Notes under the pieces: generated by a model
The model's database searches: none
The model's input: only the letters and a program-made list of their open reading frames with translations
What the model was told of the DNA's origin: nothing
In this document: positions 1 through 64,000 of the stretch, piece by piece
Layout: each line of letters begins with the position of its first letter
Position numbering within the stretch: the stretch's first letter is position 1
Source of the DNA: Pratylenchus scribneri
Lineage: Eukaryota > Nematoda > Chromadorea > Rhabditida > Pratylenchidae
Direction of reading: 5' to 3'
Assembly: GCA_030063045.1 (NCBI GenBank)
Contig: JAQSEB010000050.1
Coordinates: forward strand, 2,790,001-2,854,000
DNA: 64,000 bases
Translations under genes and position numbers: made by a program

Positions 1-17
1 GAAAAGTGCCTGTATAG

Positions 18-983
18 CAGGGCTGGGCAAAATCGAAAAATAAAAAACGATACACGATAACGATAAACGATAGGTTTCCAAAACACGATCACGATTACGA
101 TACGATAAAAAAATGGGCCAAAAACACGATATTTCACGATAAACGATAACGATAACGATTAATTTTAAAATTTTTTCTAAGTAATTAAAATCAAAATTTT
201 TTAATAGTGCTGATGAAAAAGAAATTTTTTAACGTTTACAATTTTTCAAACCCTTTCTTAAATTAATAAAATATTATCTAGCTGTTTAAAAAAACAAAAA
301 GCCTGATTAAAAGCAGCTAATAATCCAGCAGGGCTTTAGCATTTAGCCAAAATTATCTGATGAGGGAAGAAGGGCCAGATTTCTAATTTTTTGTACTTTT
401 TTATTATTTTAAATGATCGATACAAAAATTGCATAAAATTTTAATTATAAAGCCAAGTTTTGGGCTATGGCCGAATATAATTACCAAAAAATGGTCTCGT
501 CGAGGGAATTTAAGTTAAAAATGGCCCCGCCAGGGGAAAATTCAGGCCAAAAATGGCCCTGCCAAGGAAAAATTCAGGCCAAAAATGGCCCCGCCAAGGA
601 AAAATTCAAGCCAAAAATGGCCCTGCCAAGGAAAAATTCAAGCCAAAAATGGCCCTGCCAAGGAAAAATTCAGGCCAAAAATGGCCCCGCCAAGGAAAAA
701 TTCAGGCCAAAAATGGCCCCGCCAAGGAAAAATTCAGGCCAAAAATGGCCCTGCCAAGGAAAAATTCAAGCCAAAAATGGCCCTGCCAAAGAAAAATTCA
801 AGCAAAAAATGGCTTTGTCCTCAAAAAATCAAAAAAATTTTTCTTCCGAAAAGTCATTTTTAGGGGGTGTATTTCGCACGATAATCCCGGAAAAACGATA
901 GACGATAACGATAAACGATATGTGCCAAAAACACGATATTTCACGATATACGATAACGATATACGATACGATACCCAGCCCTG
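18..983. mobile_element. Non-autonomous hAT-type DNA transposon (MITE)
   Basis: The element is bounded by perfect 10-bp terminal inverted repeats, CAGGGCTGGG at 18-27 and CCCAGCCCTG at 974-983. These are flanked by an identical 8-bp direct repeat, CTGTATAG, at 10-17 and 984-991. An 8-bp target duplication with CAGGG tips is the hallmark of the hAT superfamily. Subterminal regions (about 40-165 and 880-970) are rich in repeated ACGATAACGATAAACGATA-like words on both sides. The centre carries a 32-bp minisatellite. No transposase is encoded; the open frames inside come from the stop-free 32-bp repeat. A degenerate relative lies near 32980-33170. Confidence 0.88.
515..815. repeat. 32-bp minisatellite inside the hAT element
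   Basis: About nine tandem copies of a 32-bp unit of the form GCCAAAAATGGCCCYGCCAA + GGAAAAATTCAR. Copies differ mainly at two positions (C/T in GCCCYG, and AGG versus AAG). Because 32 is not a multiple of three and the unit has no stop codon, all three plus frames stay open, which produces meaningless ORFs here. Confidence 0.9.
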
Positions 984-1369
984 CTGTATAGGGTTAAGTT
1001 CTTTAGGGGATAGCTAACATTAATTACCTTTAAGGGGAACCTCCACTCAAAACATTCTGAAGACAGATAACCGAAAAATACCGATTTTTGTTAATAATAT
1101 TAATCTATGGATTAATTAAATAATAGATATGATTAAATTTTAAAATTGCAATAAAAATCCATGGAAAATAATACAATCAAAATTCAAAAACTACAATAAA
1201 TTTACCCAAAAATAATAAACTCTCATTTTAATAATTTTTATCCAAAGAATTTATTTAAAAAAATATTCATCAAAATTAAAAATTGAAGGATGAATACAAA
1301 AAAATATTTGCCCAAAAATGCCCAATTTTCACCAAATTTTCTTCTTCAAAAGTCCCGCTGGACATCCTT

Positions 1370-1982
1370 TCATTTATCCTGAGAATAAGCGGCCTCATTG
1401 CACATTGAGATGTTCCCTTTGATGTAGCTTGTTTCGCAAACGTACATTAAAGATGACGGTGGGGCCTGATGGTGATGGGTGCCGTCGCAAAGTTGCTGGC
1501 AAATTTTATATTTACCAACAACACCGTGCTCCTTGCAACATTCTGTGTTGGGGGAATTAAAAAGTAATTAAGTTAACAAAGGCCAATTTACCGCGATTGT
1601 CCTTCTTATTGGTGTAGCATTTTACGTATGGATTCCAATGGCCGATTTGGCCCAAATCCTTTGCCTCTACGGTGGTTGGATTCTCCGGCGGAAATTTGCA
1701 GCCTAATGGATTTTAAGAAAAAATTATATTTTTTATTAAATTTTTAAATAATTTCGGAAAATTTTAATATTGAGAATCATTTTTAAAATATTTTCAATTA
1801 TGATTTGATAATTTACAATCTTTGATGGTGTCCTCGCGCAATGATGGACTGATTTCTTGGCAACATTCAGCAAATTCATCGCTTGGTGTTAACGGGATTA
1901 TGTCACCTCGGTAGGTTGAAACGAAGGTCCCAATGGCCAAGAAGGCACAAAAGAACAAAATAGTTGAGGAAATTGAGGACAT
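1370..1982 (-). CDS. Secreted DB-module (nematode Cys-rich) protein
   Basis: Three exons on the minus strand (1982-1817, 1702-1592, 1542-1370) join in frame. The product starts with a signal peptide (MSSISSTILFFCAFLAIGTF) and is about 150 residues long. The mature part is Cys-rich with paired cysteines: ECCQE, DCCKFPP, KCYTNKKDNRECCKEHGV, CQQLCDG and YVCETSY. The CC...C spacing and the D-x-x-ECC...GV...CxxLCDG stretch match the DB module (Pfam DB, a domain of unknown function found mainly in nematode extracellular proteins). The start is the first ATG before the hydrophobic leader, and the end is TGA at 1370-1372. The role is unknown; a secreted disulphide-bonded product is inferred. Confidence 0.78.
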
Positions 1983-2358
1983 TTTTAAAAAGTTTTTGAT
2001 ATGTGAAAGATTGGTTTTGATTGAATTAAAAATGAGGAAAATTGAAGGGCGATTTGCCTCTTTTTAAGACCAAAAAATTGATGGAAAAAATGATGCCATT
2101 CAAATTAAAAATTCAAAATTTAATGGCCTAAAAAGCTTTTAAAATTCTAAAATAGGAAAATTATATTCAAATAAAATCATAAAAAATGATGACGGAATAT
2201 TTAAAAATTTTAATGCATTTAAATTTTTTTTACTAAATTTAGAATAAAGACAATAAAATATAAAATGTTGAAATAATTTTTAATATTGTATTAAATTTAG
2301 ACAATATTCGTCATATTTTATTAATTATTATTAATCTTCCAATGCTGCCTCATTTCTC

Positions 2359-3068
2359 TCAAGTCGCGGCATTCGCCTTTTCCGCCTGTTCTTTTTCCAT
2401 TTCCGCTTTTCGTTTTGCTTTTTCCTCCTCTCGCTTTTTGGCCTTTTCCATTGCCCTGGCCAAAAATGCATCTTCATTTGGTGGATTGTCCAAAAGGGCA
2501 ATGCATTTGGCAAAATTTTCGGCCGACAATTGCTTTTTCATGTCATCCCTCAATGCGGTCTCGAATTGCTTTTTGTATGCTTCCTCCAATTTCTTGCCAT
2601 TCTATGCCAAAATTAAAATTAAATTATTTATAATTTGTAACAAAAATCAAAATATATAAAAAATTTTACTATATATTTTGGAGAAACAATAAAAATCGAT
2701 AAATTGAAATTTAAAGGAAAATATTTAGAAATTTTAAATTAATTTTTATATTTTTTTTTACTTTTTTTAAAATTATTTTATTGAAATTTTGTAAATTTTC
2801 ATAAAAAAATCCATAAATTGAAATTCAAGGAAAAATTTTTAAAAAATTAAAATAAATTTCTAAAAATAATTTTTGCATTTATTTAAAAAAAAATATTTCT
2901 TCCTCTTTAAAATTTTACCTCATCCGGATCATAAAGAATGTCCTCAATCCTCTCAAAATTCACCACCAAACCTTCGATCGGAAAAAGAAGCTTAAAAAAA
3001 GGTTTAAAAAATAGTTTTAAAATTGGATGATTCACCTTGTGAAGTCGTTCCTCATAGGATGCTGGCAT
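2359..3068 (-). CDS. Small charged coiled-coil-like protein, unknown
   Basis: Three phase-0 exons (about 3068-3036, about 2995-2920 and about 2602-2359) give a protein of roughly 115 residues beginning MPASYEERLHK. It has a short conserved-looking middle (NFERIEDILYDPDENGKK) and a C-terminal third that is almost entirely charged (AMEKAKKREEEKAKRKAEME), which predicts a long helix or coiled coil. There is no signal peptide or membrane segment, so it is probably cytosolic or nuclear. I do not recognise the family. Splice sites are canonical (gtgaat, gtaaaa donors; ttaag and catag acceptors) and the frame is kept across both junctions, so a real gene is likely. Confidence 0.6.
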
Positions 3069-3945
3069 TTTGAAAAATAATTTGGACCTGGAAAATTACT
3101 AAAAATGGGGATTAAAAAAATTAATGAATGTGGTATTTAATTATTCTGTTATTTTATAGGGTTGCTCAAAGTGATTTTAAACCGGTATTCGGTTTAAAAA
3201 AAAGTCAGTTTTCGAAATTTCCATTTTTCTTTTTTAAATTTCATCGATTTTCTCAAACCGAAACCGCCCCTATTATGAAAATTAAAATTATAAAAAATCA
3301 GGGAATATTTTTTTTTTAATTTCTATTTTTCCTATGAATTTTTTCTTCATATACATAAATTTAATAAAACTTTAAAATGGGAAAAGTGTTGACTAAAAAA
3401 CGCATTTTTTGATATTATCTTTTCGAACAATTGATTAGAGAAATTGTTTTAAATGAGTTCAAATTAGTCTCAGTAAAATAGAGAGAATATTGGATATTTG
3501 ATGGGCGGAAAAGATTTGGATTGATTGGATTTGGGAAAATTTTGAAAGGATGGAGAGGCCAAATGTCCCAACTCCCAACAATGTTAAATAATCTCCGCCC
3601 CCGTTAAAATCGAGACGAGGATGGACGGCTGGCAGAACAGCTGCCATGAGAAAAAAAAACAATAAATAAAAATAGAGATCAAAATTGGATCAGAGAAAGA
3701 AGATTAAAAAATAAAATAAAGATTGGAAAATCATTGAAATAGGAAAAAATCTGTTTTTAACCAAATTTTTCATAAATAATTTATTAATCAATGAAGCATT
3801 TTATTTAAAAAAAAAGATTAACGAGTAAAAATATTTAATAAAATTATTTTAAGAATTCCGATTAAATTATTATTTTGGCATGCCATTTTGAATATAATTA
3901 GTGTTTCTCTCCTTTCAAATTCAATTGTGCTTTCCTTTTGTTTTG
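3069..3945. other. Intergenic, no gene seen
   Basis: AT-rich sequence between two minus-strand genes. An open frame at 3459-3662 (minus) is short and low in complexity, with no supporting homology or splice partner. No repeat family was recognised. Confidence 0.5.
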
Positions 3946-5018
3946 TTAGTGACGACGACGGCGACTTTAATTTAATTACAAGATTAAATTATAAGTAACA
4001 TTAACATTAATTTTACATACCTCTTCATTTCACTGTCCATCTGCTTCTTCACCTCTCTTGCTGCTTCCTTTGCTTTCATTGATTCTTCCAATTCCTGGCC
4101 AGAGATGCAACCCTTTCGACCAAATTCGGATACCTTCAATTGAATTTTGAATAGGAATATACATATTTGGATAAATTTCATTTAAATTCAAGAATAAAAA
4201 ATCAAAATCATTTAATTAGAACAAATTCGAATTGACCATAAAAAATATCAGAAGATTTTATTTTTCTTACTTTTGATATTTTGACTAATTAATCAAATAT
4301 TTAAAATATATAAAATATATTTATTTCCTTACATAAAATTTTTGCAAAATTTTATGTAAGGAAATTTTTTTGATTAAAATTTTACTTTAATTAAAAAATT
4401 TTTTAAATAATTAAAACCATTACGTAATGACTAAAGTAGACCATATGTTGATAAATAGCAATAGCGCAACTGGGAATCATTATACCCAACACCGTATTTG
4501 AACAATCCGTATCTTCATCCCAACATTCGGTAAAATATAAATTCGGATCAGAGAAAAGTTGCACATTTGGTGTTGCTTCCTTCTTGGCATCATCTTGCTC
4601 CTGCCATTGGCTCCATTTTGCAAAATTTGCCTCACGGAAATCGTCAATATCGGGCATCCCTCTTGGATACCAAATTTCCACATTCGCATGGTAATATGCA
4701 GCGTCGATGCTTAAAATTATCAATAGGGGTTTTAAAAGTAATAAACAATGAAAATTATTTAAAAAAGAAAAGAAAAAAAACCATAAATCTTGAGGCAAGT
4801 GAATTTAAATAAATTTATAATTCCATATCGGTACACTAATATTGGGCGACGTCTCAACTGGGCTCTGTCGCTTGTAGCTCATTAAAGAGTAAAGACCAAA
4901 CGGATATAGATTATTTTGGTGTCAAATTAAAAAGAGCATTGCTTGCAATCGATGGGTATAAGATTATTTGGTTTGGTTCAGAATTAGCAAAGTAGTACTC
5001 AAAATCTTAAAGCAAATT

Positions 5019-5088
<70 letters not shown>

Positions 5089-6777
5089 GGGTTTTTGAGT
5101 ACCATTGCTAATTCTGAACCAAACCAAATAAATCATATATCTATCGATAGTCAGCAGTGAGCTCTTTAATTTGACACCAAAATAATCTATATCCGTTTTG
5201 TCCTTAATGAGCTACAAGCGACGGCGCCCAATCGAGACGTCGCCCAGCAGTTTAGCGGGTCCGAAATCCAGTAAAGGAATATTTTATACCATAATATTCA
5301 TTAACCTGCAATTTTGACTGCGCACGGCGACCAATTCGCATAAAACATTCTTCCCAATGCCCGAATCTTTTGGCCAACATGGTGGCAAATGTGTCACAAT
5401 ATCCCTTTGATTGACAATTCGAAAGCTTTAAGCAAAAAGCAAAATTTAATTATTAAAAATAAAAATGACCTTTTCTTGATTTTCTGCTCCAGTTCCTTTA
5501 TAAATTTGTAATTTCCCACTCTAGGGGAACCATAAGTGAACAATTGAACTTGGTCTGGTGATCGAATTCCCTCGGCCACAGTTCGAAGGGCTGCAATTGT
5601 AGCCAATGCGCCGCCCAAGGAATGGCCAGTGAAGGTGATCGTAAAATCCTTGGGAAAATATTTAAATTAATTCGAAAATAATCGTAAATCAAAATTTTCT
5701 ATATTTTTTTGGATTTTAAAAAATTGAACAAAATTACCGCATAATTGGGATTTGTCAACAAATTCATCCACGATGGCGTAGACCAGAGTAGATCAATTGC
5801 AATATTGTTATAGCTGTTAACCTGAAAAATTTTCGAAACTATATGAAAGAATGCCCCTTTTTGAAATTTTTTTTCAAAATCATGAAATGATACACAAATC
5901 GATTCGTCTCGAAGCTCAGCAGGAAAATGTTTTTATTTTCGCTAAAACTCAATAATAAAAAAGTTATGAACCAAAGAAAGTAAAAAAAATGCACAAAGGA
6001 AATATGGGTTGTATCGGAACTGTTCCGTTCCTTAATTTTAATTAAACAAGAAAAATCCAAATTTTTACCACAATTCGGAAGGATTACATAATTCATAATA
6101 ATAATTATTTGCAACTGATTTTTTCGATGTATATTTATGTTTTTCTACTATTTAAGGTTTAGTAAATGGAGAAATTAAATTTATTAATGAAAATTCTAAT
6201 TCTTTTTTTTTTCACCTCCCCTTTCGTCCATTGCAAATTGTCTACCGGATTGGCAAAAGACGTAGCAAACCATTGGCTGAATAGTTGGTTCCACGAATTT
6301 GTGCCACGAAAAGCGATTCCAATTTGCTTTGATTTGATTGAAACCGTAACCAAATATTTACATGGGTTCCCCGATGAATCGCATCGCCAATGCTCTCTCG
6401 AATGGATATGCCATTCTTCGTCCACGGGCAATGAACTGCAAGAAAATGGATTTATTTAAATATTATTTTATGATTAAATTTTACGTTTGAATTCAAATTA
6501 ATTTTCGTTATTAAAATATTAAGATTTATTTACTTTTTGATGCAATTTTGTGTAATTTGCAATAGCGGGTCATTGTGAGGATCGTTATAAGAGGCGACAG
6601 CAAGTCCAAAAAATTGTCGGGCTTCAAATTCTTTGTATCCAGATTTGCCATCTCCTGGCGGTGGCAACGAATTATGGAACACTTAAAATATTCGAAAATA
6701 TTTTTAAAAAAATATTATTAATAAAACAAACATAGTGAATAGATGAATAAAGTAGAACAGGAGAATGCGAATAACAT
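3946..6777 (-). CDS. Class 3 lipase, secreted
   Basis: Exons on the minus strand assemble to a triacylglycerol lipase (alpha/beta hydrolase, Lipase_3) of about 400 residues. The order is: signal-like leader (MLFAFSCSTLFIYS, from 6777), FEARQFFGLAVASYNDP, an exon with IGIAFRGTNSWNQ, NSYNNIAIDLLWS, the nucleophile elbow FTGHSLGGALA, YGSPRVGNYKF, then FRIVNQRDIVTHLPPC with the expected acid residue, and YYHANVEIWYP with the expected His, ending in a Cys-rich stretch (ECWDEDTDCSNT). The Ser-Asp-His triad is therefore complete. The last exons (4150-4030, then 3970-3946) add a charged tail that ends in RRRRH; that tail is less certain. The intron between about 5308 and 4710 carries a foldback element. 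The likely role is hydrolysis of lipid esters outside the cell or in the gut. Confidence 0.75.
4843..5246. mobile_element. Foldback element with (TAA)n loop, in lipase intron
   Basis: Two arms of about 170-190 bp are inverted copies of each other. The left arm starts TGGGCGACGTCTC (4843) and the right arm ends GAGACGTCGCCCA (5246). Inside, words such as GCTAATTCTGAACCAAACCA and its complement mirror each other around a (TAA/AAT)n microsatellite at about 5020-5088. No target duplication is evident. The element lies wholly in an intron of the lipase. A possible degenerate relative is near 35140-35560. Confidence 0.75.
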
Positions 6778-7672
6778 TGAATGAAACGAATTTATTTGAA
6801 AAATTGAAACCCAAATTTAATCTGTATTTAGTAAGATAATTAATTTGAAAATTTCAAAAAAAAAAAATGCAAAATGTTATTAATATAATTAAAAATATAA
6901 TATCTCTTAAGGTAATTGCAGCATTTTATATGATATATAAAATCATTTGTGGACAGGTATGTGGCCCGAACATTTAAAGCATACTGTGCGTTACACAAAA
7001 AATGAAAGGATAAAACCATAGGCTAGGACGGAATGGAATGAAAATTGGAAAAAAGTGGGAAATGGGGGTGGACTGGAGATGGAGACATTTTAGTGGAGAT
7101 CTGACTGGGAGATTAGAATTCCAGATAAAAAATTCTAATAAACATAACGAATGTTTGGCCAATTTACTGGGAAAAAATGTTCGCATTAGAATACATTTGC
7201 TTGGTACTTTGGTAGGCTACTTTCTTCCTGAGTGGAATTAGAAAATGTAAAAAAATGGGACTATGAATGTTGAAAAAAAACAATTGAAAGAAGCTAATGG
7301 AATAATTAAAGGAAATGGAATGAAATTGTTTGTTGAAAGAATTTTTAGCACAAGAAGAAATCTGTGAAAATGTTGGGAAAATGCAAATTAATCGAACTTG
7401 CAAAAAATGACCATTGTCAAAGATTTTTTGCCCTTTATCCTTCATAAAAAATTTTATAGGTAAATTTTCTCATTTAATTCCCAAAATTTTTATTGGAATA
7501 CATTTTTGTTTCCCCTCAGCAGGTAAGCTATTAATAAATGGAATGTAGAATAAAAATATGTTATTAATCAAATTTATCCGAATTATTGTGTAAAAAATAA
7601 TTTAACTTGTTGAGTTTAAATCAAATTGGTATCGAATTTATTTGATTTATATTCCCTCAATTTTCATGTCCT
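6778..7672. other. Intergenic, no gene seen
   Basis: The region lies upstream of the lipase and downstream of the dehydrogenase, both on the minus strand. Overlapping short ORFs exist on both strands around 6974-7445, but none has recognisable domains, codon bias or splice partners. Confidence 0.5.
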
Positions 7673-9014
7673 TCATTTGGTGCCGCGAGCATCCGGTGGC
7701 AGACGACCTTTATTCAAATTAATGGATTATTTTTTGCAATAAATTCTTTCCCTTTACCATCAATATCCTTGTATCCGTAGGCCATAGCCAATTCTGTTGT
7801 GGTGTGAATTTTGCCGGTCTTCTCAATGACTTTCGGATCAGTGGCCAATGCAACAATTGCTTTGCCCGGAAATTCCACCGATTCTCCGCTGTCGAAAGCC
7901 GGCTAAAAATGGGAATTTGTTTAACTAAATTTATGTAATTAATTTAATCAATATTAATTGAATTATATTTTGAATCCAAATTTTCCCTTTATTTCTTACA
8001 TTTCCTAATCCAGAAAGCAATTCGGTTTGGGCAAATCCAGGCCACAATGAAATTGCCGTGACTCCATGCTCCTTCAATTCCACTGCCATATCCTTGGCCA
8101 TTTTGTCAACTCCGGCCTTTCCAACTCCATATGCCACACCGAACAAGTATTTCTCGCCACCAAGTGAGCTGAGATTCACAATCAGTCCAGCACCTTTAAT
8201 TTTATTCAATTTTTTAATTAGCTAAACATTAACAATATTTAAGTAATCAAATTAATTAAAATTAAAATGCTTAATAATTAATTTACCACGTGGAACCATC
8301 AAACGTGCAGCCAAAGCGGAACAAAAATAGACATTTCGGAGGCCAACTTCGTTCACGGTGTCCCACATTTCGAGATCAGATTCCCAAAATTTCTTGCCAC
8401 CATTTGCGATTAAGGCCTAAAATAATAAAAATAAATTACTTTTTTAGAATATTTTTTCCTTTCAACAGAAATTAAACCAAAAACAAATCATTCCCCTTAT
8501 TTATTTTATTAATATTAATTTTAAATTTTTAATCAAATAATTAATTTTTTTTACCGGCACTGCTGAATAAGCATTGTTGACCAAAATGTCCAATTTTCCT
8601 CCCTGCTCCTTCTCGATTTGTTTGAACAACTTTTGAATGTCTTCCAAATTTGAATGGTCGCAATAAATTGGGACGCATTTGCCACCGCCGCGAGCATTTG
8701 CTTCTGAAAATAAAAAGCGAATTAATTAACAAATTAATTTTTATACAGATCCATATTAAAATCTTGATAATTTTAATTCAAATAGATTTCCCTTAAAATT
8801 ATTCCCAAATTTATTGTTTACCTTTGGCCGTTTGTTCCAATGATGGCAACACTCCTTTGTTCTTGTCCTCGCGATATGAAGCATCCGGAGCTCGTCCAGT
8901 GATGTAAACGGTGGCACCGGCCCCAGTCAATTGAAGAGCAATTCCGCGACCAATTCCGCGCGATGCTCCGGTCACCAAAGCAATTTTGCCTGCCAATGGT
9001 CCAGTTGATGTCAT
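7673..9014 (-). CDS. dhrs1: Short-chain dehydrogenase/reductase, DHRS1-like
   Basis: Six minus-strand exons give a classical SDR. Order: [20 protein letters not shown] (cofactor motif TGxxxGIG) in exon 1 from 9014, [13 protein letters not shown] and [12 protein letters not shown] in exon 2, [20 protein letters not shown], then NLSSLGG with the catalytic Ser and [14 protein letters not shown] with the YxxxK pair, [12 protein letters not shown], and finally [14 protein letters not shown]. The NNAY form, the FWE..MWD..N.VGLR stretch and the ARLMVP and YGVGKA..DK..D segments match human DHRS1 closely, so orthology to that group is likely. The C-terminus stops soon after DIDGR, shorter than the human protein. 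An NAD(P)-linked oxidoreductase acting on steroid or carbonyl substrates is inferred from the family. Confidence 0.85.
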
Positions 9015-9645
9015 TTGTCCAATTTAAATTTTAGTCAAAAAAGATTGCTCAATAAATTAAAAAATTCTCTTTAAAAATAAAGGGGAAATTAGTAATTTTT
9101 TAGTCAATTAAATGTTCATAAAATATTCTCTTAAAAATTAATAAAAGGGAAATTTTAGTGTTCTTATCGATCACAGAAAGCAAATAAGAATCAAATTCTG
9201 CTGAATTTCCCTTGTCCTCTTTCTATTTTATACTAATATTTTAAAGGATGTCCATCAAGCCATCGCAAACTACAAACTCATCCATAAAAAAGATATCACA
9301 ATTTGTTTGTGGCGAACATTGTGTTTCCCTTTCTCTAGTAGAGATGGAGACTGGAGATGGAAAGGCAATCCCCGTCCCCACTATACTACACTACAAAATA
9401 TAATCTGCTTCTCATTTATTTACCACTAAATTTGCATTTATGTTTAGTAAGTTATGACTTCTGCTGTTGAAGAATTGTGTTGTGTATTGTGTTTAGTATC
9501 TAGTGTAGTGTGATAATAATCATATCAATCAAAAAATTAAAAAGACAATGGATAAATATTCAAAACAGTATAAAAAACTTATTTTAGGCTACATTTTTAA
9601 ATTTTTTTTCAGTCAATTTAATTTGTTGAACTCATTTAATTACGC
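9015..9645. other. Intergenic, no gene seen
   Basis: Upstream region of the dehydrogenase. No coding exon or RNA gene was recognised. Confidence 0.45.
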
Positions 9646-9649
9646 CTGT

Positions 9650-10295
9650 TTTTTTGCACCAATTCCGTCTGTTTTTGCACTAATTCAGCCTGTTTAGTGT
9701 TTTTTGCACTAATTCCGCCTGTTTTGTGTTTTTGCACTAATTCAGCCTGTTTTGTGTTTTTTGCACTAATTCCGCCTGTTTTGTGTTTTTTGCACTAATT
9801 CAGCCTGTTTTGTGTTTTTGCACTAATTCAGCCTGTTTTGTGTTTTTTGCACTAATTCCGCCTGTTTTGTGTTTTTTGCACTAATTCAGCCTGTTTTGTG
9901 TTTTTGCACTAATTCAGCCTGTTTTGTGTTTTTGCACTAATTCAGCCTGTTTTGTGTTTTTGCACTAATTCCGCCTGTTTTGTGTTTTTTGCACTAATTC
10001 AGCCTGTTTTGTGTTTTTTGCACTAATTCAGCCTGTTTTGTGTTTTTGCACTAATTCAGCCTGTTTTGTGTTTTTGCACTAATTCCGCCTGTTTTGTGTT
10101 TTTTGCACTAATTCAGCCTGTTTTGTGTTTTTTGCACTAATTCAGCCTGTTTTGTGTTTTTGCACTAATTCAGCCTGTTTTGTGTTTTTGCACCAATTCC
10201 GTCTGTTTGTGTTTTTGCACTAATTCAGCCTGTTTTGTGTTTTTCTTCACTATTCAGCCTGTTTTTTGTTTTTGCACTAATTCCGCCTCTGTTCC
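9650..10295. repeat. 27/28-bp minisatellite array
   Basis: About 23 tandem copies of a 27-28 bp unit of the form TTTTGCACTAATTCAGCCTG + TTTTGTGT. Copies vary by one T in the run and by AGCC versus CGCC. Both ends are more diverged than the middle. Confidence 0.93.
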
Positions 10296-10653
10296 CTGTT
10301 TTATCTTTTTTTTCTGCTGTTAAGACAATGAAGTTATATTTTGTGTAGTCTGTAATGTAATGTTACAGACTACAGATCAATCAAAAATTAATTACAATAG
10401 ATTAATAATAATAAATCCAAATCAGTAAAAAAAAATTAATAAAAGCTAATTTAATAATTTTAATTCTTATCAACTCGATTTGGTGAACTTTATTTTTCCA
10501 TAAGAGCAGAGAGGGAAGAGTCCCATTGTGTCCCAGCATAATTATTTTTACAAATAAGTTCTCTTTTTTCCCAAATTAAATATTATCAATTTCTAAAATA
10601 TATATTGATTAAGCTTCAATTTTTTCACATAATTTTTTATCATCGCTAATAAA

Positions 10654-11187
10654 ATGCACTTCTCAATCACTGTTTTCATTTGCATTCTGATCATTTGCGT
10701 ATCACTTTTTCCGGGTTTCATTATTCTTGGTAAGGATTAATATTACTTAAATGTTAATACATATTTTTGTGAAGGATTCTTCCAAAATGTCATATTGGAA
10801 GCAGCTCCATCGAATTGGCTGGACATTGGAGAAGTTGCAGTTTCAACATTCAAAGTATTTAAATTTAAACCTTTAAGAATAATTTTTTTGAACAATTTAT
10901 TTCTTAAATTTCAGTTCCTGGTCTACAGTATTCTCTGTTTTTTGTCCATCATGCTCTACTCCGATTTGGCTCTTCCCTCAGCTTTGTACTGTTTTTACTG
11001 GACTCTCTCGCGCACTTCCCTGCCCCATGAATCCCTGGATACTCAACAAACAACCAAATCCCTTATTCGCCGTTCTTCCTTCTCATTTCCATCACAATCA
11101 AAGTGCATTAATGAATTTATGGATGAAATTGATAAGAAAATTCTAACATCACATGGGCGAAAGCGATCTGTCTCATCAATTAATTGA
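10654..11187 (+). CDS. Small membrane protein, unknown
   Basis: Three exons (10654-10730, about 10775-10855, about 10914-11187) join in phase to a protein of about 145 residues. It begins with a strongly hydrophobic segment (MHFSITVFICILIICVSLFP) that can be a signal anchor. A second hydrophobic span follows (FLVYSILCFLSIMLYSDLAL), then a polar, Ser-rich tail that ends GRKRSVSSIN. The donor (gtaaggat) and acceptors (gtgaag, tttcag) are canonical. I do not recognise the family. Two membrane passes with a cytosolic tail is the simplest reading. Confidence 0.6.
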
Positions 11188-11530
11188 AATGAAATGAGAA
11201 GACATTTGATAAATCAGATAGATAATAAAATATGTTTTCTTAATTTTTCGTACATTTTAATTAATGCAGCGAATCTCGAATAATTCAACATTTCATTAAA
11301 TTAATCTGATAAAGTTGAGTGGACTTCTTTTATCCCAAAAAAATTTAAATAAAAATTCAGGATAATTTGATAAAAATAAATTTTTGAGCAGGAATTTTTG
11401 CCTTAAAATACCTCCTGCTATTCTCCGACTTCTCAAGTCTAAAAAATACATTCCTATTATGACTTAATTATTTACAAATTAATTTAGCTATAATTTTTTA
11501 TTTTCATTAATCTGTTAAATTTTTTGCCAA

Positions 11531-11881
11531 TTACGTTGATGGACTTTGTTCTCCCCTTTCTTCAACGATTTGGGGAACAGGCAATGAAATCACTGGTTCT
11601 GGCACAATGACATTTCTTGGATTATGCCTACAAATTGGGAAAAAAAACATCTGTCGAAAATCACGGCACAACAAAAATAGGCATAAATCCTCGATGAAAG
11701 AGCAAAAAATCTCTGCCCAACTGTTAATTATACTCATATTCCATAAGAGAGGTATAATATTTAGGTCGACAAATATAATGTCAGCCACAAATTGTATCGA
11801 AAATGGGACAATTCCAGCCATACAAACAATGCAAATGTGCACATGGTCAATCCGATTGATTTGCAATTTCATTTTTGCTAA
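11531..11881 (-). pseudogene. Chemoreceptor 3' fragment (TM6-TM7)
   Basis: A single minus-strand exon follows an acceptor (ctttag) at 11882. It encodes LAKMKLQINRIDHVHICIVC and continues through two hydrophobic helices to LCLFLLCRDFRQMFFFPICR and a polar tail. The layout resembles the TM6-TM7 end of the receptor gene at 26.4-28.0 kb (compare MQIT..NDRVKIMIICLAS and LICAEFRALVKKEL). I found no upstream exons for TM1-TM5, so this is a gene fragment or the end of a gene whose other exons I could not see. Confidence 0.5.
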
Positions 11882-12689
11882 CTAAAGTAAATAATAAATT
11901 AGTCATATTTTCTTAAAATTTATAATTATTTAAATTTATAAAATTTGGAGTTAATTTTGGCATTGCTTTAATCTATTTGAATATATACATTTTTTTTGCT
12001 AAAATATTTTTTAAATCTAATTTTTTATATTTTTAATTGAATATATTAAATTCTAATAAATATAATAAATTTTGATTGAGGTGCAATTATGGTATAATAA
12101 ATTATTATTAATTTTATTAAACAGTAAATCTAAACCGGTTTGCAAACCACCCTTTGCGTGGATCTCAAAACTAATGTCATATTTGAATTCGTCACCCCCG
12201 AAAACCACCGAGTCCCAATTTTCATCATCCAATTCCTACTTCCACTATAGGGTTAGCTCTGGGGCGGGATATGGCCAAATCATGACTTGCGCATAGAAGT
12301 TAACAAACTCCTCCTAGGCCAAGCCGCGCAGCCCAACATGCCATATACCATTTTGAAGCCCTCACTTGGGTGCAGGGCGACGACAAAATAATTTTTCAAA
12401 ATATTCATATACAAAAAAGTTATAAGCGAAAATGTAAAAAATGCGGCCAAATTCAAAGTCCAAAAACCGGTTTTCCCCCTCTGCTAACGACCTGGCCAAA
12501 TTCAACCTTAAACCAAATCATGCCCAAATTAGTTTAAACGGACGCTACTTGGATACATTTTTTCAGGTCCCACCTCCCAATTCTCATCCAGAACCTTATT
12601 CTACCGGCAAAATCGTGTGACATTTCTTTTTATATTGTATATAATGAGATGGAAAATTTAGATCGATGCAAAAAATTATGAGATAATAT
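11882..12689. other. Intergenic; segment of unlike base composition
   Basis: About 12130-12620 is noticeably richer in G and C than its surroundings, with words such as GGGCGGGATATGGCC and CCAAGCCGCGCAGCCC. It has no long open frame on either strand. It is probably the remains of a transposable element, but I could not find its ends. Confidence 0.4.
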
Positions 12690-12944
12690 TAATTTGGCGA
12701 AAAAAACACTGAATTTGGCGAAAACTTTTCGTGTCGCAAAATATTATATTTTTGAGGCCATATAACTTGGCCCTAACTAGGGGTTTAGGGCTAGGGTTAG
12801 GTTCAGGGCAGGCATGGGATTAGGGGCTAAGGGCTAGGGGTTAGGGAATTTTAAAGAAGTCTGATTTGGCCAAGTTATATGGCCTCAAAAATATAATATT
12901 TTTCGACACGATTCGCCAAATTCAGTGTTTTTTTCGCCAAATTA
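12690..12944. mobile_element. Palindromic MITE with ATTTGGCG tips
   Basis: Two nearly perfect inverted arms of about 80 bp, from TAATTTGGCGAAAAAAACAC to its complement ending TTTCGCCAAATTA. They flank a centre rich in GGGTTAGGG-like words. If the outer TA on each side is the target duplication, this is a Tc1/mariner-style MITE. The same tips start several members of the dispersed family noted at 29306, 57755 and 60185. Partly decayed relatives of the centre and inner arms (GGCCAAGTTATATGGCC) occur at about 37290-37490 and 38045-38235. Confidence 0.72.
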
Positions 12945-13132
12945 AATGACTTCCAAAAATTATTAGAATTTAAATCAAATATATTTATGCATGCAAATAT
13001 AATTAAATTATAGTATATTCTGATTATGTAATTTTAGCAATTTATTTTTGTGAGATTTCCTCTTCGTTTTTATTACACAATTTTAATATATTATTTTTGT
13101 AAAAAAGCAAGCGGCAAGAACGATGCACCATT

Positions 13133-16100
13133 TCACGAACATTTATAAATCCCTAAAAGAAAATAAATATAAATTAATTATTCTTTTGCAATTTAATTTA
13201 CCATGATTCCAAAAATCCATTTGCAAAAATGCGCACCATGAATTCGCCCTCCTCATTTGGCTCATATGTTGATGGCACAATCACATATTCGCCTGGGGGT
13301 AATCGAACATGGGCGGAAACCTTTAATAAAATTATTAAAAATATTATTAAATTTCTAAAATTTACCTCTCTCAAATTGATAAAAGCTGGACTGCGGGCAT
13401 ATGAATGATTTTGGGCAAAAAATTCTTTACCCAATCGTCCACGCATTGAATTTGCCTAAAATAATTTTAATAGATTTATTTTTTAAAATTTTTTAGGTGA
13501 GAGCAAATTTTATGGGAATTTTGTTAAAGTAAATTTCAGTAATATTCAAATAAAAATAAATTTAATAATTAGGCTTAAGGGCAAATTTTTTTAATTTATA
13601 ACAGTGTTGCATCTATAAAACCCAATTGGTATTCGGATCTAATTTGGAAAATTTAGGCAAAAATTTTCAAATTCTAGCTAAAAATCTGGCATGATTAGAA
13701 AGATGTATAAAAATAAATGCTTTATAAAAATTTTTCCTTCATATATAACTTCTGACTATGACTTATTTGGGCAATTTAAGCTGTGAAATAAAGATATAAA
13801 TCATTAAAATTATCTCACTATGGAAAATTTAGCAGATAACAGTGAAAAATTTAAGTCTAAAATTACCACCTAGGGAGAAAATTTATCATTTTTTTGGTAA
13901 AGATTAAAAATCTGGCAGAACTGACAAATTTTGAAAATTCTAGAAAAATTTTGAAAAATCGGGCAAAAAACTGGCATAAACAAAATTCTGATCAAAAATC
14001 AAAAAATCTGTAATATGGCAACACTGATTTGTAATATCAAAAAAATATATAAATAATATATAAATATATCTAATAATTTTTTTACTTGATAAACAGCGAA
14101 TCCAATGGCCAAATTTTCCAGCCCAAGGTATTTTTTCTCGCGTCGATATTTTTGCATAACTGCAATAACCACATCAGAGGCAGTCGAATTCGGACCGCCA
14201 ATTTTGATGCGAATTTGTGGGTTCGATGCGAATGTTTCTTTATATTCAAAATATTTGTTGAAATAATTCCCCCCTATAATTTACGTAAATAATTTCGGCA
14301 TCCCCCGGCATTTTGATGCCTTCTCCATGCCCCATGATGCACTTTGGTTGACCAATTTTGGCGAACCGAACTTTTCACACCGGTCATTTGGTAAATTTCC
14401 TCCAATACTTCGGGGCCCAAATGACAAATTTCCAACTTTTCAAAATTACGCACAAAATCCTCAAATGACATCCTAAGAAAATATTTGGTAATTAAATAAA
14501 ATTAAAATTGGCACCAAAATTCGCCATCATGCTCAAAATGAAGGGCCATATCCCGTTTTAGGCCATCGGATAATTGTCGCCATTCCGAGGACCGATCCGA
14601 CCATGGTCCTCGCCATTCTTGGTCATTTCCCCATGGATTTCGAATGCGCAACAAAACTTGTTGTCCTCGATGGGTTGGCACACTCCGAATGCCCGTTATT
14701 GAATAGGCATGGCCCTGATGAGTGGAATCATATGGATTTTTTAAAAATGCAATTTTAAGTAGAAAAAAACTTTTCTCATCTAAAAAATTTTTACCAAATA
14801 AATCTCTTTTCCCTATAAGATCAATTATCTTTTTTCAAATAACATACGACCACAAAAATATGAATTTTTGAAATTTAAAAAAACCTAAAAATGAATGGAA
14901 TCCAATTTCTCAGATTATAAATAATCGAATATTTTCAAAGAGAAAAATTTGGCACTACAAATATTATCCATGTTCCGAAATCTAAAGGCTTAATCTTCTC
15001 TGTTTGCAAACTGGAATTGCGTTTTAATCTTTTTTAATTTTATAAAAAAAATAAAAAATTACCATTTTTGGGTTGGGAAAAGATTTAAGTGTAAAAATTG
15101 TTTACGGAAAAAATTTTTCTAGGAAAGAAAAGGTTAATGATTTATATTCTCTGCCATTATTTACTTTCACTAGTCCATTTGGCAATTTTGCTTCCCAAAT
15201 GTATGGATCGGCTTCAATTGAGCATCCAAACAGGGAACCCATTGCGAATCCCCTGGCCATCATTTGCACCAAATTCATTGGCGGATATTCCAATTCGATG
15301 AATTCGGTCAATCCACCGGTCATATCCTCCAATGCTTCACCGGTTGTTCCACCCCTTAATGCTTCATAGGAGCCATAAAGTCTGGAAAAGTTAACTTTTT
15401 TTCAATTTTTCAATCCATTTTTCTAACTTTGCATATGCCTTTTCCAATAAAGCACTCCAAAATTCATTTCTTTATTTAAAAAGGGAATTAAATTATTTGT
15501 TAAAATTCCATTACAAATCGCGTGAATGCATGTAGAGTAATTCGCCATTCCTTGAGCATGGCAAACGGTCATCCACAATCACATCCAGCCATCGGCCATA
15601 TTGCCAAAATTGAAAATGGAAAATGCCTGTAAAAAAAAAGGAAAAATAACGAAATTGATTCTTTTACTCATTTTGTAAAAACTATAAAAAAATACTGCTC
15701 TCGGGATCAATTTTAAAATTTAGATTAATCAGAATTTATTAAAAAATTCATATTTTATTTGAATGTACATAAATTGTAAATTTATTCCAATTTTATTGAA
15801 TCTTATTAAAATTTAATCTATTGCCAATTACAATTTTTGGCTAAAACATGAATGGATGTGTATATTTTGGAAATTGGACCACATTAAATAAACTTATCTA
15901 AATTTAACTATTTAGTTCAGCATATTTTAAATTTTTATTTTTGGCATAAAAATTAAAAAGTTTGCGCAAGCATTGAAAAAAGAAAAAATAATTTATTATT
16001 TATTACAATCAAATAGTTTATTTAATCCTAGTCATTTGAGTCGAAAATATTAATAAAATGCCACTTTATTCGAGACAATCCCTTCAAAATTAATATCAAT

Positions 16101-17902
16101 AATTTTTTGGAATATTTTAATACCGGCATAATTTTGCGTGAAACTCTGATCGGGAGGCACCACTCGATAAAATAATTCTTCGGCTAAAGTCAAATTGGCC
16201 ACAGCGGCCATCAGCCAACAATTGCCCAATTTCCCTTGGATCACATCAAATCGAGTATGTCCTGAAAATTCATCAAAAATAAAATCAAAATAATCTTTTG
16301 CCCATTAATTTACCTTCCACAATTAATTGTGGCTCGCGGACAATTTGACCAGGCCGAAGCCAAATTGCATTTTCCGGTGGCCTTCTACTGAAGAAAAGAC
16401 TGGAATCGTTGGCCGGAAAATCGGGGTCTTCGAAAAGACGTTTTTGCTGGAAAATTTATTTTTTTTATTAATTTTATTATTTTAATAAATTTATTTTTTT
16501 ATAATTTTTATCAAAATTGTACTTTGAGGCATCGATCACGTTGTGCATAAAAATTGACCTCCTTTGCATCATAAATGAAAGGAGAAATTGGCACAGGTCC
16601 CGTTGATGGCCTTTCCCTTGGAATTCGATCCGGTTTAATGAATGGGTCAATCTATTTGATTATAGAGTTTGATTAATTAATAAATAATTATTTTTAAATA
16701 ATATTTATTTTCATTTAACCTTTCTTTTGAATTTGCCCGAAATGATATTGTCCAAAATGACTGTCCCAGTTGTGCCCAATTTGTTGTCTTTCCCACCAAA
16801 ATGGAAAAGTACATTGCCAGCAATTGAGCCAATTATTTGTCCAGTCCGTGGATTTACACCTTAATTTAAATATTTATTTTAATTTAATTAATTAATTTTA
16901 ATATTTACCCAAAAATCGATGTGCCGCATCGCCAAGAAAATTGCCAATATTATCGCAACGTTTTCGCAATTTGTCGGTTGGATTTTTTTTAATAATTAAA
17001 TATTAAATTTATTCAATTTTTATACCTTTTTCGGGTGAATTGGTTGAATTCCCTCGATGCGCTTGTTTGCCCAATAAATCCACAAGTCCACCAATTAATT
17101 TTCCAATGCCCTCATCCGGGCATTGTTGTCGCCTTTGGCAATCTATTTCGCCCCCAATTTTTTGTTGACCGTAATTTTGTCCGGCTGAAAAAATTATTTT
17201 TGATTAAAAAATTCATAAAATTTAAGAAAATTCATTCCCCAAAATTAGAAAAATTCATTCCCAAAAATTTTAAAAAATTCATTCCCAGAAATTTTAAAAA
17301 AATTCATTCAAAAAAATTTTTCATTTCCAAAGATTAAAAATAATTAATTCTCAAATTTTAATTAAATTAATTAAATTCACAATCAAATGGAACAGGTGGT
17401 GCCATCGGCGGCTGTCCATTACCATTTCCACCGCCTCCACTATATTTTAATTGTTCATTGATATAATCCATGTTGAAGCCAATTGAGGGCGAAAATGATG
17501 CATTAACTGGCATCATTGTGGGCCTATTCCCTCCTCCAACACCATTTGGCCCAATATTCAAATGGCCAAATGGTTGACAAATGTTCGGCGGAATTCCTTT
17601 AAAAAAATAATAAAAATTAGCAATTTTAATTAAATTTAAAAAATTTTTGAATATTCCCTTTGTAAATAAAAAAAATCGATTTTATTTTCTTTTGAAAATT
17701 TTTTAAATTTTGATTGGATTTAAAAATTGTTGAATTTTTATTTGTAACCTGGATTAATTTGATTGTTCATAGAAAAATATTGATCGCCAGGAAATCTTCC
17801 AACTAAACCGCCCAATTGTTCATTGTTTAAAATTAGCTGAAATATAATTTAAAATATTTTTTAGTTTAAATTATTTCCAACCTTTCGGCAAGGTTCCTCC
17901 AT
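13133..17902 (-). CDS. clp-1: Calpain, atypical CLP-1 type (no EF-hands)
   Basis: A multi-exon minus-strand gene for a calcium-dependent cysteine protease. The N-terminus ([17 protein letters not shown], then a long Gly/Pro/Asn-rich segment with [11 protein letters not shown]) matches the glycine-rich leader of nematode CLP-1 proteins. The protease core has [15 protein letters not shown], then [14 protein letters not shown] with the catalytic Cys, [51 protein letters not shown] with the catalytic His, and [17 protein letters not shown] with the catalytic Asn. Domain III follows ([40 protein letters not shown]). The gene ends soon after (stop at 13133-13135), so the penta-EF-hand domain is absent. 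One N-terminal junction near 16975 lacks a canonical AG acceptor. Confidence 0.87.
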
Positions 17903-19228
17903 TTAATTAATATATAATTTTGAATAAATTAAAAATATATTATTTAATCTGTAAAATTTATAATAATAAATTTCTGTTAAGGAAAATAATTTAAAAATAA
18001 TTTGAATAAAATTTAACAAAAAAATGGCATAAAATTGTGCCAAAATTTCATAATTAAAGAAACATTTTTATGCCATAGGCATATTTTTATTCCCTCCGTC
18101 ATCCATTCTTTCATATGCCAGCCATTCTTTCAAAATGAATGCGGCTTAAAGTCGATATTTTTCAGCCAGCCGCTTTTCCCTCTGCATTCGATGGAAATGG
18201 AATGACTAATGTGAATTCCTCACATCTATGAAGCTATGAACCCATTCCTTCCTTTCCAATTATTTTAAGCTCTATTGGCCAAATGGAACAGAAAATAAGA
18301 GGAGCTTCCTTCATCCATCTTCCTCATCCAATTTAAAATAAAATATTAATTTTGAACATTTTTGGCATATAATTTATGGGTCGCACATATTTGGAGAATA
18401 ATTTGGGAAATATTTTCATTTTTTGAACAGTTTTTATGGGAAGAAATTAATAAATTTTTGGAAAAATATTTCCAATTTTTGAACAATTTTTCGAAGAAGA
18501 AATTAGTAAATTTTTGGACAAATATTTCTAATTATTTGAACGGTTTAGGAGGAAATTAGTAAGTTTGTTTTGACGAGTTGAAAGGACAAATAAATGAATG
18601 GATTGAAAATTAGATTGAACCTCGGCTGGTAGGTCGTAAGAACAGCACCAATTGCAGAAAAGACCAAAGCATTAGACAAACTTTTTCATTTTCCCTCGTG
18701 CCTCGCCGCCTATCGATCGCCGCCCACCCAGCCCAAATTATCCCAATCCCCCTTTTTCCTCTATCCCTATTGTGCTGCCAGCCGAGAATTTGTTGACCTT
18801 TTCTCGAAGAGATGAATGGGAAAATGTGACTCTTGACTCATTATTCAACGAATTTTTCCTTTTGGTGCAGTTTTTTGTTTTTTGGATTTAAATAATTTCT
18901 CTTATTTAGTCGACTATACATTTTTTGCAATAATTTTGATCAAAAATTAAGGGTATTAAACCACTTAAACCATTTAAACCATTTTATAGGTTTTGGTACA
19001 AAACCAATTAAACCATGACAAATTATATATCATTCGATGCATCTTGACGAGCTCTATCGAATGGTATATGGTTTGTGAATTTTGGACAAACCGTGAAACC
19101 GTTATAAACTTTTCACCATTTTCAATGTTTTTTTTCGCCATTATAAAAAATTCGTATTCTTTCTTTCTTTTTTAGTTTTAATTACAATTGTGATTAATTT
19201 TGAATATAACATAAAGAATTAGCCAAAT
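17903..19228. other. Intergenic, upstream of calpain; holds a dispersed repeat
   Basis: No gene was recognised. About 18660-18850 is more GC-rich and lies upstream of the calpain start, so it may contain promoter sequence. The 18945-19145 stretch is one copy of a dispersed palindromic repeat family. Confidence 0.45.
18945..19145. repeat. Dispersed repeat family A, partial copy
   Basis: Shares with the other copies the words AAGGGTATTAAACCA, GATGCATCTTGACGAGCTCT, AATGGTATATGGTTTGTG, AAACCGTTATAAACTTTTC and an end in TTTTTTTTCGCC. Confidence 0.65.
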
Positions 19229-20992
19229 TCATTTGGATAATTTCCTCCCACAAATGGCACAATGTCGCAATTGAATTAAGCAAAATTGGTTGCCTTTTCG
19301 CACTTCGAATTCGTCCAATCTGAGGCGTTCCTCCTTCCGACGGCACATCATTCTGCCCGAAACGGATGTGTGGGAATATCCCAAAGGTCGATCCGAATAT
19401 GCGGGATAGCCGCAACGATCAAATTGGAGGGCAATTGGATGCCGGCCTCGGAGCATAAAATACATAATGGCACCAAGGGAATAAATGTCCGCCGATTTGT
19501 CATATCTTTGGCCATTTCTGATTTCACTATAAAATTTTAAATTAATTTTATTAGATTAATTTAAATTTAATTTAGTATTTTTTATTCCATAATTTTAACT
19601 AAAATTACACTTTTTTTTATTATATTCCTATTAAATAATTTTTCCGCGGATAAATTTTAATTAACTTACGGTGCCATGTAGAATGGTGTTCCGCATAATG
19701 TCTGGTAAATAGCATTTGTGGATGCTGCCTTTGAAATTCCAAAATCGGCAATTTTCTTTGAAAATAAAAATATTTCCATATATTTTTAAGTAATATTGTC
19801 ATTTTTTTCTTTTTTTGCCTTAAAATTATATATTAGAAAGTTTTCCGAATCCGTTAATCTGAATATTACATTAATTTTGAATTTTAATCACACTAATTTG
19901 TTCAAAAACCTGTTTAAAAATTTTACAAAGTCAAAAATACGAAAAATATGAATTTCGAGAATAGTTTAAAAAAACTTTTCATACTTAGTTTTGTGTGAAA
20001 CTAGTTTGATTTTCCCACCTCGAAAACTTTTAAATAATTTTTTAAAAAAAATAAAAAAAATATTTTTTTTCAAATAAGGGAGTAAACAAAAATATTATCA
20101 TTTTTTATAGTCACCATTCTAATATTCCCATCTGTTCTTCGTCCAACCAAAATGTTTGCCGGTTTCAAATCTCGATGCATTAGCCCAAGTTGATGCATTT
20201 TCTCAATTCCCATAATTAATTGAGCAAAATATTGGGCACCTAATTTTCGTATTATTACATTTAATTCGTCAAACAATTATTTACCAATTGGATATTCCAA
20301 TCGGCCTTTTCGCCGTATAAAATGTTCCAACGATCCATCCGGACAATATTCCATCACCAAAAACATTGCCGACGAAGAGCGAAATATTTTATGGCATTGG
20401 ACAAAGAATGGCTCATAGCCGGGACCACTCAATTGGCGCATTATTTTTGCCTCCATCCAACATGTCAAAACATCCTTAAAATTAAAAATTTCATTAAATT
20501 TAATTTGTTTAAAATAGAACCGTAATTTTTTTGATGGCCACAATTTGTCCATTATTTCTACGGCATTTATAAACAATGCCGAATGCGCCTTTGCCCAAAA
20601 TTGATTCAAATCGGAACAATTCACCATCAATCACCTTAAATTTTTAATATTTATAATAAAAATAAAATAACAAAATTAAAAATTTAATTACCATTTTTTA
20701 TTCTTGAAATTTATTAGTGAAATCAGTCAAAAATTTCAAAAACGGATTTTTGCATTAAATTTAAGAAATACAGAAATTTTTAAGATTTATTAATTAAAAT
20801 TTGGCAATAAAATTTAAAAAATAAAAAAAAATATTTTTGTAATAAATTTAAAAGAAATACAGAAAAATTTTTCTTTAAAATTTGTTATAAAATTAATTAA
20901 ATATTTATTTTCAAAATAAATTTTAATAGTACCTGATTGAAGGGCAATATAATTTCATTATTCCTCCTCATTTTTAGTTCATTTTTGAACAT
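19229..20992 (-). CDS. Serine/threonine protein kinase
   Basis: Six minus-strand exons give a complete kinase catalytic core: VIDGELFRFESILGKGAFGI (glycine loop), VAIKKIT (ATP lysine), WMEAKIMRQL (helix-C Glu), MFLVMEYCPDGSLEHFI (hinge), LMHRDLKPANILVG (catalytic loop), KIADFGISKA (DFG), TLCGTPFYMAPE (activation segment end) and DKSADIYSLGAIMYFMLRGR (subdomain IX). The later C-lobe is divergent, and the protein ends in RHCAICGRKLSK, a short CxxCG tail. Start is ATG at 20992, followed by a short N-terminal exon. The HRDLKPAN and GTPFYMAPE signatures place it among Ser/Thr kinases, but I cannot assign a subfamily; NEK- or MAPKK-like groups are possible. All catalytic residues are present, so it should be active. 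Confidence 0.82.
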
Positions 20993-21800
20993 TTTATTCT
21001 GATTAAATTTGAATAATTTTCATATTAATATATTTGTGGGAAGAATAAGGGTGAAGGATGTTCTGTTGAAATGAATGAAAATGGATGGATGGATGCAAGC
21101 AAATCCTCCAATTTATTTCCACCACAATCTTGTTCTCCTCTCCACTTCAACAAGCAAGTCGCCCAATTTCTTGATGGATTGACCTAAATTGGTTGCAGGA
21201 TGACAAAATTGGAAAGGATGGAAGATTTTAGGATGTTCACAGAAGAGAAAACCACATTCTATTATTTCCTCTTAACCCGATTATTTATTTTGCCGCATTC
21301 AATTTGATGCCCAGAAATTAAAGGGCCATTTTATTTTAAAAATATACATAACATAAAAATGAACTATGAATAAATTACATTGATCCAAAAAATGGGAGAA
21401 ATGATATTTGTGTGAAATTATATATTTGAATTAAAGGTAATAAAATAATAAAATATATTCATCGAGTCAGGAACTAGACTTTGAAAATGCCGTCTTTCTT
21501 TGCGGTTTGAACATTTTATTCCAAAAACTATTTAAATGGGATTAAGCCGATGAAAAGGCAAAGTTATGATTTGTCATGCTGACAAGATTTTAATCATAGA
21601 TGATCTAAAGGCCATATTCGCTAATAATTTTACTATATTTTTGTTATCTCAAATTTGCTGACTCTTTTAATATTCCATAATAATTATCAACATTTTGGCG
21701 AAATTTTCCCCATTATAATATTGATAAGAAAGAACTTTAAAAAAGCCATGCAAACGATTGCTGCAGAAATGTACTTTTAATTTAATTTAATTTGGATTTA
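20993..21800. other. Intergenic, no gene seen
   Basis: Upstream region of the kinase. The stretch at about 21735-21800 (CTGCAGAAATGTACTTTTAA and following TTTAATTTAA) resembles 25845-25900, which suggests a shared duplicated block near the receptor sequences. Confidence 0.45.
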
Positions 21801-21828
21801 ATAATTTAATTATTTTAACCTATACTTT

Positions 21829-22107
21829 ATGACAATTTTGCTGCCAAGTTGGTTTCCTTTACTCCAAGTCAACCAAGTTATGATGACAAGTTTTGACGAA
21901 TATGTTCTTCTGCTCGTCTGTGCCGATTTCAGAGCATTGGTCAAAAAAGAATTGGCAAATATTTTTGGAAAATTTATATGCAAAAAATATAGAATTGCAA
22001 ATACCACCCGACAATTGAATCAACAGACTAATGCAATTTCAACTAATTCATGGATGCGCGACTTGAATAAAAAACAAAAATCGATGTTGAATAGATTATA
22101 TGAATGA
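21829..22107 (+). pseudogene. Orphan chemoreceptor TM7 exon
   Basis: Encodes LLPSWFPLLQVNQVMMTSFD, LLLVCADFRALVKKELANIF and a tail with ISTNSWMRDL. It is clearly related to the last exons of the receptor at 27.8 kb and 28.4 kb. Where those have a TTTTAG acceptor, this copy has TTTTAA, so the splice site seems lost, and no TM1-TM6 exons precede it. It is most likely a solo duplicated exon, although an in-frame ATG exists at 21829. Confidence 0.65.
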
Positions 22108-22320
22108 ATGATATTTTAATAATCGATTTTTTTTTCTATTTATCAATAAATGATAATTTCTGATGGTTAAAATTTGGAGAATTAACGAAAAATATTAATT
22201 TAAAAATTTATTTAATTGACAAAATTATTTTTATTTACCAACGATATAAAAATCATATAAATGATTAAAAAATCTATCTATTTATTTTGCGACAATTCAC
22301 ACTTTTAACACATCTTTTCT

Positions 22321-22335
22321 CCCCCCCCCCCCCCC
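22321..22335. repeat. Poly-C run of 15
   Basis: Fifteen consecutive C residues, just past the 3' end of the minus-strand CDO-APSK gene. This is unusual in such AT-rich DNA. Confidence 0.95.
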
Positions 22336-22357
22336 TTAATTATTCAATAATTATTAA

Positions 22358-25109
22358 TTAAGCATTTGCACGTGAAGATGAAGCCAATGAATAATTGAAT
22401 GTTTGGAAATACATTTCCATAGCCTGAATTACATAACAATTAAATTTATAATAAATTTTTACTACTTTGTCCGGTAAAATTTGTCTTTGATGAAGGAATT
22501 TGAGCATTTTTTCCACTGAATGTTTTTCCATTTCAATGTCCGAATTCAGAATCAAATCCGGCTTCAGTGGAATTTCATATGGACTGTCCACTCCGGTGAA
22601 CACTTTTATTTCACCGGAACGTGCCTTTTTATACAATTCTGTGGAATATTAAAAATAATTTCAAAATATTAGGATGGACTGACTTTTTGGGTCGCGGGCT
22701 TCACAAATTTCGATTGGTGCATTTACATAAATTTCGTAGAAGGGAATTCCCACCTGTCATAAAAAATAGAAAATAATCCAAATTTAATGATTTTATTTAA
22801 AGAAAAATATATTCTTATCCCTTTTTTATTTTTATTCCATATTTTACTTTTTTAAACCAAATGTAGTTTTGACTTATATAATAATTTAGAAACCAGTTTT
22901 AGACCCTAAAACCTAATACCAATTTGTAGATCTCATCGAGATGCATCGAATGATATATAAAATGCCTGGTTTTGTGTTTTGTCTCAAAAGTGTAACCAAA
23001 AGTTGGAAATATGGTTTAAACGGTTTAATTTGCTCAATTTCGATTTAAATTAGGAAATTTATTTGTCAAAAAATGCATCTCGATGAAATCTACACAATGA
23101 TACAAGGTCTGAAGCGTTTAAAAACGATTTCTTTTTTATTAGAGGTCAAAAATACTTTTGTAGTAAAAAAATTAAGAAAAAAAAATTAAAAATATGGTAA
23201 AATAAAAAGAAATCTTTTTAATTTAATATATAAAGTGCTATAAAATAAATTCAAGTCTTTTCCAAAAATATTTCCATAAAAAATACCTCAGAATGAATTC
23301 GTCGTGCGTCATCTCGATCTTTTCGAATTGGTGAAATAAAAGAGGCCAAGACGACCATTGCCCCATCGGCCAACAATTTTGCCATTTCCGAAACACGTCG
23401 AATATTCTCGGATCTGTCAGCTATGCTAAAGCCCAAATCTTTGCAAAGTCCGTGACGAATATTGTCCCCATCCAGCACATAGGTGGGAATACCCAACTTT
23501 AAAATTCAATTTTTAATTTTATTAATTAATAAAAATTTAAATTTATTATAATTAATTTTTTTGTAAAAATTAATAAATTATTGTTAATCACCTTAACCAA
23601 AATATTCTCCAATGAAAGGGCAATTGTTGTTTTTCCAGCGCCCGAAAGGCCAGTAAACCAAATAGTGCATCCTCGATACCCGGGGAATTGGCCCAGGGCA
23701 TTTGCTCGTTCATGTCTGGTCACTTTGTGTTTTTGGAATTGAATATTTGTGGCTGCATTCTTTAAAATTAATTTCTTTTTTAATTTATTTTTATTAATTT
23801 AAATCAGTTGAAAAAATAATTTAACAGTTTTTTGGCAAAAATTACTGAATTTTTCCAAATCTGCTAACCTGCATCTGTGTAGCATCCAAAATAATTGCTT
23901 TTTGTTGTTCCTCCGATTCATCCAATCCAATTTTGCCCAATTCCCAAATGGAAGGAGTTGTTAATTTGGAATTTGGACGAGGCAAATTCCAATCAACTTT
24001 TTGGCCAAATTCAGAAAAATAAGTAATATTGCATCGTTGCCTTTTGCCAGTTTGTTGATCAAAAACTTGGCATTGATCAAATGGAGGAATGTAAAGGTGA
24101 AGGGTGATGGCTGATTCCGTGTTGGACCCATTTTTCACTCGATGAAGGCCATTTTTATCTTCATTTTGAATATTCATTTAAAAAATATGTCAAATTACCG
24201 GTTATTTTTGTGACTTCCCCAATGCCATATTCCTTCGTGCTTATTTCAACCATTGCCTCTTCCTTTTGTCCATTGACCTCATTATTCTGTTTTGGCCAAT
24301 TAAATCGACTTTCTATTAATGTTCCTTTTAATATTTTGACAAAGCATTGCGACGAAGAATGATCGTGAATACTTAATTTTCATTAAAATTTTTAATTATT
24401 TAAATGGCTGTATATTGAATTTTATTGAATTTTAAAACGATAAGGATGACGCCAATTGCCAATTTTAATATTAAATTGTTAATAAATTAAATATTATAAA
24501 AAAAGAAAATTCTTTTCTATTATATGTTTTTCGAGACTTGTATGTTGTCGGTCATTAGATTTGAAAATTTTTTCGTGTTACTTATTTTATTTTATTATTC
24601 ATTTTTGATAGAAAAAAACAATGAAAAAACAATATTTTAGAATACAAATTTTTGGAGTAATATAAATATAAGGCGATTTGAGTAGAAAAAATCTGATGGC
24701 AGATAATATACATACAAATAAATAATTTAAATTTTATATTATAATAATTTATTTGATTTCTATTAAGTGTGGAAGGAATGAGTTAATAAAATTAATTACA
24801 AAAAAAAATAAATATAATTTTGATATTATTTCTGACCTGGAACTCATTCCCGGCCCCCAGCAAATTAGCATTAGATTATATTTGCCATTGCCAATGTCCA
24901 CCAAATTTCGAGTATATCTATCATAATTAATTGATATATATTTATATAAATATGAATTTTTTAAAAATTTACGTAAATTGATCAAAATGAATATATTGCC
25001 GCCAATCCTCCAAATTGCATTTGTAATCTTCAAGCACTTTTTCTATCTTTTCACTGTCAATTTGATCCTCTCCAAAAATGGCACGAATTTTATACAATAA
25101 ATTTTCCAT
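22358..25109 (-). CDS. Cysteine dioxygenase fused to APS kinase
   Basis: Minus-strand exons read continuously for about 450 residues. The N-terminal half is cysteine dioxygenase: [55 protein letters not shown] (two iron His and the cross-linking Cys), GLHRV (third iron His), and [11 protein letters not shown] with the partner Tyr. A linker of about 45 residues leads to ATQMQ, where the exon ends at 23869 in phase 0. The next exon, starting at 23759, continues [20 protein letters not shown] into APS kinase: [20 protein letters not shown] (P-loop), [55 protein letters not shown]. The gene ends after the kinase (TAA at 22358-22360), with no ATP sulfurylase domain. The first APS kinase exon has no in-frame ATG before the P-loop, which argues for one protein. 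Predicted activities: cysteine to cysteine sulfinate, and APS to PAPS. Confidence 0.85.
22822..23170. repeat. Palindromic repeat family B, copy 1 (in APSK intron)
   Basis: An imperfect palindrome. It contains GTAGTTTTGACTT, AGAAACCAGTTTTAGACCCT, TAGATCTCATCGAGATGCAT and the mirrored ATGCATCTCGATGAAATCTA. It shares the whole order of words with 62165-62475. Confidence 0.65.
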
Positions 25110-26419
25110 ATTTTGCAATAAAATATTATATTAATATCAAATGATGTTGTTGTAATTTGTATTTGTATACATAAAATGTTGTAAATTATATTAAATCGTT
25201 TGAAATTATTTTAATAAATTATATGCGGTCAGGGAATTCAAAATAATTTTTATCAACTTTTATAATTGGTTTATTTAGAATAAAATCTATGTAATTTTTT
25301 ATTTTCTAATCCGCTGATAATATTTTATCAAAATCCATCGAATGAATGGAGTAAACGGCATAGCGAGAAGACGGATATTCAATCATTCATTCATTCATTC
25401 GGTATTCCTCGCAGCATAATAAGAAATTTTTGATGATTGAAGATTGATTGAAGAGCAAAATAAAATTACATATTTTTCAATTAATTTTTCGTTATTTTAA
25501 TATAATCCATATTATTAAATTTATTCACTATATAATTTGATGTCTGGTCTAGATTTAGGCTAGAAGTATAAAATATTTTCATTTTACAATCAGCAGTTCT
25601 TTTTTCGACAATTTATCAAGAAGCCAAATTTGTGTCACAAAAACTAGTTTTTTGGGGATAAAGAATAATAATCATATTCCATTCATTGCCAAAGGGTCGA
25701 AATAAAATTGAAAATTTTTTCCATTACAAATTTAATTAATAATTCATTCAATTTAATGAATAAATTAAATATTTTAATGCAGTTTTTTAAATTTTTTTAC
25801 TAGCCAAATAAAAAATAAGAAAGTACATTAGAAAACTTGGCAAAAACGACTGCTGCAGAAAATACTTTTAATTTAATTTAATATGCCATATAATTATTTT
25901 AATAATTCCCTATTCTTTTTGACTGTCGGAAAATTCAGAATTCATTCTGCTGGTGAATAAAGCTGGTTAAAAAATGCCAATTTTATGAGTCAAAACTGGC
26001 AAATTACCCCTTTCATAACTTTGTTGACAACGATGGATGAATAAATGGATGGATGGAGGTAGCATTGATCATGAAATAGAATGCCAAAATATGCAATTAA
26101 TTCTTTAGGGTATTAAAAGCTTATTCGATGATTCACCAATCACCATATGTATTCTTCCCCTAATAATTAGTTTCTGATTCTCTCATAGTCATAATTTTTT
26201 AATAACATTAAATGCACAATTTTTTCTTAAGCTTTAAAAGCAGTATATACTTTAATTTTAGTTACATTTATTGTCTAACAACTGACATACAGAAGTGTTT
26301 GATTAAGCGTAGACCGTAGAACTATGAATGAAATTGACCATGTTAGACAATTATAAAAATTAATTTAAAAAATTTTAAGCTACAATCTTTTTTATGTAAT
26401 TTTAGCAAAATTGTTCGCA
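25110..26419. other. Intergenic between divergent CDO-APSK and receptor genes
   Basis: No coding exon was recognised. It contains a short (CATT)n run at 25384-25400 and the block near 25845-25900 that resembles 21735-21800. Promoters of both flanking genes must lie here. Confidence 0.45.
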
Positions 26420-28029
26420 ATGGAATCAGCAACAAATGCCCCCCTTTTCCCTAAATTGGTTGGCATAAATGAACAAATTGGTTTTGGAGGTATCACAATG
26501 TTGGTCGCCACATTCATCCAATTGCTAATCCAAGTCCTTTTATTCTGCCCATTATACCGACTGGCCGGCAAAGATCGTTATGCACTTTTAATCGTTTTTT
26601 ACAAGGTATTTCAGTTAATAAAAATAATAATTTATTTTGCTATATACTTTTTTACCCTTTTTTAAAATTATTTTTTTCTCTTTTAATTTATATTTATTAG
26701 GCTTGCTGTTCTTTGCCCATCTCATTGCAAACAATTTTGGGCACAATTCTTATCACTGACCCTCAGCTGAATTCATATAATGCATGGTTTTGTGTGGCAA
26801 TATCCTTCAAATTGGCACTGAAATTGCTGGTCTTACTTTTCACATTCTGCCGTTTTTGGGCAATAATATCTCCATGGGGATATGAACGGATTTGGAGTAA
26901 AAAGTAGGAATTGCTAATTTATTTGAAAATATTGATAAAAATTCTAACTTTTTAATGAAATAAAATGGCTAAAGGATGAATTTCCAAGCCCTTAATATCC
27001 AAAACATGTTCCAAACTCATATTTTTTTTAAATAATTTTCTATCTAATTAATTTTTGCCTTGTTTATTTTAAAGGAATTTTATTTGCAATTATGATAAAT
27101 TTTTTGTTTGTTTTATTCATAAAAAATTAAAATAGGCGGATAAATATATAATTTAGTTTCGTTTCATCACAGTTCGATTCTGTTTATAAATCATTAAAAA
27201 GAGAAATATGTTGAAAAAAATAAAAAAAAAAATATAAAATATTACTATTTTTTACTTATTACAACTACAAGTTAAATTTGCAGACGTATTAATTTCTATG
27301 CCATTTTAACAATTTTAATTTCAATTTTAATCTGTTGCTTGGCCACTATACATAAGATGGGCGGCTTTTTGCTGGATATTTATACCTATACATCACAAAT
27401 TTCCATTCTTTTGGCCCTTGCATTTTACATTGTTTCTATTGTTCGATTAGCAGGTATTAAATATTTTAAAAAATTTAAGTAAATAAATATTAGTTTTTTT
27501 GTTTGTTTTAGTTCAAAGATGTATAACGATGCAAATTACAATGGAAAATGATCGGGTAAAAATAATGATAATTTGTTTGGCATCAATGTTGCCAATGTTA
27601 ATTGATCAATTGCCATTCTATCTCTTCCGAATTGGCCAAATTTGTACGTAGCTATAGATTGATATTTGAAAAAAGGAATAATTTTAAAAAGCCAAAATAA
27701 TATATTATTTGGATTTTTTCTTATCAATCTTGTAAAAAATTTAATTAGAAAACTTATTTTAAGTTGATCCGAATTTTAAAAGAATTGTGTGGCCAAGTTG
27801 GTTTCCTTTGCTCCAAGTCAATCAAGTTATAATGACTTGTTTTGACGAATACACCCTCCTTCTCATCTGCGCTGAATTCAGAGCATTGGTCAAAAAAGAA
27901 TTGATAATTATTTTCGGCAAATTCATATGCAAAAAATATAGAATTGGAAATGCCGAACAACAGCTGAATCATCATCATCCAATTTCAACTAATTCATGGA
28001 TGAGGGGCTTGAATGAAAATTATCATTGA
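26420..28029 (+). CDS. Rhodopsin-like chemoreceptor (srx/srsx-like)
   Basis: Five plus-strand exons encode a seven-helix receptor of about 330 residues. It starts MESATNAPLFPKLVGINEQI, just after a TTTTAG site that could be a cis or trans splice acceptor. TM1 is GGITMLVATFIQLLIQVLLF, TM2 is ACCSLPISLQTILGTILI, TM3 ends in FCRFWAIISPWGYERIW, which resembles the DRY/NRF region of nematode srx and srsx families. TM4 is FYAILTILISILICCL, TM5 is SILLALAFYIVSIVRLA, TM6 is KIMIICLASMLPMLIDQLPF, and TM7 with the tail is VIMTCFDEYTLLLICAEFRA and TNSWMRGL. Exon 2 ends at AAAAA|gtagga, which keeps frame into exon 3. Nematode receptors of this kind act in chemosensory neurons. Subfamily assignment is tentative. 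Confidence 0.75.
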
Positions 28030-28186
28030 ATTGGTTAAATTATGATAAAATTTTATTTGCTATATTTTTAAGAATTATATATACAATGTGCAAATTATAA
28101 AAGGAAATTACAAATTTAAATAATAATGAATTACAAAAAATATTTCAATTAATATATATTTTGAAATTTAATTTCTTTTTTTTCAG

Positions 28187-28687
28187 TTCAAAAATGTACA
28201 ATGCTAGAAAATACGATGGAAAATGATCGTATCAAAATTATGATAATTTGTTTGGCATCAGTGATTCCAATGCTAATTGACCAATTACCATCTTACCTTC
28301 TGATAATTGGGAGAATTGGTGCATATATGTTATTGTATAGATAAAAATGAAATTATTTTACAAAGTTAATAATAATATTTTTTTCTAAAATCTTTTGTCA
28401 AAAATTGTTAGAAAACTTAACTTATTTTAGTTGATCCAAATTTAAAAGCAATTCTACTGCCAAGTTGGTTTCCTTTACTCCAAATCAACACAGTTATGGT
28501 GATGGGTTTTGATGAATATGTCCTTATTTTCATCTGCGCCGAATTCAGGGAAATGGTCAAGAAAGAACTGATGACAATTTTCAGCAAATTAATATGTAAA
28601 AATTATAAAATTGGGAATGCCCGACAATCGAATCAAGAGCATGCAATTTCAACTAATTCGTGGATGAGGGGCTTGTATGAAACATGA
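28187..28687 (+). CDS. Second TM6-TM7 cassette of the chemoreceptor
   Basis: Two exons lie directly after the receptor gene: 28187 to about 28320 (VQKCTMLENTMENDRIKIMI and a hydrophobic helix) and about 28433-28687 (VDPNLKAILLPSWFPLLQIN, FDEYVLIFICAEFREMVKKE, tail with ISTNSWMRGLYET). Both have TTTCAG/TTTTAG acceptors. The first begins in the same phase as the matching exon at about 27512, so it could be spliced to receptor exon 3 in its place. It has no TM1-TM5 of its own. Either it is an alternative 3' end for the upstream gene or the remains of a tandem duplicate. Confidence 0.7.
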
Positions 28688-29191
28688 AAATCAACATTGA
28701 ATTTACAATATTATATTACAAAATTATTTTTGACAATGTTATTGTATTTTTAGGAATTATATTTCAAATAATAAGAAAATTACGAATTTAAATAATAATG
28801 AATTACAAAAAAAATTATTTGAATTAATAGCGCAAGTTTCACTCAGAAAATGCGAATAGAAAATTCAAAATACACAATTTTTTCCCAGCAACAATTTTAT
28901 TCAGCAGGATTTTAATTTGGGTTTAGGAGCGAATCCGCAGAAACTCCCTTTCTTTAATAACAATTTTGAATGGGCGGAGTCAAAAGGGGAAAGAGAGTAC
29001 CGATTGAAAAGAGCACCGATTTAACAATAAAAGAGATAGAAAAAATGAAGTTTTATTTTGAAATGCAATGAATATTTGGACTTTGGAGGGGGGAATGGGT
29101 AGTTCGCTCTCGCGAAATAAATATATATTTTAAAATATAATTTCATAGAATTAGCATTTTTGTTATTCATAGATCACATTATTTTTCCATT
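28688..29191. other. Intergenic, no gene seen
   Basis: The space between the receptor cassette and the small Cys-rich gene. No exon or repeat was recognised. Confidence 0.45.
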
Positions 29192-29953
29192 TTAATGCAA
29201 AAATGGTGCTTTCAATGCTATTTTACGGCACTCCTCTACAAACCAAGCCTCAGCACAATCCGGATCGCTGCAGGGGCAGCCTGAGCAACAACAACTAAGA
29301 CGGATGATATTTAATTTGGCGAAAAAATGTATTGAAAATGTCGAAAAGATTATAGCGGTTCAATGATTTGTCCTAGACATCTTCTTATACCCATTTCATA
29401 GATCTCATCAAAGAGCATTAAATGCTATAAAATTTGTAATGGTTTGGGCAAAATTAAAGGGTATTAAACCATTTGAAATGTCTTTCTTTTTTTGGATCAA
29501 ATATAAATTAAAATTGATTAAACCTAAGCCAAAAGATTAACAATGCGTCTTGATGAGATCTACTGATCAGGTAGGTGTTTGTGGATCTATGATAAAACAC
29601 TGAACCGATATTAACCATTAATAATACTTTAGCAAATTTAAATATTTCCAATTAAAAAATAATTTTACAAATTTATTTCATTTTATTAAATTTTTTTACC
29701 ATATTTTTTGTCAAAAATCTTTTTCTCAAAATGTAATTTTACTATAAATTTTTGATTTTCATAAATTTTTGATTTTCATTTTCATTAATGTAATTTATTA
29801 AAATTTAAAACAAAGTATTCAATTTTTAAATAACCAGATCTGACCCGGCTTTTTCCTAAATAATTAAATTAAAACTTACTCTCCTGCCACCATGCCAATT
29901 ATGATAATAAGGCTTGTAGAAAATACAATCATGTTGAAGAAAAATGAATTCAT
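29192..29953 (-). CDS. Small Cys-rich secreted peptide
   Basis: Two exons (29953-29880 and 29294-29192) join in frame to 58 residues. The first encodes a strong signal peptide (MNSFFFNMIVFSTSLIIIIG then MVAG). The second encodes a mature peptide of about 34 residues that starts DCCCSGCPCSDPDC and ends RKIALKAPFLH. Seven cysteines lie within 22 residues, with CxxC and CxC spacing. Donor (gtaagt) and acceptor (tcttag) are canonical. The intron holds a dispersed repeat that begins about 15 bp from the second exon. I do not recognise the family; a secreted disulphide-rich or metal-binding peptide is possible. It is too short for a routine ORF search. Confidence 0.6.
29306..29645. repeat. Dispersed repeat family A, full-length copy
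   Basis: Starts TTAATTTGGCGAAAAAA and has inverted arms (TAGATCTCATCAAAGAGCAT against ATGCGTCTTGATGAGATCTA; GGTTCAATGATTTGTCCTAG against its mirror near 29590). It sits in the intron of the small Cys-rich gene. Confidence 0.7.
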
Positions 29954-30249
29954 TTTATATTATTTTTATTATTTTATTTTATTAATGATTTTTTGATTGA
30001 TGCTTTCCAATATTTTCAATACCACTTTTATATGGTTTATTCTTGGTAATGAAAAATTATTTTATAAACTATAAAATTTAAATTCCATAGACTTCCTTTT
30101 AATTTTTGATCGAAATATGCAAATTTAACAGAACAGACGTCATACTCTCAAATTTATATTTATTAATTTAGTTGCCATCCATTTTTTTACCACTAATTTT
30201 TTTTATTTCCGTCCTAAATAATCCTCCTTTTCAGACAACTTTGGTGAAA

Positions 30250-30372
30250 TTTTTATTGGAATCACAATGATCATGTGAAACTTCAAAGTGGAAAAATTTT
30301 TATTGAAATCACAATGATCATGTGAAACTTCAAAGTGGAAAAATTTTTATTGAAATCACAATGATCATGTGA
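30250..30372. repeat. 47-bp tandem repeat, about 2.6 copies
   Basis: Unit begins ATTTTTATTGAAATCACAAT and continues GATCATGTGAAACTTCAAAG. Copies are nearly identical, so the duplication is recent. Confidence 0.9.
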
Positions 30373-30384
30373 GGATTGCGATAA

Positions 30385-30550
30385 TATATTTTAATATTTA
30401 TGTTCATCCCCCATCTGTTGAAACGTATTGACCAGATCTATCGATTGGGTATAAGATTGTGGGTCTAGGACAAACCACTGAACCGTTATAAACTTTTCGC
30501 CATTTTCAATACTCGTTTCGCCATTATCAATGTTTTTTCCGCCTAATTAA
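30385..30550. repeat. Dispersed repeat family A, partial copy (inverted)
   Basis: Contains ATAAACTTTTCGCCATTTTC and ends TTTTTTCCGCCTAATTAAAT, the complement of the family start. Confidence 0.65.
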
Positions 30551-31498
30551 ATAGCATCCATAAAAAATTCTTCAAAACTGCATAAATATACTCTATAAAT
30601 TAAGATAATTTTAATTATTCAATTCACATAAAAAAATGAATCTCATCTGTTAATTAATTTATTAAAAATACAACGAAATTAATCCTCTTCATAATGGTTA
30701 AAATATTTTTCAAATTAAAAATAGACAATCAATGCTAGATAATTATTCTTTCATCCTTCATTAGAAAGACCAAATTTTAATCACATCCTTAAACAGTCCA
30801 GACAAAATTTTTACGCTATATTAACATTCGTAACAATCAACAATCAGCATCAAAACACATTTGAAATTTAAATGGTGGATGGGGGTCCCACCTTCTTTTG
30901 GAGACGAGGAAATATAATAATTGATAAATTTTTTATGAAGATAATTATAAAATGAATGTCTTTACTCCTTATTTTATTTAATTATTAAAAACTCATTCTT
31001 TGATTTTTGATTTTTTTAGCAAAACTCATTGCCTGGATTTTATGCTAAAATGACAAATTTAAACAATTTTTTGCACAATATAGTAAATTAAAACAGTAGA
31101 GAATGGGGTAGATAGCGGCTGAGGTCAACAAAATTTATAAAATATGATATTTCACTTAATCTTCCTAGACGAGATTGCTTTTCAGCTTTTTTCTCGAGTA
31201 ATTTTTATCCATTTATGAATTATAGAAATATTGATGATGAATTTATATATTGAATGTAGATATTTTAATTTTTAAGCGAATAAAGAGGCAAATAAAATAT
31301 AAATTAGATATTTTTAAACCACAGAAATACTCTACAAATTAAAATAATTTTTTAATTCTCCTTCCACTTTAAAATCATTTATTGATTTGAAAAAAAACCA
31401 TATTAATCCTCTTCAAAATGATATTTTATCAAAATTAAAAATTGAACAAAGTGTTATTTTTGATATATTAAAATATTTCATTTGTTATTTCTATATAA

Positions 31499-34400
31499 TT
31501 AGATGTGAGTCTTTTCCACTACAAATGCACAAAGTGATTTCAGACAATTTGGCAATTTTGTTGACAATTCTTTGGCTGACAAAATGCCCTCCATTTTTGC
31601 CGGTATTTTTGGCTTTTGGCCATCACATGCGGACATTACTGCCTCGGGAAATTTGGCAGGATGTGCGGTTGAAAGGACAACACATGCCGTTGCTTTTTTT
31701 GCATTTTTCATTTCCTCTTTTTCCATTATTTCGGCTGCGACTTTGATGCCAACCGCCGTGTGCGGATCTGCCATATAGCCACCACAATTGGCATAAATTT
31801 GGGCAATTGTTGCAGTTGTTTCGACCTTAAATAAGGAATAAAATTTTTTTCAAAAAATTAAGCGCCAATTCATAAATTTATTGATTTTTTTGTAATGGAA
31901 TTTTTCTTTCATTCATCTCAAAATAATTTATATAACATTTCATATAAAATTTAAATAATAATTATATTTTTTACAGAAAAAATTAAGTACACACTGATAA
32001 AATTATCCAATTTTTTATTGCTTTTTTGAGGAATCGAATTTTAATTTTAATTTCACTCATCAAAAATTATATTTAATTATTAATTTTAAATTAATTTTTA
32101 TTCACCTCTGTGGCTGAGCCAAATCCAAAATCGGTCAAAATTCTTTGTAAAGTGTCCTTTTCAATTACAAATTCATCTTTTGCCCGAAGCGATGAATATG
32201 CCCGATGAATTTGTTCGGAATTTCGGCCGCTGGCCTCAAAAAGAAGTCGTTCAAAATTGCTGGAAACGACGATGTCCATTGAAGGTGATTGGGTGGGACG
32301 GACTGAACGAATGGCATAAATGCCGGTGGCCAATGTTCGGGCCAAAATATCATTTTCATTTGTGGCAATGATCAGGCGACCGATTGGAAGGCCCATTCTA
32401 AAAATCGAAAATAAATTTTAAATAAAATTTAAAAAATACTCAAAAATTAATTAATTAATTTACTAAACTGTTTGGCCACATATCCGGCAAAAATATTGCC
32501 AAAATTGCCTGTTGGTACCACAAAATCCACTCGACGATGTGGGACACCAATGGCCAATGCAGCATAAAAATAATAGACAACTTGGGCCAAAATGCGAGCC
32601 CAATTTATGGAATTCACGCTGGTCAGGGCCAATTCATTTTGCAATTTTTCATCAGCGAACATTTCCTTCACCAACTTTTGACAGTCATCAAATGTTCCGG
32701 CAATAGAAACGGCGTGAATACTTAAGAAAAAATTAGAATTTTTGTGTGAATTTATCTTAATAATTTTAAAAGTTCTATTTTAATTATTTACAACAAAGAA
32801 ATTTTTTGTTTATTTGTACTAGTAAATTAAAATATTTATTTTTGAAATATGGAAATTAGTATGTAATTATTTTTATTCATTTTTAAATTAATGCATATTG
32901 TATTTAGGGTATTTAACTTGTGGAAAAAATATTGAAAATGTTCAAAAGATTGTTTCTTATTCTTATATACTCCCAAAATAGGGTGTGGTAAAATTGAAAA
33001 ATAAAAAACAATAACTGATAACGATACATTTTGATTTTAAAAAAGCAATAATGATAACGATGAAAAAATGGCCAAAAACGCAATTTTGTGATGAAATGAT
33101 AAATAATTATTTTAAATTATTTTAGTTTTTTAATCAAAATTTTTAAATTATGCCGAAAAAAGTTCTTCATATTTTCTACTACTTTCAAACTCTTTCAAAT
33201 TGCTAATAAAATTTGGTAATTTGAAATTTTCCTTCAATATTTTTTGACATTTTAAATATTTCCCAATGATTGGCTTATATAATTATTTAATTTAATTACT
33301 TTTCTGCACTTGGTGTCGTCATTTGACGCCGTTGAAAGTCAGAAACACGTCCTTTCGGAAAGAGGATGAATGTATTAACGGATGAAAGTGAGGCGAATGC
33401 ATGGATTGCGGCACCGCCAGTATCGCCGGATGTTGCGCCGATCACAGTGGCATGAAGTCCACGACGTGACAAAACATGATCCATTTGTCGGGCAAGTAAT
33501 TGCATGGCAAAATCTGGTCAAAATTATATAATTACTTTCAATTCATCTCGTAAATTTTCTACTAGTAATTTATCGGAATTGCCGTCCAAATTTTAATTCC
33601 GCCTATTAATTAAAATTCCGCCTGTGTAATTAAATTTTAATTCTGTTAGTTTAATAAAACTTTAATTACGAAAATTTAATTACCTTTTATTTTTAATTTT
33701 AACTACCCAACTAAATTTTAATTCCATCGGGTTCTTTAAATTATATAAGTTTTGTCCGAAAAAATATTATTTTATAAATTTTTTTGAAATTAATCTTGGT
33801 CCCTCCTTGGTATTTTCTTCTTAAAAAAGACGTCAATAATCTAGCCAATTTGGCAAAATATGAATATGAAGAAAAGATATCTATCTATCTATCTAATGTT
33901 GTGAGGTGTGAGATATGAAAAATCCCATAAAACAATTTTTGTAATTTAAAAAATTTCGTGATTACAATTTCGAAAGATTGCCATAATTTCAATACCTTTG
34001 AATGCCAATGTAGGCCCATGGAAAAGTTCCATCAAAAATTTATTTGGCCCAATTTGGACAAGAGGGCAAATTGCGGAATGGTCGAATGGTGATGGGGCCG
34101 AATAAACTTGGTCAATCATTTTTTTAAAGCTTCCCAAATCCAAATCCTTTTGATCCGATCCAATGAAAGGGGCCATAATAGTAAATGCCAATTCATTGTA
34201 TGGAAGTCCTTGGAGTGATTCCAATTCAGCCATTGAGAATTTTGGGTAGAATGAAGGCACATAGAGTCCACCTTTTGAATTGATTTAAATTCATATTATT
34301 TTATTAATTTTGACCAGATAATTATTTAATGAATTATTCAAGAATAAAATTAAATTAGAATAAATTAAATTTTAATTAATTCTGGCCATATAATTATTTA

Positions 34401-37400
34401 ACAAATTATTCGTGAATTAATTAAATTATAATAAATTTTAATGAATTTTTCATTAATAAATTAAATTTGAATAAATAAAAATTTTTGTTAATTTGGCCAT
34501 TTAATTATTTAATGAATTTTTGCGTTAAGTAATTAAATTTAAATATTTAAATTTAATTTAATTAATTAAATTTTTATTACTTTTGAAAATACAATTTTTT
34601 GTGAATTAATTAAATTTGAATAAAATTGATTTTCGCTGTATAATTATTTAATGAATTATTAATAAATAATTTAATTTAATTTAATTTAATTTTTTTTATT
34701 TTGGCATATAATTATTTAATAAATTATTCATGAATTATTCAAATTTGGATAAATTAAATTTTTTTTTATTTATTTTGTTCATATTTACCATCCGGGGCCA
34801 ATCCATTCAGCAAAACATCGCAAAATCCAAGTGCCGGTGCCCCACCTCGAGTGCTCAAATATCGCATTGGTGGATAGGAAAATGTGGTGGAAAATAGATT
34901 GGAATTAATGATTTTTGGCATTTGGCCACATTTCTTCAATGCAGCCTCCAATCGACGTTGACGCAATCGGGCATAGGTTAAATAGTCAAAATCGAGGGTG
35001 GATTGTTGTGATTGGCGAAGGGCCCAAATACACCAGAAAAGATGGGTCAACTGAAAAATTATGTTGATATTAAAAGGGTAAATCTCAATTTGGCACTGGG
35101 TCAATCTGTTTCCGCTTATATAATTCATCAAGGAAGGAACCAATTTTGATTATTTTAGTGTCAAAATAAATAGAGACTATTTTTGCCTAAAATTTTACTT
35201 TTATTTTAATTATTTCAGAATTGATATAAAGTTATGCCCTTGAAAACTTTTAAAATACCCTTTGTTCGACATAGACTATAAATATTCTTTTAATTCCCTG
35301 TAGGGAATTATTTTTCATCTTCCCAAAATATTGGTAATTATTAGAGAGTGGGAAATTAAAAGAGCATATATGATATTATCGATTAGAATTTTCCATAGAT
35401 TTTTTTGGATAAAATTCCATGAATTCTGAAATAATTTAAATAAAATTAATATCTTTTGAGAGCTAACAATCTGTTCTTTAATCCAATCAACAAAAAATCA
35501 TCGAAATTGATTTTGTCCTCGATGAGTTATTATAAACGGCACCAAGTTAGAATTAGAACATATCCCCATTAGGAAATCCAATTGAATTTACAGAAACTTA
35601 CTGCTTCAAAACACCGAACATGATGAATGCTTTGGGCCAATTTATCCTCCGATGGGAGTTGACCATCAAAATGTTGGAAATAGCAACGAAGATACATTCC
35701 AATTTCCTCATCCGTAGCACATTTTGCATCTTCTAAAAAATTGAAATGAAAAATAAAAACAATTTTTTACCTGAATATTCCCAGAATAAATTGCCAAAAT
35801 CATTGAGTTGAAAATTGATTCCGGCATATTCGTAATCGATGAAATGAACACATTGTTGAGCAGCATCAAAAAGAATATTGTATCCGAGCAAATCATTATG
35901 GGAGAAAACAATTGGCAATTTGAAGGCAACAATTTTGGCAGACAATTCATCAAAAATTTGGCACAATTTCATTATTTCCTCTGGAATAATTATTAATTAA
36001 TTTTATGATTTTAATTTAAAATTTTAATAAAAAATTATTTATTTCCACTATTTTTGGTCTATAAATATTTAATTACCTTTACTAAAATTATTCCCAATGC
36101 CATTGACTGTAGCCATAGGTTCCATTTTTGCTCCATTATTTTTCGTCGTCATCAATTCGCCCAACCATTTGGTAATTTTGACAAAAGATGCCGTCTCTTT
36201 GCGTGCCACATTTTCATAGTTCACTGATTCGTTGGATGCCAATATTGCCGGAGTGCATTTATGCATTTTGGCCATTTGTTCGGCTATTTTTCTGCAAAAC
36301 AATTGAAAATAATTTGTGTCTACTCTAAAGCTAATTACATAAATGGATCCGAATTCCGAAGTGTCAGAGTGGATTTTTGGTTATGTACAAATAATTTGCA
36401 ATTGATCAAAAAAAAATTTAGGAAAAAAGAATACTTTTCTGCATTGGATAGTATAATTTTTTTTAATTTTCTAAAATTTTAAAAATATTTTTATTTGGAT
36501 TGCACTGGAAAAATCCTTTCATCGTCGGAGTCATCCATTAAATTAAAATGTAAGAAATTTTTTTTTAATTTGTCTTATTCTATGCAGAATAGTTTCCTCG
36601 ATTTTTTTTTATTAAATTTTTTGGTCAACTACAAATATTTTTTGCATTTACACCGATGCGTGGGATCCATTTGTGAAAACGTTGATTTCATTTAAATTGA
36701 ATACTCACTGGCAAATTGCGGGCTTTCGAATTTCACTTGGCTTTAATGGATTTCCAGGCAAATATTCAGTCACAACGCCATTACAAAATATGGCCAATGG
36801 GGCGGCCCCAATTCCCTCATTGCTCAACAAAATGGCAGTTTCCAATTCTTTTTTCCTTCAAATAGATTATTTTTCAATTTCATTTTTAAATTAATTCACC
36901 TATCAATGAATGCTTCGGTGCCAATGCCAAAAATGCGAAACACCAATCGTTCATTGGTGTCCATATTTTCAGCCAAAATGACCAAATTTGTGATCCCATT
37001 CGGAAATGGCTTCAATCGAATTGAGGATGCCAATGTTTTTTGAGGAGGCCAAAAACATTGTTGAATTATTGAAATAATGGCTGATTGTTGTTTTGCCAAC
37101 AAATTCTGAATTTTTAAATTTTGTGCATTAATAATAAATTTTAAAAATTTTTGGCACTTTTAAAATATATAAAAAAATTTTAAGAAATTTATTCATTTTT
37201 TTGGATTGTTGTAAAATTAATTATGTTCAGAAATTTATTTGTTTAAATCCAAAAAATGACTGAATTTACCGAAAAATCTCTGTTTCGAAAAATAATCTTT
37301 GTTGAGGAAATATAACTTAGCTATAATTATTTGTTGGAATTTAGATTTGGTCCTCCAGGGTTGTTGTAATTGAAAATTTATCATGATGTAGGTTAGGAAC

Positions 37401-37636
37401 CTAAAGACTGATATCATTTGGCCAAGTTATATGGCCACAAAAAAATATTATTTTGTGATGCGAAATTTTTTTTGTTAAATTTAGCCATTTTTCGGACTTT
37501 TAATATAGTACGTAATTAATTTTAATAAAATTTCAACCGAATTGTCCATCCCTTCGTCGACAATTTGCATTGGCACTTCCACATTTATGAATGGAATATT
37601 TTCTCGAATAATTGGCTTCTTCATCATTTTTGACAT
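31499..37636 (-). CDS. Ethanolamine/choline kinase fused to threonine synthase
   Basis: Twelve minus-strand exons read as one protein of about 870 residues. The N-terminal half is an ethanolamine/choline kinase: NGITNLVILA, RLVFRIFGIGTEAFIDR, GVVTEYLPGNPL, the Brenner motif VFSHNDLLGYNILFD, FIDYEYAGINFQLNDFGNLF, and LTHLFWCIWALRQSQ. The exon 35050-34789 holds both the kinase end (DYLTYARLRQRRLEAALKK) and, after about 20 residues, MRYLSTRGGAPALGFCDVLL (from 34867), the usual N-terminus of bacterial ThrC. Threonine synthase then continues: DGGLYVPSFYPKFS, ELFHGPTLAFKDFAMQLLAR (PLP lysine), GATSGDTGGAAIHAF, RVSDFQRRQMTTP, SIAGTFDDC, FVVPTGNFGNIFAGYVAKQ, GLPIGRLIIATNENDILART, SPSMDIVVSSNFERLLFEA, DPHTAVGIKVA, STAHPAKFPEAV. 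Both enzymes look complete. Animals generally lack true ThrC, so bacterial origin of this part is likely. Confidence 0.87.
32980..33170. mobile_element. Degenerate hAT-element fragment in ThrC intron
   Basis: Matches the left subterminal region of the element at 18-983: AAAATTGAAAAATAAAAAAC followed by degenerate GATAACGATA words, AAAAATGGCCAAAAACGCAA and a long AT-rich tail. The end sequence is too decayed to show a target duplication. Confidence 0.55.
34310..34760. repeat. Degenerate ~100-bp tandem repeat in ThrC intron
   Basis: The word ATAATTATTTAATGAATTAT or close forms recurs about every 90-130 bp (near 34318, 34390, 34502, 34640 and 34708), usually after TTTTGGCCAT or a similar word. 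This is an old tandem array. Confidence 0.6.
37290..37490. repeat. Decayed foldback element (kin of 12690-12944)
   Basis: Contains ATTTGGCCAAGTTATATGGC and further words of the 12690 element's right arm, with a degenerate left arm (GAAATATAACTTAGCTATAA). It lies in the first intron of the kinase-ThrC gene. Confidence 0.5.
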
Positions 37637-39488
37637 TTTTCAGAGTAAAATTATTTAATTTTCAGTTTAATCAATACACAAATAAATTCATTCTCCACTT
37701 TTAATTCCCTTTTAAATCAGCCCATTTTGCCCAAATTTCCTCGTGCATTTTATCAATTTTGAGTTTTCATTCATTCTTGCATTAATTTTTTCTCGATTTG
37801 GAAGAAGGCAGCAAATTCTCCAATTAGAATAATTTACTAAAATGATAATAAAATAAATTTATTGCTTTATTTGGATTTTGTGCTTTGCATTTTGTATAAT
37901 TAAAATTTCAATTAGAAAGTATATTGGGAGAAAAGGAAGGAAAATAAATTCATTGTAAATTTTGTTTAATTAATGGATAACAGCAGAAATCAAAAATCGA
38001 GAAAAAAAAATTAATTTTAAATTGAAGAAAAAAAATGAATTATAATTTGCCGAAAACTATTCTTTTCGAAAATAATCTTTTTGTGACCAAATAACTTGGC
38101 GTAAAAATGTTGGAGTTTATAATTAGATTAAGGGTTAGGTTTTTGGTTAGAGATAAGCTTTAGGCATGCGAGGAATCTTAAAGAAGCATGATTTTGCATT
38201 TTACCAATTTTTTGGCCGAAAATTATTATTTTAGCTACACATCCCATTGGTCTATATTCCTTTATTCATTATTCAAATTCAATCAAAAAAATATATTATA
38301 TATTATTAATATTTCGTGATTTGATGGTTAATTAAAAATAAATTCTTAATATTTTTTGATTGAAATTTCTTTAAAATTTTTTCATTTAAAATTTTATTTT
38401 TATTTTAAAAATTTTGTTCCAGGATATCTTAGTAAATGTTTTCCTTTTTAGTAATTACTTCCTTCTTATTTATTTTTTTAATGCTTCCTCTCTCAGGGTC
38501 ATGGGATCATTCCATATCATTTTTTTAAAATAATTTCCATTTAAAAATAGTCGGAATTTTTATTTGGGACTTTTCCCTTTTTTATCTCAAAATTTTCTTT
38601 GACCCGAATGATCAAATTGAGGACAAAAAAAGGATCAGAAAATAAATAATAAAATAATTCCTCTCAAATCATTCCAATTTTATCATTTTTATTCATTAAT
38701 TTCTTTCATCAATCAGCCCATCTCCTATTAAAACCCACAAAAGTTCATGGTTCACTCACAAAAAAAAAATTGTGTTACATTTTTGACCGTTCAGTAGAGC
38801 TGTGGGGAACACCTCTGAAAAATTAATGCACCTATAAATAAAAATGTACGATAGATTTGCCCAGCAGCTCTTCTCTTCCGCTGATGCAACAATTGTCAAT
38901 CGAATTTCCTCTTAAGGAACAGTTCTTTCTTTTAATTTAATTACTCCCCCTCGTGAATTATTGTAATTTACAGTAAAATGTCCAATAAAGGTGAATGATG
39001 CAATTTTTCGATTATTTAAATAAGCAATCGGCCCATCAATTTTTCTCAATACTTTGCAAAATTTTTTTTTCCTTTTTTATTAGCCCTTTATCAATTAAAA
39101 TTTCAGCTACAAAAAAAAGCATTTAATTGCAATTTATAATTAATTTAATATTTTTTTTATTTATTTTTATCGTTTTATTAATTATTTTGAATTTATGTAT
39201 GTAAAAAAATTTTTAAATAATAATTTTAAAAAATCAAAATAAAAATCCTAAAATATTTAATACGCTAAAATTGGAATAAATATTAATTAATTTAAAATTT
39301 AAATTATAATTAATCCATTTAACCCAAAATTTCTATTTAAAATTTTCATTTCCAATCATTTTAAAAAATCATATTTTTCACGTGTTTTTCATTAATTATT
39401 GATTTGTACTTCATTTTCGAACAATTTCCTCCAAAAATTCATTTTTCCACTATTAATTCCCCTCAAATTTTTGATTAGATAAAAAAAA
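37637..39488. other. Intergenic between divergent kinase-ThrC and CGL genes
   Basis: No coding exon was recognised. A decayed GGCC/TTAGG foldback copy lies at about 38045-38235. Promoters for both flanking genes should lie here. Confidence 0.45.
38045..38235. repeat. Decayed foldback element (kin of 12690-12944)
   Basis: Contains TTTGTGACCAAATAACTTGG, AAGGGTTAGGTTTTTGG and TCTTAAAGAAGCATGATTTT, matching the centre of the 12690 element. Confidence 0.5.
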
Positions 39489-41696
39489 ATGAGCAAAATC
39501 CAAATTGAGAATAATAGCCTGATTGGTGGTGGAAAATTGCAAATGGAAAAAACAACAAAATATTCTGAATGCAATGGCGGCATTAAAATTGAAATGCAAA
39601 ATGGCACCTCAAAAGTGGCAAATGAAAATGGTGGAACTGGAAAGGAAAATCTGCTTTTGCTGAATGATAATCCAAAAAATTGGATTGGCCAAAACAATGG
39701 AGAAATTGAAAAGAAGGAAAATGATAACGAAATTGGAAGTCCATCAATTGCCAGAAAATATGCAAATTTCGGCTTCGGCACTGCAGCCATTCATGCAAGC
39801 ATCAATCCACAACGTTGGGACATGCATCAAGTGAGAAATTCAAATTTATTTAATTAAATATTTTCTGATGATTATGTTATTTTATCAGATTGTGCCCCCA
39901 ATTTCGCTCTCAATCACATATCAACAACCTGAACCGAATAAACCAGTTGGACATGAATATTCGCGGGAAGGAAGTCCAATCCGTGACATCCTTGAGGACA
40001 CAATTGCCGCCTTGGAACAGGCAAAATATTGTAATTTTTATTTTATATTATATTTTTAATTTTTATTATTTTTTTTAATTTTGATATTAATATTTGATGA
40101 AACATTTTTAGTTAATTCCTTCAATAAAATTAACGATTATGGATTATGTATAAATTTTCCGCACATTTTTAGGCCGCGTTTTCAGTAGTGGAATGAGCAG
40201 TACGGTGGCAATTGCAAATTGGATTCCCACCGGCGGTCATGTCATTCATTTTGACGATGGTTACATGGGAACTCAACAATTCTTTTGCAAATTACGAGAC
40301 AAAGGCCTCATTGAATTGAGTTTTGTGGATTTGAATAATTTGGAGAAATTGAAGGCCGCATTGAAGGAAAATACAAAGGTGAAAAAAAGAATAACTTATA
40401 TTTAACATTTTTCCCATAAAAGATGATCTTCTTCGAAACTCCATCCAATCCACTACTCAAAGTGGTCGACATTCAAGCAGTTTCGCAAATTGTAAAGGCA
40501 CACAATCCGGAATGTGTCATTGTTGTCGACAATACGGTGATTTTTAAATCAATAATTTAAAAATATTTTTTAAATTTTTATCTAATTTTTTCAATAGAGT
40601 AAATGTTTAAATTTTTCTCTTAATACACAAAATTCTCATAATTAATTTGAACCAAAATTCTCTTTTATTTTATTTACAAATAATTCATTTAATTTAATTT
40701 CCAAAATTTTCAACAGCTTTTGTCTCCCTATTTCCAACGCCCTTTATTGCTTGGAGCTGATGCAGTGTTGCATTCAATGACCAAATACATAAATGGTCAT
40801 TCGGATGTGTTGGTTGGCGCAATTGCCACAAACCTTAAATGGATGCATGAACATTTATCGGAACAACAAAAATGTATTAGAAATTAATTATTATAATTAT
40901 TTTAATTAATTTGCAAGAAGATTAAAGCCAATTAAATTTATAAAATCAAAAATTCTTATTTATTTTTGAATCGCATAAAGTATAAATTAATTAATTAAAA
41001 TGTTCACAGTATTCGGTTCGGTGCTTTCTTCATTTGATGCATGGCTTTGTGTCCGTGGCATCAAAACATTGCATTTGAGAATGCGCCAACATCAAGAGAA
41101 TGGATTACGTGTGGCAAGGTGGTTGGAAGCGGATAAACGAGTCAAAAAAGTATATTCGAACAATTTCATTTATTTTTGCCAATTTTTCAGGTAATTTGTC
41201 CCGCATTGGATTCCCATCCCCAGCACGAAATCCATAAGAAGCAAACAAGTGGAATGTCCGGAATGATTTCCATCTTTTTGCATGGCAATTTGGAATCCAC
41301 AAAGAAATTTCTCACCAGTCTACAGGTATCCCAAAAATAATTATTGTTAAGATTGTAATTGTATGCCAAATTCCACAGAATTAAAAGTTGATGAAATTTT
41401 TACAAATTCGTAAAATTAGTTTTTTTTTAAACTTAGAAAAATTAATAAAATTATAAAATTTCCATTTTCAGATTTTCCGCCTCTCCGCATCCCTTGGCGA
41501 CATTATTTCCATTGCGGATTTCATCCCTATGGTAGCGGTTAATGGCGTTTTGCCGGAATTGTGCGATGACAAGGAGGCTGGCGACAATTTAATTAGACTT
41601 TCGGTTGGCTGCGAAGATGTGCAGGATTTGATTGCAGATTTGGATCAGGCATTGGAGGCATCATCAAGCCGATGTTGTTTTAATATCAAAGATTAA
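39489..41696 (+). CDS. cth: Cystathionine gamma-lyase-like PLP enzyme
   Basis: Eight plus-strand exons encode a Cys/Met-metabolism PLP enzyme. The N-terminus (about 100 residues, from [15 protein letters not shown]) is a low-complexity Asn/Glu/Lys-rich extension not usual for the family. The catalytic region follows: [30 protein letters not shown] (the Y-S-R site from the partner subunit), [26 protein letters not shown] (stacking Tyr), [46 protein letters not shown] (PLP lysine), [12 protein letters not shown], and [20 protein letters not shown]. Near the C-terminus human CGL has LGGFESLA, with Glu339, where this protein has LGDIISIA, so that Glu is not conserved. Predicted role: cleavage of cystathionine or a related sulfur amino acid; strict CGL activity is not certain. 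Confidence 0.85.
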
Positions 41697-41789
41697 TTTT
41701 ATAAATTTACTTTTACAATTTCTTTCATTCATTTGCCAAAATTTTGATGATTCATTTTTCTGGTTTATTGTAATTTTTCAATTAAAAAT

Positions 41790-42410
41790 CTTGCAATTCT
41801 TTCTTCAAAAAAACATTTTTCTTAGTCAACCGAAAACATATTTTTCTAAGACAAACTAAAAACACATTTTTCTTAGTCAAATGAAAACACATTTTTCTTA
41901 GTCAACCGAAAACACATTTTTCTTAGTCAACCGAAAACACATTTTTCTTAGTTAATCGAAAATCCTTAGTTAATCGAAAATACATTTTTCTTAGTCAAGC
42001 GAAAACACATTTTTCTTAGTCAATCGAAAACACATTTTTCTTAGTCAACCGAAAACACATTTTTCTTAGTCAAGCGAAAACACATTTTTCTTAGTCAAAT
42101 GAAAACACATTTTTCTTAGTTAATCGAAAATCCTTAGTTAATCGAAAACACATTTTTCTAAGACAAACTAAAACACATTTTTCTTAGTCAACCGAAAACA
42201 TATTTTCTTAGTTAATCGAAAACACATTTTTCTTAGTCAAACAAAAGCACATTTTTCTTAGTCAAACGAAAACACATTTTTCTTGGTCAAACGAAAACAC
42301 ATTTTTCTTAGTCAAACGAAAACACGTTTTTCTTAGTCAACCGAAAACACATTTTTCTTAGTCAACCGAAAACACATTTTTTCTTAGTCAAACGAAAACA
42401 CATTATACTT
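41790..42410. repeat. 25-bp minisatellite array
   Basis: About 24 copies of a 25-bp unit of the form CACATTTTTCTTAGTCAACC + GAAAA. Variation is mostly in CAACC/CAAAC/TAATC. A larger block seems duplicated, since the ATCCTTAGTTAATCGAAAA variant appears twice (about 41957 and 42131). The array begins soon after the CGL-like stop and may lie in its 3' flank. Confidence 0.93.
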
Positions 42411-42566
42411 TGGATTTAATCCTTGTATAAAAAGTACAACTTTAAACGATTTAATATTCGCTAAAATTTTGGAATTGCATAGTTCGAAATAGTTGTGCTT
42501 AAATGATCAAAATAAAAACAAAAAATAAAACAATTAATTATTCAAATCAAATGTTATAAAATGGTG

Positions 42567-43260
42567 TTATTTACTAAATTGTAAATTTCGCATAATGTGT
42601 TGGACCAATTCGTCTACAGTTTCTTTCGCATCCAACACCGTCAAATTATCTTCCGTTTCTCCATTTTTCGGTAATTCTAATGCAGCCAATTGAGAATCGA
42701 TCAAATTACTTTTGGCGAAATGGTCTTTGCGCGAGTCCATCCTCATTTTTAATATTTCTCTTGGCAAATTTAACAAAACGATTTGCCGATCCGTGCCAGG
42801 ATTGTCACCAATGAGAATTTGACTGAAAATTTTGCAAAATTAATTTAAATTTTGATAAAAAAAAAATAATTTTTGTAGTATTTAAAAATTTCTTAAATTA
42901 AAAATTTTCTAAATATTTTTCCACTAAATTACCGATATTTCCTTTTAAGTGCCGAGCACGCAATAACCATCTTTTTACCGGGATTTTCTTTCCAAAGATT
43001 GGCCAAAGATTCCAACCAAGGTTTTCGGTCATCATCCAAAAAAATTAAATTTTTTTTGAAAAGATTAATTTTCAAAACCGACCATTTAATGGTTCTCCAC
43101 GGCCAATTTTTGCCCTATTTTCCTCGCTGTGAAAATTGTCTCCATCGTAAAATTCATAGCCAATTTGTTTGGCCAATGCAGCACCCACCGTTGATTTTCC
43201 ACTTCCCGATGGGCCAGCAATAATAATTAATGAAGGTGGCAGATTTGTTTTTTCCATCAT
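42567..43260 (-). CDS. idnk: Gluconokinase
   Basis: Three minus-strand exons (43260-43083, 43035 to about 42935, and about 42822-42567) give a small P-loop kinase of about 185 residues, usual for the family. Motifs: IIIAGPSGSGKSTVGAALAK (Walker A), YEFYDGDNFHSEENRAKI, GEPLN..DRKPWLESL, IACSALKRKYRQIL, and a C-terminal helix region with DSQLAALELP. It phosphorylates D-gluconate to 6-phosphogluconate. The first intron ends in TTTTTTTGG rather than an AG acceptor if the frame is to match the family, which is odd (see findings). Confidence 0.83.
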
Positions 43261-43762
43261 TAATTGGAGAATTCACTTTAAAGTTTTTTACTCAAATAAA
43301 TTTCAATCAATTGCAAAATGATAAAAAAAAACATTAAATATTAGGAAAATCATTGATTCTTGAACTTTTTTAATGTAGTGTGATCAAAAATCAAAAATTT
43401 TTTTTAATTGATTGCGGGAAATTAATTATTTTTTATTTTCATTAAAAAATTCTCGAAATAGGAATTACTTATTCTGATAAATTGTTAAAATAAAATTATT
43501 TTATTGATAAGAAAACAAATTATTGATAACAATTAAAACAAAATCAAAACTCAAAATACCACGTATAAAAAGGAAAGAAAAAGAAAACAATAATCAATCA
43601 TAAATAAAATCGGTCTTTTTATTCAAATAATTTCTTCATGACAATTACTTTCGTTTCAAATTGAAATTTTGGATAATAAAGAGGAAACCAATTTGAACAA
43701 CGGCGCCATGAAACCTTAAATTTAAAGCAATATTTCTCTATAATTGAATTGATTAAAATGAA
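43261..43762. other. Intergenic, no gene seen
   Basis: The spacing between two minus-strand genes (gluconokinase and ALG12). AT-rich with no recognised exon. The 0.5-kb gap is somewhat long for a nematode operon. Confidence 0.45.
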
Positions 43763-45670
43763 TTAAACCCGATGAAATGCCTCAATTGAAAAATAATCAA
43801 TAAATGGAAATGATAAATTGGCTTTCACAAATTCATTAATAAATTTTTCCCTGTTCATCGCTCCAATTAGAATAAAATCAAATTGATTGAATAAATCCGG
43901 TGGCAAATTCTCTGTTTTATCATATCTAAAAATAAAATCAAATTAAATATAATTAAAAAAAATTTTATACTTCCAATTGTCATAAAACTGCAAAAATCGG
44001 CTAATTCCGGTTTCAGCGCAAAAATTATCGATGTGAATTTTGATTGGTTTTTCGCGTAAATTTTGTTGTTTTTCCTTCAAAAAAAACTGATAAAATTAAA
44101 TTTATATTGATTAAAACCTGCAATTCAAACAAAGCTTTTGCTCCAGGATAATTATTTGAGCTTGCATAAATAAATTGAGTCGTTAAAATTGCATTCATTA
44201 CCAAACAAATGACAATAAAAAAACGAAAAAAACGAGAATTTAAATGCATAACACGATTGAATTGAAGCCATCGAAATCGAATTTCGTTTTTCCAACTGAA
44301 AATAATTATTATTTTAATTTTAAATAACCATTCTCACCAAAAAGAGCAAAAAACGGCGGAAGAAATATTGAAAATTGGAACCGCATAAATAATAAAACGA
44401 AGCTAAATATTCATTTTTAATTAATTACTAATAATTTTGAAACCTCTTTATGTCCCAAAAATGAGTAAATAAGAACGAATAAAAATGCAGGGGCAACAAT
44501 TTTAAGTTGAAGTGTCCTTTGGAATTGTTGGGGAATCATTAAACCAATTGGCCAAATGAAATAGGCAAAAAGGAGTGAACGGGGCAGTGCCGAATAGAAA
44601 TACCACAAAAATGGGGAGACCTAAATTTGATTTAATTTTTAATTAAAATAATTAAAAATTACTCCATATTCATGGCTTCGATTTTCCAAAATGTTGAATC
44701 GAATAACTTTTCCTTCTGGCCAAAGCCAATGACCCCAAAAATAGGAATCAATTGGCACAAAAATTGCTTAAAATTAAATTAAAATTGGATTAAAAAATAA
44801 TTTTTTTACCAAGTGAAAGGAAAAGTGTCAAAAATCCAATTGCAATTGGTTTTTTGCCGATTCCAAAATTCAGAATAAATAATGGCCCGAAAAACAAAAT
44901 AAGCTCAAATCGGAATATGAATGTTGCAATTGTAGCCAAAATGACCGCCCCAATTTCGTCTCTCTCATTTACCTTTTTGTAAACGAGTAAAACTAAATTA
45001 TAAAATTAAATTAAAATATTTATTAATTTTATTTAATTACATAAAACCATTGCAAATGTGTTTGGCAATGGACGAGATGCATAGAAAAGGAAATGAAATT
45101 GAGTGGCTGTGATAATGCGAAGGAATGTGCCGACTCTGCGGTCAAAAAAGTAGTAACGCCGTTCAATTGAACGGGCCAATAAACAAAATGGAATTAAAAC
45201 GGCCAAACCAAGAGAAAGACGAACTATGAAAATTTAGGTTAAAAATCATCAAAAATTAATTAAATTAAACCAGCAAAAAGTGTCCACAATTTGGAAAGTC
45301 CAAATAAGTCGAAAATTATTTGGAATGGCAAAACAATTGAAGCAACGGCGAATGGTCCAATGAAAGTGCTACAAAATTGTGTTTAATCAATTAAATGTTT
45401 AATATAATTAAAAACCGAGGAACAATTCCAGGAAATTCATTATGGTCATACTTTAATAAATTGGATTAGAAAATTATAAACCAAAATATTCCAACGAACA
45501 TTAGCCAAATTGAATCGATGATAGAGAATATCGTGAATTGCCTGGGTATTGAAACTTTCTTCAACTTTGGTATATAGTGTGACAATAATGTGGAAAATAA
45601 GTGCCACCAAAAGTAACCATTCCGTTTTGTAGATATCTTTCAGCCAATAATAAATAATGGTTTTCCACAT
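43763..45670 (-). CDS. alg12: ALG12 mannosyltransferase (alpha-1,6)
   Basis: A multi-exon minus-strand gene for an ER polytopic mannosyltransferase of the GT22 family. It starts [20 protein letters not shown]. The signature [20 protein letters not shown] follows within the first exon, matching the N-terminal loop of ALG12. Further segments: [17 protein letters not shown], hydrophobic spans ([31 protein letters not shown]), [40 protein letters not shown] and the family's HKE motif in YSFLGHKE. The enzyme adds the eighth mannose to the dolichol-linked oligosaccharide during N-glycan precursor assembly. The C-terminal exons are luminal ([16 protein letters not shown]) and end with EAFHRV. Confidence 0.88.
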
Positions 45671-46526
45671 ATTTTTCTAAAATTTAAGCTTAAAGAAACG
45701 AAAAAACTGTGCACGCGCAAGCGAAGCCTGATTTCCATTGTTTAGTTATTTTAGATTTAGACGTTTTTATGGATTAGTTATTTCAGGCATTCGTCTTTTT
45801 CTTTTGTTCGTTTATCTTTTTTTATTGATTTTTATTAGATGTTTTTGGTTGGGTTTTGCGGGTTGGGTTTGGGTGGGTCACATGTCTCATGTCATGTCAG
45901 CTAGCGTTCGCGCTCCACCCCGAGCAACAAACCCAGCTAACGCCAACACATATGCTGCGCAATTTTTAATTTATTCACGACGGATACATTTGATTTGACA
46001 AAAATAAGGAAAGCAGCACTCTACTATGTGAATGTGCTTGGCGCTGGGCCCTAGCTTGGGAAGATGCGTTTGGCCCAGCAGCACACTTTTGGAAAAGCGA
46101 ACACAAAAAATCAATGCGAATTGCGAAGCGAAGCCAAGCCAGCCCTTCCTATTTTTTTTAAGTCAACAGTCCAATCCAATTTGGTTTATTTCATCACATC
46201 ACCTCTGGTTTTGTTCAACGGTTTTTTCATATTAGGCTAGACTAGAGTTAAACATGTTAAAACATATTTCCCAGCAGCGGTCATGTATCATGTTTACTAT
46301 TTACTTTAGGGCCAGGACCCAGGACCATGAATATTAGGAATTACAAAATAATCTAAGATACACATACACAAATATATCTTGATAATCCATATCCATACAT
46401 TGTCAGCATTTATTAATCGCGCAAATATAATTAACACAAATAATTTACCAAACAAAGTTTTCAGAGATTAAAGCAATTTATTTTAAATCAATCTTCTGCT
46501 GATTGGGCTACAATTATTGGTTATTG
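45671..46526. other. Divergent promoter region, ALG12 / Argonaute
   Basis: More GC-rich than most intergenic DNA here, especially 45845-46110. No exon was recognised, although open frames exist. Both flanking genes are transcribed away from this region. Confidence 0.5.
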
Positions 46527-49500
46527 ATGGAAGCGGAACAGCAACCGAGAAATCCGGAAGATGACGTTGAATTGCCTGGTTTATTTTCAAATAATAATTT
46601 TATTAATTTTTTATTTAAGCTAAACTGCGAAATGAGGGAAGACTGCGAACAATGGGACAAGTGGATGTACTGCTGAACGGTTTTGAGATGGTTTTGGGCA
46701 AAGCTGTAGAAAATGTCTTCCATTTTGAATTGAAATTCTGGTACAAGAAGCGCGCTCAACCAGGACAACCAGAGCCGCTGCCAAAACCATTGGAAAAAGG
46801 GCTGAGAAACGAGTTCGGTTTTTTTATTGATAAATTATTTGTTAAATTTTGCGCTATTCGGATTTTGCGCATTAACAAATTTGTCAACAATTCAATCTAT
46901 TAATTGGTGTTTGTTACTTGTGCTGTTTGGATCCTATTATTTGTTTTGTTGAGGATGGGAAAAGTAGAGGGGATCTTCAGGTTTCAAGATTAAACTTAAG
47001 GTCATTAAGGACGGAGACGATATCCAATCACTGAAAGACTATGACCTTAACCTTATCCCCAATCCTGTGATCCATAAATAAATGTGACTCGGGCACCGGG
47101 CCCTTCACTTTTCCTCTGTGGGCCAAAAAAATATGACTCAACCCAAACAAAAAGCACATCTATTTTGTTAAGCTTATTTTTAGTGAAGTTACTTTTTGGC
47201 CTATTTAGACCTTAACTTTCTAATCAAGCAATAACATTTCACATCCAAATCAGGGTTTTACAATTTAGCGGTAGATTTTACAAAATTCGCTATTAGAGCG
47301 AAGCAATATAATTTTGAAAGTTGATTTCTACGCAAAATCCGAATAAGCAATAAGCCAATAAAATCATCATATTAAATATCTCCTCAAAAATTATTTGTTT
47401 CAGTGAAAGCAGAGAGACACGTCGCCGCTTGCTTTGGGCCCTTTTTCAGCAGCTATTCGACCAGCAACCAGAAACATTTGGCAAAGACCGTGAACGTCAA
47501 AAATTTGTTTGGGACTGTTCAACGGCCCTGTATTCTCCCACCGATTTGAAAATGAAAGTGGGAGAGAAGCGAGAATTTGTTCTGGATGTGAAAATGGTCA
47601 GTAAAAAGAGGTTTATTTGGAAATTTTTCGACCAAAATGCAAATTGGGAGGGGGCCTTCACTTTTGATACATTTAAAAGGGCGCGGTTCGAATCTATTAC
47701 CTATCAAGGTAATAGGTAAATTAATATTAGGCTTAGGCACACTCACAATCATTTTTTAACATTTTCCCATTCAAAATTTTTATTTTAATTTTTAATAATT
47801 TTCACAGAATGTCCTTGAGGACCGTTGCTCGGCCTATATTCGCAATATGGATTCAATCAGTGCCATTTTGGTGCGCACAAATTTGGTCATCAATTTGCGC
47901 AACGCCGGCCCCGCCTTTGTGCAAGGCGATGATTCAGTGGTCACTTTCCTGGAATTGCTCAGTTCCCAACGAATGTTCGAAAAAACCAACCATTTTTGTT
48001 TTGGCAACCGATTCTATGACAGTCGCCGCGAGGGCAATATTCCAATGCAAGATGTGGCACCGGTGCTGAAGAAGGGCCTTCAAAAGAATGTTCGATTTGT
48101 GGGCGACACAATGCAGGAGGCACAGCCAATTTTGCAAATTTATCGTAAGTAAAAAATTTAAATATTAAATTTTATTTAATATTTTTGGCCAATTCTATAA
48201 AATTTATTAATAATTTTTAAATTAAAAAAAAATTTCAGCCAAAAAGTCGGCATTCTTCACTCAGGGCAGTGTCGTCGATTATTTTCGCGCATTTTGTACA
48301 CCGCCACGAGGAAGGACGATCAGCGCAGATGATTTGGCCAGGCAACTTCAGCGTCAACAAACTTTTCGAGATGTAGACCGCCACATTAGAGGTTTGATTT
48401 TTTTATATTCAAATCAAAATAATTTATTTAATCAAAATAATTTAAAATAAAATCTTCAATTTTATCGATTAAATGGTTTTTAAACCTTCAAACCAAATAC
48501 CAAATCCATAAATCTCTTCGAGACGCATGTGCTTGATAATGATTTGTATTTACATAGATTTAGCCAATTTTAAAAGATTTTGAATCGTTAAAACAACATT
48601 GTTTACAGTTTTACCCTAAATTTTTGATCAAACAATGACTAATTATATTTATATTCCAATCGACGCATCTTGACGAGCTCTATTAATTAGGGTATACGAT
48701 TTTGAGGTCCAGTACAAACCATTAAGCCGCTAAAACTTTTCGCCAAATATACATTATTTTTATGAAAATGTTTCCATATTTATTCCATCCAATAAAAATA
48801 GGTGTTGTTGTCCAAACGAACCATCTGGAAAAGACTATGTCATTTCAAAATGCTGGAATGACCGATCGACCGGCTTCGGAGCTCACATTCATTCATGATG
48901 GCCAACAAATTACCGTGGAAAACTATTTCAATACTCATTATCGGATTCGACTTCGTAATGCCAATCTGCCATGCATCATCAGACGAACACCAAGAAGCCC
49001 TGGTGTGGTGGATGAATCCTATTTTCCAATGGAAGTAATTGAAATTTGGTTGGTTTTCATTTTAACTGAATAATATTTTGATTTATAATTCTGAATTTTC
49101 ATTCCAATTTTTTATTCCAATTTTTTATTCTGATTTATAATTCTGATTTATAATTCTGATTTTTTGTTCTGATTTTTATTCTGATTTTTTGTTCTGATTT
49201 TTCTGATGTTTTGTTCTGATTTTTAATTCTGATTTTTATTTTGTTCTGATTTTTATTCTGATTTTTTGTTCTGATTTTTCTGATTTTTTGTTCTGATTTT
49301 TAATTCTGATTTTTATTTTGTTCTGATTTTTATAATTCTGATTTTTTGTTCTGATTTTTATTCTGATTTTTGTTCTGATTTTTCTGATTTTTTGTTCTGA
49401 TTTTTAATTCTGATTTTTATTTTGTTCTGATTTTTATAATTCTGATTTATAATTCTGATTTTTTGTTCTGATTTTTATTCTGATTTTTTGTTCTGTTTTT

Positions 49501-52500
49501 TCTGATTTTTTGTTCTGATTTTTTGTTCTGATTTTTAATTCTGATTTTTATTTTGTTCTGATTTTTATTTTGTTCTGATTTTTATAATTCTGATTTATAA
49601 TTCTGATTTATAATTCTGATTTTTTGTTCTGATTTTTATTCTGATTTTTTGTTCTGTTTTTTCTGATTTTTTGTTCTGATTTTTTGTTCTGATTTTTAAT
49701 TCTGATTTTTATTTTGTTCTGATTTTTATTTTGTTCTGATTTTTATAATTCTGATTTATAATTCTGATTTTTAATTCTGATTTTTATAATTCTGATTTAT
49801 AATTCTGATTTTTTGTTCTGATTTTTATTCTGATTTTTGTTCTGATTTTTCTGATTTTTTGTTCTGATTTTTAATTCTGATTTTTATTTTGTTCTGATTT
49901 TTATAATTCTGATTTATAATTCTGATTTTTTGTTCTGATTTTTATTCTGATTTTTTGTTCTGTTTTTTCTGATTTTTTGTTCTGATTTTTTGTTCTGATT
50001 TTTATTTTGTTCTGATTTTTATTTTGTTCTGATTTTTATTTTGTTCTGATTTTTATAATTCTGATTTATAATTCTGATTTTTAATTCTGATTTTTATTTT
50101 GTTCTGATTTTTTATTCTATCTAAAATTCTAATTTTTTGTTCTTATAAATTATGATTTTTATTCTGATTTTTTTAGCGATGGTCAATCGTTGTCGATGGA
50201 AAAGCAAAGACAAATTCCGGCATTAACTGAACAAATGATTCGTCAATCGCAAGTGAGGCCGGCAGATGTGCCTGCTCAAATTGTGGAGCAAAGGGATGTG
50301 GCCCACTGCCAAAGTTCCAATCCATTCTTCAAGTCCTATGAAGTCAAAATTAGTCCGGATCAAATAAAGGCGCAGGCAAATTTGCTCTTTCCGCCTGCAA
50401 TCCAATATGCACCACGCCAAGAATGTGTTCAGCCGGATCAGAGAGGATGTACGAAAATATTTTTTAAAATAAATTTAAGAAAAATATAACAATTAAAAAT
50501 TTACATACAAATAAAATTATTTTTTTCAGATCTTGATTGGAAAATGTCGGGACAAGGAGTCGCCCCCAACCGTGCATACATCAAACCGGCTGAATGGCCT
50601 TCTCGCTGGGCAATTGTGATCGTACAAAATGCCATTTCTCAGGATGATTGCACGTAAATATTTTTATTTTAAATTAATTCTTAAATTAACCCAAATTTTC
50701 AGTCGATTTGTCAACTTTTATGTGCAAACCGCTCGCAAACGTGGTCTGAATTGTTCCCTTGAAGCACCTGTTCAAGTCCACTGGGACCAATGGCATGATT
50801 CATCTCTGTAAATTTTGACATTTTTCGATAAAATAAATACTTTTAATTCAGGGAATATGTGGAGGACAAATTCAAATTTTACCGAACCCACAAATGTCTG
50901 TTTGTACTGATGTTTGCCCCAGGCAAGAAGAATGCCCATGCCGGCGACATTCATCATGCCCTCAAGTTGATGGAACAAAAATATGGTAAGTTTAATATTA
51001 TTAATTAATTTTTGACTGAAAATTAACAATAATTTTACATTTAATATTTTTAATTAAAATTTTTGCCTAATTTTTTTTTTTTTTATTAATTTTATGCCAA
51101 TTTTAAGACATTGTCACTCAGCATATCAGCCCGGAAGTGGTTCGCAATTCGACTCTAATGAAAATGGACAATGTTCTGTTCAAAACCAACCAAAAACTTG
51201 GCGGCATAAATTGGTCATTGATCACTTCGGATGCCTATAAACGTGCCAGCGGCAACCCAGAAGATGTTCTGTGAGTTTATTTAAATTATTTTTTAAATGA
51301 TTAAAAAAAAGAAAAAATTTGATAAAAAAATTATTTTTAAAAAATTAAGTATTTATGAATTATCCATTTTTAAAATTAGATATTAGATGTTTATTCATAA
51401 TAAAAATCTACTATTATTTATTTACCAAAAATTTTCTCGAAAAAAACTTATTTTTTAAACTATTATATAAATCGTTCAAATAAAGCTATTAAACTTTAAT
51501 CTTAATCCAAACCTAATCCTAGCCCAAAACACTTTGTTATGGCCAAATTTTATGGCTCAAAAAATTATTTTCGAATATTTCGGTTTCGGAAAATTCACAA
51601 AAATTCTCTCAATAATTTTTCATTTCCGAATAAAATTTCCAAATTCTTTCAGAGCAAATGTTTGGCTTGGTGGCAAACGAATGTTCATGGGGTTGGATTG
51701 GTCGCATGCTCCACCATTAAGTTTTCATGACCGCAAAAAGGGCAAAGTCCCTGCAATTCCCACCGTTGTTGGGGTTAGTTTTAGGCTAAACTCATTTTGA
51801 AGTAATATTAAATAATAAAAGATGGCCTATACAATGGGAAAGGAAGTGCTGGAAATGCGAGGGACATATTGGTTTCAACAAGTTCGTCAAACCACCATTA
51901 CACCGGAATATATGCGACCATTCATTGATAACATCAAGGAGGCATTGATCACATTTAGTGACAAGAATAATTACTTCCCGGAGCATTTGATTGTGTTTCG
52001 TGGTGGAGCATCCGAGGGCGAATTTAAACGAGTAAGTTTTTGGGAATTGGGAAATTAAATTTTAAAAAAATACAATGAAAAATAAAAAAGATTTAATTTG
52101 TTAATAAATTTTTAAAATGCCAAAAATATTGTAACTGTTCAAAAATTTACCCTAGACCTTAACCTAATATACGATTATTTATTTGCGTCGAGAAGTATAA
52201 TTAAATAATGTTTTGGCTTGGATTTAACCAATTCCCAACTTAATTTTGAACCAAAAAAAACTAAAATTGGTTTAAGCCGTTTAATACCCATTATTTTGAC
52301 CAAACAATGGCAAATTATATACCATGCATCTCTTAACCAGAGCTCTATTCAATTAGGTACATTGTTTATGAATTTAGGACAAATCCAAATTATTATAATT
52401 ATTTTGTGTTATTTACAGTTTTTCGGCAAATTATTAAATACTTTTTAAATTTTTTTCCAATTTTAATTTTAAGGTTGCCTATTGGGAGGGCCGTTCATTT

Positions 52501-54308
52501 GCGCAAGCATTCAAAGAAATTTCCCAACAATCTGGTCACAATTTGAATCCAGCCGTCACAATTGTTGTTTGCCAACGGCAATCCAACTATCGGGTCAGCA
52601 AAAATTAATCCATTAAATAAGATGAATTCAATTTTTAGATTGTTCCCGGCGATGTGGCCAAAAAGAAGAATGCAAAGCCGGCAGAACAAAATGTGCAACC
52701 CGGAACAGTTTTGGACAAAGGAATTATGAATGCCGCATTGACCGAATTTCTTCTGATGGGACATAAAGCCTTTCAAGTGGGTTATTTAATTTTGGTGAAA
52801 TTCACTAAGTTTACATTTACATACACTAATAATAACTATTTGCGGAGAAGCCCAACTTGTTTTATAATAACAAATTAAGGGCCCTTTTAATCATTTTAAT
52901 TAAATTAAAGTGCAGAATTTTTTGCTTTCTAATAATTATAATTTATTCAAATTGGTTTCAGATTTTTAGTTTAGTTTAGTCCGAAAAAGTAATAAAAATT
53001 TATATTCCATATTAAAGATTGTTTTATGTTTTTTAGCCACAACTTACATATATTTAGAATAATTTAATTTAATTTGCTAGCTAATAATAAGGTCTTTAAA
53101 ATTATAATAAAACATCCAAATTAGTTCAGACCTAATAAGTTATTATAAAATAAATTGTTAGAATTCCACAATCCACATGTTTTAAATATTGTACATTAAA
53201 AATTAGGACACATTTAATTTAGAAAAAATTATTATAATTTATTCGAATTTATTTCTGATAAACAAAATTAGATTCTTAATCACTCCCAAATCCTAATTTT
53301 CAAAATTATTTTAAAACCCTCTTTTTTTAGGGCACAGCCCAGCCAATTCGTTGCACCGTTGTGATGGACAGTCGACCGGATTCGGGCCAATCTTCTTCCT
53401 CAGGACCATCGGCACGCATTCCATTGGACGAATTGGAGAATGTCACCTATTCATTGTGCTATTCCCACGGAATTTGTTGCATGCCAACCGCCCTCCCTGG
53501 TCCATTGCATGAAGCCGGGGAATTATGCAAACGTGGACGCAACAATTGGAAAATGTCAACGTGGGTTTTTTTTAATTACTGCTTTGATCAAAAAAATTTT
53601 AGAAAAAATGTTTTATTTTTATGTATTTTTGTTAGTTTTTAGATTCATTTTTTGTACTTTTGTTCTGGGAATTTTTACCAATAGAAAAGCATAGAATTTT
53701 GTGTAAACTTATCGCATATCTTTTATCAGTTTCCAGAATTTTTTGAAATTTTGATTCGGTAAAACGATGGAAAAATATTACATATTTTAGGGCTTATAAT
53801 CTTATCACTAATTTGGAGAACCATAGACAGACTGGGGCTGAACGGGTGATAAAAAAATTTTAAATTAGATAAGTACTAAAATTTTCCTTTTTTCTCCAAA
53901 TTTAACTGAAATTTTTTATATTTTAAAATTTATTACTACTTTTAATTATCCCGCCGGTCCAGATTTTTTCCCTCAAAATTACCTTCTTAAGTTTCCACCA
54001 AAATTGGTCAACCCTAAAATAACCTAAAATTATTTTTCACCGTTTTTTAATTAAATATGACTAATAAAAAAATGAATTCCAAAAAAAATTTACCAAATCT
54101 GAACACATTAACAAGTACCAAATAATTTTCTTTAATTTTCTATAGCAATGAAGGCGATCAAGCACCACATTTCGATCTGCCAGCTGAGGGAGGCGATGAG
54201 GCCACTCGACAACAGGAACAACACCATTTGGACGGGCAGCGTCGAGAATATTTTGGGGAATGCTCACGCAATTTGAAGCCGACCTTGCCAACACAATTCT
54301 GGGCCTAA
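46527..54308 (+). CDS. Argonaute, worm-specific (WAGO-like), non-slicing triad
   Basis: Seventeen exons give about 980 residues. The N domain includes VDVLLNGFEMVLGKAVENVF, RRRLLWALFQQLFDQQPETF and SAYIRNMDSISAILVRTNLV. The PAZ domain includes FYDSRREGN, FTQGSVVDYFRAFC, YRIRLRNANLPCIIRR and SYFPMEVIEICDGQSLSMEK. The PIWI domain includes TNQKLGGINWSLIT, FMGLDWSHAPPLSF, VVGMAYTM, VFRGGASEGEFKR and LCYSHGICC...PLHEAGELCKRGRNN. The first catalytic Asp (GLDWSH) and the last His are present. The second, D in the usual FYRDGVSEG, is G here (FRGGASEG), so cleavage activity is unlikely. Such Argonautes bind secondary small RNAs and silence without slicing. The exon ending EIEIW uses donor TTTG|gttggt, which restores frame over the 1.1-kb repeat-filled intron. 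Confidence 0.88.
48475..48755. repeat. Dispersed repeat family A, in Argonaute intron
   Basis: Contains GTTTTTAAACC, TCTTCGAGACGCATGTG, GACGCATCTTGACGAGCTCT and AAAACTTTTCGCC. Confidence 0.6.
49080..50165. repeat. TTCTGATTTTT microsatellite-like array in Argonaute intron
   Basis: About 1.1 kb of tandem short units built from TTCTGATTT with varying T and A runs (TTTTTGTTCTGA, ATAATTCTGATT, ATTTTGTTCTGA). Higher-order blocks of about 150-200 bp repeat inside it. It fills almost all of the intron between the PAZ exon and the next. Confidence 0.95.
52130..52440. repeat. Dispersed repeat family A, in Argonaute intron
   Basis: Contains GGTTTAAGCCGTTTAATACC, AACAATGGCAAATTATATAC, CATGCATCTCTTAACCAGAG and GTTTATGAATTTAGGACAAA. 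It is diverged. Confidence 0.5.
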
Positions 54309-54727
54309 AGAAATGCCGGAAGAAACAAGAAAAGTTGATATTGGAGGCCTTAAGATATTTTTTTTAATTTTCAATAACACTCAATCTTATTTAAATTACC
54401 GGAACTTACTTACCATTTTAAATTTCATCAACCAATTATTCCACTCAGCTATTTTACTTTTGGCATTACCATCAAATTAATTCAGTATTAAATTAACATT
54501 TTCATCCATCATTCTTTTATTTTTGATTTAAATTGTTTTCTCGCAAAAAATTGCCTTTTCATTCACGCATCTCTCTTTTATCAATCACTGCCTGCTGATT
54601 TATTTTAAACGTCAAATTTACATTTAAATTTTGTTGATCGAATAAAATGATATTTTACCAAAAAATTTGAAAATGATAATTTTAATTAAAATGAATCAAT
54701 TGAGTTGAACAAAAATCCATCAATCAA
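54309..54727. other. Convergent 3' intergenic space
   Basis: The region between the Argonaute stop and the stop of the minus-strand secreted protein. No gene was seen. Confidence 0.5.
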
Positions 54728-55774
54728 TTAAAAATTCACTTCGGCATCATGAATGGGCGGCACAGCGGCAATTTTTGGGCATCGCTGAATTAGAAATTTT
54801 ATATTATTTATTAATATCAATATTATGCTTTTATAGAAATTTAATTATTAATTCAATTTAAAATGCTAAAAAAAAAGACTATTTTGGTTAAGTATTATTT
54901 GAATTCGAAATTTTGTTAATATATTAGATTTTAAATATTTAATCAAAAAACTTTTCCCATTAATATTCTTCCTAGCCTAAAAATTTGAAATTTTACTTTA
55001 TAGTCGAAAGTGTTCCGATTTGAGGCCAACACCAATTCGGCCAAATCACTTTCCCTGTCCAGCTGCTTTCCGCCTTCTCCATCTGAGTGATTTTAATTTA
55101 ATCGAGAAAATTATTTTTTGGTTTGATTTTACCAAAAAAATAAATATTATTGATGAAATCGAAGTCTTCAATTTTCTGAATTCTTGCAAAAACGCCATCC
55201 ATGCCCTCCAGCAAATTTTCAATTTCCAACTGAAATTCGCCTTTTTCTCCACGAATTCGGAGGGGAAAGAAATCGGCTAAAAGATAAAATAAATAATTAA
55301 AAATTATTTTAAAATTTTTTCTGATTCTGAAATATTTCACGTGAATAAACTTAAAAATAAAAGAAATTTTATTGTGGGTATTTTTTACATTTTTTGACCA
55401 ATTTTACTTTAAAACTTGCCCAATTCGTCGAATTGCCAAGCGGGTCCCCTATGTTTTTTCCATGTTTTGACCAAATCAATTTTGTCCTTATCCTCATTTG
55501 AAATAAATCCCACGAACAATGGACGAATCGAAAATGTATTTTTTGTTGATGTGTGCACTTAAATTAAATATTTTTAATTTCATTAAATAATTTAAATACA
55601 TTGTCGCCTGTTTATTTCGACCAAAGGAACATCAGTTAAAATGGAGCCAATTGTTTTGTTGAATAATTTTGATTGTTTCCCAAATTGTTGCGCATCAATT
55701 TGGCAAAACAAAAAGTAAAATAGAAATATTGAAAATGACAATGAATAAATCGATAATTTACTGCTTTTTGTCAT
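54728..55774 (-). CDS. Secreted or ER protein, unknown
   Basis: Five minus-strand exons join to about 210 residues. The start ATG at 55774 precedes a polar stretch and a strong hydrophobic leader (IYSLSFSIFLFYFLFCQIDA), which is a signal peptide or anchor. The mature part has no cysteine pattern. Its most distinctive portions are TFSIRPLFVGFISNEDKDKI, KHRGPAWQFDELGKADFFPL, IENLLEGMDGVFARIQKIED and SDLAELVLASNRNTFDYK, and it ends DAEVNF. All junctions keep frame with GT-AG sites. I do not recognise the family. Confidence 0.6.
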
Positions 55775-56395
55775 TTTCTTCAATCTACAATAAATTCATT
55801 TTTTGAAGAAAATAGAATTTGGGAATTTTTAGGATTATGAATGGAAGAATTATATAAGTTCTTTTCTTATTAGCAATTATTGGAAGTGAATGAGTATCAA
55901 AAATTAGTGAAAACAACAAATTGGTAAACAACAATTTGGTGCCATCCTCTGGCTAGCTGGAATTCATTCGGGAACAGTTGGTCCCATCCCTCCTTCTCTG
56001 TGTTTACTGTTTAATGCTTAAACCGAGAAATAAAGGAATACATTTATTATACTAGCAAATATTTGGTGAATGAATGCTGTTCTTATGAATGAATGAATGA
56101 AATGGCAGCTTCTTAAAGAATATAGATGGATAATTCTTTATTTGTTCATCTTATTAGTGTTGCATATAAAATTTAAACTCGCTTGATTTTATTTATTTAT
56201 TACAATTAGTATTTAGTATACACATGTAGTACAGACTGGTCCAGTCTCAAAATTCGAATTCAGAAAATTCAATATAAATATATCATTATGTTCATTAAAT
56301 ACATAAACCGTAGATTCTCTATTAGAAGTTCGGGGCCTTTTATAAGGTTTAATCCCCAAAAATCGATTATCTGTCACATTATTCGAAAACATTTG
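55775..56395. other. Intergenic, no gene seen
   Basis: Upstream of the secreted protein gene. It has a short GAATGAATGAAT run near 56086 but no exon. Confidence 0.45.
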
Positions 56396-56745
56396 CATTC
56401 ATCAGCTGGACATGCCCAAAAAATATGCATTCATCAGCTGGACATGCCCAAAAAATATGCATTCATCAGCTGGACATGCCCAAAAAATATGCATTCATCA
56501 GCTGGACATGCCCAAAAAATATGCATTCATCAGCTGGACATGCCCAAAAAATATGCATTCATCAGCTGGACATGCCCAAAAAATATGCATTCATCAGCTG
56601 GACATGCCCAAAAAATATGCATTCATCAGCTGGACATGCCCAAAAAATATGCATTCATCAGCTGGACATGCCCAAAAAATATGCATTCATCAGCTGGACA
56701 TGCCCAAAAAATATGCATTCATCAGCAGGACATTTCCGAAGGATT
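56396..56745. repeat. 32-bp minisatellite, homogenised
   Basis: About 11 tandem copies of a 32-bp unit of the form CAGCTGGACATGCCCAAAAA + ATATGCATTCAT. The copies are identical until the last, which breaks up. All three plus frames are open through the repeat, so the long ORFs here are artefacts. Confidence 0.95.
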
Positions 56746-56759
56746 CATCAGCTGGTAGC

Positions 56760-57494
56760 AAAATGATACCGGGAAACATTTTGCATTTATAATCAAGACC
56801 CAGTGAGCAGTGATCGAAAAGAAAATCATGTCGAGATGTCCTATGAAAGAATTTCTTCAAATTCTATTTCCTCTTTTCCTCAGAATTCTATTATGTAATT
56901 TAATTCAAATAAATGCCAATGCCTTTAATTGCCTTTTATTTTTATTTTTTGTTCAGAAATTTACTATAAAAAATTCAATTATCATTTAATCTTTTCCGTA
57001 TTTGAATTACTTTATTTTAACGTTGGGTTTTCCATTGATTTTATTTAAAAAAAATTTGTTATATGGTGACACAAACAAAAATAAATAGAGAATTTTTTTT
57101 ATTGAAATTTGATTTTCTGCCTCCGATGATTCATTCATTCATTTCCCATTCCAATTCGCATATATTTGTTTGGGATGAATTCATCATTTTTATTAAAATT
57201 TCCAATAAACTGATGATTGGACTGGGCAAATTTGAAAAAGAACATCGAATTTACAAGCCACTAAAACATTCATTTCATTCCAAATAAAATTTTTCAATAG
57301 GCCGGAATATGAGATGAACATTTTTTTACAATTTTATTCCTTAATTTAATTCCCAATCCTTTCCTACTCCATTTTTTCCTCTTTAATTTCATGTCTAGCG
57401 GCCATTTTTACAATCTTTAAAAGATTCATTTAATTATATAATTTATTTGAATTTATTACAGATTTTGCAAATTCTTAATTCAATCAGTAAGAAA
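56760..57494. other. Intergenic; one doubtful open frame
   Basis: An open frame at 57063-57287 (+) has no splice partner or recognised motif. The rest is AT-rich. A TTACAG acceptor just upstream of 57495 may be a trans-splice site for the next gene. Confidence 0.4.
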
Positions 57495-57707
57495 ATGGCC
57501 AACAACAACCGTGAATATGGTGTGGAAGAAATGAACCGCAGAATGCGGGAAGAATTGGCCAGAGAACAGCGAGAAGAGGCCATTCGTCAGCGCGAACAAG
57601 AGTTGGAAGGTCGAGAGGAGGAAGCCAGACGTCAGCAACAAATTCTGGATGAGCGTGAGGAACGCCGCAGACAACAAAATCGCGATGCTGAGAAAAAATA
57701 TAATTAA
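57495..57707 (+). CDS. Short charged coiled-coil protein
   Basis: A single exon of 70 codons that follows a TATTACAG acceptor. The start is ATG at 57495 (MANNNREYGVEEMNRRMREE). The protein is an unbroken run of Glu, Arg and Gln (REQELEGREEEARRQQQILD), which predicts one long helix or coiled coil, ending AEKKYN. GC content and codon use are higher than in the flanks, as in real exons of this window. It may be an independent gene. It lies on the same strand just before the heat-shock exon, so it could also be that gene's first exon, but I see no GT donor that joins them. Confidence 0.55.
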   Translation: MANNNREYGVEEMNRRMREELAREQREEAIRQREQELEGREEEARRQQQILDEREERRRQQNRDAEKKYN

Positions 57708-57754
57708 ATTGAAAGGAAAATTCAAATAAAAACAATTATTAAATCGGATGTGAA

Positions 57755-58085
57755 TTTTTCGCCAAAAAATCCGACTATTTTACCAAATGCTTAATAACTT
57801 TTTTATGCTTGATCATAGACCCTATAAACCTTATAACATTCAATAGATCTCTCTTCAAGATGCATCAATTGGCCTATATATTGTCAGGATTTAAATCAAA
57901 CTCAAAAAGTTTATAAACCAAAAAGTAAAATATGTTTAAAAAACGGTTCAATACCTTGAATTTCCGTCAAACTATGAAATACATCAATCTACGCAACTCA
58001 ATGAGTTCTACCAAATGATATAAAATTATATGACCTAAGATCAAACATTAGAAACTTATCCTAAAAAAACCGATCTTTCAGAAAA
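57755..58085. repeat. Dispersed repeat family A copy
   Basis: Contains TTTTTCGCCAAAAAATCCGA, CTTATAACATTCAATAGATC, TCTTCAAGATGCATCAATTG, the mirrored ATCAATCTACGCAACTCAAT, and further family words. Its palindromic layout is decayed. Confidence 0.55.
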
Positions 58086-58169
58086 AAGCCCTTCCCATAA
58101 AAATGTCTATACTCTATAAGAAAAATTCAAATAAAAAAATGTAAAAAAAACTCGGACCTCAATTTATAG

Positions 58170-59178
58170 CTGCGCGACCATGCGGCCCAATTGAAGATAG
58201 ACGAAGAAGGCAATTTGACCTACAAGGTGGATGTGTCCAGTTTTCGCCCGGAGGAATTGAATGTGGAAGTAAAGGGAAACGAGATTATTGTTCGCGGAGA
58301 ACACCCCGAACGGTTGTACTTTAGTAATTGGGTACCTGAATCGGAACATGGTTTATATACCATTCGACTCCTTTCGCCATGGGGAGTAAGAATCTGAAAA
58401 AATTTCTTGCCGGAGCCTTCTAGGAAAAAAGTTATGGCATGCTGAAAATTGAAAAAGTGAAGGGTCCCCCTTTGGGTCGAAACTCAAAAAATTTTTGAAA
58501 TTTTTTTTCGGTCAAATTATAGCTCGATCGACGCGTCTCGATGAGAGGAGTCCGAATCTGCCATTGGTTTTGCATAAAACCGAAAAATAAAAAAGTTATG
58601 GCCATTTTTGTTTCGGAGTAGGGGCTAAGTTTAGGGGATAGGATTAGGATTGGGGCTAGGGTTAGGGCTTAGGGGCTCGGAGCATAGGAGTCTAAAAGAA
58701 GTCTAACATATCGCCCGGGTGTAATTTTGCCAAAAAAATTTTTCAAAAATTTTCGACCTATAGGGGGGACCCTTCACTTTTACATTATTTGCTTCTTTAG
58801 CATAATGTAACTTTTTTACTAGACGCCTCCGGCAGAAAATTTTTGCATATTCGTACACAGCTCGACGAGAGGAGTTGAATGGTATATAAACCATGTCCCG
58901 ATTCAGGTACCCAATTACTAAAGTGACCCCCCGCGAACAAAACCAAGGTTGGAATTTTTAGGATGAAATCCAGATAATTCACCAAAATTTTTATAGGCGA
59001 ATCCGTACACCGTCAATTCATCCGCCGTGTGTCCATACCGGAAGGCGTCAAGAATGACTCGATCAAATGCGAATTGGACAATGGTCGACTTTGTATTTAT
59101 GCCAAAAACGAAGAGCATGAAGCTAATGCCGGTCGACCAATCCCGATTGATGTTAAGAAGGACGAGACCAAAAAATAA
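58170..59178 (+). CDS. Small heat-shock protein (HSP20), interrupted
   Basis: Two blocks of an alpha-crystallin domain are visible. Block 1 (58170-58302): LRDHAAQLKIDEEGNLTYKV, DVSSFRPEELNVEVKGNEII and VRGEH. Block 2 (58997-59178): GESVHRQFIRRVSIPEGVKN, DSIKCELDNGRLCIYAKNEE and a Lys-rich end. A short piece between them, CGCGAACAAAACCAAG (about 58931-58946), reads REQNQ and precedes a GT donor (gttgga), so the normal exon ran on to there. A foldback element now splits that exon. I find no frame-keeping splice that removes the element, so this copy may be disabled or spliced unusually. The N-terminal exon was not identified. HSP20 proteins bind unfolded clients without ATP. Confidence 0.75.
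58318..58924. mobile_element. Foldback element inserted in HSP20 exon
   Basis: Inverted ends ACTTTAGTAATTGGGTACCT (from 58318) and AGGTACCCAATTACTAAAGT (to 58924) continue inward through a long imperfect arm (ATGGTTTATATACCATTCGA; GTGAAGGGTCCCCC) to a centre with GGGGCTAGGGTTAGGGCTTA. The centre resembles that of the 12690 element. The sequence outside the element still reads as the two sides of one HSP20 exon. Confidence 0.78.
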
Positions 59179-59470
59179 AAACATCAGCAAAAGAATAAAT
59201 GAAAAGATGAAAAAAAATACTCAATATTTGAGAAATTCTACTCACATTTATTTATTTTTTAAAAATAAATTCATTAAATTTTAATTTTGCAAATATTTAT
59301 TGATTGGCAAGAATTGGCCTTTTTAAAGAATTAATCTATTTTACTGGATTTATTGGTTGTAGTTTGTCGTTTTTAATTCCCATATTTCTGCTCCGAATTT
59401 TATAAATTTCTTCCATTTTTTTTATCAAATTTTAGAATCTCTTAATTTATCATTTTTTGCTAATTCTAAA

Positions 59471-61662
59471 TGGCAGCAAAGCATCTTTCAAAATTAATTG
59501 ACAATATTGCATTGCACCAAATAATTGTAAGTGTTTAGGAAATTATATTTGGTAAATTTGATAAGGGAGGTAAAAATTATAAACAATCGATCATTCAAAC
59601 CCACAAATAAAGGTTAAAAACCTTTTTCTGAGGAAGTATAGATCTATAGAAGTAATAGTCCTGCCATAAAACTATATTTTTGCTATTTGTTTTGACCGAA
59701 ATCGATTAAGTTTCGCCTAATTAGATGGTCATGACATGATCATGACTCATGAATGAAGAATAATTTTTGGATAATAATTTGTTTAATATGATTTTTTAAA
59801 GCTGAACAACAACAATGCCAGTCAACAAATTCGCATACTCGATTGTACATTTTTGCCAAAACCAAGAGATCCAAAAATATTCAATGCAAAGTTTTATGGA
59901 AAATTTGAAGAACAAGTCAATGAAAATGAGCCAAATTTCAGAGAGTAATAATTAGAAGAAAATAAATCATTTTAAAATTATTCTGTTTAGTGCGTATTCC
60001 AGATTTTTGGCCAGAAGTATTCCAACTTCGGTTCATTTCAATTTGGGTTTGGCCACATATCCAACCCCTCGTGATAAATTCGCTTTATATTCACCAAAGG
60101 TTCAAAAATAAATATATTAAACATAAATTTTGGGAGGACTCATTTTATTCAAATTTTAATTAAAATTACTAAATAAAATTTTTAATATTTAATTTGGCGA
60201 AAAAAAACATTGAGAAAGTAAAAAAAAGTTATAACAATTTAATAGTTTGTACTATATTCCCAAAACCTATAAACAATTGATAGATCTGTTCAAGATGCGT
60301 CGATGAGTATATAATTTGTCATGGCTTGGTCAAAAATAAGGATATTAAACCATTTGAACCGCTTTTCTCTTTTTGGTTTAAGCCTATTTAAAATTGGGCA
60401 CTATATGCAATTAGGTACTTTTTGAAAAATTTTTCTAAATTGATTAATCATTATCAAACGATCCATTAAAATAAATAAAAAATTACAAAAATTGTGCAGA
60501 TTTTCCAACATTATGTCCAATTGTTGGGCATTAACTCCGATGATCATTTGGTGTTCTATGGACGTGACAAACTCGGTGGAATGCTTTTTGCCGCCCGCGC
60601 ATATTGGCTTTTTAAAGTTTTCATTTTCTAATTTTATTTTTATTAATAAATTTATTAGGCATATTCACAATCGGACACTGGATTATCCATTTTAAACGGT
60701 GGATTGGATGGTTGGATTAAAGCAAAATTACCAACTAAAATTGGCCATCATTCGGATTGGCCATTCGCCAAAAACAGGGGAAATTGGACTGGAAAAGTTT
60801 GAAAATAAATTTTTGAAAATTTTCGAATTTTTAAGGATCCATCCAATCATTTTATTGAATTTAATGAATTGTCTAATAATGATGAAAATAAATCATCAGA
60901 AAATCGGATAATTTTGGATGCTCGTCCCAGGGAACAATTTCAAGGCAATTTTACTACCCAAAAAATTATTAATTAAATTAATAAATTGTCAGGTTTGGAT
61001 TCGAAACCAACCCATTTGCCCACTACAACTCATTTGCCCGATGCCATCAATATTCCATCAAATGAATTGGTCGATTCCGACGGAATGATGATGTTAAAAT
61101 ATTTTTCCAATTTAAAATAAATTTAAATGCTTTAAGAAGTCCTGAAAAACTTCAAGGATTACTAGAAAATGAAGGCCTAAATATTGGAGAGTGCGAAACA
61201 AAATCAATGGTATTTAAAGAAATTTTTTGATTTTCGAATTTTTTTAAAATTTATTTTTCTCGGAAATCTAAATTTCTAAAATTTTTAAAAAATTAAAAAC
61301 ATTTTTCTAGGAAATTTAAATTTCTAAAATTTTTTTAAAATTTAAAAATTTATTTTTCTAAGAATTTTGAATTCCTAAAATTTTTAAAAATTTAAATTTT
61401 AAAAATCTATTTTCCAAAGAATTTAAAATTTCTAAAATTTTTAAAAATTAAAAAAATAATTTTACTAGGAATTTTGAATTTCTATTAATTTTGAATTTTT
61501 ATATTTAAAAAAAATTAAATTTTAGGATAAAATATTTTAAAAATTACATTTTTTCAGGTTACTTATTGCAATGCAGGGAATCAAGCTTCCCTTTTGGCTG
61601 CTGCAATGGATTTACAATTAGATTTTAAAAATTTACGTGTTTTTGGTGGTTCCATTTTTTGA
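59471..61662 (+). CDS. Thiosulfate/3-mercaptopyruvate sulfurtransferase (rhodanese)
   Basis: Plus-strand exons encode a two-domain rhodanese of about 300 residues. Domain 1: IRILDCTFLPKPRDPKIFNA, RFLARSIPTSVHFNLGLATY, FALYSPK, HYVQLLGINSDDHLVFYGRD, FAARAYWLFK, LSILNGGLDGWIKAKLP. Domain 2: RIILDARPREQFQGLDSKPT, HLPDAINIPSNELVDSDGMM, SPEKLQGLL, then the active loop VTYCNAGNQASLLAAAM with the catalytic Cys, ending LRVFGGSIF. One intron (60945-60992) has a GC donor (CAAG|gcaatt) and an AG acceptor. The end could alternatively splice at GGTG|gttcca to a further exon ending at 61831. Such enzymes transfer sulfane sulfur from thiosulfate or mercaptopyruvate in cysteine breakdown. The active loop is longer than the plain CxxxxR rhodanese loop and closer to the mercaptopyruvate type. 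Confidence 0.82.
60185..60440. repeat. Dispersed repeat family A, in rhodanese intron
   Basis: Starts TAATTTGGCGAAAAAAAACA and contains AACAATTGATAGATCTGTTC, AAGATGCGTCGATGAGTATA and GGATATTAAACCATTTGAAC. Confidence 0.65.
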
Positions 61663-61831
61663 AGCAAGTTTTTCCAAAATTTATTCATATTTTTGTCTTA
61701 AATTATATATTCCAGTTCCAAACTCACGCTACTTATTAGCTTCATTATCAACAAGGGAAGAAAGAAGGAAAATTTTACAAAAGATCATTTTGAAAATGAT
61801 AATTAAAAATAATAATTTTCCTCTCTGCTAA

Positions 61832-62672
61832 TATGTGCGCAAAATTCAATTCTTTTTGTTTTTGAAATTTAACACAAACAAAAATTTATACGCGGTTGAT
61901 CATTTTGCGTTTCGTGTGGTCATCATTTATATTCAAAAAAGGGGATGATATTATTGATATTAAAAAAGAGCACAATTCTCTGCCTTCGGCGGCGGAAAGG
62001 GTGCCGCGAAATATAAGCTATTCATCTCTAATCATGGGGAAAAGCACACTTGTTCTATAATGGATCCAATATTATGCCATTTACAATTATTCCTAGAGCT
62101 TTCCTTATTTGCTCTTTTTTTATTTATAATAATTTATATGTGAAATAATATCTTTTACCCGATTTTTATTTTTTACCCCAAAAGTAGTTTTGAATTCTAT
62201 AAATCAGAAACCGGTTTTAGTCCCTACAAACCTTTTACCAATTTGTAGAATTCATCTAAATGCATCGAATGGTATATAAATGTCATTAAAATCAAAAACA
62301 GGAAATATGGTTTAGATGGTTTAAACAGTTTAACTTACTCGATTTAAACTAATAAGTAATAAATTTGTCAAAAGATGCGTTTCGATGTGATCTACTAATG
62401 GTAAAAAGGTTTTTAGGGTCTAAAACCGTTTTTGATTTATTAGAACTCAAAAACAATTTTTAGTGTAAAAAAAATAAAAATAAGTGACAAAACCAAGTGT
62501 AGCTAGCTAATGATAAAGAATATTTATCTAACTTATTCATTTTGATGAAGAAATTTTTAATGAAATTGAAAAAGAAAAAAAACATTCCATTTATAAATTC
62601 TATTTATAAATATATATATAGAAATATTGATAATTTAAATTAGAATTTTAAATAATTTTTAATTAATTAAGC
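61832..62672. other. Intergenic with a family B repeat
   Basis: About 61860-62100 has no gene. 62165-62475 is a palindromic repeat. The rest is the upstream region of the next gene. Confidence 0.45.
62165..62475. repeat. Palindromic repeat family B, copy 2
   Basis: Shares with 22822-23170 the ordered words AGTAGTTTTGA, AGAAACCGGTTTTAGTCCCT, ACCAATTTGTAGA, AAATGCATCGAATGGTATAT, GGAAATATGGTTTA and the mirrored GATGCGTTTCGATGTGATCT and GGTCTAAAACCGTTTTTGAT. Confidence 0.7.
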
Positions 62673-64000
62673 ATGCCGTCAGCAATATTCTTTTACATTT
62701 TAATTACATTATTTTTTGCAATCCAACAATGCGAGGCAACTCCAAAAGTGAATGAGTTTCTTTTCATGCAAATGCATGAAAAAATGAACAAATTAATGAA
62801 TTCTTTTGAATCATATGTTGAACAGACATTTCCAACTTTAACCAAATTGCAATTTAGTCGCTATATTTATGCAAAAATTGATTTGCTTGAGGGAATAATG
62901 GCAGAAATGAATGCAAAATGGAATAGTCAAATGGAAGAGATAGTAAAATATTTAATTGATGATAATTCTATGGCAAATTTTTTGGATTTTATCAAAAAGA
63001 TTAAAGGAAATGAGCAAATTTACAGAGCAAAGGTGAAAAAAATATTATTTTTTATTTTACATTCTTGATAAGTAATAAAAATTAAAGGACAGATTTTTAA
63101 ATTATGTCAAAAATTCTAAAAAATAAATTTGATTAATTGCAGCATTTTTCCAAGAAATATTATGATGAATTTAATTTTGGAAATAAAGAAGAAAAAATAA
63201 TGGACGAATTGCTTTATAGTATTCATGCGGTTGAATTTATTAAAATTTTGGAACAAATTGAGAAGAAAATTGAAAAGATTCAGGAAGAAAATTCAGAAAA
63301 TGCTGTCTCCATTCCGAGAACATTTTTGCATTTTCAATCTACACTGCTTGAATTCGCTGGACAATTGAAATTTGAAATTGTTTTTGGCCAATACAATTAC
63401 AACAACTTTATGTAATATATTAAATAATTTATTTGATTCCTTAAATTCATGAACTAAACCGGCCTTCTCTTTTATTAATATTAGCAGAAACCAGAAATTG
63501 AATATTGCATAGAAGAATTGTTTTTTTAAAATAATTTTATTTTAAAATATGATAGTACATTAAATCTATTTCTACTAGTAAAATATTCAGTATTAAAAAT
63601 TTTCCAATAATTAGCTATCATTCATAGATTTAATATTTTAATTAACTATTATTTCAGTTATATGAACACAATAAATCATAAAGAACAAATACAAAATAAA
63701 ATTGTTGAAATTCAAGGAAAATTAGTGAAAAGTAAATCTACGAAGGAAGAAAAGGTAGCATTTACATAGAAAAATAATAGTATTAAAAAATATTAGCAAT
63801 ATAATATGCATAAAATTCATAAGGAAAAATTCATAGATATTCAAGTTAATTTTTAAGATAATTTTGTTATTGAAAATTTTATGAAATGTTTAAAAACATT
63901 TTATCTGATATTTTTTTAGGCTTTACTTCTGAAATATGAACAATTGAATGACGTCTCTTTGAAATTGCACGAAAATTTGATGGCAGAAATTCCGCAAATG
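62673..64000 (+). CDS. Secreted helical protein, unknown (3' end outside window)
   Basis: At least four exons. Exon 1 begins MPSAIFFYILITLFFAIQQC EAT, a clear signal peptide, and continues FMQMHEKMNKLMNSFESYVE and YIYAKIDLLEGIMAEMNAKW. Exon 2 (from about 63143) has HFSKKYYDEFNFGNKEEKIM and ILEQIEKKIEKIQEENSENA. It can end with a stop at 63413-63415, or be spliced at AACTTTAT|gtaata to exon 3 (YMNTINHKEQIQNKIVEIQG). Exon 4 starts near 63921 (ALLLKYEQLNDVSLKLHENL) and runs off the window. The mature protein is helix-rich, Lys/Glu-rich and nearly free of cysteine. I do not recognise the family; nematode secreted helical proteins such as the SXP/RAL-2 (DUF148) group are one possibility. Confidence 0.6.

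Follow-up and report, generated by a model that had tools for sequence, protein, structure and literature searches.

An in-frame fusion of an ethanolamine kinase-like domain to an alphaproteobacterial-type threonine synthase in the nematode Pratylenchus scribneri

The window analysed here is a stretch of 64,000 nucleotides from Pratylenchus scribneri, lying at 2.79-2.85 Mb of its contig. An initial annotation described in it an ethanolamine kinase fused to a threonine synthase (ThrC). To our knowledge, animals are held unable to make threonine. The locus raises the question of whether the two halves are one gene, from where each was derived, and what the joined protein would do in an animal.

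Structure of the fused gene

The coding part of the gene runs on the minus strand from 37636 to 31499, the ends originally assigned to it being correct. Spliced translation gives 12 exons and a single open protein of 876 amino acids, its sole stop being terminal. All 11 introns are GT-AG with consistent phases, and exon GC is 33 to 48% against 10 to 26% in the introns. The in-frame fusion is therefore borne out.

The kinase half (residues 1-376; 34931 to 37636) begins with exon 1 (37538 to 37636; residues 1-33, start codon at 37636). This exon has a poor splice donor, TCG followed by GTTGAA in the intron, and its IPFINVEVP aligns to IPFFDVQIP of the standalone ethanolamine kinase. Exons 2 (36900 to 37105), 3 (36709 to 36855), and 4 (36077 to 36291) precede exon 5 (35771 to 35980), which encodes the kinase motif HNDLLGYN (35900-35877) and FIDYEYAG, and exon 6 (35602 to 35732). 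The ThrC half (residues 398-876; 31499 to 34867, with M398 at 34867) continues from exon 7 through exon 8 (33996 to 34271), ending on TLAFK with K515 (33999-33997), presumably the PLP lysine by its role in the family. It is completed by exon 9 (33300 to 33513) with GATSGDTGG, exon 10 (32469 to 32720) with PTGNFGNI, exon 11 (32106 to 32397) with SPSMD and SSNFERLLFE, and exon 12 (31499 to 31825) with DPHTAVG and STAHPAKFPEAV before the stop. The catalytic motifs first noticed, SHNDLLGYN, TLAFKD, and GATSGDTGGA, are all present in the spliced protein.

The junction lies within exon 7 (34789 to 35050), a single open frame that reads from the kinase end, LTHLFWCIWALRQSQQSTLDFDYLTYARLRQRRLEAALKK, through the linker, CGQMPKIINSNLFSTTFSYPP (residues 377-397; 34868 to 34930), to the ThrC N-terminus, MRYLSTRGGAPALGFCDVLLNGLAPD, plus the first base of the following codon. 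The stop-free passage through one exon is as it was first described, the linker of about 20 residues being exactly 21. Searching the 227-Mb assembly with the DNA of exon 7 found the window's own copy as the sole match. Of 2867 intron windows of 63 nt, 67 reach the GC content of the linker, 36.5%. That the linker is open says little by itself, because 505 of these 2867 windows are open as well. At the size of exon 7, 261 nt, none of 1438 intron windows is open.

The possibility of two genes in an operon was ruled out, since the linker (34930-34868) contains neither a stop codon nor an AG acceptor and the halves are not separated by an intergenic gap. Two AGs just upstream of it, at 34946 and 34934, have no preceding pyrimidine tract, making trans-splicing at the linker unlikely. 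The C. elegans spliced-leader sequence was not found in the window with up to 3 mismatches allowed, which is uninformative since spliced leaders are encoded elsewhere in the genome. Both halves are very probably made as one transcript.

The threonine synthase half

The ThrC half contains the N-terminal, PALP, and C-terminal domains PF14821, PF00291, and PF24857, in order and all above cut-off. TIGR00260 scores 266.4 bits over residues 102-444 of this half, against an equivalog cut-off of 167.1. The FKD, SGDTG, and NFGN motifs are at positions 514, 544, and 659. Of 123 near-invariant bacterial columns, defined as those with one residue in at least 98% of 199 bacterial-type rows, the ThrC half retains 121 at an overall identity of only about 55%. 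The rows, from 80 loci and from 119 proteins of which many are metagenomic, were picked for similarity to the query. Yeast Thr4, a genuine threonine synthase, keeps 105 of the same 123. Of the two exceptions, N662 is the same residue as in two solved threonine synthases (3v7n and 8g1y) and Y738 occupies a position that is M in the bacterial rows but F in yeast. Such conservation suggests that threonine synthase activity is probably retained.

Identity of the ThrC half is about 52-58% to Hyphomicrobiales and 45% to yeast Thr4. Assignment as a yeast-type enzyme was rejected on a single alignment, which gave 54.5-56.6% to three alphaproteobacterial-type rows and 45% to Thr4. Among the best 120 of 7999 protein matches, those named are mostly Hyphomicrobiales (Nitratireductor, Chelativorans, Mesorhizobium) at 54-58%. 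Against solved structures, 4f4f, which we take to be the Brucella threonine synthase, scores 521 bits and 1kl7, presumably that of yeast, 330 bits. Judged by these comparisons, the ThrC half belongs to the alphaproteobacterial rather than to the yeast type. The best match of the full-length search, P0001, a ThrC that carries an internal repeat, was excluded from the trees and from the count of 199 rows.

In a tree of 33 selected rows, a branch at 94/90 separates the ThrC half, together with 25 alphaproteobacterial-type rows, from the others. The ThrC half adjoins the Rhizobiaceae/Phyllobacteriaceae at 80/94; neither branch is starred. Placement outside the alphaproteobacteria was not rejected by the AU test, with p values of 0.181 for the 33 rows and of 0.073 and 0.218 for a selection of 48; a further tree was made from a selection of 72 rows. 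A search for related loci, of which the best 80 of 577 were kept, names no donor because Rhodobacterales and Hyphomicrobiales are mixed at the top. The ThrC half is itself interrupted by introns. Its bacterial affinity makes acquisition by horizontal transfer very probable.

The kinase half

PF01633 matches residues 66-366 of the fusion with 185.2 bits (cut-off 29 bits), compared to 229.0 for the standalone paralogue. In a tree of 13 rows, which include 11 of the 14 protein matches (P0132, P0133, and P0134 being excluded), the kinase half groups at 100/100 with nematode ethanolamine kinases: those of Ditylenchus and Caenorhabditis, P0129, and the standalone gene of its own genome. That gene is at locus L006, and locus L012 has a near copy of it, so that the idea of the fusion as the genome's sole ethanolamine kinase was rejected. 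Four of six introns are at the same column and phase in the fused and standalone genes, and a fifth has the same phase, 3 columns off. The fused kinase has a branch length of 2.36 versus 0.80 for the standalone; that of the Caenorhabditis row is 1.97. From tree and intron positions, the kinase half is read as a diverged second copy of the nematode ethanolamine kinase, present beside a normal one. Over the whole genome there are 21 exon-level matches to PF01633, including the fusion's own, and these reveal further kinase loci, of which L002, L003, and L007 resemble choline kinases.

Conserved columns are kept at 42 of 46 positions, including HNDLL..N (residues 250-257), DYEY (271-274), R90, and E105, together with the amino-alcohol-kinase residues E290, W342, and W345. 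The four changes are close together. Most aligned rows have the motif NHF..E(Y/F)AG; in the fusion NHF is NLF, with L287 in place of an H found in 13 of 14 other rows, the conserved G of the following AG (13 of 13 rows) has no counterpart, and a nearby D and P are E and A. The loop at this site is also 4 or 5 residues shorter. It is possible that the kinase is impaired, because four conserved columns are changed and the loop is shortened.

A precedent for the pairing comes from an Aminobacter plasmid, on which a choline-kinase-like homoserine kinase of the PRK05231 type is encoded directly 3' of thrC. Descent of the fused kinase from such an enzyme was rejected. PRK05231 scores 18.6 bits on the kinase half, below the equivalog cut-off of 271 bits, and 23.7, 25.7, and 25.3 on three other nematode ethanolamine kinases, with six others at 16.6, at 12.5, or unlisted. 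Identity to the Aminobacter enzyme is 23.0%, versus 20.2-25.0% for five ethanolamine kinases.

Function of the fusion

One ThrC was found in the 227-Mb genome. The same genome gave no match for homoserine dehydrogenase, for semialdehyde dehydrogenase, or for homoserine kinase of either the PRK05231 or GHMP type; an intron-rich pathway gene could escape these searches because their controls were intron-free prokaryotes. As no homoserine kinase was matched, the fused kinase is the only candidate found for making O-phosphohomoserine, and the lack of matches to a homoserine kinase and dehydrogenase narrows its likely substrate.

On the best reading, the gene of a nematode ethanolamine kinase underwent duplication, and one copy was joined in frame to an alphaproteobacterial-type threonine synthase gene, most likely horizontally transferred and with introns gained afterwards. 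The ThrC half would most likely still convert O-phosphohomoserine to threonine in a PLP-dependent reaction. The kinase half most likely phosphorylates the hydroxyl of a small amino alcohol, for which the most economical partner reaction would be homoserine to O-phosphohomoserine. The fusion would then turn homoserine from the plant, food, or bacteria into threonine. As a whole, a bifunctional homoserine-to-threonine salvage enzyme built from a duplicated kinase and a transferred ThrC is the best explanation, with a probability of roughly 0.4. Homoserine as the substrate of the kinase half is a tentative assignment from the same data, and the stricter form, in which the ethanolamine kinase has turned into a homoserine kinase and forms with the bacterial ThrC a two-step salvage enzyme, is the more doubtful. 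Weighing against the salvage reading are the PRK05231 scores and the Aminobacter identities, by which the kinase half is no nearer to homoserine kinases than ordinary ethanolamine kinases are, and likewise the retained amino-alcohol-kinase residues, the four changed columns, and the shortened loop.

The initial annotation had proposed that the kinase supplies a phosphorylated substrate to the PLP-dependent half, which is plausible. Its interpretation stands as to the in-frame fusion and the motifs conserved on both sides; the bacterial type of the ThrC, the kinase paralogy, and the absent pathway matches had been overlooked. Where ethanolamine itself is the amino alcohol, phosphorylation followed by elimination of the phosphate is less likely, since the substrates of ThrC enzymes are alpha-amino acids.

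The alternative that survives best, itself on the unlikely side, is a real fusion of functionally unrelated halves, the kinase acting on ethanolamine or choline and the ThrC on dietary O-phosphohomoserine, joined for co-expression or stability. The 42 of 46 ethanolamine-kinase columns kept, E290, W342, and W345 among them, and the scoring of the kinase half as PF01633 and not as a homoserine kinase would fit this. However, the normal standalone ethanolamine kinase already covers ethanolamine phosphorylation, and in the fused copy the branch is long and the loop after the catalytic motifs is altered.

Two products from the locus, a kinase alone through early polyadenylation in intron 7 and a ThrC alone from internal M380 or M398, are improbable. 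Intron 7 starts with a short in-frame stretch; its first in-frame stop, ending at 34766, comes directly after the donor. The AT-rich sequence there contains AATAAA, and M398 begins a ThrC of normal bacterial length. A complete kinase nevertheless requires exon 7, the frame of which continues into ThrC, and separate ThrC transcripts are opposed by the linker without an AG and by the AGs at 34946 and 34934 without a pyrimidine tract.

Slightly less probable still is a ThrC half that acts as a phospho-lyase, converting O-phosphohomoserine or O-phosphothreonine to 2-oxobutyrate with loss of phosphate and ammonia, the kinase supplying the phospho-amino acid. THNSL2, a mammalian homologue, is reported to be a phospho-lyase. 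The B6 database paper PMC2748086 names mammalian homologues of bacterial threonine synthases as enzymes unexpected there, so that an animal member of the family need not be a synthase. Against this are the 121 of 123 near-invariant columns and the higher identity to the three alphaproteobacterial-type rows than to Thr4.

That the gene is decayed, or an artefact of assembly or prediction, is very improbable: a single genome and a weak exon 1 donor are outweighed by 876 open codons over 12 exons in consistent phase, the near-invariant ThrC columns kept, introns within the ThrC half, and a position at 2.79-2.85 Mb of a contig with a PAZ-domain gene nearby.

If the homoserine salvage reading is true, a plant-feeding nematode makes an amino acid that animals otherwise have to obtain from their diet. 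An animal would have regained a step of essential amino-acid synthesis through a conserved bacterial-type threonine synthase, and a transferred gene would have been domesticated by being fused to one of the host. The question of the kinase substrate is addressable with one recombinant protein.

Comparison with known systems

No kinase-ThrC pairing was described in the literature searched. The protein database searched includes nematodes (Ditylenchus, Caenorhabditis), and scoring in each ThrC search was limited to the 7999 candidates with the most words in common. In the full-length search, which admitted lengths of about 482-1533 aa, PF01633 is absent from the best 120 of 7998 matches, all of which have the three ThrC domains. 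One of them, P0087, has a peptidase domain, PF00675, besides these. There is no fused homologue in the best 120 of 7999 matches to the ThrC half (264-838 aa admitted, a range below 876 aa that cannot reach a full-size fusion) or in the 14 matches of the kinase search (219-694 aa).

The fusion shares with nematode ethanolamine kinases a 100/100 clade, intron positions, and the HNDLL..N and DYEY motifs. These kinases are standalone in Ditylenchus destructor and in this genome, whereas the fused copy is diverged, with NLF for NHF and a short loop. With bacterial ThrC (TIGR00260, mainly of the Hyphomicrobiales type) it shares three Pfam domains, 121 of 123 columns, and about 52-58% identity, but it lies on a nematode chromosome, is interrupted by introns, and has a kinase on its N-terminus.

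Vertebrate THNSL1 joins a shikimate-kinase-like domain to a ThrC-like domain, and thus also places a small-molecule kinase fold ahead of a ThrC homologue. Among the five Pfam families found in the fusion there is no shikimate kinase domain, making THNSL1 a parallel and not, as far as the kinase is concerned, a relative.

A precedent for the salvage is Trypanosoma brucei (PMC4460637), in which homoserine kinase and threonine synthase are the sole enzymes of the pathway encoded, and in whose procyclic forms homoserine or certain acyl homoserine lactones can replace threonine. There the two are separate proteins, the homoserine kinase having been assayed, whereas here there is one fusion, its kinase ethanolamine-kinase-like and known from its sequence. 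In both cases only the end of the pathway is found in the genome, and homoserine would be scavenged.

Gene structure and the junction exon

The fusion of an ethanolamine kinase to a threonine synthase (ThrC) is real at the DNA level. When its 12 exons on the minus strand (37636-31499) are spliced and translated, they give 876 codons in one open frame with the sole stop at the end, and the 11 introns are all GT-AG with every phase consistent. The initial annotation had placed the gene at these coordinates, named motifs in both halves and proposed that they are joined in frame, and it is correct in each respect. The join is within exon 7 (35050-34789, minus strand), where the 40 residues that end the kinase are followed by a linker of 21 residues and then by the 26 complete residues that begin ThrC.

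The exons of the gene are 33-48% GC and its introns 10-26%. The linker has a GC content of 36.5%, which is reached by 67 of 2867 intron windows of equal length. Its openness is by itself weak evidence, because 505 of these 2867 windows are also open in a frame; at a window size of 261 nt, none of the 1438 taken from introns is open. At least one match to exon 7 is present in the 227-Mb, 276-contig assembly, the one found being in the fusion gene itself, and the same is true of the ThrC N-terminal and C-terminal domains.

The kinase half

By profile, the kinase half is a choline/ethanolamine kinase (185.2 bits). In the kinase tree it falls in a nematode clade (support 100/100) with Ditylenchus destructor, Caenorhabditis japonica, the fragment P0129, and the standalone kinase of the same genome. 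This standalone kinase (locus L006) has the usual NHFCEYAG motif and a near copy at locus L012. The kinase-coding exons of the fusion are separated by six introns; four of these match L006 in both column and phase, and one more agrees in phase but is displaced by three columns. Together with the nematode clade, these common introns argue that the fused kinase is a duplicate of the nematode kinase that has since diverged. Its branch length is 2.36; the standalone copy has 0.80 and the Caenorhabditis sequence 1.97.

The fused kinase retains 42 of 46 conserved ethanolamine kinase columns, including HNDLL..N, DYEY, R90, and E105. The four changed columns (NLF for NHF, a lost G, and two more) are clustered after the catalytic motifs, where a loop is also four or five residues shorter.

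The very similar L006 and L012 loci are on different contigs (G000:C59 and G000:C23) and are either a recent duplicate or haplotype copies. An intron of L006 is packed with the repeat TTAAAACTTGGCGAACATTT. P0129, a kinase fragment of 227 aa encoded on a contig of 921 bases, is the sequence that the tree places closest to the fused kinase (91/90); it carries no ThrC, although its end may not be a true stop.

The ThrC half and its origin

The ThrC half matches PF14821, PF00291, and PF24857, each over cut-off, and scores 266.4 bits against TIGR00260, passing the equivalog cut-off of 167.1. Among solved structures, 4f4f, presumably from Brucella, is nearest with 521 bits; 1kl7, presumably from yeast, scores 330. 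Of 123 near-invariant columns (at least 98% one residue in 199 bacterial-type sequences), 121 are kept, as would be expected of a functional synthase maintained by selection rather than of a relic. Judged from sequence, both halves look functional, and the case is clearer for ThrC than for the kinase.

A search of 5.77 billion proteins gave 7999 scored candidates, and the named sequences in the best 120 are mostly from Hyphomicrobiales (such as Nitratireductor, Chelativorans, and Mesorhizobium), with 54-58% identity to the ThrC half. Among named genomes in the best 80 of 577 relatives, Rhizobiaceae, Ancylobacter, and Rhodobacterales are alike 50-55% identical to it. The Sinorhizobium pSymB ThrC is 52.4% identical, Paracoccus about 48%, Deinococcus 42.4%, Paenibacillus 40.0%, and the second-type ThrC of Hyphomicrobiales plasmids about 36-42%. 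One database ThrC, P0001 (575 aa), has a long central stretch repeated, perhaps through an assembly error.

In one alignment the ThrC half is 54.5-56.6% identical to three alphaproteobacterial-type sequences, compared with 45.0% to yeast. Yeast is 45.4-48.0% identical to two of these three, which come from different orders and yet are 57.5% identical to each other. In the tree, with an outgroup of seven (yeast, Deinococcus, Paenibacillus, Collinsella, Ruminococcus, and two second-type plasmid genes), the ThrC half groups with 25 alphaproteobacterial-type sequences (94/90), adjoined by Rhizobiaceae and Phyllobacteriaceae (80/94), both branches being unstarred. Placement outside the 25 is not rejected (AU test, p 0.181). 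An earlier sequence set likewise gave no rejection of trees that had it outside (p 0.073, 0.218) or among the Rhodobacterales (p 0.23). The identities and tree therefore make horizontal transfer the likely reading, with the tests leaving several placements and no single donor. The two halves of the fusion are most likely of mixed origin.

Host and neighbourhood of the gene

As to the host, the tree places the kinase half among nematode proteins. The assembly has at least 27 pectate lyase (PF03211) matches, with none in 14 control genomes; many such enzymes are expected in a plant-feeding nematode. Two of these matches are just outside the window, about 1-2 kb ahead of its start (G000:C50:2787917-2788924), and many more are spread over the rest of the assembly.

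Within the window, an open stretch on the plus strand contains a PAZ domain (PF02170; 48726-49070, 52.6 bits). About 1 kb before it is a weak match, below cut-off, to HRDE1_NRDE3_N (47354-47716, plus strand), the domain at the N-terminus of the nematode Argonautes HRDE-1 and NRDE-3. The open stretches in 47354-49073 are probably exons of an Argonaute gene. They are followed by a large TTCTGATTTTTTG array (49089-50143). Minisatellites with 32-bp units are present at 517-813 (9.3 copies, 95% matches) and 56386-56733 (10.9 copies, 99% matches), both open in more than one frame. Other long arrays are at 9670-10288 (unit of roughly 28 bp, with 57, 86, and 142 as the reported lengths) and 41808-42404 (24 copies of a 25-bp unit).

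Pathway context and proposed function

Threonine synthase requires O-phosphohomoserine. No match was found in the assembly for homoserine dehydrogenase or aspartate-semialdehyde dehydrogenase (each matched in 14 of 14 control genomes), for GHMP homoserine kinase (14 of 14, 11 over cut-off), or for the choline-kinase-like PRK05231 homoserine kinase (only 5 of 14, 1 over cut-off); these control genomes are prokaryotic, and such searches of the assembly could overlook a gene rich in introns. The fused kinase is thus the only candidate source of O-phosphohomoserine found in the genome. By analogy with salvage in Trypanosoma brucei, we propose that the fusion may turn scavenged homoserine into threonine: the kinase would phosphorylate homoserine and the ThrC half would convert the O-phosphohomoserine to threonine. 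Homoserine as the kinase substrate is tentative, with a probability of roughly 0.4. Against it, the fused kinase is no nearer to homoserine kinases than are other nematode ethanolamine kinases. Alternatively, O-phosphohomoserine for the ThrC half could come from food.

Comparison with known systems

The fusion is probably a transferred gene joined to a host gene. Among the papers listed by full-text searches of an open-access library, none described a nematode threonine synthase of this kind or an ethanolamine kinase-threonine synthase fusion. The model for the homoserine salvage proposed here is T. brucei, in which homoserine kinase and threonine synthase are the sole enzymes of the threonine pathway that are retained; in procyclic forms homoserine, homoserine lactone, or certain acyl homoserine lactones replace threonine, and this fails without homoserine kinase (PMC4460637). 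On Aminobacter aminovorans plasmid pAA02, a PRK05231-type homoserine kinase (404 bits) is directly downstream of thrC, with 29 bases between them. The thrC on this plasmid belongs to the second type, unlike the ThrC of the fusion, to which it is 41.5% identical. Vertebrate THNSL1 is itself a fusion of kinase-like and ThrC-like domains, and offers a distant parallel to the kinase-ThrC pairing described here.
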